Assembly: GCF_016097555.1 (NCBI RefSeq)
Contig: NC_054706.1
Span: forward strand, 54,210,009 to 54,274,008
Direction of reading: 5' to 3'
Source of the DNA: Gigantopelta aegis
Taxonomy: Eukaryota > Mollusca > Gastropoda > Neomphalida > Peltospiridae
DNA: 64,000 nt
Shown here: piece by piece, positions 1-64,000 of the stretch
Numbering within the stretch: the stretch's first letter is position 1
Layout: each line of letters starts with the position of its first letter
The notes under the pieces: generated by a model
What the model was told of the DNA's origin: nothing
Databases searched by the model: none
What the model saw: only the letters and a program-made list of their open reading frames with translations
Position numbers and translations under genes: made by a program

Positions 1-1891
1 GGAACGGCCCGAGTGTAATAAAGTTCTGTATATTTATTATGTATGTTCCTCTAACGCTGCTGTGGAACGGCCCGAGTGTAATAAAGTTCTGTATATTTAT
101 TATGTATGTTCCTCTAACGCTGCTGTGGAACGGCCCGAGTGTAATAAAGTTCTGTATATTTATTATGTATGTTCCTCTAACGCTGCTGTGGAACGGCCCG
201 AGTGTAATAAAGTTCTGTATATTTATTATGTATGTTCCTCTAACGCTGCTGTGGAACGGCCCGAGTGTAATAAAGTTCTGTATATTTATTATGTATGTTC
301 CTCTAACGCTGCTGTGGAACGGCCCGAGTGTCATAAAGTTCTGTATATTTATTATGTATGTTCCTCTAACGCTGCTGTGGAACGGCCCGAGTGTCATAAA
401 GTTCTGTATATTTATTATGTATGTTCCTCTAACGCTGCTGTGGAACGGCCCGAGTGTCATAAAGTTCTGTATATTTATTATGTATGTTCCTCTAACGCTG
501 CTGTGGAACGGCCCGAGTGTAATAAAGTTCTGTATATTTATTATGTATGTTCCTCTAACGCTGCTGTGGAACGGCCCGAGTGTCATAAAGTTCTGTATAT
601 TTATTATGTATGTTCCTCTAACGCTGCTGTGGAACGGCCCGAGTGTCATAAAGTTCTGTATATTTATTATGTATGTTCCTCTAACGCTGCTGTGGAACGG
701 CCCGAGTGTCATAAAGTTCTGTATATTTATTATGTATGTTCCTCTAACGCTGCTGTGGAACGGCCCGAGTGTCATAAAGTTCTGTATATTTATTATGTAT
801 GTTCCTCTAACGCTGCTGTGGAACGGCCCGAGTGTCATAAAGTTCTGTATATTTATTATGTATGTTCCTCTAACGCTGCTGTGGAACGGCCCGAGTGTCA
901 TAAAGTTCTGTATATTTATTATGTATGTTCCTCTAACGCTGCTGTGGAACGGCCCGAGTGTCATAAAGTTCTGTATATTTATTATGTATGTTCCTCTAAC
1001 GCTGCTGTGGAACGGCCCGAGTGTCATAAAGTTCTGTATATTTATTATGTATGTTCCTCTAACGCTGCTGTGGAACGGCCCGAGTGTCATAAAGTTCTGT
1101 ATATTTATTATGTATGTTCCTCTAACGCTGCTGTGGAACGGCCCGAGTGTCATAAAGTTCTGTATATTTATTATGTATGTTCCTCTAACGCTGCTGTGGA
1201 ACGGCCCGAGTGTCATAAAGTTCTGTATATTTATTATGTATGTTCCTCTAACGCTGCTGTGGAACGGCCCGAGTGTCATAAAGTTCTGTATATTTATTAT
1301 GTATGTTCCTCTAACGCTGCTGTGGAACGGCCCGAGTGTCATAAAGTTCTGTATATTTATTATGTATGTTCCTCTAACGCTGCTGTGGAACGGCCCGAGT
1401 GTGATAAAGTTCTGTATATTTATTATGTATGTTCCTCTAACGCTGCTGTGGAACGGCCCGAGTGTAATAAAGTTCTGTATATTTATTATGTATGTTCCTC
1501 TAACGCTGCTGTGGAACGGCCCGAGTGTGATAAAGTTCTGTATATTTATTATGTATGTTCCTCTAACGCTGCTGTGGAACGGCCCGAGTGTGATAAAGTT
1601 CTGTATATTTATTATGTATGTTCCTCTAACGCTGCTGTGGAACGGCCCGAGTGTGATAAAGTTCTGTATATTTATTATGTATGTTCCTCTAACGCTGCTG
1701 TGGAATTCTCGAGTGTGATAGTTCTGTATATTTATTATGTATGTTCCTCTAACGCTGCTGTGGAACGGCCCGAGTGTGATAAAGTTGAGGTATGTTCCTC
1801 TTGCAACGATAAACCTGTCGATTTGGCTGTATTCTCTCTGTGGAACGTTGACAGTCTGAGTTCTGCATGTATGTTCCTCAAAATGCTTGGA
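1..1891. repeat. 63-bp minisatellite array 1 (about 29 units)
   Basis: Head-to-tail 63-bp units start at 1, 64, 127 and so on. Twenty-seven are almost perfect; unit 28 (from 1702) is a 60-bp variant and unit 29 (from 1762) decays into degenerate copies up to about 1891. The main variable base is unit position 17: A in units 1-5, 9 and 24, C in 6-8 and 10-22, G in 23 and 25-29. That block pattern suggests local homogenisation by unequal exchange or slippage. Because 63 is divisible by 3, two forward frames stay open through the array, but this follows from the repeat length and is not evidence of a protein. The array continues past the left window edge. Confidence 0.97.
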
Positions 1892-2044
1892 ACGGCCCAT
1901 GTAATAAAGTTCTGGTCTGTTCTGTTAAATAAACCACTTCCTTCCTATTCTCGTCGGGTACACCGAAGGTACGTGACAGTCTGAGAATAGCATAAAACAA
2001 AAATTTTGCCCATGTGATAAACGAGTGAATCAGTGCCCGATGAC

Positions 2045-2190
2045 GGGTACACCGAAGGTCGTGGTATGTACTGTCCTGTCTGTGGGAAAGTGCATGTCAT
2101 TAGAAGTAACCTATGTGTCGACAGCTGTTTTCTCTCTGTCTCTCTGTCAACCACTCTAGTGGTGTCGTTAAACAGAACAAACGTTTTAAC
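2045..2190 (+). mobile_element. SINE family 1 fragment (body and type A tail)
   Basis: Matches the family 1 body (GTGGTATGTACTGTCCTGTC and following) and the type A tail (CTAGTGGTGTCGTTAAACA), with the tRNA-like head missing and internal divergence. It sits immediately before a second family 1 copy. Confidence 0.7.
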
Positions 2191-2204
2191 TCTATCAACC
2201 AAGA

Positions 2205-2497
2205 GGGCGGGACGTAGCCCAGTTGTAAAGCGCTCGCTTTTTACGCGGTCGTTTTGGGATCTATCCCCTTCGGTGGGCCCAGTGGGCTATTTCTCGTTCC
2301 AGACAGTGCACTACGACTGTTATCCTGTCCGTGGGGTGGTGCATATAAAGGATCCCTTGCTATTAATGGAAAAAATGTAGCGGGTTTTCTCTCTAAGACT
2401 ATATGTCGCAATTACGGCATGTTTGACACCCAATAGCCCATGATTAATAAATCAATGTGCTCCAGTGGTGTCGTAAAACAACACAAATTTTAACTCT
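2205..2497 (+). mobile_element. SINE family 1, type A tail
   Basis: tRNA-like head with a Pol III A box (TAGCCCAGTTG) and a degenerate B box (GGATCTATCCC), then the conserved body (GGTGCATATAAAGGATCCC) and the type A tail ending in GTGCTCCAGTGGTGTCGT. Head first, so + orientation. Confidence 0.85.
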
Positions 2498-3582
2498 GTT
2501 GACAAATGTTGAAATAACTACATGTGAAAACATAAAACTAATCCTAGTTTAAAATACGCCGGTGTTGTTCGTTTCATCTGTTACATATCATATTATACAT
2601 CAGGGGCCTATTTCACAAAGCAACGTAAGTTTACGTCTGCAACTAGCAGTTATACCGCTCATTAATTTACACGTGTTTGACATCTATTTCATGCAGCAAA
2701 TTACATCATTACGGAAGATGGAGCATTCTAAGGACAAAAGAAAATGAAATATGCGTACTTCAAACTACGAGTGCGAGTGCGAATAATTTTTACATGCTCA
2801 TATACCACTAGAGTTTCGAGCATGTCCGTCCCGGGGCCTGAAAAAAAAAAAAAAAAAAAAAAAAATTACAAGCCAAAAATAAAAAGAACTGACTGCTCGG
2901 TCGAATATTTATATAATTTGGAGCATTTTAGAAGGACAGTCCAAAAATAAAGAAGAGAAAGAAGAGAGGATCGGACTATTTAATAATATTAAAAAAAGAG
3001 TAATTTCGACATAAACCTTTGAACTAAGGTCTAAAAGTTTAAAGTCCGATCTATATATCCACGTGAGTGTCCTCGTTAAGGCCGTTAGGGTGCACAGCTT
3101 GTAGGGACGAGATGGGTTGCATCCCGTCAAGAAAACCCCTAATTTGACAGTCAATAGACGTTGAAGGTGTAGTGCTGTGCTGAAATACAGATCTTGAGAA
3201 GCCGGATCCGTCTGAACGAGAGAGAGAATCAGACTAGCGTATAGTCCAGTCGTCATGGGTTGGTATAGTGGTGCGGACGGGCCCGACTCCGGAGGATACA
3301 AGATGGTATGATACCAGGTATCACAATAAAACAAAGTAAAGTCTAGAAAAGAGTAGTAGGGGCCGACCCCACTTCCTTTTTTCTTCTTAGAGTGGGGCTG
3401 TCAATCTTCCAGTGCTGCTAGGACAGGCTCGGACATGTAGAGACTAAACGCGAACAATCGTGGCGTTCTGCAGAATGGCCGTCATACGAATCACGAAAAA
3501 AACAAGTCAACATAGTCAGACGGAGAAATGACGTGGAGGCAAGGAACCTTGCTAAAAAAGAATCCAACCTGGTGGTGCAGAC

Positions 3583-4018
3583 TGTATGTTCCTCTAACGC
3601 TGCTGTGGAACGGCCTGAGTGTAATAAAGTTCTGTATATTTATTATGTATGTTCCTCTAACGCTGCTGTGGAACGGCCCGAGTGTAATAAAGTTCTGTAT
3701 ATTTATTATGTATGTTCCTCTAACGCTGCTGTGGAACGGCCCGAGTGTGATAAAGTTCTGTATATTTATTATGTATGTTCCTCTAACGCTGCTGTGGAAC
3801 GGCCCGAGTGTGATAAAGTTCTGTATATTTATTATGTATGTTCCTCTAACGCTGCTGTGGAACGGCCCGAGTGTGATAAAGTTCTGTATATTTATTATGT
3901 ATGTTCCTCTAACGCTGCTGTGGAACGGCCCGAGTGTCATAAAGTTCTGTATATTTATTATGTATGTTCCTCTAACGCTGCTGTGGAACGGCCTGAATGT
4001 AATAAAGTTCTGGTCTGT
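3583..4018. repeat. 63-bp minisatellite array 2 (7 units)
   Basis: Same unit as array 1, starting at 3608, 3671, 3734, 3797, 3860, 3923 and 3986. The first and last are variants (CCTGAG instead of CCCGAG). It begins abruptly after CAGACTGT, the point where the second copy of the segment continues into unrelated sequence at 5757. Confidence 0.96.
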
Positions 4019-4217
4019 TCTGTTAAATAAACCACTTCCTTCCTATTCTCGTCGTATAACCCATTAATCTGAGCGCACCCGTCATACGTCGGGAGTTGAG
4101 GAAATTGCAACGCAACCGTCGAGTTGGCTATCTTTCTACTGGAAGTTGACAGTCTGAGAATAGCATAAAACAAACATTTTGCCCATGTGATAAACGAGTG
4201 AATCAGTGCCCGATGAC

Positions 4218-4363
4218 GGGTACACCGAAGGCCGTGGTATGTACTGTCCTGTCTGTGGGAAAGTGCATGTCATTAGAAGTAACCTATGTGTCGACAGCTG
4301 TTTTCTCTCTGTCTCTCTGTCAACCACTCTAGTGGTGTCGTTAAACAGAACAAACGTTTTAAC
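4218..4363 (+). mobile_element. SINE family 1 fragment, in copy B
   Basis: Counterpart of 2045-2190, duplicated with the whole segment rather than inserted independently. Confidence 0.7.
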
Positions 4364-4377
4364 TCTATCAACCAAGA

Positions 4378-4670
4378 GGGCGGGACGTAGCCCAGTTGTA
4401 AAGCGCTCGCTTTTTACGCGGTCGTTTTGGGATCTATCCCCTTCGGTGGGCCCAGTGGGCTATTTCTCGTTCCAGACAGTGCACTACGACTGTTATCCTG
4501 TCCGTGGGGTGGTGCATATAAAGGATCCCTTGCTATTAATGGAAAAAATGTAGCGGGTTTTCTCTCTAAGACTATATGTCGCAATTACGGCATGTTTGAC
4601 ACCCAATAGCCCATGATTAATAAATCAATGTGCTCCAGTGGTGTCGTAAAACAACACAAATTTTAACTCT
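4378..4670 (+). mobile_element. SINE family 1, type A tail, in copy B
   Basis: Counterpart of 2205-2497, essentially identical, duplicated with the whole segment. Confidence 0.85.
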
Positions 4671-5938
4671 GTTGACAAATGTTGAAATAACTACATGTGA
4701 AAACATAAAACTAATCCTAGTTTAAAATACGCCGGTGTTGTTCGTTTCATCTGTTACATATCATATTATACATCAGGGGCCTATTTCACAAAGCAACGTA
4801 AGTTTACGTCTGCAACTAGCAGTTATACCGCTCATTAATTTACACGTGTTTGACATCTATTTCATGCAGCAAATTACATCATTACGGAAGATGGAGCATT
4901 CTAAGGACAAAAGAAAATGAAATATGCGTACTTCAAACTACGAGTGCGAGTGCGAATAATTTTTACATGCTCATATACCACTAGAGTTTCGAGCATGTCC
5001 GTCCCGGGGCCTGAAAAAAAAAAAAAAAAAAAAAAATTACAAGCCAAAAATAAAAAGAACTGACTGCTCGGTCGAATATTTATATAATTTGGAGCATTTT
5101 AGAAGGACAGTCCAAAAATAAAGAAGAGAAAGAAGAGAGGATCGGACTATTTAATAATATTAAAAAAAGAGTAATTTCGACATAAACCTTTGAACTAAGG
5201 TCTAAAAGTTTAAAGTCCGATCTATATATCCACGTGAGTGTCCTCGTTAAGGCCGTTAGGGTGCACAGCTTGTAGGGACGAGATGGGTTGCATCCCGTCA
5301 AGAAAACCCCTAATTTGACAGTCAATAGACGTTGAAGGTGTAGTGCTGTGCTGAAATACAGATCTTGAGAAGCCGGATCCGTCTGAACGAGAGAGAGAAT
5401 CAGACTAGCGTATAGTCCAGTCGTCATGGGTTGGTATAGTGGTGCGGACGGGCCCGACTCCGGAGGATACAAGATGGTATGATACCAGGTATCACAATAA
5501 AACAAAGTAAAGTCTAGAAAAGAGTAGTAGGGGCCGACCCCACTTCCGTTTTTCTTCTTAGAGTGGGGCTGTCAATCTTCCAGTGCTGCTAGGACAGGCT
5601 CGGACATGTAGAGACTAAACGCGAACAATCGTGGCGTTCTGCAGAATGGCCGTCATACGAATCACGAAAAAAACAAGTCAACATAGTCAGACGGAGAAAT
5701 GACGTGGAGGCAAGGAACCTTGCTAAAAAAGAATCCAACCTGGTGGTGCAGACTGTCGAAACGAGAAGCGTTCCAGCGTTCGATCAGTTCCAATGGCCGC
5801 ATACATCCCAGTAGAAAATTTTACTTCGTTGACAAAAACAACAAAGTGAAGGATCCCCAAGTCGAGCTGCGAAAGCACGTGCAGTGTGCACAAGCGAAAC
5901 AAACACGTCTTACCGCGTCGAACTCCAGACTGGGAATG

Positions 5939-5965
5939 TTTCAAACTACTGTATATTTGTTGTAC

Positions 5966-6015
<50 letters not shown>

Positions 6016-6305
6016 GAAGAATTGTGGTTTGGTCGTAGATTTACGTTTACTTGCAAAACTAGGCTTACGATATTTTGTGAGTTTACGTCTGCAACTAGCT
6101 GTTATATCGGTCATTCATTTACACGTGTTTGACATCTATTTCACGCAGCAAATTACACCATTACGGACAAAAAAAAATGAAATATGTGTACTTCAAACTA
6201 CTGTATATTTGTTGTACTATAATAATAATAAGAAGAATTGTGGTTTAGTCGTAGATTTACGTATACGTGCAAAACTAGGCTTACGATATTGTTTTTTTAA
6301 ACTGG
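5939..6305. repeat. Direct repeat pair with (AAT)n
   Basis: The stretch CAAACTACTGTATATTTG, an AAT run (5968-6011 in the first copy), AAGAATTGTGGTTT and CAAAACTAGGCTTACGATAT occurs at about 5939-6080 and again at about 6189-6295. Between them lies a copy of the sequence also found inside the duplicated segment (TTTACGTCTGCAACTAGC). This is nested repeat debris; 5757-5938 shows nothing recognisable. Confidence 0.75.
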
Positions 6306-6465
6306 GCCCTATGTAACACGTGTGTGATTCATACATGAAACAAATGATTTTGAACTTTGAACTGTGATCATCTGACTAACGATGGCATGCATGGGACTTG
6401 TGCTCTAACATGTCTAAGAGTGTGCCCATGAATCCGATATTTAAAGCTTAATTTACTTTTAAAGT

Positions 6466-6742
6466 TAAGGAAATGTTTTATTTAACGACGAACTCAACAC
6501 ATTTTATTTACGGTTATATGGCGTCGGACACTTCATGGGCTACTCTTTTCGATTAGCAGCAAGGGATCTTTTATATGCACCATCCCATAGACAGGATAAC
6601 ACATACCACGGCCTTTGTTACACGAGTTGCGGAGCACTGGTTGGAATGAGAAATAGCTCAGTGGGCCCACCGACGGGAATCAATCCTATATCGATCGCGC
6701 ATCAGGCAAGAGCTGTACCACTGAGCTACGTCCCGCCCCTAT
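6466..6742 (-). mobile_element. SINE family 1, type B tail, internally deleted
   Basis: Reverse orientation: the tail (AAATGTTTTATTTAACGACG) comes first and the tRNA-like head (CTGAGCTACGTCCCGCCCC) last. A stretch between the tail and the CACTTCATGGGC block is missing compared with full copies. Confidence 0.88.
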
Positions 6743-6981
6743 GTAGGAAGGATTTAATAGTTTAAACTTTTACATCCATCCTGTCTGTAAATAAAACTGT
6801 GTTCAGGATTAATGCGTTGCCCCGATGTCCGATATATAATTATTTATATACCATCAGTCTATCGCAAAAATACATGACACAAAATCATTAATATATGGTT
6901 TTATTTTACAACTAGGGCAAATTCCACTGAAAGGACAGCCTAATGAATGTCCAACGGTTATTCTAAACTTGGATAAAGAAA

Positions 6982-7135
6982 GAAAGAAATGTTTTATTTA
7001 ACGACACACTCAACACATTTTATTTACGATTATATGGCGTCAAACATATGGTTAAGTACCACACAGATAATGAGAGAGGAAACCAGCTGTCGCCACTTCA
7101 TGGGCTACTCTTTTCGATTAGCAGCCGGGAATCTG
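6982..7135 (-). mobile_element. SINE family 1, type B, truncated
   Basis: Only the 3-prime tail and part of the body are present (from AGAAATGTTTTATTTAACG to CTTTTCGATTAGCAGC). The tRNA-like head is lost. Confidence 0.85.
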
Positions 7136-7577
7136 CTTCCTGGGAAGATTAAAAAAATAGCTGCTCTAACGTATCATCTGAGCCATTATAAAATATGTTT
7201 CTACCATTTACAAATTGGACATGTAAGGCAAGCTTCACTTGGGACAAAATACACAAGGGAAAGCACACAGCTTTGTCGTCAGCCGATGGTAAAGCATAGG
7301 ACATTGACCATCACTGTACAAACTTGTTACAGAACAATTATAGAATAACACGGATACATTATATAGCAATATCGTTTGTAGGTGGCACCAACTTAACAAC
7401 GATAAATGACGCTAATGCATGTGAATGTTTATCAATAAAATAAATTTAAAGAAAGTTTAACTTCAGTTAATAAAAAAAGAGAAGGTTTTAGTTCACTTAA
7501 TACATTTTTTTAATTAGTATAGTTCACTTCCGCAATGTTTGGGTTTATTGTAAACCCCCACCCACCCCCCACCCCCC

Positions 7578-7655
<78 letters not shown>

Positions 7656-7751
7656 TTTACAGACATGATACAATGTGATGGTATCTACGGGTTACTCAGT
7701 GTAGTTTTTTCTATTTCACCTGGCACAGTATCAGAAATAAGATTGGAAGTA
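7136..7751. repeat. Intergenic with (CT)35 microsatellite
   Basis: No gene or named element seen except a C-rich run followed by a CT dinucleotide array at about 7582-7651. Confidence 0.9.
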
Positions 7752-8075
7752 AGGAAGGAAATGTTTTAATTAACGAAGCACTCAACACATTTTACTTACG
7801 GTTATATGGCGTCAGACATATGGTTAAGGACCACACATATATTGAGAGAGGCAACCTGCTGCCGCCACTTCATGAGCTACTCTTTTCGATTAGCAGCAAG
7901 GGATCTTTTATATGCACCATCCCACAGACAGGATAGTACAAAAACGGTCTTTGTTACACCAGTTGTGGAGCACTGGCTGGAAAGAGAAATAGCCCAATGG
8001 GTCCACCGACGGGGATCGATCCTAGACCGATCGCGCATCAAGCAAACGCTTTACCACTGGTCTACGTCCCGCCCG
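7752..8075 (-). mobile_element. SINE family 1, type B, full length
   Basis: Complete copy of about 324 bp in reverse orientation, from the tail at AAATGTTTTAATTAACGA to the head at CTGGTCTACGTCCCGCC. The B-box complement GGGATCGATCC is visible near 8012. Confidence 0.92.
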
Positions 8076-8274
8076 AAATAAGACTGGAGATTACCGTTGT
8101 AGGTTGTGTCAAATCGGAGGATAAAGGCGACGCCACACAAAACGAGTGGCTCGTACTAAAGCAGCCCATTGTGACAAAAGAAACAATACGATTTCAAGAC
8201 GGGCTTTGACGAGTTATTATCGTACGAGGTACTCGTATTGTGTGTTGAAACGGGGGAAATGCTCTTAAAAGTTC

Positions 8275-8646
8275 GACCAGGCGTAAGTTCAATCAACCAG
8301 TAGTCACTAACGTTCGCTAGACTGATTTTTATGCTGCACAGTAAACAGATTTACCACTTCGGGAACCAATTAAATAGTTCGCGAACGTCAGTGAAACTTT
8401 TGCTGGCCGAACTTGGGGATGAGCTCGTCTCCATAACCGTTACTTCTCACAGGTACGTGCGTTATTACAAATATGAAAAAATATATTTCGTGGTAGTAGA
8501 AATATGAGGATGACCAAAAACACTTTGCATGTACGGAAATGGCAAATCTAAACAATAAAATGTAAGTAATGTTTGTTTTCAATTATCAAAAACCGGCTCT
8601 AATTATAAAAAATACGCTGTAGTGTGTAAAAATTAAGGTATAGTCT
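8275..8646. repeat. Two dispersed repeats side by side
   Basis: About 8275-8400 resembles 19493-19640 (shared CGTAAGTTCAATCAACCAG-like and GCTATACTG-like blocks). About 8416-8646 resembles 46383-46612, sharing GGATGACCAAAAACACTT, TGTACGGAAATGG and CTAAACAATAAAAT. Family unknown and ends not defined. Confidence 0.65.
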
Positions 8647-10614
8647 AAGCTTCGATTCTATAGTGGCGCTATTTCTAGTTGGACCTGACATGGCGAGCTG
8701 CAGAAACTTTCTCATTGTTTTATCATTTGTACACATCCCCTGAATGAAACTAGGGTAGGGGGGTGGGGTACCAAAATCAAATAATGGGAACCCCATTATT
8801 TTGGACGATATTTATGATGGTCCAGACTGTCTATGTATTCCTTTTGTTAAAGCTCTACTGTGCACATAATGATGGTATAATCCTGCTTGCATGCCTGTAT
8901 TCACTAAATTACTATGTATTCCATTTGCATTATATTTGAAGTTAAAACCTGTTTCTTCCCTTTTTTATTGTCTTCTCTGTTTGAAAGGGTTCTAACTGAA
9001 CTAAGATGATAAAACAGACTAAAGAATGGAAAGAAAGGAATATCTGTTTAATGACACCACAGCACATGTTTTTGAACAATGTCTTCTTGATATCTAACAC
9101 AGTTATTTGGAAACTTGGTCGAGATATTGAGAGAGGATGTATATAATCACCAATGCTACTCTTACTGAATGGAAATATGGTATTATGTGTATACTCTTTA
9201 TTAAAGACAGGAATGCACACACCATGGACATCAACTTTGATATTCCTTTTTCATTGAATGTTGGTTTTATGTCAAACCTCCAAGTAAAACCCAATTTGTG
9301 GGCACATTTTGGGCATATGGGTTCTTGTGCACTCTGACGTGTCTTTTACATGTGGGCCGATGTTCAGGTTTGTAATGTGTAATGTTTGGAATTGGTTTTG
9401 ATTGTTTAAGTATGACCCATTCTGGAGGCCATAGTGTGGGTCCCCATGTATGCAGGGTGTGGGCACCAGCAGAAATCACTGTGCATTTTATGTCACTACC
9501 TGAATACCCATATATTCAGATATTGGTACATGTACCCTTGTTCGTTTAAGTTCAAGGGCCTGGACTCTTGGTCTATACAGCTTAGTTTTAGTTTGGAGAA
9601 TAGTCAGTTTGAATCTGTATGCTGTATGCTGTTTTCAATTCTTGTGTGTAAATAAATGTAAAATTATATATATGTTATTTTGGCTGCCAATTTTAAATGA
9701 TATAAGATCAACATAGCAAGATTCATTTTGTTTTGATTTAATAAAATTAATTAGAAATTATGATTCATATTACTAGAGAAAGAAACTTAAGTCCAAAAAT
9801 AAAATTTAAGTGCTCGGCCGAAAAAGTTCCAAGTAATTTTAGTAATGTTGACGGACGCCAAAAATTAAGGTGCGTCGGACTATTTACCCCCTCCCCCCCC
9901 CCCCCCCCACACACACACACAAAAATAAAAATAAACATAAGTTTTTGAACAGGAGCCGAAATAATTAAAGTCCGACTAAGCCCTTACTTGGAGGCAGAGG
10001 TCGGCAATGGAAATGTATTTGATTATTTCATACAATTTAACATTTCTTTATGGATGATAGCCGATCTTATCAAATTACGTCCCTTCATTTAACAACCTCT
10101 GAATGTGTACTTTATTAACGTCACCTATATTATTTACACTCGACCACGTTTACGTATTTGTCTTCAAGATTATAAACAAATCTATGCCCGTGAAATAACA
10201 TTTAGGTGGACTAAAACAACTCGCTGGGTCAGAAAGTGAGTGCGTTGGATGTGAATATACGCTTGATTACTGTGTCAACAAAGACACGATTGTTTGGCGA
10301 TCTCAGCAAACATTCCAGGTAGCATTAGAGAGCGTTTTCGGCCGACTAATACCCGCCTATGACACGAACCGTATGTAATCTATTACGACAGAACTAATGG
10401 TACTCAAGCGCAAATATAGACGACAGATCAGCCAGTCTATGTTATGTGTTTTAGTTTTCTAAATGTCGTCTAATAACTGGACATATATTTTCAGGACATT
10501 TTTGGTATACCGTTCATACATGGATGTCTTCTGAAGTATTCGTGTGACTGGCACGAACAGGTCCGTGTATACATATTCATGTATATGTGAGTATTTAGCT
10601 AATAGCTTTATTTA
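8647..10614. other. Intergenic, no gene recognised
   Basis: Short open frames on both strands (for example near 8942-9479) match nothing I recognise and conflict with one another. About 9771-9985 contains a repeat fragment (GTCCAAAAATAAAATTTAAG, TGCTCGGCCGA) also seen in altered form in 2868-2960 and 52920-53060, with a C-run and short CA array at about 9892-9920. Confidence 0.6.
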
Positions 10615-10945
10615 AAAAGGTTATTCGTGTATTCTATTTCAAATATTCTTTGTTTATCATGATAGTTTAAAAAAAGAAACGAAAATGTCTTATGTATGAA
10701 AGGAAACTTTTTAATGTTTAGTAAAAAATGTCTGTTGTACATATTATATAGAGTAATAGGTCATCATTGTGAATATATTTGTTAGATTCTCATTTTAAAA
10801 TGTGTGGTCTGTTTCATATTTTTTGTTTACCATGGTAGTTTCTTAAGAAAATAAAAATGTTTTATCTATAAAATGCAACTTTTTAATGTTTATTAACAAC
10901 GTCTGTTGTATATATAAGAGTAATAAGCCATCGTAATATATCATA
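10615..10945. repeat. Imperfect tandem duplication, about 165-185 bp
   Basis: Two divergent copies (about 10635-10785 and 10815-10945) share ACTTTTTAATGTTTA, GTCTGTTGTA and GAGTAATA in the same order. AT-rich, function unknown. Confidence 0.65.
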
Positions 10946-12167
10946 TAATACGCAAGCCCATTTTAACAGCTCCCGGTGCTTCTGATCGCTTCTCCTCTGT
11001 TGGTCTGCACTGCCAACCGCCATCGTCATACTTGGTCGAAGCTTCTGAAAACTATATTGACAGGATATTTGACACGGGTATAATTCCTGACACCTGGTTA
11101 AATGGTATCATTTTACCTATATACAAAAACAAAGATGATGTATCATTACCTGTGAACTATCGACCTATCACTATACTCAGCTGTCTGGGTAAATTATTTA
11201 CCTCCGTTTTAAATAACCGTTTAACGAAGTTTATTGAAAATAATAGATTGCTCTCTGAAGTGCAAGCTGCTTTTAGAAGAGGCTATTCTGTGACTGATCA
11301 TTTATTCACGTTACATTCTGTTATTGAGTATATGAGATGTCGCAATAAGAAATTATTCTGTACATTTATTGATTTTTGTAACGCGTTTGACCAAGTTTGG
11401 AGATCTGGACTTTGGTTTAAGGTTTTAAATATTGGTATATCTGGTAAATGTTTTAATGTTATTTTCAGTATGTATCAACACATCAAATCCTGTGTAAAGT
11501 TTGATGGCAAAATGTATGAGTCCTTCTTGTGTCGATCTGGAGTAAGACAAGGAGAAAATCTGTCTCCCTTATTGTTTGCCATTTATCTTAATGATCTTGA
11601 AAGCTATTCAAACAATGAACATTGTAATGGTGTGAAAATAGATACTAATGCTTTAATAGACTTTCTTAAAATACTTATTCTACTTTATGCTGATGACACT
11701 GTTATTGTTGCTGAAAATATTTTTGATATGCAAAATTCGATAAATGTATTCCATAATTATTGTATTAGACGGAAACTGACTGTTAATACAGCAAAGACAA
11801 AAGTTGTTGTTGTTGGTCAAAAGGTCGTAGACCTCCTATGTTTACTATAGATAATAGCATTGTAGAAATAACTGATTGTTATAAATACCTTGGATTGTAC
11901 TTTTCAAAGAACCACATATATTGTCTAGTAAAGAAACGTATCGTGGAACAAGCCACAAAAGCCATGTTTTATGTTTTTGCTTAAATCTCGAATATGTAAC
12001 CTCAGTTTGCCTATTGATTGCCAACTTAAACTGTTTGACCAAACCATTTTACCTATTTTATTATACGGTTGTGAAATATGGGCTTTTGAAAATTGTTCTA
12101 TTATCGAACGTGTTCATACTAGGTTCCTGAGAAGTATTCTTGGCGTAAAACGTAGTACACCTTTGTA

Positions 12168-12370
12168 TATGATACTGTAAAACGAGTATTATTTGCGGCA
12201 GTAAATTTCGCGATATCAAAAATGCAGGCAGTTCGTGGTTTTTAATTTTCGCGGTGTCATGGTTTTTGTTTTTTGTTTTTTGTTTGTTTTTTAAATTACT
12301 AACACGTACAAAGCTATACTTTGGTACATAACATTAAATCGACACTAGAGTGGTCAACAGAGGTATACGT
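12168..12370. mobile_element. Probable insertion inside the LINE
   Basis: Sequence between recognisable LINE coding blocks begins near TGTAAAACGAGTATTATTTG and contains AAATTTCGCG and AATTTTCGCGG in opposing sense, like short palindromic MITEs. Ends not resolved. Confidence 0.4.
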
Positions 12371-12651
12371 AATATTATCCCTTTCTGAGCGAGTATATGG
12401 TGAACGTGGAATATTCCCACTTATAATCTATGTGAAAGCTAGACTGATTAGTTATTAGTAATATGGTATATGGTAATAATGTAAATAAGCTATCTCATAG
12501 AATATATAAGGCATTACTTTCAGATTATGCTAATGGAACCTACATGTATACATTAAATGGTTTAAATTTATTGAAACTATTTTTAATGAAACAGGATTTA
12601 GTTTGTATGGTTATTATGTTAACTACGGTAATTCGAGTAACGTTATTTTAG

Positions 12652-12876
12652 AGAAAGAAAGAAATGTTTTATTTAACGACGCACTCAACACATTTTATTT
12701 ACAGTTATATGGCGTCAGACATATGGTTAAGGACCACACATATTTTGAGAGGAAACCCGCTGTCGCCACTACATGGGCTACTCTTTCCTATTAGCAGCAA
12801 GGGATCTTTTATTTGCGCTTTCCACAGGCAGGATAGCACAAACCATGGCCTTTGTTGAACCAGTTATGGATCACTG
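12652..12876 (-). mobile_element. SINE family 1, type B, inserted in the LINE
   Basis: Reverse orientation, from the tail (AGAAATGTTTTATTTAACGA) to the body near CAGTTATGGATCACTGG. The tRNA-like head is missing, replaced by a family 2 SINE that abuts at 12877. Confidence 0.88.
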
Positions 12877-13036
12877 GTCGGTGCAAGTGGTTTACACCTA
12901 CCCATTGAGCCTTGCGGAGCACTCACTCAGGGTTTGGAGTGGGTATCTGGATTAAAAATCCCATGCCTCGACTGGGATCCGAACCCAGTACCTACCAGCC
13001 TGTAGACCGATGGCCTAACCACGACGCCACCGAGGC
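12877..13036 (-). mobile_element. SINE family 2 fragment, nested with family 1 SINE
   Basis: Reverse orientation of the family 2 head: CGAACCCAGTACCTACCAGC, then CCTAACCACGACGCCACCGA at the right end. The 3-prime part is absent. Confidence 0.85.
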
Positions 13037-13625
13037 CGGTTTATTTTAAAGAGACTGAAGGACCAGTATTTGCAGACATGGGAAGATACTGTTTATCATT
13101 CAAGCAAAGGTATTTTTAAAGACAGCATTAACCTGGAACCATTTTTATTACTACTAAATAAAAACAATAGATCTACTTTTGTTAAGTATCTTAGCCTACT
13201 ACCAACGACAAGCTACCAATCGAAGTTGGAAGGTGGGAAAATATTCCTAGAGATGAACGTAAATGTTTTTTATGTGATGAAGATGTCGTTGGTGATGAAT
13301 ATTACTATTTATTTAAATGCATTTTTTTTTCTTTCAATAAAGCAAAATGCATCTATATACCAAAATATTTCTTTACTAGACCAAATATGGTTAAATACGT
13401 GAACTGTTTTGTAGTACGAATATTAAGTTATTAAATAATATCTGTAAATTTATTGATCGTGTTTTAAAAACATTTAAATCCCCAAGCTAATTTATTTATT
13501 TATTTATTTATTTATTTATTAGGTAGGGCTGTAATAATTTGTATTGTACATGCAGTACTAGCTATTTGCTCATGTATCATTTTTAGGTGATCTGAGTTCA
13601 AATAAAGTCGTGTTGTTGTTGTTGA

Positions 13626-14038
13626 CATTACTATGACTTATTACTCTTATATATCCAAGAGACTTGTTAATAAACATTAAAACGTTGTCTTTGAAATAAC
13701 GTTCATGACTCATATATAATGTATAATACATTGTATCAGTACGCAAAAAAAAAAGTAAAAAAAATTGTATAATTTTGATTAGGATTTTAGTCCAAACTGT
13801 CGATAGTAGATTGATATCTAACACGTGCAGACTCCACTGAATCGATCGCCGCTATAATATAATTCAAAGACCGATCCACGATGAGGACAGAGGACCGTCG
13901 CCTCTAAAAAATATTCAAGTACCCCTTTTTTCCTCCATTAATCCCCCCCCCCCAGTCTTCCTATTAGACACCCCCTCACCGCAAATTATTTTCTGAATCC
14001 GTTCGCTGTAATTCATCGCAATATTTGTCCAATGTCCA
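13626..14038. other. Intergenic, nothing recognised
   Basis: No gene or named repeat seen. A short (TTTA)n run lies just upstream at about 13493-13522, inside the LINE 3-prime region. Confidence 0.6.
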
Positions 14039-14366
14039 AGGGGCAGGACGTAGACCAGTGGTAAAGCGCTCACTTGATGCGCAGTCGGTATAGGATCGAT
14101 CCCTATTGGTGGACCCATTGAGCTATTTCTCGTTCCAGTCAGTGCTCCACAACTGGTGTAACAAAGGCCGTGGTATGTACTATCCTGTCTGAGGGATGGT
14201 GCATATAAAAGATCCCTTGCTGCTAATCGAAAAAGAGTAGCCCATGAAGTGGCGACGGCGGGTTTCCTCTCTCAATATCTGTGTCGTCCTTAACCATGTC
14301 CGACGCCATATAACCGTAAATAAAATGTGTTGAGTGCATCGTTAAATAAACCATTTCCTTCCTTCA
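14039..14366 (+). mobile_element. SINE family 1, type B, full length
   Basis: Forward copy with head GGGGCAGGACGTAGACCAGT, B box GGATCGATCCC near 14094, the AAAAGATCCCTTGCTGCTAA body and a tail ending GTTAAATAAACCATTTCC. One of the best copies for defining the family. Confidence 0.93.
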
Positions 14367-14631
14367 GTTATATTTCTTTGTATTTGCCTACGTAATTTAG
14401 CCTAATTTAGGTCCATTGGTCCTCTTAATCTAGGGCTTATAGGTCATACCTAACGCCATGCTGTGTTATTCTCATAGCTGATACTTGTACAACGAACTGT
14501 CGATCATATGATCATTACTGTACAGATACATAGTTTTATAATTGACATATAGAGTTTATTGGTTATTAAGGAACAACTTTTTTTTTCTAAGGGAGGTGAG
14601 TAGATAAATAGAACTTATTTTGTTTATTTCG

Positions 14632-14633
<2 letters not shown>

Positions 14634-14717
<84 letters not shown>
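14634..14717. repeat. (AT)n microsatellite
   Basis: About 84 bp of near-perfect AT dinucleotides. Strand length may be unreliable because such palindromic repeats assemble poorly. Confidence 0.97.
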
Positions 14718-14722
<5 letters not shown>

Positions 14723-14779
14723 TAAAATTTAATCGGGAAAGATCGACTAGCTTAGGGAGATAGACAAAATTCTAGGATA

Positions 14780-15008
14780 TAAAGTTTGTTTTTGTTAACG
14801 ACACCGCTAGAGCACATTGATTTATTCATCATCGGCTGTTGGATGTGGAACATTTTGCAATTTTGACATAGTTTTAGAGAGGAAATCCGCTACATTTTTC
14901 TTTAGTAGCAATGGGTCTTTAATATGCACCATCCTACAGACAAGATAGCACATATCACGGTATTTGATATTCCAGTCGTGGTGCACTGGCTAGAACGAGA
15001 AATAGCCC
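14780..15008 (-). mobile_element. SINE family 1, type A, head-truncated
   Basis: Reverse orientation with the type A tail (GTTAACGACACCGCTAGAGC, then CATCGGCTGTTGGATG) and the body to GAGAAATAGCCC. The tRNA-like head is missing. Confidence 0.88.
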
Positions 15009-15281
15009 GGCCGTTGTCTAAGACATATTTATGATATTGTGATCATGGCCGACTCCTTGGTTGTTGGTTTCCCCCGACTTCCCCCCTTTCTTTTCTTTCA
15101 TTGTAATTTCATCTTATTTCTTCTTGACCTGGCAGCTCCTCCTATATCCTTCAACTTCTTTCGTTGTCCACTTCCACATCCCAGTCCTTGTCTTCCACCG
15201 CGACAGATGCTTGTCCGTGTAATACACCTCCGACTCCAAATTAACTCTTGAAGCCTTGTGTGTCTACAGTCTCTCCTGCAC

Positions 15282-15443
<162 letters not shown>

Positions 15444-15560
15444 TAAGTAGCCAAGGACGGGAGAATTAAATGTCAACCACAGGACCTACTCGGGTTTCGC
15501 CAAAAAGTGCTATAAAGCTCAACTCAAGCTCTAAATAGTGATTGGCACCGATTCCAAGAC

Positions 15561-15673
15561 TACGGAAGCCCGTTGGTGCCAGGGGTGAATATATTTAAGT
15601 GGCGGCCGCCAGATAATTAAGTGGTAGCTGTACAACAAAATATATTCACCCCTGGCACCAACGGGCTTCCGTA
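15561..15673. repeat. Perfect 36-bp inverted repeat with 41-bp spacer
   Basis: Arms 15561-15596 and 15638-15673 are exact reverse complements (outer ends TACGGAAGCCCG and CGGGCTTCCGTA). The spacer holds a NotI-like GCGGCCGC at about 15602-15609. The short size, perfect arms and lack of coding potential suggest a recent fold-back or MITE element; no clear target-site duplication was found. Confidence 0.95.
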
Positions 15674-16635
15674 CAGGTTCTAATAGACCAAATCAATTCC
15701 TATTGCCGATAATGTTAACGTTTACTAATAAAACTGATATAAGCAGCGTTTCAACACACCCAGGAAGTACAGCAATAGAAAATTGCAGTTCCATTTTTGG
15801 GGTTACCCGCATTAGTTTCAACCTCTGGTATATACTGCATAACAACTGCATAACAAATAAAAGTGTATTTATTTATTGTCAATGGATAATAGTATTTGCA
15901 CAAATAATCAATGTCACATATTACTACCAATCACACCCACAGCTGCTTTTACTCCGTAAATATATCGAACTTTGACACGGAACACGGAACTCTCTTCTTT
16001 GGTACTATGCAACCTACAAGACTGTTACAAGCACAGGATTCTCTCAGATTTGCCTTGAACAGAGAGAAGGCGACTACAATACTTCGCCAATGAATTTGAC
16101 ACGATGACATTAACGCTCATCCAGCTGACACGAGCACATACACAGTAGACGGCTTCAGACCACAATTAATTTCGCTATGTATTTCTATATAGCCTTAGTG
16201 GCTATAACATTTTTATTAATATCAGCAGGCCCGTGAAGATTTGTATGTACCTTTGCCTGCATGGGGGACACATACCCTGAAAGGACAACCCCTATTGTCC
16301 AGCTCTTTCTCCCAGCATATTGGTTTAAACAGACACACCCTCTAAACCAGGCCGGGGTACACCCATTTTACACAAAAAGCACTACTTTTACATGGGCCGG
16401 AATTACCACAAACACGTCTTCAATGTCAACAGGTTACACATGTTTACAAACTACATGCTATCCCCTGTCACTTCAGTCAAACAGTTGCCACTTCATAGCT
16501 TTCTGCAATCAAATAGTCACAGTCAAACAGCAGACTACTTGCGTGGTCAAATTTCCGGATTTTCGACAACCAAATGGGAAGATAACTGTAATCTGAGGCC
16601 AGACAACAGGTCCTCTACGCAATCCCAGCACTTGT
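15674..16635. other. Intergenic, nothing recognised
   Basis: Several short open frames (for example near 16261-16682) overlap in different frames without any recognisable domain. No named repeat seen. Confidence 0.6.
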
Positions 16636-16980
16636 CTGATGCCGGTCGGTCTCGAATCGATCCCCGTCGGTGGATCCATTAGGCTATTTTTCGTTTCAGC
16701 CAATGCTCCACGACTGGTATATCAAAGACCATGGTATGTGTTTAGGCTATCCTGTCTGTGGGATGAGGCATATAAAATATCCCTTGCTACTACTAAAAAA
16801 AAAAGTAGCAGGTTTCCTCCTAGATATGATAACGTAGCGCTGACATCGACGCGGTCTGTAACTGAGACGTAGGCGAAAGTTTCCGTTACAATACTGTAAC
16901 TAGTTTCCTCCCAGTCTCTAAGACTATATGTCAAAATTATCAAATGTTTGATACCCAGTAGACGATGGTTAATAAATTAA
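16636..16980 (+). mobile_element. SINE family 1, type A, with internal insertion
   Basis: Forward copy with B box CGAATCGATCCCC near 16655, body GGCATATAAAATATCCCTTG and tail TATATGTCAAAATTATCAAA. About 95 bp (16825-16910) of non-SINE sequence splits GTTTCCTCC, which is repeated on both sides as a possible target-site duplication. Confidence 0.85.
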
Positions 16981-17134
16981 ACGTTTACTTTGGTATGACA
17001 ATGACAGCCCATTTTATAACTACTATCCTACCCTGAAAAGCAATTTGAACGCTAAAAACGAAACCCATACATATGTACATTCGTACGTCCGCATACATGG
17101 ATCTTTTATATGGACTTTTTTTTATATAGACAGG

Positions 17135-17225
17135 GGGGGAGGGGGGGACCCAAGCCCATCGAAGGTGATCGAACCTACAACGCATCGCGTCTCAGGCGAG
17201 CGCTCTAACACTGAGCTGCATTCCA
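17135..17225 (-). mobile_element. SINE family 3 head (tRNA-like)
   Basis: Reverse orientation of a head distinct from families 1 and 2: B-box complement GATCGAACC near 17168, then GCATCGCGTCTCAGGCGAGC and AACACTGAGCTGCATTCC. The body was not traced. Confidence 0.65.
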
Positions 17226-17264
17226 TCACAGGTTTGTTGATGGGCACCCTGTAAAATAATATAA

Positions 17265-17588
17265 AGAAAGACATGTTTTATTTAACGACTCACTCAACAC
17301 ATTTTATTTACGGTTATATGTCGTCAGACATATGGTTAAGGACCACACAGATATTGAGAGAGAAAACCCGCTGTCGCCACTTCATGGGCTACTCTTTCCA
17401 GTTAGCAGCAAGGGATCTTTTATATGCACCATCCCACAGACAGGGTAGTACATACCACGGCCTTTGATATACCAGTCGTGGTGCACTGGCTGGGACGATA
17501 AATAGCCCAATGGGCCCACCGACGGGGATCGATTCCACACCGACCGCGCATCGAGCGAACGCTGTACCACTGGGCTACGTCTCGCCCC
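17265..17588 (-). mobile_element. SINE family 1, type B, full length
   Basis: Complete reverse-orientation copy, tail ATGTTTTATTTAACGACTCA to head CTGGGCTACGTCTCGCCCCG. Confidence 0.93.
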
Positions 17589-17778
17589 GTAAAATAATAT
17601 AACTCCCCCTAAACACCCAGTACTCGTACCGCGGCTGGATTCTTGTCGGTTTCTTCGGGTCATGTGTCGTAAGTACCTTACATTAGACACCTAATAGTTG
17701 CTTAGGCCAAATAAAAATATATGTGTGGTTCTGGTTTTATGTGAAATCAAATTCGGTAGGGTAGACTGTAACTTACAG

Positions 17779-17993
17779 TCCTTCCCATAAGGAACGCTTT
17801 TTTTAACTATGGGATTTACAAGTTGTTTATTGTTGAGCCAATCGTTTTCTAAATTACACACAAAAATTGTTTAAAAAAATATTGTTATTTTCAAAACATT
17901 TTTAATTCTTTTTGTTTTTGTTTTATGTCAAACCAAACTGCAATTATTTATTAAAGAAACAAAAAATTTGTAGGAGAATGGGACGGACGGCTA
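17779..17993. mobile_element. MITE-like repeat, copy 1
   Basis: Related along its length to 20818-21064: it begins CAGTCCTTCCCATAAGGAAC, contains TGTCAAACCAAACTGCAATT and ends near GGGACGGACGG. The ends are inverted (TCCGTCCC type). Confidence 0.6.
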
Positions 17994-18224
17994 TGATTCC
18001 TAAAATCTTTCAAATTGGTCCTAGCAAAAAGCAGTAAAGTAACATTTAAACCACACGTGTACTTTTTCATTTGGTCATATTAAACAGTTTCCGTGCTATT
18101 CTAACGAAGCATTTTTAACAACTAAAATGAAATTTTAAATACATTTTCTTGTTTAAAATGTCAGTGTCTGTATATACAATGTGTTTCTTGTTATCCGAAT
18201 ATCTGTAGCTCGAGTTGTAGTCCA

Positions 18225-19013
18225 CACTGTATTTTACATACAAATAATATTGTACGTACGAATAAAGTTATATTAGGAAGTAAAATGAAGTTCGAGTTAC
18301 TACAAACATTAGGACGACCTGGGCCCGTGTTTATAAAACTTAGAGTCTAGACTTTAATAAAGTCCAGACTTTAACGTAATGCTATTTGAATGGCGTTGCC
18401 ATGACGTTAAATCTGGACTTTATTAAAGTCTAGACCTTAAGACCCAGGCCCCGTGCTTATAAAACTTTTAGTCCAGACTCAATCTTTAATGACGTCACAC
18501 ACGCAATTTGTATGGCGTTGTCGTGGCATTAGTATCTCGGACTCTATTAGAGTCACGAGTCTAGACTCTAAAAGTTTTATAAGCACCAGGCCAGGGATCG
18601 TGCTTATAAAATGTTTATGAGAGTCCAGACTCAATCTCTAATGACGTCACACACATAATTTGTATGGCGTTGTCGTGACATTAGTGTCTCGGACTCTATT
18701 AGAGTCACGAGTTTAGACTCTAAAAGGTTTATAAGCACCAGGCCAGGGACCGTGCTTCTAAAACTTTTAGAGTGCAGACTCAATCTCAAATGACGTCACA
18801 CGCATACAATTTGTATGGCGTTGTCGTGACATTAGTGTCTCAGAGAGTCTCGAGTCTAGATTCAAAACGTTTTATAAGCACCAGGCCAGAAACACATTCA
18901 ATATACAGAAACTGTTATGCTAAATGATAGACTGTATTCAAGATGTAACTTTAGTTGTTAAAAATAATTTATTATTTGGAAATATGTTGCAAACTCGGGA
19001 TAGTCCCTTTAAG
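18225..19013. mobile_element. MITE (AAAGGGACAT ends) interrupted by a tandem element array
   Basis: Partial copy of the element seen at 20067-20466. Its right terminal inverted repeat is at about 18986-19013 (GCAAACTCGGGATAGTCCCT). The internal motif GACGACCAGAAACACATT is split between 18319 and 18888 by the array at 18320-18887. The left terminus was not found. Confidence 0.65.
18320..18887. mobile_element. Four tandem copies of a 120-150-bp terminal-inverted-repeat unit
   Basis: Units run at about 18321-18447, 18448-18593, 18594-18744 and 18745-18887. Each starts CCGTGCTTATAAAACTTTT-like, ends in its complement (AAAAGTTTTATAAGCACC) followed by AGGCC, and carries TTGTATGGCGTTGTCGTG in the middle. 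The first is the most divergent (GAATGGCGTTGCCATGACG centre). Each unit could form a hairpin. MITEs usually lie singly, so a head-to-tail array is unusual. Confidence 0.9.
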
Positions 19014-19186
19014 CAAATATTTCTTTCTTCTTCCTAAACACCATTTTGAACCATGCTTGCACGCACTGTGTATACACGAACTCTCGATCGGTTTAATCCA
19101 TTAAGAGTATATTTGTTCAAGTCCTTTCCTTGAAGATTACATATTACGCGTGATTTTGCATAAATCAAAATAGTTAATGTGTACTG

Positions 19187-19452
19187 GTCTCGGTGGTGTC
19201 GTGGTTAAGCCATCGGACATAAGGCTGGTAGGTACAGGGTTCGCAGCCCGATACCGGCTCCCACCCAGAACGAGTTAACAGATTCGGTGGGTATGTGTAA
19301 GACCACTACACCCTCTACTCTCTCAGTAACCACTAACCAACTAACAACTAACCCACTGTCCTAGACAGACAGCCCAGATAGCTGAGGTGTGTGCCCTTGA
19401 CAGCGTGCTTGAACCTTAATTGGATATAAGCACGAAAATAAGTTGAAATGAA
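19187..19452 (+). mobile_element. SINE family 2, full length
   Basis: tRNA-like head GGTCTCGGTGGTGTCGTGGT with a B-box-like GGGTTCGCAGCCC near 19238, body ACTAACCCACTGTCCTAGAC, and 3-prime end CTTAATTGGATATAAGCAC then AAGTTGAAATGAAAT. This is the reference copy for the family in this window. Confidence 0.9.
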
Positions 19453-20066
19453 ATAGTTAATGCATTATGACACAGCTGGTCATCCTAAAGGAGTATCAAG
19501 GGTCAAGTTCAACCAGCTGTTTGTCGCTAACGCTTGCTATACTGGTTTTTTACGCTACACATTATTAAAGGGAATTACCACTCCCAGAACCAGTCAAAAT
19601 AGTTTGAACCGTTATAGAGAATGACGGCTGGCTGAACGTAAACGAGGGGCAAACATGTTCAAAAAGGTTGTGTTGTGTCGTGTCGTGTTGTGTTGTGTTG
19701 TGTGTGTGTGTGTGGGAGGGGTATTATAGAAGAATAGATGATGATACCACCCAAATTGTTCACAAGCACTCGGCCTTCTGAACTCGCCACATGTATTGTC
19801 GTATAAGACAGCAGAAAGTTATTTTTAAAGGGATGCTGTCGTTTTACAACATTGGGGATCGTTGGTGGATCCAGAGGGGGTCACTGTTTTTTGTTTGTTT
19901 GGTTGTTGTTTTTTGCTTTCAGCAAACTCAAACTTGCCCTTTTTAGAATTATATGTCCCCCTTTACAAATTCCTGGGGATGTTGTGATCCCCAACGTGTA
20001 TCTGGCGTACGTCCACTGGTATGTATAGCAGCACGTAGCCTACACATACACGGATTGTAGTTTTAA
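19453..20066. other. Intergenic with minor repeats
   Basis: About 19493-19640 resembles 8275-8400. A TGTGT-rich run lies at about 19677-19715. About 19850-20010 shares CTGCCCTTTTTAGAATT-like and CCCCCTTTACAAA blocks with 20700-20815. No gene seen. Confidence 0.55.
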
Positions 20067-20466
20067 ACTTAAAGGGACATTCCCGAGTTTGCTGCAATTT
20101 TTAAGATGTTATCGACTAACAGAGACTTTTTAACGATTGTAATTACATATGAAATATATTTTTCTGCATAAAATATTAGTGGCTTTCCCGTATATTAAAC
20201 GTGTTTTGGATCGTTCTAGTATTTGTACTAGGTTAAATTTCATTTTATTTCTTAAAATATTATTTTTTCGTACATACGAAAATTATTTGAAGACAAAATC
20301 CGGTTTGGGCTTCTTACAAATGTTAAGACGACCAGAAACACATTGAATATAAAGACACTGATATTCTAAACAAGAAAATATATTTAATATGTAAGTTTAA
20401 TCGTAGAAATATTTGAATAGTCGAAAACATCTTACAATGCAGCAAACTCAGGGATGTCCCTTTAAG
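20067..20466. mobile_element. MITE with 26-bp terminal inverted repeats
   Basis: Left end AAAGGGACATTCCCGAGTTT and right end complement of AAAGGGACATCCCTGAGTTT, extending to GCTGCA on both sides. AT-rich, about 400 bp, no coding potential. A partial copy lies at 18225-19013 and a fragment at about 55120-55240. Confidence 0.85.
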
Positions 20467-20817
20467 TGCGATACGAGGCGTCCTCGACATCATCGTCATT
20501 CACAAAATATGGTAAGGACCGATTCTCAACCGCTTGTCCGACAACCTATAATCCAGTTTTTAATCACAGAATGTTCCAAACAGAACTGTAGCAAATACAA
20601 CAATGAATTGCCCCGAAAACGCGTCTCAGCATCTTTATTTTAAAATTTTCCGGAGGAACATACCCTTGAACACCCTCCCCCCCCCCCCTCCGTACAGATC
20701 GCGTTGCCGTTGAAAGTTAGGCTTATTTGCCTTCAGCAGATTCAATCCTGCCCTTTTTAGAATTGTGTGACCCCCTTTACAAAATATTGGACCGTCCCTG
20801 CTGCCCCCTTGCCCCAA
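20467..20817. other. Intergenic, nothing recognised
   Basis: A C-run near 20681 and repeat debris shared with 19850-20010. No gene. Confidence 0.5.
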
Positions 20818-21064
20818 CTATAGTCCGTTCCACAAGGAACACTTGTTTTCATACTGTGAAATTCACTACTAGTTATTTATTGCTTAGCAGATTGTTTTCG
20901 AAATTGCATATTAAAATAGTAATTTTTTTATAATTTCCAAAACACTTTTACTTTTTTTCTTACGTGAAACCAAACTGAAATTATTTAAAAAAAACCCAAA
21001 AAACCAAACAAACAAACAAACAAAAACACCCACATTTTTATAGTTGGATGGGACGGAGTATAGG
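20818..21064. mobile_element. MITE-like repeat, copy 2
   Basis: Starts CTATAGTCCGTTCC and ends GGGACGGAGTATAG, giving about 14 bp of imperfect terminal inverted repeat. Internal sequence matches 17779-17993. Confidence 0.65.
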
Positions 21065-21694
21065 TATGAACCGGATATAGCTATTTGGTTATTAAACTTT
21101 GTTCAGACCTTTTAGTTGTGTCATTTCTGAAAACAGTCTAGTCACACCTTAAAAGTGCACAACTTGTATAGTGTTACACTTCAAGTCACATGCAAAGGGA
21201 AACACAGACCATATTCATGTGTGTACATAACCGGCTTTAATTTAGCTTCCGAGTTCGTTTAACACAATAGGCTGCACCCACACATCTATTTGTGCAATGT
21301 CATGTTATAGTCCCTGTAGCCAATCTAAATGAAAATTTCCTGGCGACTCAGGTTTCCAAGAAAGTCAGTAAATGTTTTTAGGTATGACCGGGGTGAATGA
21401 ACACTGTCCACGTTTATTCTTAAAGATCAATAAACTCGCCAACCCGCGCCCACGTTGGGGAAAAACCTACCATGACATATGATATCTAACAAGGATGGGT
21501 CGGACAACATTATTTTGTATATGAAAGAAAGCAGAGAGAAAAAAAGTAATTTAACCCTTTCAACATTACGACCCACTGTCAACCAGACTAGGCGTGGATC
21601 CTGAGGTGGATCCAGGGGTGGGGTGCTGGTGATGCACACATCCACCCCTGAATTAAAAATATCTTTTAAAAATCCAGTGATTAACGTATGAATA
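21065..21694. other. Intergenic, nothing recognised
   Basis: No gene, tRNA or named repeat seen. Confidence 0.6.
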
Positions 21695-21800
21695 TAATCA
21701 GATCAGGTCAGGTCAGGTCAGGTCATAGGGTTTTACGTGCACATCCAGAACAAGCTGTTGTACGCACGCCTGTCCAGGACAGGAATGAATATAATGGATT
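21695..21800. repeat. Dispersed repeat with (GGTCA)n leader
   Basis: A short GGTCA run is followed by TAGGGTTTTACGTGCACAT and GAACAAGCTGTTGTACGCAC, also found at 50195-50260 after a GTCAT run. Family not identified. Confidence 0.7.
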
Positions 21801-21851
21801 TATTTCTCTTAAGTAGGGAACATATAATATCTTTGTCGCTTTGGTGGAGGA

Positions 21852-22083
21852 CAAGTTTTGTTTAACGACACCACTAGAGCATATTGGTTTATCAATCATC
21901 GGCTGTTGGGTGTCAAACATTTGTTAATTTTAACATACTCTTATAGAGGAAATCCGCTACATGTTTTCATTAGTAACAAGGGATCTTTTACATGAATCAG
22001 CCCATAGACAGGATAGCACGTACCACGGCCTTTGATAAACCAGTCGTGGTGCACTGGCTGGAAAAAGAAATAGTCCAATGGGA
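21852..22083 (-). mobile_element. SINE family 1, type A, head-truncated
   Basis: Reverse orientation, tail GTTTAACGACACCACTAGAG to body GGAAAAAGAAATAGTCCAAT. The head is replaced by C/A-rich sequence. Confidence 0.9.
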
Positions 22084-22652
22084 AGTGCCTCTTCCCCCAC
22101 CCACCACCCACCCTCACACAAAATCCTGCAGTCGCCTCTGCAGACAGGATCTGTATAATAGACAGTATATATTATAGTGAAGTAACCTATAGGAGTGAAA
22201 GACTTACGTTAAAGTACATGTATTTAATATCAGGAAGTTATTCTGGGTTTTTTTTATAACTTTATTCTCCATTCGCAACCTTTGTGTGTAATTTAACAAT
22301 CTGAATAACACAGGCTTAAGTGTCGGTTTTCAAAAATAAATATGTTATTTACGTGGGCAGGCATCACGTGTGTGTGAAATCTGGGTTCTGAAACTATTTC
22401 TGAAGTATGAAAATGAAACCATGATGCATATACACCCGGAGTCCAACCCGGATACGTGGATGGTCATTGATATGACTATAGGCGTCATCACATTTATTAT
22501 TATTGACGAATATCGAGGGGAAGGGGCAGGTATTACAAATAAATAAATACATAAATAAATACCCCCCCCCCCCTCTTGTTCAAAGCGAATTGCCTCTTTA
22601 ATAAAAATATTTTCGTGGAAATTATGACACACACCCATAGAATTCATTCAGC
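22084..22652. other. Intergenic, nothing recognised
   Basis: Contains a C-run near 22561. No gene or named element. Confidence 0.55.
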
Positions 22653-22881
22653 TGATTGAGTATTTCTCGTTCCAACCAGTTCACAACTGATCAAAGGCCG
22701 TGATATCTGCTTTCCTAGCTGTAGGAAGGTGCATATAAAAGACCCCATTGCTGCATTAGGAAAAATGTAGCGGGTTTCCTCTGATGACTACGTGTCAGAA
22801 TTGCCAAATGTTTGACATCCAATAGCCGATGACTGATTAATCAGTGTGCTCAAGTGGTGTGGTTAAACAAAAGAAAACAAA
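22653..22881 (+). mobile_element. SINE family 1, type A, head-truncated
   Basis: Forward copy from TGAGTATTTCTCGTTCCAAC to CAAGTGGTGTGGTTAAACAA. The tRNA-like head is missing and internal bases have been lost. Confidence 0.85.
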
Positions 22882-23484
22882 AAATACACCCCTAGAAATT
22901 TAACTCGCCAGTCTAGTCCCCCTTCCTTACATAATTTCCTGCACACGCGCCTGAATAAATAGAAAATCACAAACGAGTCATTTATTCATTCATTCATTCA
23001 TGCATTCATTCATCCATAAGTCATTCATTCATTCATTCATGTCTATGCATCTTATGTTTTTTCGAAATTGTATTCTCAGTGTAATGTAGCGCGAGTTGCC
23101 TAGATGTGTGTTACACTATAATAGCTTATTCTGTTATCATAAACTTATTAAAATAAAACCAAAAACAGTTCCAAAATAGTTTTAATATAATCACGCATAA
23201 CATATATTGTCAGACTTCGCCGTGAAAACAACTCAGATTAAAGGTAATCATTTAAGATGTTAACATATTTATACCAAATACATTTTCATGCTAAGGGCAG
23301 CTAAAAATTACTCTTTAAACTTGTCTCAGGGGTGTGATAGGGAGCTAGAGTGATACCTCTCCATAAACTATCATAATATTATAACAAAAAAACAAGAAGA
23401 AAGAAAGAAAGAAAGAAAGGTAGAACAAAGGAAAAGAAGGCAGTACATTGCGCTTCATACGAACGTATACGTGATTAGTAATTA
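22882..23484. other. Intergenic with (ATTC)n
   Basis: ATTC tetranucleotide run at about 22979-23040 and a short GAAA run near 23399-23419. No gene. Confidence 0.7.
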
Positions 23485-23581
23485 TAAAGCCTACCGCATA
23501 CTAGAGTTATCAGCTGAGCAAAAAGGCCCGAGTAAATAACTGTTTTGCTCAGCTGATAGTTCTCGTGTGCGGTAGGCTTTA
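23485..23581. repeat. 39-bp inverted repeat with 19-bp loop
   Basis: Arms 23485-23523 and 23543-23581 (outer TAAAGCCTACCGCA against TGCGGTAGGCTTTA, inner CAGCTGAGCAAAA against TTTTGCTCAGCTG) with only a few mismatches. A compact hairpin-forming element with no coding content. Confidence 0.9.
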
Positions 23582-24188
23582 GGAAGCTTATCGTTTTCCT
23601 TCAAAGAAGTAGATACAAAATAGCAGTAGTTTAAAATGCTCTGAGGTGTCATTACACAAATAACTATTTCCTTTCCTGCAGAAAACCCACCCGAACTCTA
23701 TAGACTGTACACAAGAATCACGCGACACCCACGCTACTTGTTGCAAAGAGTTTTCAGGAATTAACTGATATGACTGACTGTACATGTTAGTATGCTAACC
23801 ATGTGACATAGCAGAAGGTTGCAGTCAATATTTGTATTTATAGCGAAAACAAAAATCCTACAAAACATCACTATATAAATACTGGGTTTTAGACATTTCG
23901 CAGGACTTTGTAGAGTTATTCATCAAGTTAATATTCAGTTAAAATCACATTTAAAAAAAACAACAAATTATCGATTGCTATAAACAGAAACAATGTTTTT
24001 TTTTGTTTTTTTTTAAAGTTTTTGTTTATTTCGTTACAAAATTGAATATCTAAACATAAAAATCGTAAGTATTGTGTGTTATTTTTGTTTTATATTTGTT
24101 TGTAGTGTACATAGTTTGATATAATTATCAAATTAACTAATTATTTTACAAGAACTTGACGAAAACTGGTGAAATAAATGAATGAATG

Positions 24189-24232
<44 letters not shown>

Positions 24233-24462
24233 GTCCGATTAATGAATACATGAATTAATCAATCAATCAGTCAATCAATGTACTAAATAATCAATGAATT
24301 AAAGAAGCAATGAATGAACGATGAATGAATGGATGAATGAATGAATGAATGAATTAATTAACAACACCTAGGCTAACATTGACAATAAAAATGCTTGTAT
24401 TTAGGCCTAAAATCCGAGTACTTCATGGAACATACATAGAAAAAAAAGAAGAAGAAAAAAGC

Positions 24463-24504
<42 letters not shown>

Positions 24505-24799
24505 TAAAACAATGTAGGATTATTTATCTTTTATTATTTTAAAATGTTATTATTATTAACTTTTTTTTAATGCATTCACCCCTCTACGGGTCCAAATAAA
24601 ATGTTACTCTTTTGACTTACACATTATTATTTTTTTCTAAATCGAAAGAAAAGAAGGGGAGGGGGGAGGGGGAAGGGAGAAAAGAAAAACATTAAAAACA
24701 AATAGTGGGTCGGCCCTTTCTTTTAGACTCTCGGGGAAAACACTTTTTTTTCTCTCTTTTTTTTTTTGAAGCAAATATAATTAATGTTCTATTTTACAG
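23582..24799. other. AT-rich region upstream of caspase A
   Basis: AT-rich with ATGA/ATCA tetranucleotide runs at about 24179-24360 and (AAT)n at about 24462-24501. The end, with a T/C-rich tract and TTCTATTTTACAG at 24787-24799, reads as a splice acceptor for the first caspase A coding exon, implying a 5-prime UTR exon further upstream that I could not locate. Confidence 0.6.
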
Positions 24800-24802
24800 T
24801 GA

Positions 24803-29298
<4,496 letters not shown>

Positions 29299-29459
29299 AT
29301 TTTGCAATTTCGTTATATTCTTCCATTCTGGGCTAAAGAAAAAAACTTTTTTTTATTTTTATTTTTACTTTTGTTATTTTTTTCTTTTTTTCTTTCTTCT
29401 TCTTTCTTCTTCTTATGATTGTATAATAATATATACATGAAATTACATTACGCAATGTA

Positions 29460-29465
29460 AATAAA
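29460..29465 (+). promoter_or_regulatory. Possible polyadenylation signal of caspase A
   Basis: AATAAA 162 bp after the caspase A stop. It is the first canonical hexamer seen downstream on this strand; use is not proven. Confidence 0.45.
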
Positions 29466-29819
29466 TGTTTTAAAATGAAACATTATTTAATCACGTCTTC
29501 AAGATATTTAAGAAGTCCACAGTTCGACCTACTTTTACATAGCCATGTCAATTTTTTTTTTAATTTTGCCAATATGGTCATCTTATACCATATTGCATTT
29601 AGTTAACACTGCTCTAATTTCGCTACCCTATTTGGTTAAATGTTTTATCTTGATACCTCCTCCCATCCATTAAAAACAAACATAAGTATCAGTCTTCAAA
29701 AGCAGCTATAAATGACGTCATCAGAACAAAATGATTATCGAATTACTCTACTTTCAGATTATGAAATAGATACGTAAAAGGAACCGAGAACGTTAATAGT
29801 ATACATGTCGCAATCTGTT

Positions 29820-30500
29820 CAACGTATCAAGTGCCAGACGCGTCAGGGCTGTAAATAACGTTTAGCCCTAAAAGATGTTAAAATTGGCTTAAAACCTGAT
29901 TTTTCAGGATGTATAAGACAGTAACCTAGCTTTAGGATTTTCAGGTGGTATGCAGACTTTTTCGGCGATGGAAGTACATAGAGCATACACACATTTACAT
30001 CATATATTTTAATAAAAAGAAAATATTTGTAATCTCAGGTGGTACGCAGAAGCGTACCTGCGTATAATATATGGAAGCTAGATCCCTGTATAAGAAATAG
30101 AATACGTGTCCGTTAGATACCATTTATCTTACAACTCGTTTAAAAACGTTTCTTACACACACGTTGGTGAGAATATCATTCGTTATTTTTAATAACATAT
30201 TTGTTTACACATGTACGTGTGTTACAGTTTCAAGACATACGACTGGCTGCTCCTAGGTGATGACCAAGTCACCTATGTCATACATCCAATGATAAAACAG
30301 CACGATCGAAATCGATTACACTGTGACGTATAGTTAACCTGACCGTCATTTGTCTGTAACGCATTTCAAAACAACTCGTTGTAAGATAAATAATATCTAA
30401 CGGTCACTCGTGTATTATTATTTATATCCAACTCGCTTTTGCTCGTTAGATACATTTTTAAACAGCTCGTTGTAAGATAAATGGTTTTTAACGGAAACTC
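29820..30500. repeat. Dispersed repeat, copy 1
   Basis: Shares ordered blocks with 37325-37795: GGCTGTAAATAACGTTT, CTTACACACACGTTGGTGAG, TACGACTGGCTGCTCCTAGG, and CGTTAGATACCATTTATCTT. Blocks of the CAACTCGTTGTAAGATAAAT type recur in both senses, so it contains inverted subrepeats. Possibly a non-autonomous DNA element. Confidence 0.7.
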
Positions 30501-30518
30501 ATTTATTATTTACACCCA

Positions 30519-30800
30519 GGGGCGGGACGTAGCTCAGTGGTAAAGCGTACGCCTCGATGCGCGGTCGCCCTAGGATCGATCCCCGTTGGTGGGCCCGTTG
30601 GGCTATTTCTCATTCCAACCAGTGCACCACGACTGGTATATCTAAGGATGTGGTATGTGATATCCTATCTGTGGGATGGTGCATATAAAAGATCCCTTGC
30701 TATTAATAAAATATGTGGCGGGTTTCCTCTCTATGACTATATGTCAAAAATTCCAAATGTTTGACATCTAATAGCCGATGATAATAAATCAATGTGCTCA
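30519..30800 (+). mobile_element. SINE family 1, type A
   Basis: Forward, head GGGGCGGGACGTAGCTCAGT, B box GGATCGATCCCC near 30572, tail to AATAAATCAATGTGCTCAGC. Confidence 0.92.
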
Positions 30801-30804
30801 GCTT

Positions 30805-30900
30805 CGCCCTTATGTCACAGTGACAAATGACGTCACGTAATTGTTTGACGCTTGGAAACGAAGTTTGACTAGTTAAGAGTCCGGCTCGCCCACGGACAAG
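30805..30900 (-). mobile_element. SINE family 3 tail fragment
   Basis: TCACAGTGACAAATGACGTC then AATTGTTTGACGCTTGGAAA, the same body as at 31990, 33476 and 33656. The head is absent. Confidence 0.6.
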
Positions 30901-30904
30901 TATG

Positions 30905-31440
30905 GAGTGGTACGTAAGACAACGCTCGAGTACGGTAAACTACGGTAGCATGTACGCTATACTACGCTAGAATACGCTAGACTACACTAAAGAAGGTCCA
31001 ACTACGTTATATTTAGTAACTACCCACTGAGTCTAAAATCCTGCACGCGTCGTGGAACGGCCATTGTGCGCTTGTTTTTCAAACAGAGCAGGATATCTCA
31101 TATTTTTCTGTTAAATTTGTCTACATTTGTGGCTGAAACATGATATTGGTTTGGTGCGGATCAGAGTACGGTTGAGTACGTTAAGAGGTACGTTATACTA
31201 CGTTATACTTCGCCACAGTACGTTAGCCTCACGGATGCAAATTCAGCCTCTAACGTACCGCTCTTTTGAACATGTCCAAAAATTAAATCGGAAATCACGG
31301 CTCACCCAAATTAATACCAAGTTAGCATCAAGGACAAATACGGTACGGTACGGATACCGGTACGTTCAACTACATTCAACTAAGTTCAACTACTTTCAAC
31401 TACGTTAGCCTCCACTACGTTCAACTACGTCCACTAACGG
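30905..31440. repeat. Degenerate TACG-rich interspersed array
   Basis: Many copies of short words such as TACGTT, TACGGTA, ACTACGCTA and TTCAACTACGTTCAACTA, with no fixed period. Likely an eroded short tandem repeat, split around 31020-31130 by ordinary sequence. The distribution is visibly non-random. Confidence 0.7.
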
Positions 31441-31506
31441 CTATGTGACCACGGCTTTACAATCACTCTCAGTCAGAGATAACTATACCGTGTGTGTGCG
31501 TGTGTG

Positions 31507-31657
31507 CACTGGCGTATGAAGCGGGAGGAAGGGCAAGGGGGTGCATGTGCCCCTCATTTTACGATTCAGTAGCAGCAGCGATGGTTTATATATATTATGT
31601 GTCTGTGTGTGTGCGTGCGAGTGTGTCCCCCACTTTTTGGCACCTTCCTACGCCACT
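31507..31657. mobile_element. Short MITE with CAGTGGCGTAGGAAG ends
   Basis: Left end CACTGGCGTATGAAG and right end complement CAGTGGCGTAGGAAG, giving a 15-bp imperfect terminal inverted repeat. Adjacent to the GA array at 31664-31731. Confidence 0.7.
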
Positions 31658-31660
31658 GGT

Positions 31661-31663
<3 letters not shown>

Positions 31664-31731
<68 letters not shown>
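31664..31731. repeat. (GA)n microsatellite
   Basis: About 68 bp of GA dinucleotides. Confidence 0.97.
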
Positions 31732-31738
<7 letters not shown>

Positions 31739-31758
31739 GGTGGGTGTCTCCTTGTTAG

Positions 31759-31791
31759 AAATACATGTTTCTAACTTAGAAACATGTATTT
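31759..31791. repeat. 16-bp perfect palindrome with 1-base spacer
   Basis: AAATACATGTTTCTAA and its exact complement in TTAGAAACATGTATTT, separated by one C. Confidence 0.9.
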
Positions 31792-31989
31792 ACACTACTG
31801 GTTATGTTTGCCTTACACCACAATACATGTACGTCATGATGACGCCGATTGGCTTCCACAAAGTCAACAACGATCCAACATGCAAAAGAGAAAAGTGTTT
31901 TAATTTGTTTAAGTATGTGAGTGCGTGTGTTTGTTAGTGTATATGTATGTATTTGTTTTTCAATACATCGGAACATGTTTTGGGGTAAT

Positions 31990-32165
31990 CGAATCAATTA
32001 TTATGTCAAATAGCGTCACGGTATTGTTTGATGCGTGGACACGAAGTTTGGCTTCCACGGCATACACAACTATATCAGCAAAAAAACAAAAACAAAACAA
32101 CAACCCACCTGAGTTCCTACAACATATCGCGCCTCAGGTGAGCGCTCTGTCACTATGTAGGACCA
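31990..32165 (-). mobile_element. SINE family 3 copy
   Basis: Reverse orientation: body ATTGTTTGATGCGTGGACAC, GGCTTCCACGGC, an A-rich spacer, then the head complement ATATCGCGCCTCAGGTGAGC. Body and head agree with the tandem copies at 32695-33775. Confidence 0.75.
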
Positions 32166-32268
32166 ATACTGGGTATTGGTACTGTCGTAGAGTTCTATAA
32201 TATTACTTCATATCTTGGCACCAAGATTGAACCATGGTAATTAAATTGTTTTAACTTAGCAATTATAG

Positions 32269-32512
32269 ACGGACCCATTGGGCTATTTCTCGTTCCAGCC
32301 AGTGCTCCTCAACAAAGGCCGTGGTATGTACTGTCCTGTCTGTGGGATGGTGCATATAAAAGATCCCTTGCTGCTAATCGAAAAGAGTAGCCCATGAAGT
32401 GGCGACAGCGGGTTTCCTCTCAATATTTGTGTGGTCCTTAACCATATGTCTGACGCCATATAACCGTAAATAAAATGTGTTAAGTGCGTCGTTAAATAAA
32501 ACATTTCTTTTT
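32269..32512 (+). mobile_element. SINE family 1, type B, head-truncated
   Basis: Forward from GGACCCATTGGGCTATTTCT to GTTAAATAAAACATTTCTTT. A small internal deletion follows CCAGTGCTCCTCAAC. Confidence 0.9.
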
Positions 32513-32694
32513 CTGATTTGCTCCAGCATACGTTTATAAGTATGTTTTAGGGTATGTGTCGTATGAGTTTTTTCATTACAGCGAAAAATACTTTTGGCTA
32601 TACGAAACATTGCTTTAATATTAACAAATTACTAATCATACCAAACAGTAGAGGTTGAAAATCAAATATTGCAGTTATGTATAAAACCATGTTC

Positions 32695-33775
32695 GTGTAA
32701 TTTGTTTCGCTCACAAATTTGGCTTTCATGGCTAAAACAACGATGTAAAAAAATTAAAAATAATTGGGATGGGGGAAAAAAACACGTGACCTCGAGTTCT
32801 ATTCCTAAGCTGCAACACATCGAATGAATGAATGAATGAATGAATAAATGAATGTTTAACGACACCCCAGCACGAAAAATACATCGGCTATTGGGTGTCA
32901 AACTGTGGTAATGGAAAAACAATGTGATGATCAATATCAATATAAAAATGCAATAGTCAAATAAAACACAGTGTAAAGAACTGTGCAAAAATACAAATAT
33001 CACAAATAGATAATTTCTGGATGGAATCGAAATGATTCCATCACATTTCTTTGTCCAAATAAATCTTTTCGAGTTGCTGACAAATGCTTACACTCCACCA
33101 AAATGTGTTGCACCGTCAGAAGACAGAAGACTATTTCATCCTTCCTGCACTGTCTATAGGAGGACTGCTACTCTCCCAAGTCTTGATAGCATGAAGCTGG
33201 TTCGCAACCGCACCGTCCCAATCATGTTGCCACGTCGAAAAGATAAATTGGTGAATACTATTTTTAAAATCAGTATAAGACACACCAACCCTAGCATGAG
33301 GCAAATTCAAAGTAGACTTTGCAGCTGAATCAGCCAACAAACATTTTCGTATCACCATTCCAATTAAGGGATGGTCCTGCTTCATATTGCGTAAAGCTTG
33401 GAGACATGAAAGTGAGTCGGTAAAGCAACACATCGCATCTCGGGTGAGCGCTCTACCCACAAGTTGAATAGTGCTATTATGTAACAATGACAGATGAAAT
33501 GACGTCACTAAATTGTTTGATGCTTGGGCAAGAAGCTTGGCTTCCACGGCGTAAACAATGATCTAAGAAAAGAAATATGGTTGTATTGGGAAGTAAAGGG
33601 AGAGAAAAACCCTTGAGCTCATACCTTACAGTGCATCGCGCCTCAGGTGCCTCAGTTATGTCACCATTATGTTACAATGACAAATGACGTCACACAATTG
33701 TTTTTATGCTAGGAAACGAAATCTGCCTTCCACAGCGTAAACAACGATCTAAGAAAATAAATATATATATGGACA
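32695..33775 (-). mobile_element. Tandem SINE family 3 copies, first split by a LINE
   Basis: Three successive reverse-orientation copies. Copy 1 is 32695-32822 plus 33436-33475, interrupted by the LINE fragment. Copy 2 is about 33476-33655, and copy 3 about 33656-33775 lacks its head. Each has AATGACGTCAC, AATTGTTTGATGCTTGG-like, GGCGTAAACAACGATCTAAG-like blocks; the first two also have a CATCGCGCCTCAGG-like head. Confidence 0.75.
32823..33424 (-). mobile_element. 5-prime-truncated LINE fragment with target-site duplication
   Basis: Flanked by GCAACACATCG at 32812-32822 and 33425-33435, an 11-bp target-site duplication. On the - strand it opens with an RNase H-like stretch (FTDSLSCLQALRN, then PLIGMVIRKCL), continues WDGAVANQLHAIKTW, changes frame, and reads HILVECKHLSATRKDLF, typical of LINE C-termini. 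The 3-prime UTR (GTTTGACACCCAATAGCC, GGGGTGTCGTTAAA) ends in an ATTC run. A related 3-prime piece is at about 47960-48025. Confidence 0.88.
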
Positions 33776-34529
33776 CGTGTGTGGTGTGCAATCGTGCAGA
33801 TGGTGTTCTTTAAATTGCTGAGGCGTCGTAAAACAGACAGGTTTCGTTTCGATTAGTCTCTTGTTCTTAACATGTTGCTGCTTACATACCCCAACACTCA
33901 CCTGGTGATATTTGTTTTTCTTTTCAATGCCTTTCTAATAGGGACACGTACACTAGATGATGATGAGATTAAGAAAATAAAGTAAATAGCATTATGCATC
34001 TTAAGTTCCAGCGCTGAACATGGACACAAATTAATGCCATTGTATTGCATTTAGAAACCGGTTGATATGTTCAGTGTTGTGAAGGCCAGACGGCCAGTTT
34101 AAAAAGAGAATCTAGCGCATGATTATTGTGTCATTTATATCGTTAATTATTTACTGCTAAAATTAGTTCTCCATTGTCCATTGTATTATAGTTGATCATT
34201 GTATTCCACCTTGTACGGGTACTGGAGTCCTGTGAACGGACTCGAGTCTTGCTAGACTCGACCCGTGCCCGAGTACTCGTGGACACCCCCTACTTTCTAA
34301 CCTCGCCAGAAAGCAAGCACCCGAATTTGGTAAAACTCGCTAACTTTAACTTTTTAGATGTATACCTATTATATACTTACAGCTGTTTTTAACCATCATC
34401 TTACTCATTATTTTTCAGTTTGCCAGGAAGGCAAGTGATCGCTCACCCCCCCCCCCCCCCCACCCCCAACACTCGTATGGAAAGTTTTAGAAGAATAGCA
34501 AATTAATTCTCTTGCAATAAAAATGTTAA
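33776..34529. other. Intergenic, nothing recognised
   Basis: A poly-C run near 34446-34462. No gene or named element. Confidence 0.55.
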
Positions 34530-34785
34530 TTTCATTTCATTTCCACTTATTTCCGTGCTTATATCTAATTAAGCACGCTGTCCTGGGCACACACCTCAGC
34601 TATTTGGGCTCTGTCCACGACAGTGAGTTACTTGTTAGTGAGCGAGAAGAGGGTGTGGTGGTCTTACACCCACCCATCGAGTCATTGAAACTCGCTCTGG
34701 GTGGAAGCCGCTACCGGGCTGCGAACCCTGTACATACCAGCCTCATGTCAGATGACCTAACCACGACACCACTGCTCAAGACTGT
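34530..34785 (-). mobile_element. SINE family 2, near full length
   Basis: Reverse orientation: tail complement ATTTCATTTCATTTCCACTT, body ACAGTGAGTTACTTGTTAGT, head complement TGCGAACCCTGTACATACCA. Confidence 0.88.
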
Positions 34786-36288
34786 TGATATGTTAATAAT
34801 GTGATTACTCGCCTAGCACCAATACACAGGAGTTACCTTTAGCTTGCACTGATTTTGCTCATGGCGAATTCTTAAATAAGTTTTATAAGCGTAGGCCAGT
34901 GTTTCCAAATAATGAACTATAAATTAGGCACAATTAATAATTATTTCATAAGTGAAGTGAAATTTTATGTACACTAACGTGAGCAATATAAACAGCAAGG
35001 CAAGAAGACAACAGAACATACAACATGTTTTAGAGGTCAGCCACAGTTATTCTGAGAACTTGTATGAATTTGCTTTATACAGTCTGCAGCATAAATTTCT
35101 CTGTGGTCCACTAGGTTAAAATGTGTAATTTATCATACATGTTTTCAAATTTATATTATTATATATATGGCTGATGCTTCAGATATTACCCCCTGCCCCT
35201 CTAATTATAACTAACTCATAATTAGCCCATAATTTTTAATGTCTATCTGCTAAAAGACTTGCAAAGAGGATGCTTTGTTGTCTAGCAGAGCCTAAGAGAC
35301 CTTTGTGAACTAGGCCCCGGGGACAGCAGCCAAGGGTGGACCTGCCTGAACCTTCCCATCCCATTTCATCAATATTTTTTACATGTAACTTTGGGGACAT
35401 GCACTATGACCAGCCTTTTGGTTCAATATTTACAAACTACAGAAGTTGGAAAATACCTGTCTTCTGCTGCTTTGCAACTAAGAATACTACTGATGCTAAA
35501 CATTTAGCTTTAAAACTCACATGAGTAAATTAATTCAAAATAAAATAAAATATAGCATTTGCTGTCATGTACAAAAGATTGTGATACATTACTAAAAAAA
35601 TAAAAAAGAAAGAAAACTAATCAAGTATATTTTTATTAGCTTAAGACATTTTAAGCAAACTCGTAACAAACACAGGAGCAAGAAAGAAAAAAACCTTACC
35701 TTTGTATTTATATGTATAAGTAAACAAATGTGGAAAAAGATAAAAACAATATAACATTACAAATGAGAAATGAGCAGCATTAAGTACAACAAATATGCAC
35801 AAAAACAATGGAATTTGTAATATGATTACAAAGTCAAATTAATCATGTACATGAGCATCTGGATATAAAAATTTCCCATCAATACAATATTCATATTCAT
35901 GTACTTTGCATTTTGAATATGTACAGTAGAATCAAATAATTACTTAGTAAGTTTTAAAAATAAAATAAAATAATATCATTAATATAAAATATATTACATG
36001 TATATAAAATTCATAATTCAATGAACTTGTTTAAAAAAAAACTATCAAAACATAACTAACTGTTTGGACTGTATTTTTTAAGTACAATAAAGTAAAAACA
36101 TTCTGAATTTGTAAAATCAAAAGTAATCACAGTTATGACAATATCATAGTACATGTACATCCATATGTCTTGTTGTGCAAGTAAAGATCTCAACATAGTT
36201 ATAATGACTAATCAAAAATAATAAATCAACATGTAATTATTAAGACTATAATTGAAAAATCATCTCTGAGCACATAACATGGTGCCAC
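34786..36288. other. AT-rich intergenic with one MITE fragment
   Basis: About 35248-35320 is part of the GGGGCCTAATTCAC element that is complete at 56016-56134 (shared AAAAGACTTGCAAAGAGGAT). The rest is AT-rich with no recognisable gene; in particular no caspase B 3-prime exons. Confidence 0.55.
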
Positions 36289-36699
36289 CAGGGGATGCTA
36301 GTCAAATATTTATGAAAATCCACTCGCGTTCCATGGGGGGATCAGCTTGATTTTGATTTCATTTATCTACAATATAATTATTGTTTACTTAAAAAAAAAA
36401 AATTTACTAGCCACGACTTGAAAATATTCACTAGCCCCTACTTTACTTTAAGTTAATACAATTTTATTAAGTAAAAATCATATATATATATATCAAAGAG
36501 AGATATATTGCTTAAAAATACTAACATTTGGTGGGTTGGTGAGTTAGGATATTCATATTTATAAAATATACTTAACTGCAACATCTGACAAAAATTTTTT
36601 TCTAACTAGCCATCGGGCATGGCAATAGTAGTTATTTACTAGCCAGACATTGAAAATCACTAGTCATGGAAGTGGGGCTACCATAATCTAGCAGCCCTG
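36289..36699. mobile_element. MITE with CAGGGCTTCTAG-like ends, copy 1
   Basis: Divergent copy, in opposite orientation, of the element at 47448-47798. Shared blocks include GGGGCTACCATAATCTAGC, CATGGCAATAGTAGTTATTT and CTTTACTTTAAGTTAATACA. Confidence 0.75.
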
Positions 36700-37324
36700 T
36701 GGTGCTGAAATGTTCTGGGGAGGACACTAACCAGCTCCCTTGTCACTCAATCCACATAAAAATGACGTAAACTTTTAATTATTCACCATCGGGTCATTTT
36801 CCGCATCGTGATCAATGGCCGCCTATAATTTAATTTTCACCTGCTATTTTTATTCTTACTGACAATACTAGTTATGAGTGTCCAAGGCCTCCTGCTTTTA
36901 TGGAAACAAATGTTTGTAAAGTCAGATTTTTAATATGTAAAAATTATTATCAAGACGTGCGATTATCCTTATTATCTCAAATGAAAAGACCATAATTCAC
37001 TATAAAACTGTAGATGGAACAGCACGTACAAATTCGGTTTTACATATTTACATATGTACGAAGAACCAAGTCTTTGTGCAACAGAGGTCAAAATATATTT
37101 AATGCAGAAGAAGATATTTAAGTACTTTTAGTTTACAAATCTAGTTTTAGCATACATGTATTTTCACAATCGGAGAACATTTGTTTAGAAAACGGAAAAC
37201 ATCTGCATTCTTTTATCTGCTCCAGGATTCCTAATTACAAAAAATAAAACTTAAAATTTCCATATACTGTAGGCTGATGTAACACAATGGAAATAGTGCA
37301 ATGAGAATGTATTAAAATGAATGC
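36700..37324. other. Intergenic, nothing recognised
   Basis: AT-rich, no gene or named element. Confidence 0.55.
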
Positions 37325-37795
37325 TGTGCAGTAATATTCTTTCTTACACACTCGTTGGTGAGAACATCATTCGTTATTTATGATAACACATACACTGTAC
37401 TTGTTTACACATGTACGTGTATTAACAATTTCAAGACATACGATTGGCTGCTGCTAGGTGATGACCAGGTCACCAATGCCATATATCCAATGAAAAACAA
37501 CACAATGAAAATCGACAACCTTGTGACATATAGTTAGCCCGACAATCATGTGTCTGTGATGTGTAAGTTAGTTACAAGTGCACCGGCTGTAAATAACTTT
37601 TACTCAAAAAAGATGTTAAAACATACTTTAAACGTGGTTTTTGAGGATATGTAAGAAATATAATAATACATTTATGTCCGTTAGATACCATTTATCTTAC
37701 AACTCGTATAAAAATGTATCAAACTCGCTTTCGTTTGTTAGATACCTTTTAAAACAACCTGTATCTAACGGACATAAATGTATTATTCTCTATTT
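37325..37795. repeat. Dispersed repeat, copy 2
   Basis: Second copy of the 29820-30500 family. The right part contains inverted blocks (CCGTTAGATACCATTTATCT at about 37678 against GTATCTAACGGACATAAATG at about 37762). Confidence 0.7.
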
Positions 37796-38302
37796 ATCAC
37801 ATGTGAATTATAATGCAGTTTCTATATAGCCTGCATTTTGTTAGTCATTCATAAATATTTAATAGAGAATACTGAAACAATAAGCTCCAAATTAAAAAAC
37901 AAAATAAACCAATTTTTAAAACTGTTATATAAAATAAACTAAAATGAATGAACTTGAACACAAGTAAAAGTGTAGATAAAGAAAATTATGAATTAAAAAT
38001 ATCCAATTACATTGAGCACTGCACCAAGAAGATAACAAAACATTAATTAATAACAAGTAAATAATAATAATAATAATAATAGACGACAATATGAATACGA
38101 TGATTATTTCACTAAAATACTGACAAATGACACAAATATTTTTTGTTGCCTGAAAAAGAATTGGCTCTCTGGAGTTGATACCAGTCTAGATGTTTGTACT
38201 CCATGCAATAAAAGTATTAAAACACACTAACACCATTTTCCTGGCAACACATTTTTATATAAATACATGTATTTGACATAAAGCATTTCTGTGTGGTGGG
38301 AT
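37796..38302. other. AT-rich intergenic, nothing recognised
   Basis: Contains a short AAT run near 38062. No gene. Confidence 0.55.
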
Positions 38303-40510
38303 ATTTTAAAAAAACCAAAAATTCCCATAAAAAAACCCCCCAAAAAAAATTTTAATTCCCAAATTTTTTAAAAAAACCAAAAATTCCCATAAGGGGCCCC
38401 CAAAAAAAATTTTAATTCCCAAATTTTTTTAAAAAAACCAAAAATTCCCATAAAAAAACCCCCCAAAAAAAATTTTAATTCCCAAATTTTTTTTAAAAAA
38501 ACCAAAAAGGTTCCCCTTTTTTAAAACCTAAAAACCGTTTTTCCCCAAATTTTTAATTTAAAAAATTTTTAAAAAATTTTTTGGTCCAATTAAAAAACAA
38601 GTTAACTTTCCAAATTTTCCCTTTAAAAAAAAACCCATAAAAAAAATTAAAAAAAAAAAAAATTTTTTTTGGTTAATTTTTAAAAAATTTTTCCCCCTTT
38701 TTTTTTTAAAAATTTTTTAAAAAAATTTCGTCCAATTCCTAACAAAAATTTTTTTTTTTAAATTTACAAAAAAGTCCCCCGGTTTTTTAAAAAAACCCCA
38801 ACCTTTTAAAACCCAAATTTTTTTTTAAAATGTTAAAATTAATTTTAAAAAATGTTTTCCCAATTTAAAAATTTAATTTTTATTTTTTTTTTAAAAAAAA
38901 AAATTTTTAAAAAAATTTTTCCCAAAATTTAAAAACCTTATTTCCCTTTTTAAAAAAAAAAAAAATTTAAATTTAAAAAAAAAAACCCCAAAACCCAAAA
39001 AAAAAAAGGGAAAAAGGTTAAAAAAAAAGAAAAAAGGGTTTTCCCCCAAAAAAATTTTACCCCAAAATGGAATTTTTTAAATTAAAAAAAAAACCAAAAA
39101 ATTTTTTTAAAACCCATTTTTTCCCATGGAAAAAAATTTTGGAAAATTTTTTTTTTTTTTTTTTTAAAAAAATTTTATTATTCCCAAGGGTTTTTAATCA
39201 AAAAAAAATTTCTAAATTTAAAAACCTTTAAAAACCCCTTTTAATTTTTAAAAAAAAAATTAAAAAAAATTTATTAAAAAATTTTTTTCCCCAAAAACCC
39301 CGGGGTTTTTAAATTTTTGGAAAATTTAACCAAAAACCCAAAATTAAATTAAAAATTTTAAAAAATTTAAAAAATTAAAATTAAAAAAAAAAAAACAAAA
39401 AAATTAAAAAAAAAAAAACCCAACCAAAAAAATTTTTGGCCCGGGTTTTTTAAAATTTTTTAAAAAAAATTTAATTTGGGTTTTTTTTTAAAAAAACCAA
39501 ACCCCATTCCCTGGGTTTTTGGTTTAAAATTTTAAAAACATTACAAAAAAAATTTTAAAAACCTTTTTAAAAAATTAAATTTCCCGGGAATTTTGGAAAA
39601 ATGGGTTTTTTTAAAAATTTGGGGGTTTTAATTTAAAAACCGGGAAAAAAAGGGGGGAACAAATTTAAAAAGGGTTTTTCCCAACCTTTGGCCCCCTTTA
39701 AAAACCGTTAAAAAAGGGCCTTTAAATTTAAAACCCAAAAAAAAAAAATTGGGAAAAAAAAAATTTAAAAAATTTTTTTTTTTTTTTAAAATTTTAAATT
39801 TTAAAATTTTTAAAGGGGTTTTTTTCTTTTAATAACAAATTTTTAATTCATTAAAAAAAAAACCCCTTTTTGGATTTCCAAAGGGGAAACCCCCAAAAAA
39901 ATAAAAAAGGCCCCAAAAAAATTTTAAAAAAAAAAAATTTTTTTTTTTTAAAATTTTAAAAAAAAATTAAAATGTTTAAAAAAAAGGGAAAATTGTTTTT
40001 TAAAAAAAACAAATTTTTTTTTTTTTAAAAAAAAAAAATTTAAAAAAAAAAAATTAAAACCCTTTTAAAATTTAAAAAAATTTTCCAAAAACCCCAAAAA
40101 AATTAATGAACAAAAAAAAAAGGGGGAAAAAAAAGGGGTTTCCCCCCCAAAATTGGCCCCCGGGCCCTTCCCAAAAATTTTCCCCAAAACCGGGGGGGGC
40201 CCCCCCCCCCAAAAAAATTTTTCAAAACCATTTTTTCCAAAAAAAAATTAAATTTTAAAATTTTGGGTTTTTTTTTTTAAAAATTTTTTAAAAAATTTTC
40301 AATGGTTAAAAAAAAATTTTTTTAAAAATTAGCCCCGGCCCCCAAAACCCTTTTTTTTTTAAAAAACCCCACCCCCCCTTTTTTTTAAAAATTTTAAAAA
40401 TAAATTTTTGGAAACAAATTTTAAAGGGGTGGTTTTCCCAAACCGGGCCCCCAAAAAAAAATGAAAATTAAAAAGAAATAAATAAAATTTAAAAATTTTA
40501 AAAAAAGGGG

Positions 40511-40551
<41 letters not shown>

Positions 40552-41305
40552 ATTAAAAGGGTTTTTTAAAATTTTTTTTAAAAAAAATAATTTTCAAAAT
40601 TTTTCTTTTTTGGGTTTTGGGAAAAAAAAAGGGGGGTTTTGGGGGTGGAAATTTTTTTAAAAAACCCAAAAGAAAATTTTTAAATCCCCTTTTTTTAAAA
40701 TTTAAAACCTTTAAAAAAGAAAAATTTGGGTTTTGTTTTTTGGGGTTTGGGTTTTAAAAAAGGGGGAAAAAAAAAAAAAAATTTTTTTTTTCCCCCCCGA
40801 AATTTAAAACCACCCTTTTAAAAAGGGGGCCCAAAAAGAAAACCCAAAAAAAAATTTTTTAAAAACCCCAAAAAAAATTTTTTTTTTAATTCCCCCTTTT
40901 TTTGGAAAAATTTTTAAAAAACCCCCAAATTTTTTTTTTTTTTTTAAAACCCAAACAAATAAAAAAAAAATTTTCCCGGTGGTGGGGCCCCCAAAAAAAA
41001 ACCCAAAGGGGAAAACCCAAAAAAAAAAAAATTTTTTTTCCCCCTTTCCCTTTGAAATTAAAAAAAAATTTTTAAACCCAAAAAACCGGGCCAAATTGGT
41101 TAAAAAAAATAAAAACCTTTTTTCCGGTATTTAAATGGTTTCCAAAAATTATAAAAAAAAATTTTTAAATGGGTTTTTGGGGTTTCCAGGGGGGGGGGGT
41201 TTTTAAAACCGGCCCCGGGGGCCCCCGGTTTAAAGGGGCCGGGGCCCCCGGGGCCCCCAACCCGGGGGCCCCCCGAAACCCTTCCCAAAAAATTTTCCCC
41301 AAAAA
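38303..41305. other. Homopolymer-inflated, probably corrupt consensus
   Basis: About 3 kb made almost wholly of runs of 2-10 identical bases (AAAA, TTTT, CCCC, GGGG), unlike both flanks. The left part contains a similar block three times (about 38300-38510: ACCAAAAATTCCCAT, AAAATTTTAATTCCCAAATT). Dinucleotides such as CA, TG and AC inside mixed words are rare. This looks like a failed long-read or gap-filling consensus rather than natural DNA. Open frames inside it (40804-41357) should not be treated as genes. Confidence 0.75.
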
Positions 41306-41320
41306 TAGTTCTCTTACATA

Positions 41321-41632
41321 ATGAAGGAAATGTTTTATTTAATGACACATTCAACACATTTTATTTACAGTTATATGGTTAAGGACCACACACATATTGA
41401 GGGAGGAAACCCGCTGTCGTCACTTCATGGGCTACTCTTTTCGATTAGCAGCAAGGGATCTTTTATAGGCACCATCCTATGTGCAGGGTAGCACATACCA
41501 TGGCCTTTGATGTACCAATTGTGGTGCACTGGCTGGAGCGAGAAATAGCCCAATGGGCCCACCGACGGGGATTGATCCCAAACCAACTGCGCATCAAGCG
41601 AACGCTTTACCACTGGACTATGCCCCGCCCCT
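41321..41632 (-). mobile_element. SINE family 1, type B
   Basis: Reverse orientation, tail GAAATGTTTTATTTAATGAC to head CTGGACTATGCCCCGCCCC, lacking the short GGCGTCAGACAT block. Confidence 0.92.
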
Positions 41633-42209
41633 TCTCTTACATAAATGATAAAACAGAATTAGTCGGCCTCTGAGAACTGAAAATCTGCGTAACCCATTTC
41701 CTTTTTGCATCGCCCGTAATATTCATATAAATGGTGCTTGAAATTTTGAGCTAACAAAAAATAGGTTATGCAAAATTAGATTTGCGCGAGCAACGCACAA
41801 ACGAAACTGTTCTCGTAATTTTCAGATCCCTGCTGTAGTGTTGATATAAAGTGCTCCTACTACAGTACTAGCACCTCCCCTGGATCAAGCCAATCAGAGG
41901 TGGATTTAATGCCCCCCCCCTCCCCCCCTAAATTTTGGGATTGTTTTAATTTTATTATATATTAATTTTAATTTTTTTACAATCCCTCTCCAAACCTTCC
42001 CCAAAGTTCACTTGGCATTCCACCTCATGTTACAGCCCCACTCCCGGCAAAAAATGGATTTTCTGGATCTGCCACTGCCAATGGCCATGCTACGGACCGG
42101 ACTCGAGGGAGACATGCCTGAACCATTATTGGATATAGGAATGTAAAAAATGTTTCCGAGTCTGAGTACTAGCAGTAGCTAGTTGAAAAGACAAAGATAA
42201 AAAAAAAAG
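41633..42209. other. Intergenic, nothing recognised
   Basis: No gene or named element. C-run near 41911-41927. Confidence 0.55.
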
Positions 42210-42482
42210 GAAGTTTGTTTTGTTTAACAACACCACTGAAGCACATTGATTTATTAATCATCGGCTACTGGATGTTAAACATTTGGTAATAATATTGACA
42301 CAGTCATAGAGCGGAAACCAGCTACATTTTCCATTAATAGCAAGGGATCTTTTATATGCACCACCCCACAGACAGGATAGCATATACCACAGCCTTTGAT
42401 ATACCAGTCATGGTGCACTGGTTGGAACGAGAAACGGAGAGAAATAGGATTGATGCTTTACCACTGGGCTACGTCCTGCCAC
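42210..42482 (-). mobile_element. SINE family 1, type A
   Basis: Reverse orientation, tail AGTTTGTTTTGTTTAACAAC to head CTGGGCTACGTCCTGCCAC. The region around the B box is shortened. Confidence 0.9.
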
Positions 42483-42527
42483 AGACAAAGACAAAGCCCA
42501 TGACAAAAAGTAGCTAGTGGGAATTTT

Positions 42528-42600
42528 GCTATTAGCTCAGTTGGTAGAGTGCTGGATTCTCGTACTGAGAGTCCGTGGTTCGAATCCCTTCAGTGAAGGC
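42528..42600 (+). tRNA. tRNA-like sequence, probably a pseudogene
   Basis: Has an A box (TTAGCTCAGTTGGTAGAG) and B box (GGTTCGAATCC) at tRNA spacing, and the middle can pair (GGATTCTC with GAGAGTCC). The acceptor-stem halves and the T stem do not pair well, and no SINE body follows. I read it as a tRNA-derived pseudogene or SINE relic and assign no anticodon. Confidence 0.45.
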
Positions 42601-42748
42601 TGATTTATCTATTTCAATATAAATATCTTTAGCAAGGAATGTCTGCAATTAATTACCATATATTTTTGCATGTATGTCCAGTCAATGGAATAAGCAATAT
42701 GTAATATACAAGTATAAGCCAATAAAAGAGTAATTTAACACACGATAC

Positions 42749-43045
42749 TGTAGAAATGTTTCATTTAATGACAGACTCAACACATTTTATTTACGGTTAT
42801 ATTGACATATGGTTAAGGACCACACAGATATTGAGAGAGGAAACCTGCTGTCGCCACTTCATGGACTACTCTTTTCGATTAGAAGCAAGGGATCTTTTAT
42901 ATGCACCATCCCACGACCTTTGATGTACCAGTTGTAGTGCACTGGCTGGAACAAGAAATAGCCCAATGGGTCCACCGACGGGGATCGATCCCAAACCGAC
43001 CACGCATTGAGTTTTGCGCTTTACCACTGGGCTACATCCCACCCC
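42749..43045 (-). mobile_element. SINE family 1, type B
   Basis: Reverse orientation, tail AGAAATGTTTCATTTAATGA to head CTGGGCTACATCCCACCCC. Internal deletion near CACCATCCCACGACC. Confidence 0.9.
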
Positions 43046-43210
43046 ACACGATACTGTGTCTTCTGTGTGTGATAAAAAGGTGAAATTTTATAAAAATGGA
43101 AATCAGTTTTAAAATGAAAAAGAAGAAATGTTTTTTTTAGTAGTTGTATACAAATGTTTGATTAATGTCTAGGAACACAGAATGACTCAAATTGTTAATC
43201 AGAAGCATAC

Positions 43211-43431
43211 CTGTATAAAAAATATCCGCGGTTTTCCTTTTAGCGTGGGGCAGTTCTTGTCATTAAACATCTCAAGTATGTTGCGAGTCAGCACGGGCCT
43301 GTAGTCTGTCCCCAGTATGAATTCTTCCCTTCTCTTACGATTGTTTTCATCTGGATCGAAGAAATATTCATCTCCATGTGACGAGACTGCACAGACAAAA
43401 CAATCGGCTTTCTTGTAATTCTCCTTGGAGA
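43211..43431 (-). CDS. Caspase B exon 4 (catalytic His)
   Basis: Residues 107-180: ENYKKADCFVCAVSSHGDE, the insertion, then LEMFNDKNCPTLKGKPRIFF. The acceptor is TTTATTGCAG; the donor CAG|GTATGC follows the Gln of the expected QACRG. Confidence 0.9.
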
Positions 43432-46400
43432 CTGCAATAAAGATAAAAAGATAAAGTTTGTTTTGCTTAACGACACCACTAGAGGACATTGATTTATGAA
43501 TCATCAGCTATTGGATGTTAAACTTTTGGTAATATTTTAGAGAGGAAACCCACAACATTTTTCTATTAGCAGCAAGGGATCTTTTATATGTACCATTCCA
43601 CGGACAGGATAGACCATACCACGACTTTTGATAAACCAGTCGTAATGCACTGGCTGGAATGAGAAATAGCCCAATGGGCCCACTGACAGGGATTGACAGT
43701 GCATCAGGTGAGCGCTCTACCATTGGGCTATGTCCTACCCCTTACAGTAAAGAAGAAACAAGCAGCATTTGAAAATATTAGTATTTCAATACACACAGCT
43801 ATTTAGATGGATGGATGAAAATAAGGAAGTAGGGGTTGATGGATGGATGGACAGACAGATGGATTGTATGGATGAAGTGGCCGAGTGGATTAACAAATGG
43901 ATGGTTGAATTAATGGACAAATGGATGGTTGAATTAATGGATGGATAGACGGATGGTTGAATGGATTGATGGATTGATTGAGGGATGAACGGACGGATGG
44001 TTGAATGGATTGATGGTTGACTGGATGGATAGATGGATGAGTAGACATGATTAATGGATGGATGGGTGAACGAATGGATGTGTTGGTGCATAAACTGATA
44101 ACTGAAAGAATAGATGGATGATGAATGGATTGCCATACAGAGAGAGTATAGATGGATAGATATTGGTGGGTGGGTTGGTAGATGAATAGACAGACATGTG
44201 CATAGATGGATGGATAAATAAAGGATGGATGGATGGATGAATGAATGGGTCAATGTTTTTTGGGTAAGTGGATGGGTGAATATATGGATGATGGATGGAT
44301 AGAGGGATGGATTACAAAGTGACTTGGATAGATAGAGGATAGATATATGGATAGATGGATGGATGAATGGACCAATTGTTAAATGGACAGAGGAAAGCCT
44401 TACAAAGAAAGCGACTTACTCTTGTAGAAAACATCTGTAATTCTGGCTGCAGTTAAGTCTTGATGATATCTTATGTCAGTAAATCCAAACTGACTGAAGA
44501 CCTGCGTCAGATTACTTCCATCAACATCGGCACCTTCCCGGGGCGACTTGTTCTCAAACGTCACGTTGTTGATAATCACTGCAACGCCACGTGAAGGGTA
44601 GCTGAAGTCATATTCATCAAGATCGTCATAAACTACGGGGTCAGGACAGCTTGTGAATGGTCTACAAAACAAATAAATCCAAATGTTTCTATCACCAAGA
44701 CATCACATATCACCAACTTTGATGGTTCAATGGATGCAACTTGCAACAGAAAATAAACTATTGTTCAGTTAACACTTAGTTTTTAAAATTTTAGTACTGT
44801 CTTGTCTGTGGAAAAATGGATATAGAAAATCTATTGTTGCTTTGTCGGTAGCAGTAGCCTATAAGAGCTCTGTCCATCTTTCTCGGTCTTTCTCTCTCTC
44901 TTTGTCAGTCTCGCTCAGTCCATCTCTCTCTCTCTCTCTCTCACCCTCTCTGTCGATCTCTTACCTGTCATTCTCTTTCTTTCTGTCCGTCCGTCCGTCC
45001 GTCCGTCCCTCCCTCTCTCTCCCTCTCTCTCTCTCTTTCTCTTTCTCTCTCTGTCTCCTGCTGCAATTTTCTAAAGAACTGCCATGGGTGAAACAGCCTA
45101 CCAACAGAAATATTTTGCCTGCTTAAGGCTATTATTTTTTTGACTGAACGGTTATTCTGCTGCATGTAGACATATTTCAAATGTACAAATGTTAAATATT
45201 GGCAGATAATGTACACTAGGTACATTTTGTCATTGTTCAGGATTTCTACATACGGCAATTTATATCTCAGCGACTGCAACTGCTGTCGATGCCATCATTA
45301 AGTTCAAGTTCAATGGTATAATTCTGACTCTTGAGAGAAAACCAGCTACATTTTTCCATTAGTAGCAAGGGATGTTTTATATGCACTTTCCGACAAAACA
45401 GCACATACCATGGAAGCACCTCCGGTGAGCAGTCCCAATTGAGCTAAATCCACACTCCCCCAGTAGTTACTGGGTTCACATCCCAGCACCAGCTCCCACC
45501 CACAGTGTGCTTCAGGGCCCCATGGTGACGTGAAAGACTTCTGCACATACATCTCTCACTAACAATTAACCCACTGTCCTGAACATAAAGCTGAAGAGTG
45601 TGCCCAGAACAGTGTGCTTGAACCTTAATTTAATAAATTTAAAGTTTGTTTTGTTTACCAACACTGCTAGAGCACATTGATTTATTAATCATCTGCTATT
45701 GGATGTCAAACATTTGGTAATTTTGACAGTCTGAGAGGAAACCTACTACCGCTAGTAGCAAAGGATATTTTATATGCACCAACCCACAGACAGGATAGCA
45801 CATACCACAGCATTTGATATACCAGTAGTGGTGCACTGGCTTGAAAAAAAAATAGCCCAATGGGCCTGCCAACACATCAAATGAGTGCTTAACCACTGGG
45901 CTATGTCTTACCCCCCCCCCCCCCCCCTTAATTAGATATAGGCATGGAAATCAAGTTGAAATGAAATGTAATGTTTCAACTTATTACCTTGATACTTGAT
46001 TCCATACAGCTTTTAGTTTGGGGCCAATGAAATCTTTCTCTGAAAAGAACGAAAATGTCAGAATTATTTGTATATCATCACTTGTAAATGATTTTAATTT
46101 ATTAAAAGATATTTTACAAAATAAAAACAAATTTTTATGAGCATGAAAAAATATTCTAATACTGAAGAATATGATAGGCTGATCTAAGAAGTTTTAATTG
46201 GATTTTTTTTTGGGGGGGAGGGGGAGCAGGTGCCTTCATGAAAGATTATTAAAAGGATATACCCTAGTTTCAGCCCATGAAAATTAACACTAAGTTTATT
46301 TAATCTACAAACCTGTAACACATTTGGATAAAGTTACAACTGAGTGAAAAATGAGTCTGTGACTTTGAAATGGAAAAATACCCTCTAAAAACTCGAACTC

Positions 46401-48200
46401 CATAACTGTTACCTCTCAGACACATGTGCATTTTTAAAAATATAAGAAATGCATTTTGTGATATTAAAAAACCCAGGATGACCAAAAACACTTCGAATGT
46501 ACGGAAATGGATAATCTAAACAATAAAATCTAAGTAAAGTATGATTTCAGTTATCAAAAATGGCTCTAATAGTAAAAAATATCCCTTAGTGTTTAAAACT
46601 AGGGTATGTACCTTTAATTTGGGATGTTCTTAGATGCATGTTATAACATTTTAAATCCACTTTACTGTCATTTTAAAGCTGCGATCTCGAGTACGTGTTT
46701 ACTATTGAACCATATGGAATAGACCACACACATCAATTCTATTATAGTCAAATGCTATTTTTTTTTCAATATCATTTGGCTATATACTCGATAATTTAGA
46801 TCACATAAATCAAAACATCAATCTCCATTTTTACACTTAAACTATTCAACTCAAATTATTAAAAATAAAGTGAAAGACATGATGAGGTAAGATCATAAGT
46901 TTATAAAAACTGTAATTGTGTTTGTATTTTGCATTAGAAAATGTTTTAAAATTGTGAGTTGAAACTGCAACTTTAAAAAAGGTGTGAGTTTTATGCTCAC
47001 ATCCAATTAAGATTTAAGCACAGTTTTCTGAACACACACCTTACCTATCTGGGTTGTCTGTCCAGGACAGGAATTAATGGTTAGCCATTATGGCATTAGT
47101 AGTTAGTGAGAAAGAAATTTGTATAATGACTGTATACCTCCCTACTCACTTAAAACTGACTGGATTGGACCTGGTAATGGAAACTGAACCAAGGCAAATA
47201 TTAATATTGTCAACACCGGCCTCGGCAGTGTCTTGGTTAAGCCATTGGACATAAGGCTGGTAGGTACTGGGTTCGCAGCCCAGTACCGGCTCCCACACAG
47301 AGAACATTTTAGTGACTCAGTGGGTAGGTGTAAGACCACTACGCCCTCTTCTCTCTCACTAACCACTAACAACTAACCTACTGCCTGGACAGACAGCCTA
47401 GATACACTGTAGCTGAGGTATGTGTGCCCAGGACAGCATGCTTGAACCAAGGCTTCTAGACTATGGTAGCCCCACTCCCATGGCTAGTGATATTCAATGT
47501 TGGGCTAGTAAATAACTACTATTGCCATGCCTGATGGCTAGTGGAAAAAATGGAGTCAAATGTTGCAGTTAACTGTTAAGTCTGTTTTATAAATATGAAT
47601 ATCCTGCAAGCACTCCAACCCCTCAATGCTAGTGTTTTTAAACTCTATCTCCCTCTTTAGGTGACATAACTTATTATTTAGTAAAATTGTATTAACTTAA
47701 AGTAAAGTAGGGCTAGTGAATTTTTAATTGTGGCTAGTAAATTTTACAAATTACTGATCCCATGGCTAGTGGATTTTCTAAAAATTCTAGAAGCCCTGTT
47801 GAACCTTAATTGGATATAAGCATGAAAATAAGTTGAAATGAATTAAAATACAGTCAACGTTGCTCTAGAGGCCACCTGTAGTAAGCAGCCACCTGTCTTG
47901 AAAGGACACCTTTTGACACTCCCTTTGGTGGCTGATCACCACAGGTTTGACTACAAGTAACTGAATGAATATTTACATGTAATGACACCCCAGCACGAAC
48001 AAGACATTGGCTACTGGGTACTGAACATTGACAGAAATATCATTTGTAACATATTAGTAATTTTGCATCAATTGTTCAAGGTTTTATGACTTTCTGAAAA
48101 CTGGAATGTAATTTTCCAAACTTTATTATTATTAAATGTGTGAATTAAGTATAATGTAGGTTATTTTAAATTTACCATCTCCATTTAATGAGTCCTCCAT
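43211..48200 (-). CDS. Caspase B, 3-prime incomplete, four coding exons (180 aa visible)
   Basis: A caspase on the - strand. Exons in order: 48200-48176, 46039-45988, 44661-44420 and 43431-43211, joined in phases 1, 2, 1, with phase 0 after the last, to 180 residues from MEDSLNGDEKDF to GKPRIFFIQ. It has the Arg of the P1 pocket (Arg67, PREG) and catalytic His125 (SSHGDE), plus a charged insertion (DPDENNRKRREEF) before GTD149. The N-terminal 42 residues are a short prodomain with no recognisable CARD or DED. The next exon should start ACRG with the catalytic Cys, but I found neither it nor the small subunit below 43211. The corrupt block at 38303-41305 lies in the expected direction, so the missing part may be an assembly loss. 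Closest relative here is caspase A. It could also be a broken gene. Confidence 0.82.
43452..43741 (-). mobile_element. SINE family 1, type A, just upstream of a caspase B acceptor
   Basis: Same orientation convention as the other reversed copies: tail AAAGTTTGTTTTGCTTAACG, head CATTGGGCTATGTCCTACCC. The tail lies about 20 bp from the acceptor of exon 4, so the branch-point region of that intron is probably SINE-derived. Confidence 0.92.
43800..44385. repeat. Degenerate (GGAT)n array in caspase B intron
   Basis: About 580 bp of GGATGGAT-like words with frequent variants (GATGAATGGA, GGTTGAATGGAT). The open frame rich in Ser-Ile-His-Pro across it is an artefact. Confidence 0.9.
44420..44661 (-). 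CDS. Caspase B exon 3
   Basis: Residues 27-106 with the large-subunit start EYDFSYPSRGVAVIINN and Arg67. Acceptor GTTTTGTAG, donor AGA|GTAAGT. Confidence 0.9.
44880..45060. repeat. CT-rich imperfect microsatellite
   Basis: Mixed TCTC, TTTC and GTCC runs in the caspase B intron between exons 2 and 3. Confidence 0.9.
45334..45915. mobile_element. Cluster of three SINE pieces in caspase B intron
   Basis: About 45334-45415 is a family 1 fragment (reverse). About 45445-45635 is a degraded family 2 copy ending CAGTGTGCTTGAACCTTAAT (forward). About 45640-45915 is a family 1 type A copy (reverse; tail AAAGTTTGTTTTGTTTACCA, head ending CCACTGGGCTATGTCTTACC before a C-run). Confidence 0.8.
45988..46039 (-). 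CDS. Caspase B exon 2 (52 bp)
   Basis: Encodes KDFIGPKLKAVWNQVS between a TTTTCAG acceptor and AG|GTAATA donor. The phase at both ends matches the neighbouring exons exactly, which is the main reason for accepting so short an exon. Confidence 0.75.
46383..46612. repeat. Dispersed repeat, second copy of 8416-8646
   Basis: Same order of blocks (AACTCCATAACTGTTACCTC, GGATGACCAAAAACACTT, CTAAACAATAAAATCTAAG). Lies in the first caspase B coding intron. Confidence 0.7.
47216..47842 (+). mobile_element. SINE family 2, split by a MITE
   Basis: Head CCGGCCTCGGCAGTGTCTTG, B-box-like GGGTTCGCAGCCC, tail after the insertion CCTTAATTGGATATAAGCAT. The MITE occupies 47448-47798. Confidence 0.9.
47448..47798. 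mobile_element. MITE with CAGGGCTTCTAGA-like ends, copy 2
   Basis: Left end CAAGGCTTCTAGA, right-end complement CAGGGCTTCTAGA, flanked by TTGAAC at 47442-47447 and 47799-47804. Removing it restores the SINE sequence GCTTGAACCTTAATTGG, which proves insertion. AT-rich, no coding potential. Terminal CAGGG is shared with hAT- and P-like elements; superfamily uncertain. Confidence 0.9.
47960..48025 (-). mobile_element. LINE 3-prime tail fragment
   Basis: ATGACACCCCAGCACGAAC then GGCTACTGGGTACTGAAC, the complement of the 3-prime UTR of the LINE at 32823-33424. Confidence 0.6.
48176..48200 (-). CDS. Caspase B exon 1 (start codon)
   Basis: MEDSLNGD plus one base, donor GATG|GTAAAT. Phase 1 plus the two leading bases of exon 2 forms a Glu codon, so the join is in frame. 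A possible 5-prime UTR acceptor (AATACAG) lies 23 bp upstream of the ATG, after 48223. Confidence 0.65.
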
Positions 48201-48229
48201 TTTTAAGCAATGCAGCTCACCAGCTGTAT

Positions 48230-48878
48230 TTCCAAACTGACACTCATATATGATCCTCACCTCTTTAAAGGTTGATTATATAATATTTACCATGGGCACC
48301 TGAATCAAAAATAAACATGCATGTATTTATATTAAGATTAACATTATAATAATAACAACAACAACAAAAACCTTATAAATAACCTGAATATCTTAAGATT
48401 TTTATGTTTGTTACACTGGGCTCACACTATATCAAATTTGGTTTCCTTGAAAATTATTAAAATACCGGTATGGTTAATTTAAGGATCATTTTATTAGCCG
48501 AAAACTAAATCTTATAGCCACTGTATAAAAATTAGCAATTGGCTAATTTGGCAATGTACAACAATAAAAATAAAAAATCTTTTTAATAAAGTACAGTAAT
48601 TAAAAAACAAAACAAACTATAACAAAAATATTTGTAATTAATAATTGAGAAATTTATTTACAAATGGGATTAATTTGTTTAAATTTTTTATGAATTATTG
48701 TACAAATAGAACTTTACCATACACAAAATCTAGAAAACAAAATTCTTTATACTATGGTAATATTTTGTGGGATTTTTTTAGAGGGCTATAAATATAAATA
48801 ATCACATGTACTTAAATATTCTAGCTTGTCACATGATGATTAGTGAGATCACATTGTCACATGTCACAACCTGCGAGA

Positions 48879-48881
<3 letters not shown>
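48230..48881. other. AT-rich intergenic, nothing recognised
   Basis: Upstream of caspase B. No clear promoter motif or gene. Confidence 0.5.
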
Positions 48882-48946
<65 letters not shown>

Positions 48947-49033
48947 GAGAAAGAGAGACAGAGAGAGTGAGAAAGAGAGAGAGCGAGAGAGATATTAATA
49001 GAAAAATAGCTAGAGAGCGAGAGAGACAGAGAC

Positions 49034-49123
<90 letters not shown>
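48882..49123. repeat. Two (GA)n microsatellites with a duplicated flank
   Basis: GA runs at about 48882-48942 and 49037-49123. Each is followed by ATATTAATAGAAAAATAGCT (about 48991 and 49126), so the array plus flank has been duplicated. Confidence 0.93.
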
Positions 49124-49126
<3 letters not shown>

Positions 49127-49139
49127 TATTAATAGAAAA

Positions 49140-49800
49140 ATAGCTAGAGATATGTAACCTAGACCTATATATAGTTCATTAAGATTAACCTCGAGTGCAA
49201 GCCAAGTCGGGAATACGTTTATCTTTCATGAACTAGCCTATATAAGTGTGTATTACCATTGAATAAACACTGTGACATGGTGATGGACCAGATGGTTGAT
49301 GTAACACTATCTTACTTCTTTTTTTTTAATTTAGGTGAATGAAATTGAAAAATAAAAGTCTAGTGGTTAGAACAAACAGACTATATGACAGATCACGTGG
49401 GCGCCCTTCCATTCAAAAAGTCCCGCTTACTATTCATTCTTTCAGTAAACAACAGTACATAAGTCCCCGTACACCGAATACAAATGAGCTAGTTCCGGCA
49501 TTCCGGGAAAAGTCGAGCCTTGTAAATTACTCATCGTCTATTTCCGTACAATGTCATTTGACAGTGTAATTATCAGCAAACTTAGCTTTGAGTATTTGAC
49601 GGTGCTGTACAGAACAAGTTGATTACAATTATTATATGTACATAATATTATACAAGTAGATCGTGCTGCAATTTTAGTTATTGACTAAACTAACTTTTAT
49701 AAGGTTTGGTTTCCCAGAAAGTGACTTTATTAATAGTGTTTGTTATTAACCAGCCAATGTGTTAAACAATTTTAAAATCAATATTTAAGGATTATTTGTT
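49140..49800. other. Intergenic between divergent caspases B and C
   Basis: Ordinary composition, no named repeat and no recognised gene. A 76-codon open frame at 49339-49569 has no known domain. Confidence 0.5.
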
Positions 49801-49806
49801 ATTTCG

Positions 49807-49902
49807 TTTACGTTCATCTGTAAACTGAGTGAATCAGCCAAGCCGTTCTCACATAAGTTTGCTGATGATTGCTTTTGTTCATACCCAGATGAACGTAAAA
49901 GC
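49807..49902. repeat. Short inverted repeat
   Basis: TTTACGTTCATCTG (about 49807) and CAGATGAACGTAAA (about 49888) are complementary arms around a spacer of about 65 bp. Confidence 0.8.
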
Positions 49903-50040
49903 AATAACAGAGATACATACTAATCAAAACGTTAAAAATTCGTATTTTATTTTGGATTAGTTTTTATATTTCTAAAGAATAACGCTCAATAAGACAAGCT
50001 ATCAATATAAAATTGACGTCGTCAGATTTAGAGAATACTC

Positions 50041-51371
50041 AGCTCGCTGCTCGGCAATACCGTTTATCTTGCACGATAATTTAATATATCTGACATTGAT
50101 ATCTGACATTATTATATTTACTCAACATAGAAATATATGCCCAATATCTCTGCAATCTATTTTGGAACCCCCCTTTTCAAAATCCTATGTCATGTCATGT
50201 CATAGGGTTTTACGTGCACATTCAGAACAAGCTGTTGTAGCGCACACCTGTCGTGGGCACAAGAGCCGGCCTTGGCCAGCTCCTCCGTCCATGACAGGAA
50301 AGGTGGGGGAGGGGAGAGGAGGGACCGCCTGCACTGGCAGGTGCAAGGGAGCACCAGCAGCCCGATCAAATCGGGTGGGTGGGGGTGGTGGTGGTGCTAT
50401 GGAATTTGAATGGAGCAGTTAAATGCCAAAGAGAAAAGGGTGCGCAATTTTGATTGAGGGAATTTGGCGCAATTTTGAACGGTCGGTCGAAAGGTAAATG
50501 GCCGAGCTAATATAGGTTTTGATATTAGTGAATCGAGAGTAGCTCGTTAATTTTAGACCTTTACGATGCTGTGGTGTCTCCCTAGGTTGCCCATAGGGCC
50601 CTTATAAAGGGCCTGACAGCTTCTGGTCAAGGCATCACCAAGTACCAAGTTATTATCAGCAGCAAGTATTGGGGGTTTGGGTGGGGGAGGCCGATATTCT
50701 TTTGTTCAGCTTCCCCCGGGTGCATTGCAATTGTGTACTCGGAACGGTATTCTTTTGTCCGGTTCCTTATTAGAGTACGTGCTGGACCCTTAAATGGGGG
50801 CGGGTGCATTGTTATCATTAGTCAATGCACCCTGTGTACTGATGCAGTGAGCGTGTAGTATGTGTGTGAATCCTAGTTTTGTGTTACGGTTGTACCTATT
50901 GTCTTAAGTCCCTATTCTAGTGAGCTCAACGGTCATTCATGACCACCCATCCCCCTCCGTCCTTGTATAGCATTGAATACAATGACGGAGGGGGAGTTAA
51001 ACTAGCCTAGCTATCTAATTTGAAGGGTTAAACCCTTATAGTGTAGGTATTGGTTTAAAAGCCTAGTGCTTGGCATACTTAACTTTATTACCAATGCAAT
51101 AAAACGAAACTAACGGTGGCAAGTAGCAATTGTATACATATATGCACCGATCTAGGTACTTAGTTTGAAGAATTTTGATTCCCGCCCCCTAAATATAGGA
51201 TTTTAGTAGGCTTACTTGGTTTGTCTTCAGGCTATCTGGATAGTTGGGTATCGGTTTTCCTGCATGTCTTTGCTTCTGGAACCCTAGTTGACTTAAAATC
51301 CTATGTACGCCCATGGGACAATATCAATCCACTCGTGCAAGATAAACGGTATTGCCGAGCAGCGAGTTGGG
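50041..51371. mobile_element. Composite repeat bounded by inverted ends
   Basis: The ends carry inverted copies (TGCTCGGCAATACCGTTTAT at 50048 against ATAAACGGTATTGCCGAGCA near 51342). Inside, from about 50185, is the GTCAT-led repeat also seen at 21695, then about 700 bp of unique-looking sequence with short duplications (GGTATTCTTTTGT-like, GGGTGCATTG) and a small hairpin near 50950-50993 (CCCCCTCCGTC with GACGGAGGGGG). Classification not possible from sequence alone. Confidence 0.5.
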
Positions 51372-51796
51372 TATACTATTTATTACCCATTTTCAATATT
51401 TATAATTTTATGGAAGATTTTCGAACGATACTTTTGTTGAAATAACTTTGCATCTTGAGAACACGAGACAGCGCTGTGTCATAGCTGTGACGTACGTATC
51501 GCTGATGACATGACTTCCACCATGGAAACTATGCTTACACACCGTCTATAGTGAAACACTGTTTACGACGTCAAAACGTATCTAGGGGACAAAATGTTGT
51601 TGTTTTTCTTTCCCTAGGGAAAGATAATATGTTTCTTTCCCCACTTCTCTCTGCCCATATGGGTAATAAATAACATTCCCTGACGATGTAATAGTTTACG
51701 TTCATCAAGATATGAACAATGAATTGTTAAATCAAAGTGACAAAGTTTATATATAAACCAAACACTGTGCTTGTGCATCCTTGACTCCAGCGTGCG
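51372..51796. other. Intergenic, nothing recognised
   Basis: No gene or named element. Confidence 0.5.
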
Positions 51797-52125
51797 CGAA
51801 CACACACACAAACACACATACACACACGCACGCACATACACACGCACATAGACATTAACACACCATTTTATTCATATATTGTTTATACGGGCCTGTCATG
51901 GCCTCACACACACACACACGCACACGCACATACACGCACACATACACACACACACATCATTTTATTCATATATTGTTTCTACGGGCCTGTCATCGTCTCT
52001 CACACACGCACATACACGCACACACACACATACACGCACACAGACACACATACACACACATACACACACATACACGCACACATACACACACGCACACGCA
52101 CACATACACGCACACATACACACAC
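51797..52125. repeat. CA-rich minisatellite
   Basis: CACACA, CACGCA and TACACA words, with a flank (TTTATTCATATATTGTTTCT then ACGGGCCTGTCATCG) repeated at about 51868, 51960 and 52129. A larger unit of roughly 90-170 bp has therefore been tandemly duplicated. Confidence 0.9.
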
Positions 52126-53290
52126 ATTTTATTCACATATTGTTTCTACGAGCCTGTCATCGTCTGACGTCAAAATCTATAGTCCGTTTGCGTGAATAGG
52201 CAACCAATGAATTGGAGCATAGCCTAACTCTATAATGAATAATGTAAAAACTTATATTAAACCCATATGAACTCAAAAAACCAATTTTCTACTAAAAATT
52301 TGTATACCAAAAAAAGAGAGTATTTTTAAGAACAAATTACCATCAAATTATATAGATTAATATCATTTTTAATACTGGGGTGAAGACAAAATGTTAGAAG
52401 TAATCGATAGTGCAATACACAGCGACTAAAGGTAGAATACTGCGTGCATTGCGTTGGCTGTTCCATCAGTTGTCTTCATATAGGTAACGTAAGATTTAAC
52501 CTATGCAATTTAATGATAATTTGTAAAGAAACTTTTTTATTTACACTGATTTTTTTTCCAAAAAAAATCTTATTTGAGTTGGTATTGGTTGAAAACTAAA
52601 TAATATATTAATATATAATATATACAATTTTATATGTATGCCATTAATATGTGTATTTTATTGTTTTATTGTGTCTCTAAAAGGCAATTTCAGGCCAAAT
52701 AAATATATTTGCTGATCATTCACCACCTCCATCCCCAACCGCCAAAATAATTGAAATATCCTGAAATGATATTGGTTAGGTTTTGTATTCCGGTATTAAA
52801 TGGTGGGTAAGTCCCACTTGGTCATTCATTCATTCATTTATTTATTCACATGCTTCCATACCACGAAGGTTTCAAGCATGTCTGTCCCGGGGTCGAGTTC
52901 TGGATAGCCAGAGGTCTACTCCGGGACAGAAAATTTAACGGGATAATTTTGAATTTTACTCAAAAATTAAAAATATATATAGGGGGACAAATTTAACTAT
53001 ATTAAAAAAATAATAATAAAAAAAAAATATTTAAAAAAATTTGAAGGTGTAGTCCAAAAATTTATTTAAAAACTATTATTATATCAAAAAAATTCCTAGA
53101 CTAATAAATTTGTCACCATTTTAAATGGGCGTTCTAAATTAAAATAATACAACAAACTCTAAGCCCTCCCACTTGGTCATTCGTTTTGATCTGTTTAACA
53201 AAATACGAACGGTAGTAACATGTTTATTAGCAATCGCTCCCATTATAGACTGGTATTTTGGGGATTTGATGACATCATATCAGTCTAAAA
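52126..53290. other. Intergenic upstream of caspase C
   Basis: About 52855-52935 (AAGCATGTCTGTCCCGGGG) is a repeat also seen at 2820-2840. The rest is AT-rich without a recognised gene. Confidence 0.5.
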
Positions 53291-53292
53291 TC

Positions 53293-53299
53293 TATATAG
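53293..53299 (+). promoter_or_regulatory. TATA-like box, candidate caspase C promoter
   Basis: TATATAG 86 bp before the caspase C start codon, at a reasonable distance for a short 5-prime UTR. Weak evidence in an AT-rich region. Confidence 0.25.
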
Positions 53300-53378
53300 T
53301 GTGACAAGCAGTTCAAAAGAACAAGAAGTGTCGGTAATATCTTATAATAACTTCAGCTCCTGATTTATTGATTTCAGT

Positions 53379-53394
53379 ATGGCAGATAATTCAG
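53379..53394 (+). CDS. Caspase C exon 1 (start codon)
   Basis: MADNS plus one base, donor TCAG|GTAGGT. Accepted because phase and sense continue into exon 2 as DQVDAAAGG. Confidence 0.65.
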
Positions 53395-56300
53395 GTAGGT
53401 TGTGTGTCTTTTTTGTTCCATGACTTAGGCCAAAACATTGTTACTTTGATTATGACATTGAACGATTGACCATGCCACAATCTCGACTCGAGAGTCACTC
53501 AAATTCACTGACGTGACTGAGTGATTTGCTGATCTCAAAGTAGCATAGGCTACCCGTAACACAATAAAAACGATTCACCGAGTGTGATGAACAATGCCGT
53601 TTTATGTTTTATCAACAGATAGGCACCTGTCACTGTTGGATAGATAAAGACTGAAATGTAAAATTAAACAGCAAAGTTGAAATCAGCCAAAAGCTGTTTT
53701 CTCGTGCACGGTTCGCGCTAGCCCGAGTACTCTGACTGTAAGAGAGCTAGACGGATGTTTGGACATAAACACGCTCTCATTACAGTCAGAGACCAACCTA
53801 TGTCTTTTTTTGGCAATTCCTGACTACCAAACGGTAGGCAACGAGTCCCGCTCTAATACCACAACAATCCTATGTTTGACGTCAAATACCTTTACATCAA
53901 TCATTTTCGAGTTAAGTGATACAAAAAAAATCCACATATTAATCACTAATACACTTACTACAGAAAAAAACCCGACAGCACCCACATTCAGCTACGCTTC
54001 GTGACACTCCGTCGCAACAATTGCAAAGCTCGGCGATCTATTTCGAGACTGGGCGATTCCGCCTTGTGCAGCAGTTACAGGGGTCATCTCATAAGAGGAG
54101 GCAGTACGTAGAACATACTTTTGCCGTATCCTGTTGATAACACCCCAAATGTATCCTTCAAATTCAAAATGGAATCAATAATGTGTAATTGTTTTGGTTT
54201 AATGACGTAATGAAATCCAAATTCATCCAAAACGGCATTAGCCAACTCTTCCATGTTGTAACTTCGCTTGATATGAGACGGCCCCTGTAACTGCTGCACA
54301 AGGCGGCATCACCCAGTCTCGAAATAGATCGCCGAGCTTTGCAATTGTTGCGACGGAGTGTCACGAAGCGTAGCTGAATGTGGGTGCTGTCGGGTTTCTT
54401 TCTGTAGTAAGTGTATTAGTGATTAATATGTGGATTTTTTTGTATCACTTAACTCGAAAATGATTGATGTAAAGGTATTTGACGTCAAACATAGGATTGT
54501 TGTGGTATTAGAGCGGGACTCGTTGCCTACCGTTTGGTAGTCAGGAATTGCCAAAAAAAGACATAGGTTGGTCTCTGACTGTAATGAGAGCGTGTTTATG
54601 TCCAAATGTCCGTCTAGCTCTCTTACAGTCAGAGTACTCGGGCTAGGTTCGCGCAATCAACATCCGATTTGTTGTTGTTTGCTTGTCGTTCATTTGTGAG
54701 GTTTTTCTTCGCAGTTCGTGAACATTTTCATTAACAATAAAGTTCAGACAAGTAAGTATCTCCATACAAAACGTTACAAACCCTTAAAACCAATAAGTCT
54801 TACGATATCTAGAGAGGACAGAACAGTTGGAACATGCCCAGGAGAGGTGAAAGGAACGCACCCCAAGTCTGTGTGCACTCTGGGAAATTTGTCGTGACAT
54901 AGGCATTTCTGTGCTTCGAGCGACATCTACCGGTGACATCAGAATACTAACTTTCAAAATTATTTCAAGTAATTGGGTCACGGGGATTCCCATGGTATTT
55001 ATCGATATAAAACCTGCGTTTTCACTCTATTTTATAAAAACGTGATCTAAGCGTGTTACAGTTTTGTAGATTAACCAACATTAGAATTAATTTTCGCGGG
55101 CTAAAACTAGGGCGAGCGACTTTAAGATGACCAGAAACACATTGAATATACAGTCACTGATATTATAAAAAAAAGTATATTTGATGTGTAATTTTAGTCA
55201 TTCAAAGATTTTATTAGTCTGAAACCCTGTACTCTTGTCAAGTTTGCTATTAGAATGTTTGATGTTTAATGTTTTAGATCAAGTTGATGCTGCAGCGGGT
55301 GGAAAAGGTCAGGTTGATGAAACAGATGCTAGAGGAACACGAAGTGGTGCAGGAGATATTGGGTAAGTAATAATTAGCATAAACTGTAAAAAAAAACCTC
55401 AACTGTCCTAATCCCATTCATTTAAAGGCAGATAAAGGAATTATCTATCCTTAGTTGGTAACCATTTATAAAGGTTTTCGGAATTTCTTTTTTTTTTACA
55501 TTATTATTTATATTAAAATAACAATTTACTTACATTTTCTTCCTTAGAATATATGAATATCTCTGTACCGTACATTTCTGGTCATTGTAATGTTTTGTAG
55601 TATGTATCAATATTGATTTTTGTCCAAAATAATTTCATATATATATATTTGTTATGTCTTCTAATGGCCAAACGAAATTTGAAATAACATGTAAATCATC
55701 AAAAAGTTATTCAGAGTTCCAAATGTATTTATTCTTATAATGCAATATATTTAAAACATGTGATGGTTAGATAGTGTTTTAAAACAGGAAAAAAACCCTA
55801 TTTATCAAGTTCTTTCTTACTAACAACTAACTACTAACTTATTGTCCTGGACAAACAGGACAGATAACTCAGGGTTTTTCCCCCAGGACAGTGAACTTGA
55901 ACCATGAAATGAATTAATTACGTAAGTTAAAATACAGGTAAATGTGTATATGTCTACGGGAAGATGCATGTAAAATATCCCTTGCTGCTGTAAGACTTAC
56001 TATAAGGAAGCAGCAGGGGCCTAATTCACTAAACTCTCGCAACTTTGCGATTTCGCAGTGCAATGCTAAAAGACTTGCAAAGAGGATGCTTTGTTGTCTA
56101 GTAGAGCCTAAGAGACCTTTGTGAATTAGGCCCCAGGTTTCCTCACTTTCTCTCAACAACCAAATGTCAAAATATCGACATGTGAAGACACCAAACAGTG
56201 ATGTCATTAAAAATAAAAATAGCAGGTGAAAATCAAATAATAGGCAGCCATTAATCAATAAAAAGTCGACAAGCATTGTTTATTGGAAGTTCGATACCCA

Positions 56301-59300
56301 GCGACAATTGATTCGATAGCAGGCGAAAAATTGCCGGGTGCCGGCTATTAATGACATCCCTGCCAAATAGCTGTAATTTAAAATGTGCCGAAGTGGTCTT
56401 AATAGCAACCCCAGATGAAAAATCTAAACTTAGAGCAATAAAACTAGATGCAAATGGTAGATCTTAAAGAGATCTTTCCTAAACAGTTTAAATTATCTTG
56501 GTAGCTCTATTGGAACCAAAGTTACATAGAAAGTAGGTGTCGGAAATCTAACCATTTTTAGAAATCGTGATGTACATTATATTAAGTAAACTAAAGGCCA
56601 AAGACGGCACCGGTGCCTAAAATTATTAAGACTTTTCCCTTTAATTTGCTTAATAACTGACAAATCATAATAAAATTTAGCAGTTTAGTGTCCTTTTTCC
56701 TGCTGAATCCATTTCTAGACATTAAAATTAAATAACTTGAATAGGTATATGTGAAAAAAGGCAAAATATAATTTGTCAAAATTATATGAATACACATTTG
56801 ATGAAAAATACTCGGTTACTGTTTCTCTCCTTTTATATCCATTCATTTGTTACACCAAGAAAGTAATGTTCTTTCCTAAATATGACAATTATATGTGATA
56901 TATACAATACATTGTATTTAGTAAAGCAATTTTCAGTTCTGTTATGTACATTTATTCAGTGGAAAAATCATCTTTCAAGAACTAGTGACCAGTGTGTTTT
57001 GAAAATCCATGTCATTCTTCGATATGACCAGTTACTTGACTAAGATATTTCAGATAATTATTTAAAATATAGCTGACTGAACCGGACGAATAGTTTTTGT
57101 ATTTCTTGATGGTTTGGAATAAACTACTGACGTCCAGAGCCAACACAATCTGGGATGAATCCTTTCTGAATCACAAGTGTCACAACCTTTTTCCGTTTCT
57201 CTGTTATTTCATGATCTACCAGTTTATTTGTTTTTAACAGTTTATTATGATTATACTGAAGCAAATTATATAATTTCACATCGGTACCATCATCAAAATC
57301 AGTTTGTACATCAACAGTAACAGTTTGAAAACCAGGCACAACACATGTAGATATTTCCACAGGATCTACAATTTTGCGTTCATTAAGCACAATATCTTTA
57401 TTCGTAGTCGAAGAATTGTGTGTGGAAACACCAACATTCAAAGTGACAGGCAGTGCAAGTGGTCTGGTCATGGTCACAGGAGGTTTAAATGGTCTTATCA
57501 GCAGGTCTGCAACAGTCTTGTAACCTGGTACCTTTTTCTTTACGCTTAGTTTTTTCTTAACATCACAAAGACGAATAAGTTTTGAACAAACTGATTTTAC
57601 ATTGGAGCCAGTAAACTGCGGATCTAACTTTGGTAATAAATGGACATGGTCAAGAAGACCTTTATTTGATTGTTCAAAGAAATATTTTAATTCGAGAACA
57701 ATTCCATTTGATAGCTCTGAAATAGGCTGAATTTCTTCATAGTCCAGAAGTTTTGCTTTTGTTAAGTCAACCTGCAGACATAATGGTCCAGGATATTCCA
57801 TCTTGCATCATGAATAATTTGGGTAATATATTACATGTAAGAACATGCTTATCTTGGCCTTTGATGAGAATTATGGCAAAGCAAGCTGGGAAAAAAAATA
57901 TATATATATATATATATATATAGGCCTACATACAGAAATATATTATTACATACCTGATATAAGACTCTTAAGCAAATATTCCTTTTCAGGGATCAAAGTT
58001 AACATTTTTGCCTAGGAGTACTGTGCACCGTAACTAAGAAACATAAGAGCAAAACTAGAGCTGAGCGGTGTTGAAATTTGAGGTTCGGTATCAAGATCAT
58101 TAATTTTTTGTGTGATTTACCTCAATATCGGTAGGGTATTCAGTATTGACACAATACCAATATTATATAGATACCAATATTGAGCCGTATTTTCGGTATA
58201 CTTGGCTTTAAATGCATTCTTGAGTTAAGTCTCACCTGCTAATTTCATCTAAATAAAATTAACTTCTATAGACAAGGCTCTCATCTGATTTATGCCCAAC
58301 CCATTTTGCGTTCGTCAGATATATTGTTAGTGCTTTACTAAATGGCGGAGGAAACATTTTTCAATGATGAAATTTCAGTACGGTAAATCGGTATTGACAT
58401 GATACCGATACCGAATGGTATATACGTTATACCACCTAGCTCTAAGCAAAATACTTATTTTAGGAGCAAAACTTTCATTGTAAAAAATAAAAGTAGTTTA
58501 TGATTTTTACTGAACATTCAAGACTGTAAGCACATGTTAAGATATTTTAAAATAGCTAATATTTTATAATATACAGTATTTCCTTGAAAATTATTCAAAA
58601 GTGGTTAATTTAAAATAGACAGGATGAGCTGTGGCTAATTCGAGACCTTCTTTCATTTCAGTCAGACAGAGTATGGGTTTGCAACGGGTGAGTTACCAGT
58701 AGAGAAGGAGTCGTCTCTGTTGTCAGACGAATACAAGATGAACTATCCGAACAGAGGACTGGCAGTGATAATCAACAATCGAGACTTCGCATCACACACG
58801 AATATGGGAACTCGCACAGGGACAGATCAAGATAAAATTAATATTAACAATCGTCTGCGCGTGTTGGATTTCACGACGGAAATCTATGACAATATGTCTA
58901 TTAACGATATGAAGATGCTAATGAAGAAGGGTGGGTACATTTATTTGAAAAGCAGAAATTTCTTTTGTAGGTTTTTGTTTTCTTAGGAAGTACATTTCTG
59001 TCTCTACCCATTTAGTTGTCATTGGTACTGTACACAATCTAAGCTTTGGCATGGATGGTAATGCTGTTTACTCAGATACTGTTTTGCTGTGTATTCAAAT
59101 GCTGTCTTGCTGTTTATTCAAATACTGTCTTGCTGTTTATTCAGATGCTGTCATGCTACTAAACAATGCATTCACATCATCAAGGGAACATATATTTTAA
59201 GCATCTTAAACCATTGATGTGTGCAGTGCAGATTTTGTGCATTTCCATCAATAGTCCTATTCAGTTAACACTGATAACCCCCCATCAATGAACACATTCC

Positions 59301-62300
59301 CTGCACCAGAACAGAGTTTCAGATACACTCTTGTGTTGGTCAACTCTCAGACATGCACAGTGCTCTCGACAGGAAGCAAATCATCTGGTTGATTGAAAAA
59401 ACAAAGCTGTCATTATCAATGTCATATGTTACTGTAACAGTGGCAAATTGATTAATAAACATTTGAAATTGATGGGATTTTTGGGGGCTTATTTTCATAT
59501 TTTTAGTTTATTTGTCTTGTTGGACAAGTTGTTATATATAGAGAATAACTAGTTAATGATGTAGGATATGAGCTTTATCCTGTAAAGGTAGGAATGGAAA
59601 ATTCTGAGATTCTTGCTAAGCGCACTCTTCAATTGGCTTGAAGAGTTTAAAGCTGATATCCTGCGTCATTAACTAGTTATTATTTTTAATATGTGATCCA
59701 TAAAAATTAAGCTGAAAAGCTATTATTTCTGTTATTTTAGATAACATTGTACGATGATCTAGAAGTCAAATGAATGATTTTGTAATGAATCTATGCATGT
59801 GACGTCATGTGCGTGTTAATAGAGAATAACTAGTTCATTACGTCGGATATCTGCTTTATCCTGTGAAGGTAAGAATGGAAAATTTCACGAGGCTCTGCCG
59901 AGTGGAATTTCTCATTCGGCCTGTACCTACCAGCCTTATGTCCAATGGCTTAACTACGACGCCACCGAGGCCGGTGTTATGGTACTAATTTTGTCTTACT
60001 ATTGTTTTCTATTAAAATCTTTTCAGTCACTAATATTGAATGCTTGTATTTTTTAGCTGGCAAACTAGATCACACACGAAATGACTGTTTTGCCTGTGTG
60101 ATTCTCTCTCATGGTGAGGAAGGCACAGTGTATGGAACCGACGGTCCCGTGGAAATTAAAGACTTGGTGGAGCCTTTCAAGGGACATAACTGTCCATCTT
60201 TAGCCGGAAAACCTAAGTTATTTTTCATTCAGGTGAGAAGCTGTTTTACAAGAGTACAAAGTATTTTCTTTCTTTTTATATAAGAATTGTTTGTCGTGTT
60301 TTGTGAGTTTATCAAGGTAAAACAGTCACAAATTATAGATAATCAGGGCGACCAACTTTCCGGAATTTTTCATTCATATCCGGAATTCCGGAATTAATGC
60401 CAAATATCCGGAATTTTTTCAAATTCGTTATCATTATTTTTTTTGGAAGCAACCATTTCTGAATATATTTAAAATTTTCTATATTTTTAAATCTCGAGTT
60501 TATTAAACAGAGCTTATCATTCTGCCTTCTCCATTGCAACCTGAACTTGGTATTATCGACTGGTTAATGCTATTACTAAGACGTTTGTCTATTGGCTGTA
60601 TTTGTCAACAGCCGACCAATGAAACTGTTTTTGACAATCAAGTAAACTGAAGCCATGTATGAAATTTGTCTTTCTTGTTATGTAGTTTATGTATTCATTT
60701 TAAAGATATTTCAAATATCATATAGTAATTACTACGGGACAGACATCGGTTCTATGGCGATGCATGCAACTTCGCCACTGTGTGTAAAAACCTGAACATA
60801 TAACAGAACACTTGCGATCGTACGAAAACAAAAGAAACGGATCCACAATTCTCTTCTTATTTTCGTATGCTTTCATGTGCAACATTTCACTAAATATTAT
60901 TTGTCTACCAGTAATCTGTGACACATTCATGACATTAATATTAATTAATTAATATACCTACCAATTTTGTTTTATTCAAGTACGTTAAACTATAAAAAAA
61001 TTAAATTTTTACAAACCATTGTTAGATTTTTCCGTGAAAAGTGCTGCACTAATAGTAAAGTAAGCGTAATGCAGAACGATAGCCAGTCTTAATGTGGGTA
61101 CCAGACGTTTCGTCCCCGATTCAGTTAACCACAAATTGGTTCGACCCCACTGATGAAATAGTGCAAATGTTGCAATGTACCTACATAAAAATAACATTGG
61201 TCCCAAGTTTGTCACTTTATTACTAATCTGTAGGTGGGAGTGAAATTGTACTACACAATTTGCTAATAAAGTGGGGCTTTGGGGGGGGGGGGGGGTGATG
61301 ATTTTTGGTGTTTGGTCTGTGTGTGTGTGTGTGATAATGTTGTTAATTGCTGTACTAGGTGTAGTAACTTTATTTACACTGGTGAATATATTTAGCATGT
61401 TTTCCTAGACAAGCCATAAAGTAGGGCTATGCTTAAAAAGGAAGTAGAATAATTCTGCCACTTATGTGGATTGATTTATACTTTTATTATTGAATACATA
61501 AATATTAACATTCCAATAAATAATTTAAAAAAAATATTGTTATGTATCTCTTTGGTTGTTATTTTAAAAATATGTCAAATATGGCGCTGTTTAAATTATT
61601 TTTATATTTTTGAAAATGGCGTTCGCATGCTTAAAAATTAAAATACCAGAAAATTCCGGTAAAATATTTCCATTAGGTTGGTCGCCCTGTAAAATCGCGT
61701 AGCGTAGTGAAGTGATTTTATACAATTTTTTTGACTGTTATACATCGATAAATTTGCAGAAAATTACAAGCAATTCTTATAATTACAAACAGCACAACTT
61801 ATTTAGTTAAAAACTACACATAATTCATAAATCAGTTTCTAACGTTCTTCCCATGATCTACTTTACGTAATGACGTTATTTTCGAGTTTAAAATCCTTTA
61901 CTTCGCAACGCAATTTTATGCAGCTTGTGACAGTTGTAAATTCATTAAAATAAATGACAAACAGATTTTATATAATTACAAAGATAGGAGCTTGTGCAGA
62001 GGGTGGGTTATGGCAGTCGAACCATCCCCCTTGATCAAGCAAATATTCTCTTTTTTGCAATACTTTTCTGGGGAAGCATGTATTAACCCCACATAAATTT
62101 TGCTAGCCACAGTTTAGCCCCCACCCACTTCTAAAATGTATGCACAAGCACCTGGACACACCATATTTAGTTAAAATACACTTAAATCAGCTTCTAGTGT
62201 CCTTTCCATGACCTGTTTTACGTAATGACGTCCTAGCTGGCATAATTACGTCATTTTTTGCGGTTTATCGAAGGATAACATTTTCTTCGATGTCCTCCAA

Positions 62301-62740
62301 TCAGAATTAAGGAAATTGTTTAAACGCGTAAATTTTGTAATTATATCATAATATAAGAGCATGTTGCATTAAGTGATAATAATGAACACTGAAGCTGCAA
62401 TCAGTGATTAAGCAGGATCAAAGGAATATTCTGAGATTTTAGAAACATGACCATAACAGCACAGAAAATAAATATTTGTAAAACCCCTGAGCACAAAGGG
62501 CAAAATTTACGAAAGGTATTTATCCCTTAGTCTTATCATTATTATATATATTATGAAATGCACATACATAATATTATTCTTTTTAAAAATCTATTCAGGC
62601 CTGCCGAGGCCAATCTTTTGACAAGGGAGTAACAGTCTGTGATGCATTGGGAGGGAAAGGTGGCTCCCTACCCATGGAGCCAGTAACATATCGAATTCCG
62701 ACAGAGGCAGATTTTCTCATGGCTTACTCAGTGGTACCAG
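53379..62740 (+). CDS. Caspase C (caspase-3/7-like), 3-prime end outside window
   Basis: Exons 53379-53394, 55278-55362, 58662-58930, 60057-60232 and 62599-62740 join in phases 1, 2, 1, 0 and leave phase 1, giving 229 residues plus one base. Key residues: Arg85 (TRTGTD), His142 (LSHGEE) and QACRG with Cys184. The N-terminal 57 residues are a short, Gly/Asp-rich prodomain with a DETD at 19-22, a plausible removal site. The linker ends [20 protein letters not shown], close to vertebrate caspase-3 and -7. The small subunit should follow after 64000. It lacks the insertion seen in A and B. Introns are loaded with mobile elements, including a fold-back element in intron 1 and an unrelated antisense open frame in intron 2. 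An apoptotic executioner role is inferred from the family. Confidence 0.92.
53719..54645. mobile_element. Fold-back element with 9-bp target-site duplication and captured helicase fragment
   Basis: Arms 53719-54093 and 54272-54645 are near-identical inverted copies (outer ends TAGCCCGAGTACTCTGAC), differing at roughly ten positions. The element is flanked by GGTTCGCGC at 53710-53718 and 54646-54654. The 178-bp loop and inner arm encode a RecQ-like helicase fragment on the - strand. Long terminal inverted repeats plus a 9-bp duplication are the hallmark of Mutator-like elements; carrying a gene fragment between them is the Pack-MULE arrangement. No transposase is present. It sits in caspase C intron 1. 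Confidence 0.9.
54084..54299 (-). pseudogene. RecQ-like helicase N-terminal fragment inside the fold-back element
   Basis: An open stretch of about 70 codons: [17 protein letters not shown], then [18 protein letters not shown] (Q-motif-like position) and [17 protein letters not shown], with a Walker A motif TGYGKS as in RecQ-type DExH helicases, where PTGGGKS or similar is usual. It stops just after PPLMR on entering the left arm, so only the first motif of the helicase core is present and it cannot be an active helicase. The frame has no interruption, suggesting recent capture. Source gene not in the window. Confidence 0.75.
55120..55240. mobile_element. MITE fragment (same family as 20067-20466)
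   Basis: GATGACCAGAAACACATTGA then ATATACAGTCACTGATATTA, the 3-prime half of the family. Confidence 0.7.
55278..55362 (+). CDS. Caspase C exon 2 (prodomain)
   Basis: Residues 6-33 with [16 protein letters not shown]. Acceptor TGTTTTAG, donor TTGG|GTAAGT. Confidence 0.8.
55808..56134. mobile_element. SINE family 2 tail, SINE family 1 remnant and a complete MITE
   Basis: About 55808-55912 is a family 2 3-prime part (ACTTATTGTCCTGGACAAAC). About 55945-56010 is a family 1 body remnant. Within it, 56016-56134 is a 119-bp MITE with ends GGGGCCTAATTCAC and GTGAATTAGGCCCC. Confidence 0.75.
57124..57801 (-). CDS. Unidentified 225-codon open frame, antisense in caspase C intron 2
   Basis: The longest non-repetitive open frame in the window, from [12 protein letters not shown] to [12 protein letters not shown] and stop. 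The composition is ordinary (Lys, Val, Leu and Thr rich) with no signal peptide, membrane segment or motif I recognise. Lys-rich stretches ([17 protein letters not shown]) could be nuclear-localisation-like. It lies alone on the strand opposite to caspase C, without neighbouring exons or obvious terminal repeats. It may be a nested intronless gene, the last exon of a longer gene, or the product of a mobile element. I do not assign a function. Confidence 0.45.
   Translation of the reverse strand: MEYPGPLCLQVDLTKAKLLDYEEIQPISELSNGIVLELKYFFEQSNKGLLDHVHLLPKLDPQFTGSNVKSVCSKLIRLCDVKKKLSVKKKVPGYKTVADLLIRPFKPPVTMTRPLALPVTLNVGVSTHNSSTTNKDIVLNERKIVDPVEISTCVVPGFQTVTVDVQTDFDDGTDVKLYNLLQYNHNKLLKTNKLVDHEITEKRKKVVTLVIQKGFIPDCVGSGRQ
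57893..57921. repeat. Short (AT)n run
   Basis: A short AT dinucleotide run just upstream (on the - strand) of the unidentified open frame. Confidence 0.85.
58056..58444. mobile_element. hAT-like MITE with 8-bp target-site duplication
   Basis: Ends TAGAGCTGAGCGGT and complement TAGAGCTAGGTGGT, flanked by AGCAAAAC (58048-58055) and AGCAAAAT (58445-58452). Rich in ATACCGATA-like words. The 8-bp duplication and TAGAGCT ends fit the hAT superfamily. Confidence 0.85.
58662..58930 (+). CDS. Caspase C exon 3
   Basis: Residues 34-123: end of the prodomain, then [17 protein letters not shown] and Arg85. Acceptor TTTCATTTCAG, donor AAGG|GTGGGT. Confidence 0.92.
59066..59160. repeat. Short tandem repeat, about 26 bp unit
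   Basis: Four imperfect copies of CTGTCTTGCTGTTTATTCAA in caspase C intron 3. Confidence 0.8.
59541..59682. mobile_element. MITE with GAGAATAACTAGTTAATGA ends
   Basis: Left GAGAATAACTAGTTAATGA and right complement (TCATTAACTAGTTATTATT) give imperfect terminal inverted repeats. A partial second copy lies at about 59819-59915 (GAGAATAACTAGTTCATTAC). Confidence 0.8.
59918..59975 (-). mobile_element. SINE family 2 head fragment
   Basis: CTGTACCTACCAGCCTTATG then CTTAACTACGACGCCACCGA, the complement of the tRNA-like head only. Confidence 0.8.
60057..60232 (+). CDS. Caspase C exon 4 (catalytic His)
   Basis: Residues 124-182: [19 protein letters not shown], then [15 protein letters not shown], ending at the Gln of QACRG. 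Confidence 0.95.
60344..61689. mobile_element. 1.35-kb non-autonomous DNA transposon
   Basis: Ends CAGGGCGACCAACTTTCCGG and complement CAGGGCGACCAACCTAATGG (identical for 13 bases), with CCGGAATT words near both ends. No transposase is recognised; an open frame at 61009-61398 is not convincing. The target-site duplication is not clear. It sits in caspase C intron 4. Confidence 0.82.
61690..62598. other. Caspase C intron 4, remainder
   Basis: Blocks such as CATGATCTACTTTACGTAATGACGT and TCCATGACCTGTTTTACGTAATGACGT, quoted here only in outline, recur at about 61851 and 62207, a weak internal duplication. No exon found. Confidence 0.5.
62599..62740 (+). CDS. Caspase C exon 5 (catalytic Cys)
   Basis: Starts ACRG (Cys184), carries the linker and [15 protein letters not shown]. 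Donor CCAG|GTATGG; the next exon is outside the window. Confidence 0.94.
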
Positions 62741-63171
62741 GTATGGCCAACTTTAAATACCCTTTGTTTTGCTGTAACCTAACCCACAATTCATTGCACT
62801 ACCAGCCCCACCCCCACCTGCACCCCATACACATACACACACTTACTATATGCTTCATTTGAGAGCAGATGTATGCATTTAACCAGTCATATAATGTATT
62901 AATCAATGGTATTTTAAGGCAACTGAATTTCAAAAGTGTAAGTCCCAGGGAACTTAAGTCCTGATTACTTAACGGCATTCTAAACCTTCTCATAAAAACT
63001 GTGGAGTAAATTTGTTTCACATTGCCATCATTTATAAATTTAAAATATATCTTTTCCTCTCTGCCCTCCCTCCCTCCCTCAAGAGAAAATTTAGAAAAAG
63101 CAAAGAAATGTAATTCTGTATTCTGATGAAACTAAAGTCTCTATAAACTAGAGCTACAAAATGTTCTCAAT

Positions 63172-63635
63172 GTCATGCTTATTGACATCGCGATGTCGTG
63201 CTTATTGCCATCTCGATGTCGTGCTTATTGACAAATCTCGATGTCATGCTTAATGACATCTCGATGTCGTGCTTATTTACAAATCTCGATGTCGTGCTTA
63301 TTGACATCTCGATGTCGTGCTTATTGACATCTCGATGTCGTGCTTATTGACATCTCGATGTCGTGCTTATTGCCATCTCGATGTCCTGCTTATTGACATC
63401 TCGATGTCATGCTTAATGACATCTCGATGTCGTGCTTATTTACAAATCTCGATGTCGTGCGTATTGACATCTCGATGTCGTGCTTATTGCCATCTCGATG
63501 TCATGCTTATTGACATCTCGATTGCATGCTTATTGACATCTCGATTGCATGCTTATTGACATCTCGATGTCATGCTTATTGTCATCTCGATTGCATGCTT
63601 ATTGACATCTCGATTGCATGCTTATTGACATCATC
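63172..63635. repeat. 23-bp minisatellite with palindromic core (about 20 units)
   Basis: Units of TGCTTATTGACATCTCGATG plus TCG, with 25-bp variants (ACAAATCTC) and a late variant with ATTGCA. The core GACATCTCGATGTC is nearly self-complementary. It lies in the last visible intron of caspase C. Confidence 0.95.
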
Positions 63636-63657
63636 AGAAGAGGTGAGTGATGTAGCT

Positions 63658-63775
63658 CACAGGGTTCGCACGCATCCTGAGAAACCCTGGAAAGTGCCCC
63701 AAATTTTATTTTCATCCTGGAAAGTGCTTAAAACCCCTTGAAAGATAAATTTACGCCCTGGAAAGTCCTGGAATT
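63658..63775. repeat. Repeat fragment with CCTGGAAAGT words
   Basis: GGGTTCGCACGCATCCTGAG followed by repeated CCTGGAAAGTGC and CCTGGAATTTTATT, resembling ends of hAT-type elements; the far end was not found. Nothing else is recognised to 64000. Confidence 0.5.
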
Positions 63776-64000
63776 TTATTATTATATACATTTTTTATTT
63801 ATTTTTTTCATTTAATAATTATGTGGAAAATATATTTATAAATAATCACATTTCACGTCTGGTTCCAAACTATATCCTTCACACAACAGTAATTATAAGA
63901 GGTCAACTGCCATTGGTCAACTGTTAAAATACATACACAGTAAGAAAGCGTGGACAGAAATGAACACAACTTGTGATTGGTTGAATAAATTATGTAACTG

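Follow-up and report, generated by a model that had tools for sequence, protein, structure and literature searches.

The window analysed here is a stretch of 64,000 nt of Gigantopelta aegis DNA, and a 927-bp element in it is flanked by two copies of GGTTCGCGC, a perfect 9-bp duplication (Table 1). Self-alignment of the two inverted arms of the element gave 97.867% identity over 375 aligned columns, with 8 differences, and a second self-comparison recovered the identical pair of arms as blocks of 212 and 170 nt. The preliminary description of this DNA had put the arms at about 375 bp with about ten differences and had noted the perfect flanking duplication, and both readings are borne out. The hairpin near the left end has a DNA fold with z = -4.93, and none of 200 shuffles was equally good.

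Table 1. Features of the window element, in window coordinates, and copies of the composite unit, in coordinates of the named loci.
Feature	Position	Strand	Basis
Left target-site duplication, GGTTCGCGC	53710..53718	.	Sequence read; 9-bp duplications family-wide
Left terminal inverted arm, starts TAGCCCGAGTACTCTGACTG	53719..54093	+	97.867% identity to right arm
Left subterminal hairpin, 18-bp stem, begins 11 nt inside the end	53730..53791	+	DNA fold
RecQ-like helicase N-terminal fragment, 56 residues, Walker A TGYGKS	54087..54254	-	Translation; profile and structure-database matches
Loop separating the arms	54094..54271	.	Sequence, self-alignment
Right terminal inverted arm, the helicase-start-side end	54272..54645	-	Self-alignment
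Right-arm subterminal hairpin, mirrors the left one	54573..54634	-	Self-matches 54573-54591 and 54617-54634; no separate fold
Right target-site duplication, GGTTCGCGC	54646..54654	.	Sequence read
Terminal 46-bp end of the window element family, TAGCCCGAGTACTCTGACTGTAAGAGAGCTAGACGGACATTTGGAC			
Copies of the composite unit	L047:4529-7786; L048:4290-7551; L005:1-1881 with L064:42-86		

The loop is open on the minus strand and encodes an uninterrupted piece of a RecQ-like helicase with the motif TGYGKS, as had been claimed at the outset (genome position C8:54264095-54264262:-). Its ATG (54254-54252) sits 17 bases inside the inner edge of the right arm and 391 bases inside the end of the element, and its final 7 bases fall in the left arm, with the TGA (54086-54084) directly after. 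The fragment matches the RecQ profile TIGR00614 with E = 3.7e-8, a score far under the whole-protein cut-off, as a fragment would be, and the RecQ structure 4tmu of the PDB with 7.6e-6; the match to Pfam DEAD (1.1e-4) is under the cut-off. By these matches the fragment is like the N-terminal portion of RecQ helicases, where Walker A is located. This truncated helicase piece probably has no function. Prokaryotic and phage collections, neither of which consists of animal genomes, gave weak RecQ matches at best, and a viral collection, again not of animal genomes, gave no match to the fragment.

Elsewhere in the window there are five exon-like frames with matches to PF00656, the caspase domain (E from 5e-8 to 1.7e-17), at 25920-26216 (+), 43199-43507 (-), 44400-44702 (-), 58639-58986 (+), and 59954-60283 (+), and they are likely a caspase gene cluster. 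An open frame at 10927-11850 (+) with a reverse transcriptase domain (PF00078, 6e-33) is probably a LINE fragment. A 63-bp tandem repeat forms two arrays, at 1-1786 (28.4 copies) and 3583-4012 (6.8 copies). The region 38001-41130, where GC is as low as 20%, has A- and T-runs and imperfect short repeats and may be poorly resolved sequence.

The G. aegis genome (1.149 Gb, 5216 contigs) was searched with the arm, the whole element, and the helicase piece. The arm search gave 42 matches, with 40 scored of 1535 first-look candidates, and 35 of the 40 scored matches of the whole element, from 1363 candidates, span its full length of 927 bp at 93-100% identity. The fragment is contained in every one of the 150 scored matches of the helicase piece, from 699 candidates, with residues 1-56 covered at 98-100% in short open frames of 59-149 aa; about 30 of these were fetched and the others are known as match rows, so that candidates are not equated with confirmed copies and a genuine exon may be among these rows or the unscored candidates. 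A complete pair of ends is missing in 7 of the 38 loci L002-L039. The family has the termini TAGCCCGAG, and a typical member is 946-949 bp long, with a 21-bp stretch in the helicase-side arm that is present in 25 of 28 aligned copies and absent from the window copy and two others. These 28 copies differ from the majority sequence by 0.67% on average (175 of 26,013 bases); two of the 30 listed elements, L006 and L007, in whose loops the motif is not evident, were left out of the alignment. This low divergence shows that the burst of the family is recent. The family is a MITE by its short, non-autonomous copies, which are numerous, nearly identical, and bounded by inverted ends. L011 and L043 have an additional 450 bp, which looks like another inserted repeat.

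The target-site duplications were read in the 42 fetched copies that have two ends and whose flanks differ from one another. An exact 9-bp duplication is present in 32 of them, an exact 10-bp duplication in two (L007 and L046), and a duplication with a single mismatch in two (L015 and L030). Six rows have none. Three of these, L005 and two rows of L047, belong to the composite unit (see below); in L050 3184-4915 and L051 6475-7741 one end has been paired with the end of a neighbouring element; and L042 is a two-ended copy plainly without a duplication. When the pairing of flanks was shuffled, the mean number of exact duplications was 0.86, nearly all of it attributable, by our estimate, to pairs left in place by the shuffle. 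Since 32 were observed, the duplication around the window element is not due to chance. The earlier claim was right in that a non-autonomous DNA transposon carrying part of a helicase has recently moved here. Long palindromes are a recognized class of artefact, and a false palindrome made in assembly or cloning would also look like two inverted arms. However, the copies lie on many contigs, with different flanks and their own exact duplications, which refutes this explanation and leaves it a negligible probability.

Is the helicase fragment a captured gene? The preliminary description had proposed capture of the Pack-MULE type, and the 9- to 10-bp duplications and long inverted repeats of the family do fall within the MULE pattern of 9-11-bp duplications with such repeats. 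However, the helicase motif is kept in 37 of the 42 fetched two-ended copies, and at the helicase end the arm is entered at the identical point in 49 of 51 occurrences in the fetched DNA, some loci of which overlap. In the two exceptions, L040 and L062, the helicase end runs into another sequence. Furthermore, the exact pattern GTACTGCCTCCTCTTATG followed by a non-A base has no match in the genome. The shared junction and this absence show that capture did not take place separately in each copy; one founding event is behind the junction of helicase and arm. The Pack-MULE title should therefore be dropped. Several loci with shared arms and differing loops would, according to that description, have supported capture; most examined copies have one loop, and a related element at L047 and L048 has the same ends and another interior in which no gene was recognized. 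L040 and L062 carry an identical alternative sequence directly after the helicase piece and are perhaps a small sub-family. Their long open frames (C4:65628800 and C489:1419) were considered as a true helicase gene and rejected, as they are family copies with other adjoining sequence.

We suggest that the window element is one copy of a high-copy, recent MITE family, which most likely arose from an AcademH-type transposon by internal deletion. The ancestor would have had a RecQ-like helicase gene starting a little inside one terminus and reading inward. A deletion or template switch would then have joined the first 55-56 helicase codons to an inverted copy of that end, giving the 375-bp palindrome. 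The defective element would have retained the ends recognized by the transposase, and it could have spread by means of enzymes supplied in trans by a full-length relative. The duplications of 9 or 10 bp in the family have the length reported for AcademH, in which it has been linked to the encoded helicase (PMC10045372, available part). AcademH and KolobokH are both named among helicase-bearing transposons in the available part of PMC10799480, and an amplification of Academ in bivalves is reported in that of PMC10294476. Of the superfamily II helicase of AcademH, the family has the 56-residue RecQ-like N-terminal fragment; the full gene was not seen among 150 scored of 718 candidates from a combined query, made of the fragment and a second half taken from another locus. 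This query also found no longer element among the same scored candidates: 149 of the 150 matches end at residues 56-62, and the remaining one is the source locus of the second half. The preliminary description had stated that the fragment would be the element's own gene if all copies shared the loop and lay within longer elements with a full helicase. The common loop is there, and the longer element did not appear among the 150 scored. Nor did any locus examined have these termini together with a transposase or a longer helicase. Because the full-length partner was not found, we infer the AcademH membership, along with mobilization in trans and fold-back formation of the 375-bp arms.

Pairs of RecQ and DUF6589 genes are present elsewhere in the genome. 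DUF6589 is presumably a marker of Academ-type transposases; a literature search for DUF6589 together with transposon gave no match. The RecQ search of the genome gave 43 matches (41 scored of 666 candidates), and all 14 control genomes match as well, as RecQ would. The DUF6589 search gave 36 matches, with all 71 candidates scored, and none in the 14 controls. Eight of the RecQ matches lie within 10 kb of eight of the DUF6589 matches, at six places, while 2000 random shifts gave a mean of 0.033 and a maximum of 5. The two genes face each other at four of these places (C7:1.11, C6:61.12, C8:79.62, and C15:32.74 Mb), are rearranged at C13:11.39 Mb, and are 9 kb apart at C7:1.38 Mb. Several distinct RecQ families occur at L053, L056-L061, and L063, some facing DUF6589 genes, which suggests that the genome has helicase-bearing transposons of various kinds.

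In two of these loci, L056 and L058, the RecQ ATG lies 207-208 bases inside one end, and a DUF6589 frame was found in their relative L057. As far as the sequences tell, an ancestor of the window element would be laid out in this way. The copy at L058 3390-4722 has lost part of its interior by deletion; its inverted ends are 64 bp long, and its subterminal hairpin has z = -6.22, compared with -4.93 for the window element, so that the end hairpin is strong in both families. The L058 family was rejected as the full-length partner, as its ends are not homologous to those of the window element, and a clear 9-bp duplication is lacking at L058. No end sequence of the window element recurs in the RecQ/DUF6589 regions L059-L061 and L063, the last being one side of its element, and the other fetched RecQ-bearing transposon-like loci share neither its termini nor a close helicase sequence. 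Its termini were likewise not seen at the DUF6589 and RecQ pairs, where the fetched stretches are mostly partial.

A different origin of the fragment would be that a Mutator-like or Foldback-type element captured a helicase exon of the host or of a transposon once, and that the chimera was then amplified. The Mutator/Foldback element Tm1 of nematodes also shows 9-bp duplications and long inverted arms, according to the part of PMC3169594 available, although its arms, unlike those of the window element, contain tandem sub-repeats. The fragment has about the extent of one exon of the probable host RecQ gene at L054, where the exon ends ..LPALLSQ and then GT, at most about three codons from the end of the fragment, and the related element at L047 and L048, with the same ends and another interior, also speaks for such an event. 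However, no splice signals were seen by eye at the borders of the fragment, most examined copies have a single loop, and no near-identical parental or longer helicase gene was seen among the scored candidates (150 of 699, 41 of 666, and 150 of 718). Furthermore, the probable host RecQ exons of L052 and L054 are distant, with 48-50% identity over 22-27 residues (58% over 12) and 33% over 54, so that neither of these genes is a likely source of a recent capture. The RecQ frame at C6:61.12 Mb is split (L063 969-1244, 1552-1746, and 2075-2800), which suggests introns. This split frame and the exon end in L054 leave room for an exon having been captured long ago, whether its source was a host gene or another transposon. 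Overall, we consider a single capture unlikely.

It is less probable still that the family is a MITE of another superfamily with 8- to 10-bp duplications, such as Merlin, hAT, P, Zisupton, or an undescribed one, carrying its own helicase. The superfamily is unproven because the transposase was not found. However, hAT elements make 8-bp target duplications, as opposed to the 9 and sometimes 10 bp of this family, and it is AcademH that combines a helicase with duplications of 9-10 bp, in the available text of PMC10045372. The family is a likely animal example of helicase-bearing transposons shrinking into high-copy miniature elements. The observation, striking when it stood alone, now belongs to a transposon burst that is well documented but of an ordinary kind.

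Of the further findings, a composite unit is the most interesting. At its origin, L048 on contig 10, two family members with their own exact duplications, ACCACCTCT and CTCAGGCGA, flank 1131 bp of other DNA. At L047, 8.8 kb from L048, the whole unit is found again, 3258 bp long and 99.5% identical, between copies of a new duplication, GCCTATAGC, and of the older duplications just the inner halves are left. At a third site, on contig 12, the unit is inverted, and L005 aligns with it at 99.0% over 1872 bp, as far as the edge of the locus. The near end is followed there by ATTAAATGC, and an 86-base stretch covers the far end, where the initial TAGCCCGAG comes after ATTAAATGC; this unit is known from its two end stretches, with 1344 unread bases between them. 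The new 9-bp duplications around the whole unit at two sites show that its outermost ends have moved as one at least twice, and this is a plausible way for such elements to transport other DNA. We tentatively propose that the helicase-linked miniature elements could act as an engine of composite transposition, in which two nearby copies carry the intervening DNA and the 3.3-kb composite is now mobile. This would be a genuine route of DNA capture, differing from the Pack-MULE route first proposed. The related element at L047 and L048, of 1183/1184 bp, has the helicase-side arm and only 65 bp of the other arm, and its translated interior gave no recognizable gene. Such a short arm is consistent with shorter ends in the ancestor, although the 65-bp limit falls within the hairpin. 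Outside the composite unit, a minus-strand frame of L047 near 2713-3478 matches Hisat_C, the histidine N-acetyltransferase C-terminal domain (PF24066, 3.2e-15).

How does the family compare with known systems? Plant Pack-MULEs have a gene fragment between inverted repeats and 9-11-bp duplications, and the window element is likewise a gene fragment between inverted repeats. However, Pack-MULEs have captured many different genes, whereas this family keeps one fragment in most examined copies. KolobokH transposons make TTAA duplications, as opposed to the 9 bp of varied sequence in the window family. They too are DNA transposons with a RecQ helicase, and in the available part of PMC9587614 they are reported from fungi only. 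The Foldback/Mutator element Tm1 resembles the family in its long inverted arms, mostly 9-bp duplications, and occurrence in animal genomes (PMC3169594, available part). Its arms are built of tandem sub-repeats, whereas a tandem-repeat scan reported no array within 53719-54645, and Tm1-A has a Phantom-like transposase in place of a RecQ fragment, as described in the same part of that source. The window element has a helicase fragment only, and no transposase was found with its termini, in which it differs from AcademH, to which it is likened by description. AcademH elements are helicase-encoding DNA transposons of animals and fungi with 9- or 10-bp duplications (PMC10045372 and PMC10799480, as far as available). 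Finally, like MITEs, the family is short and non-autonomous, exists in numerous nearly identical copies, and has both inverted ends and target duplications, and it differs from them in retaining 56 helicase codons and long, 375-bp arms.
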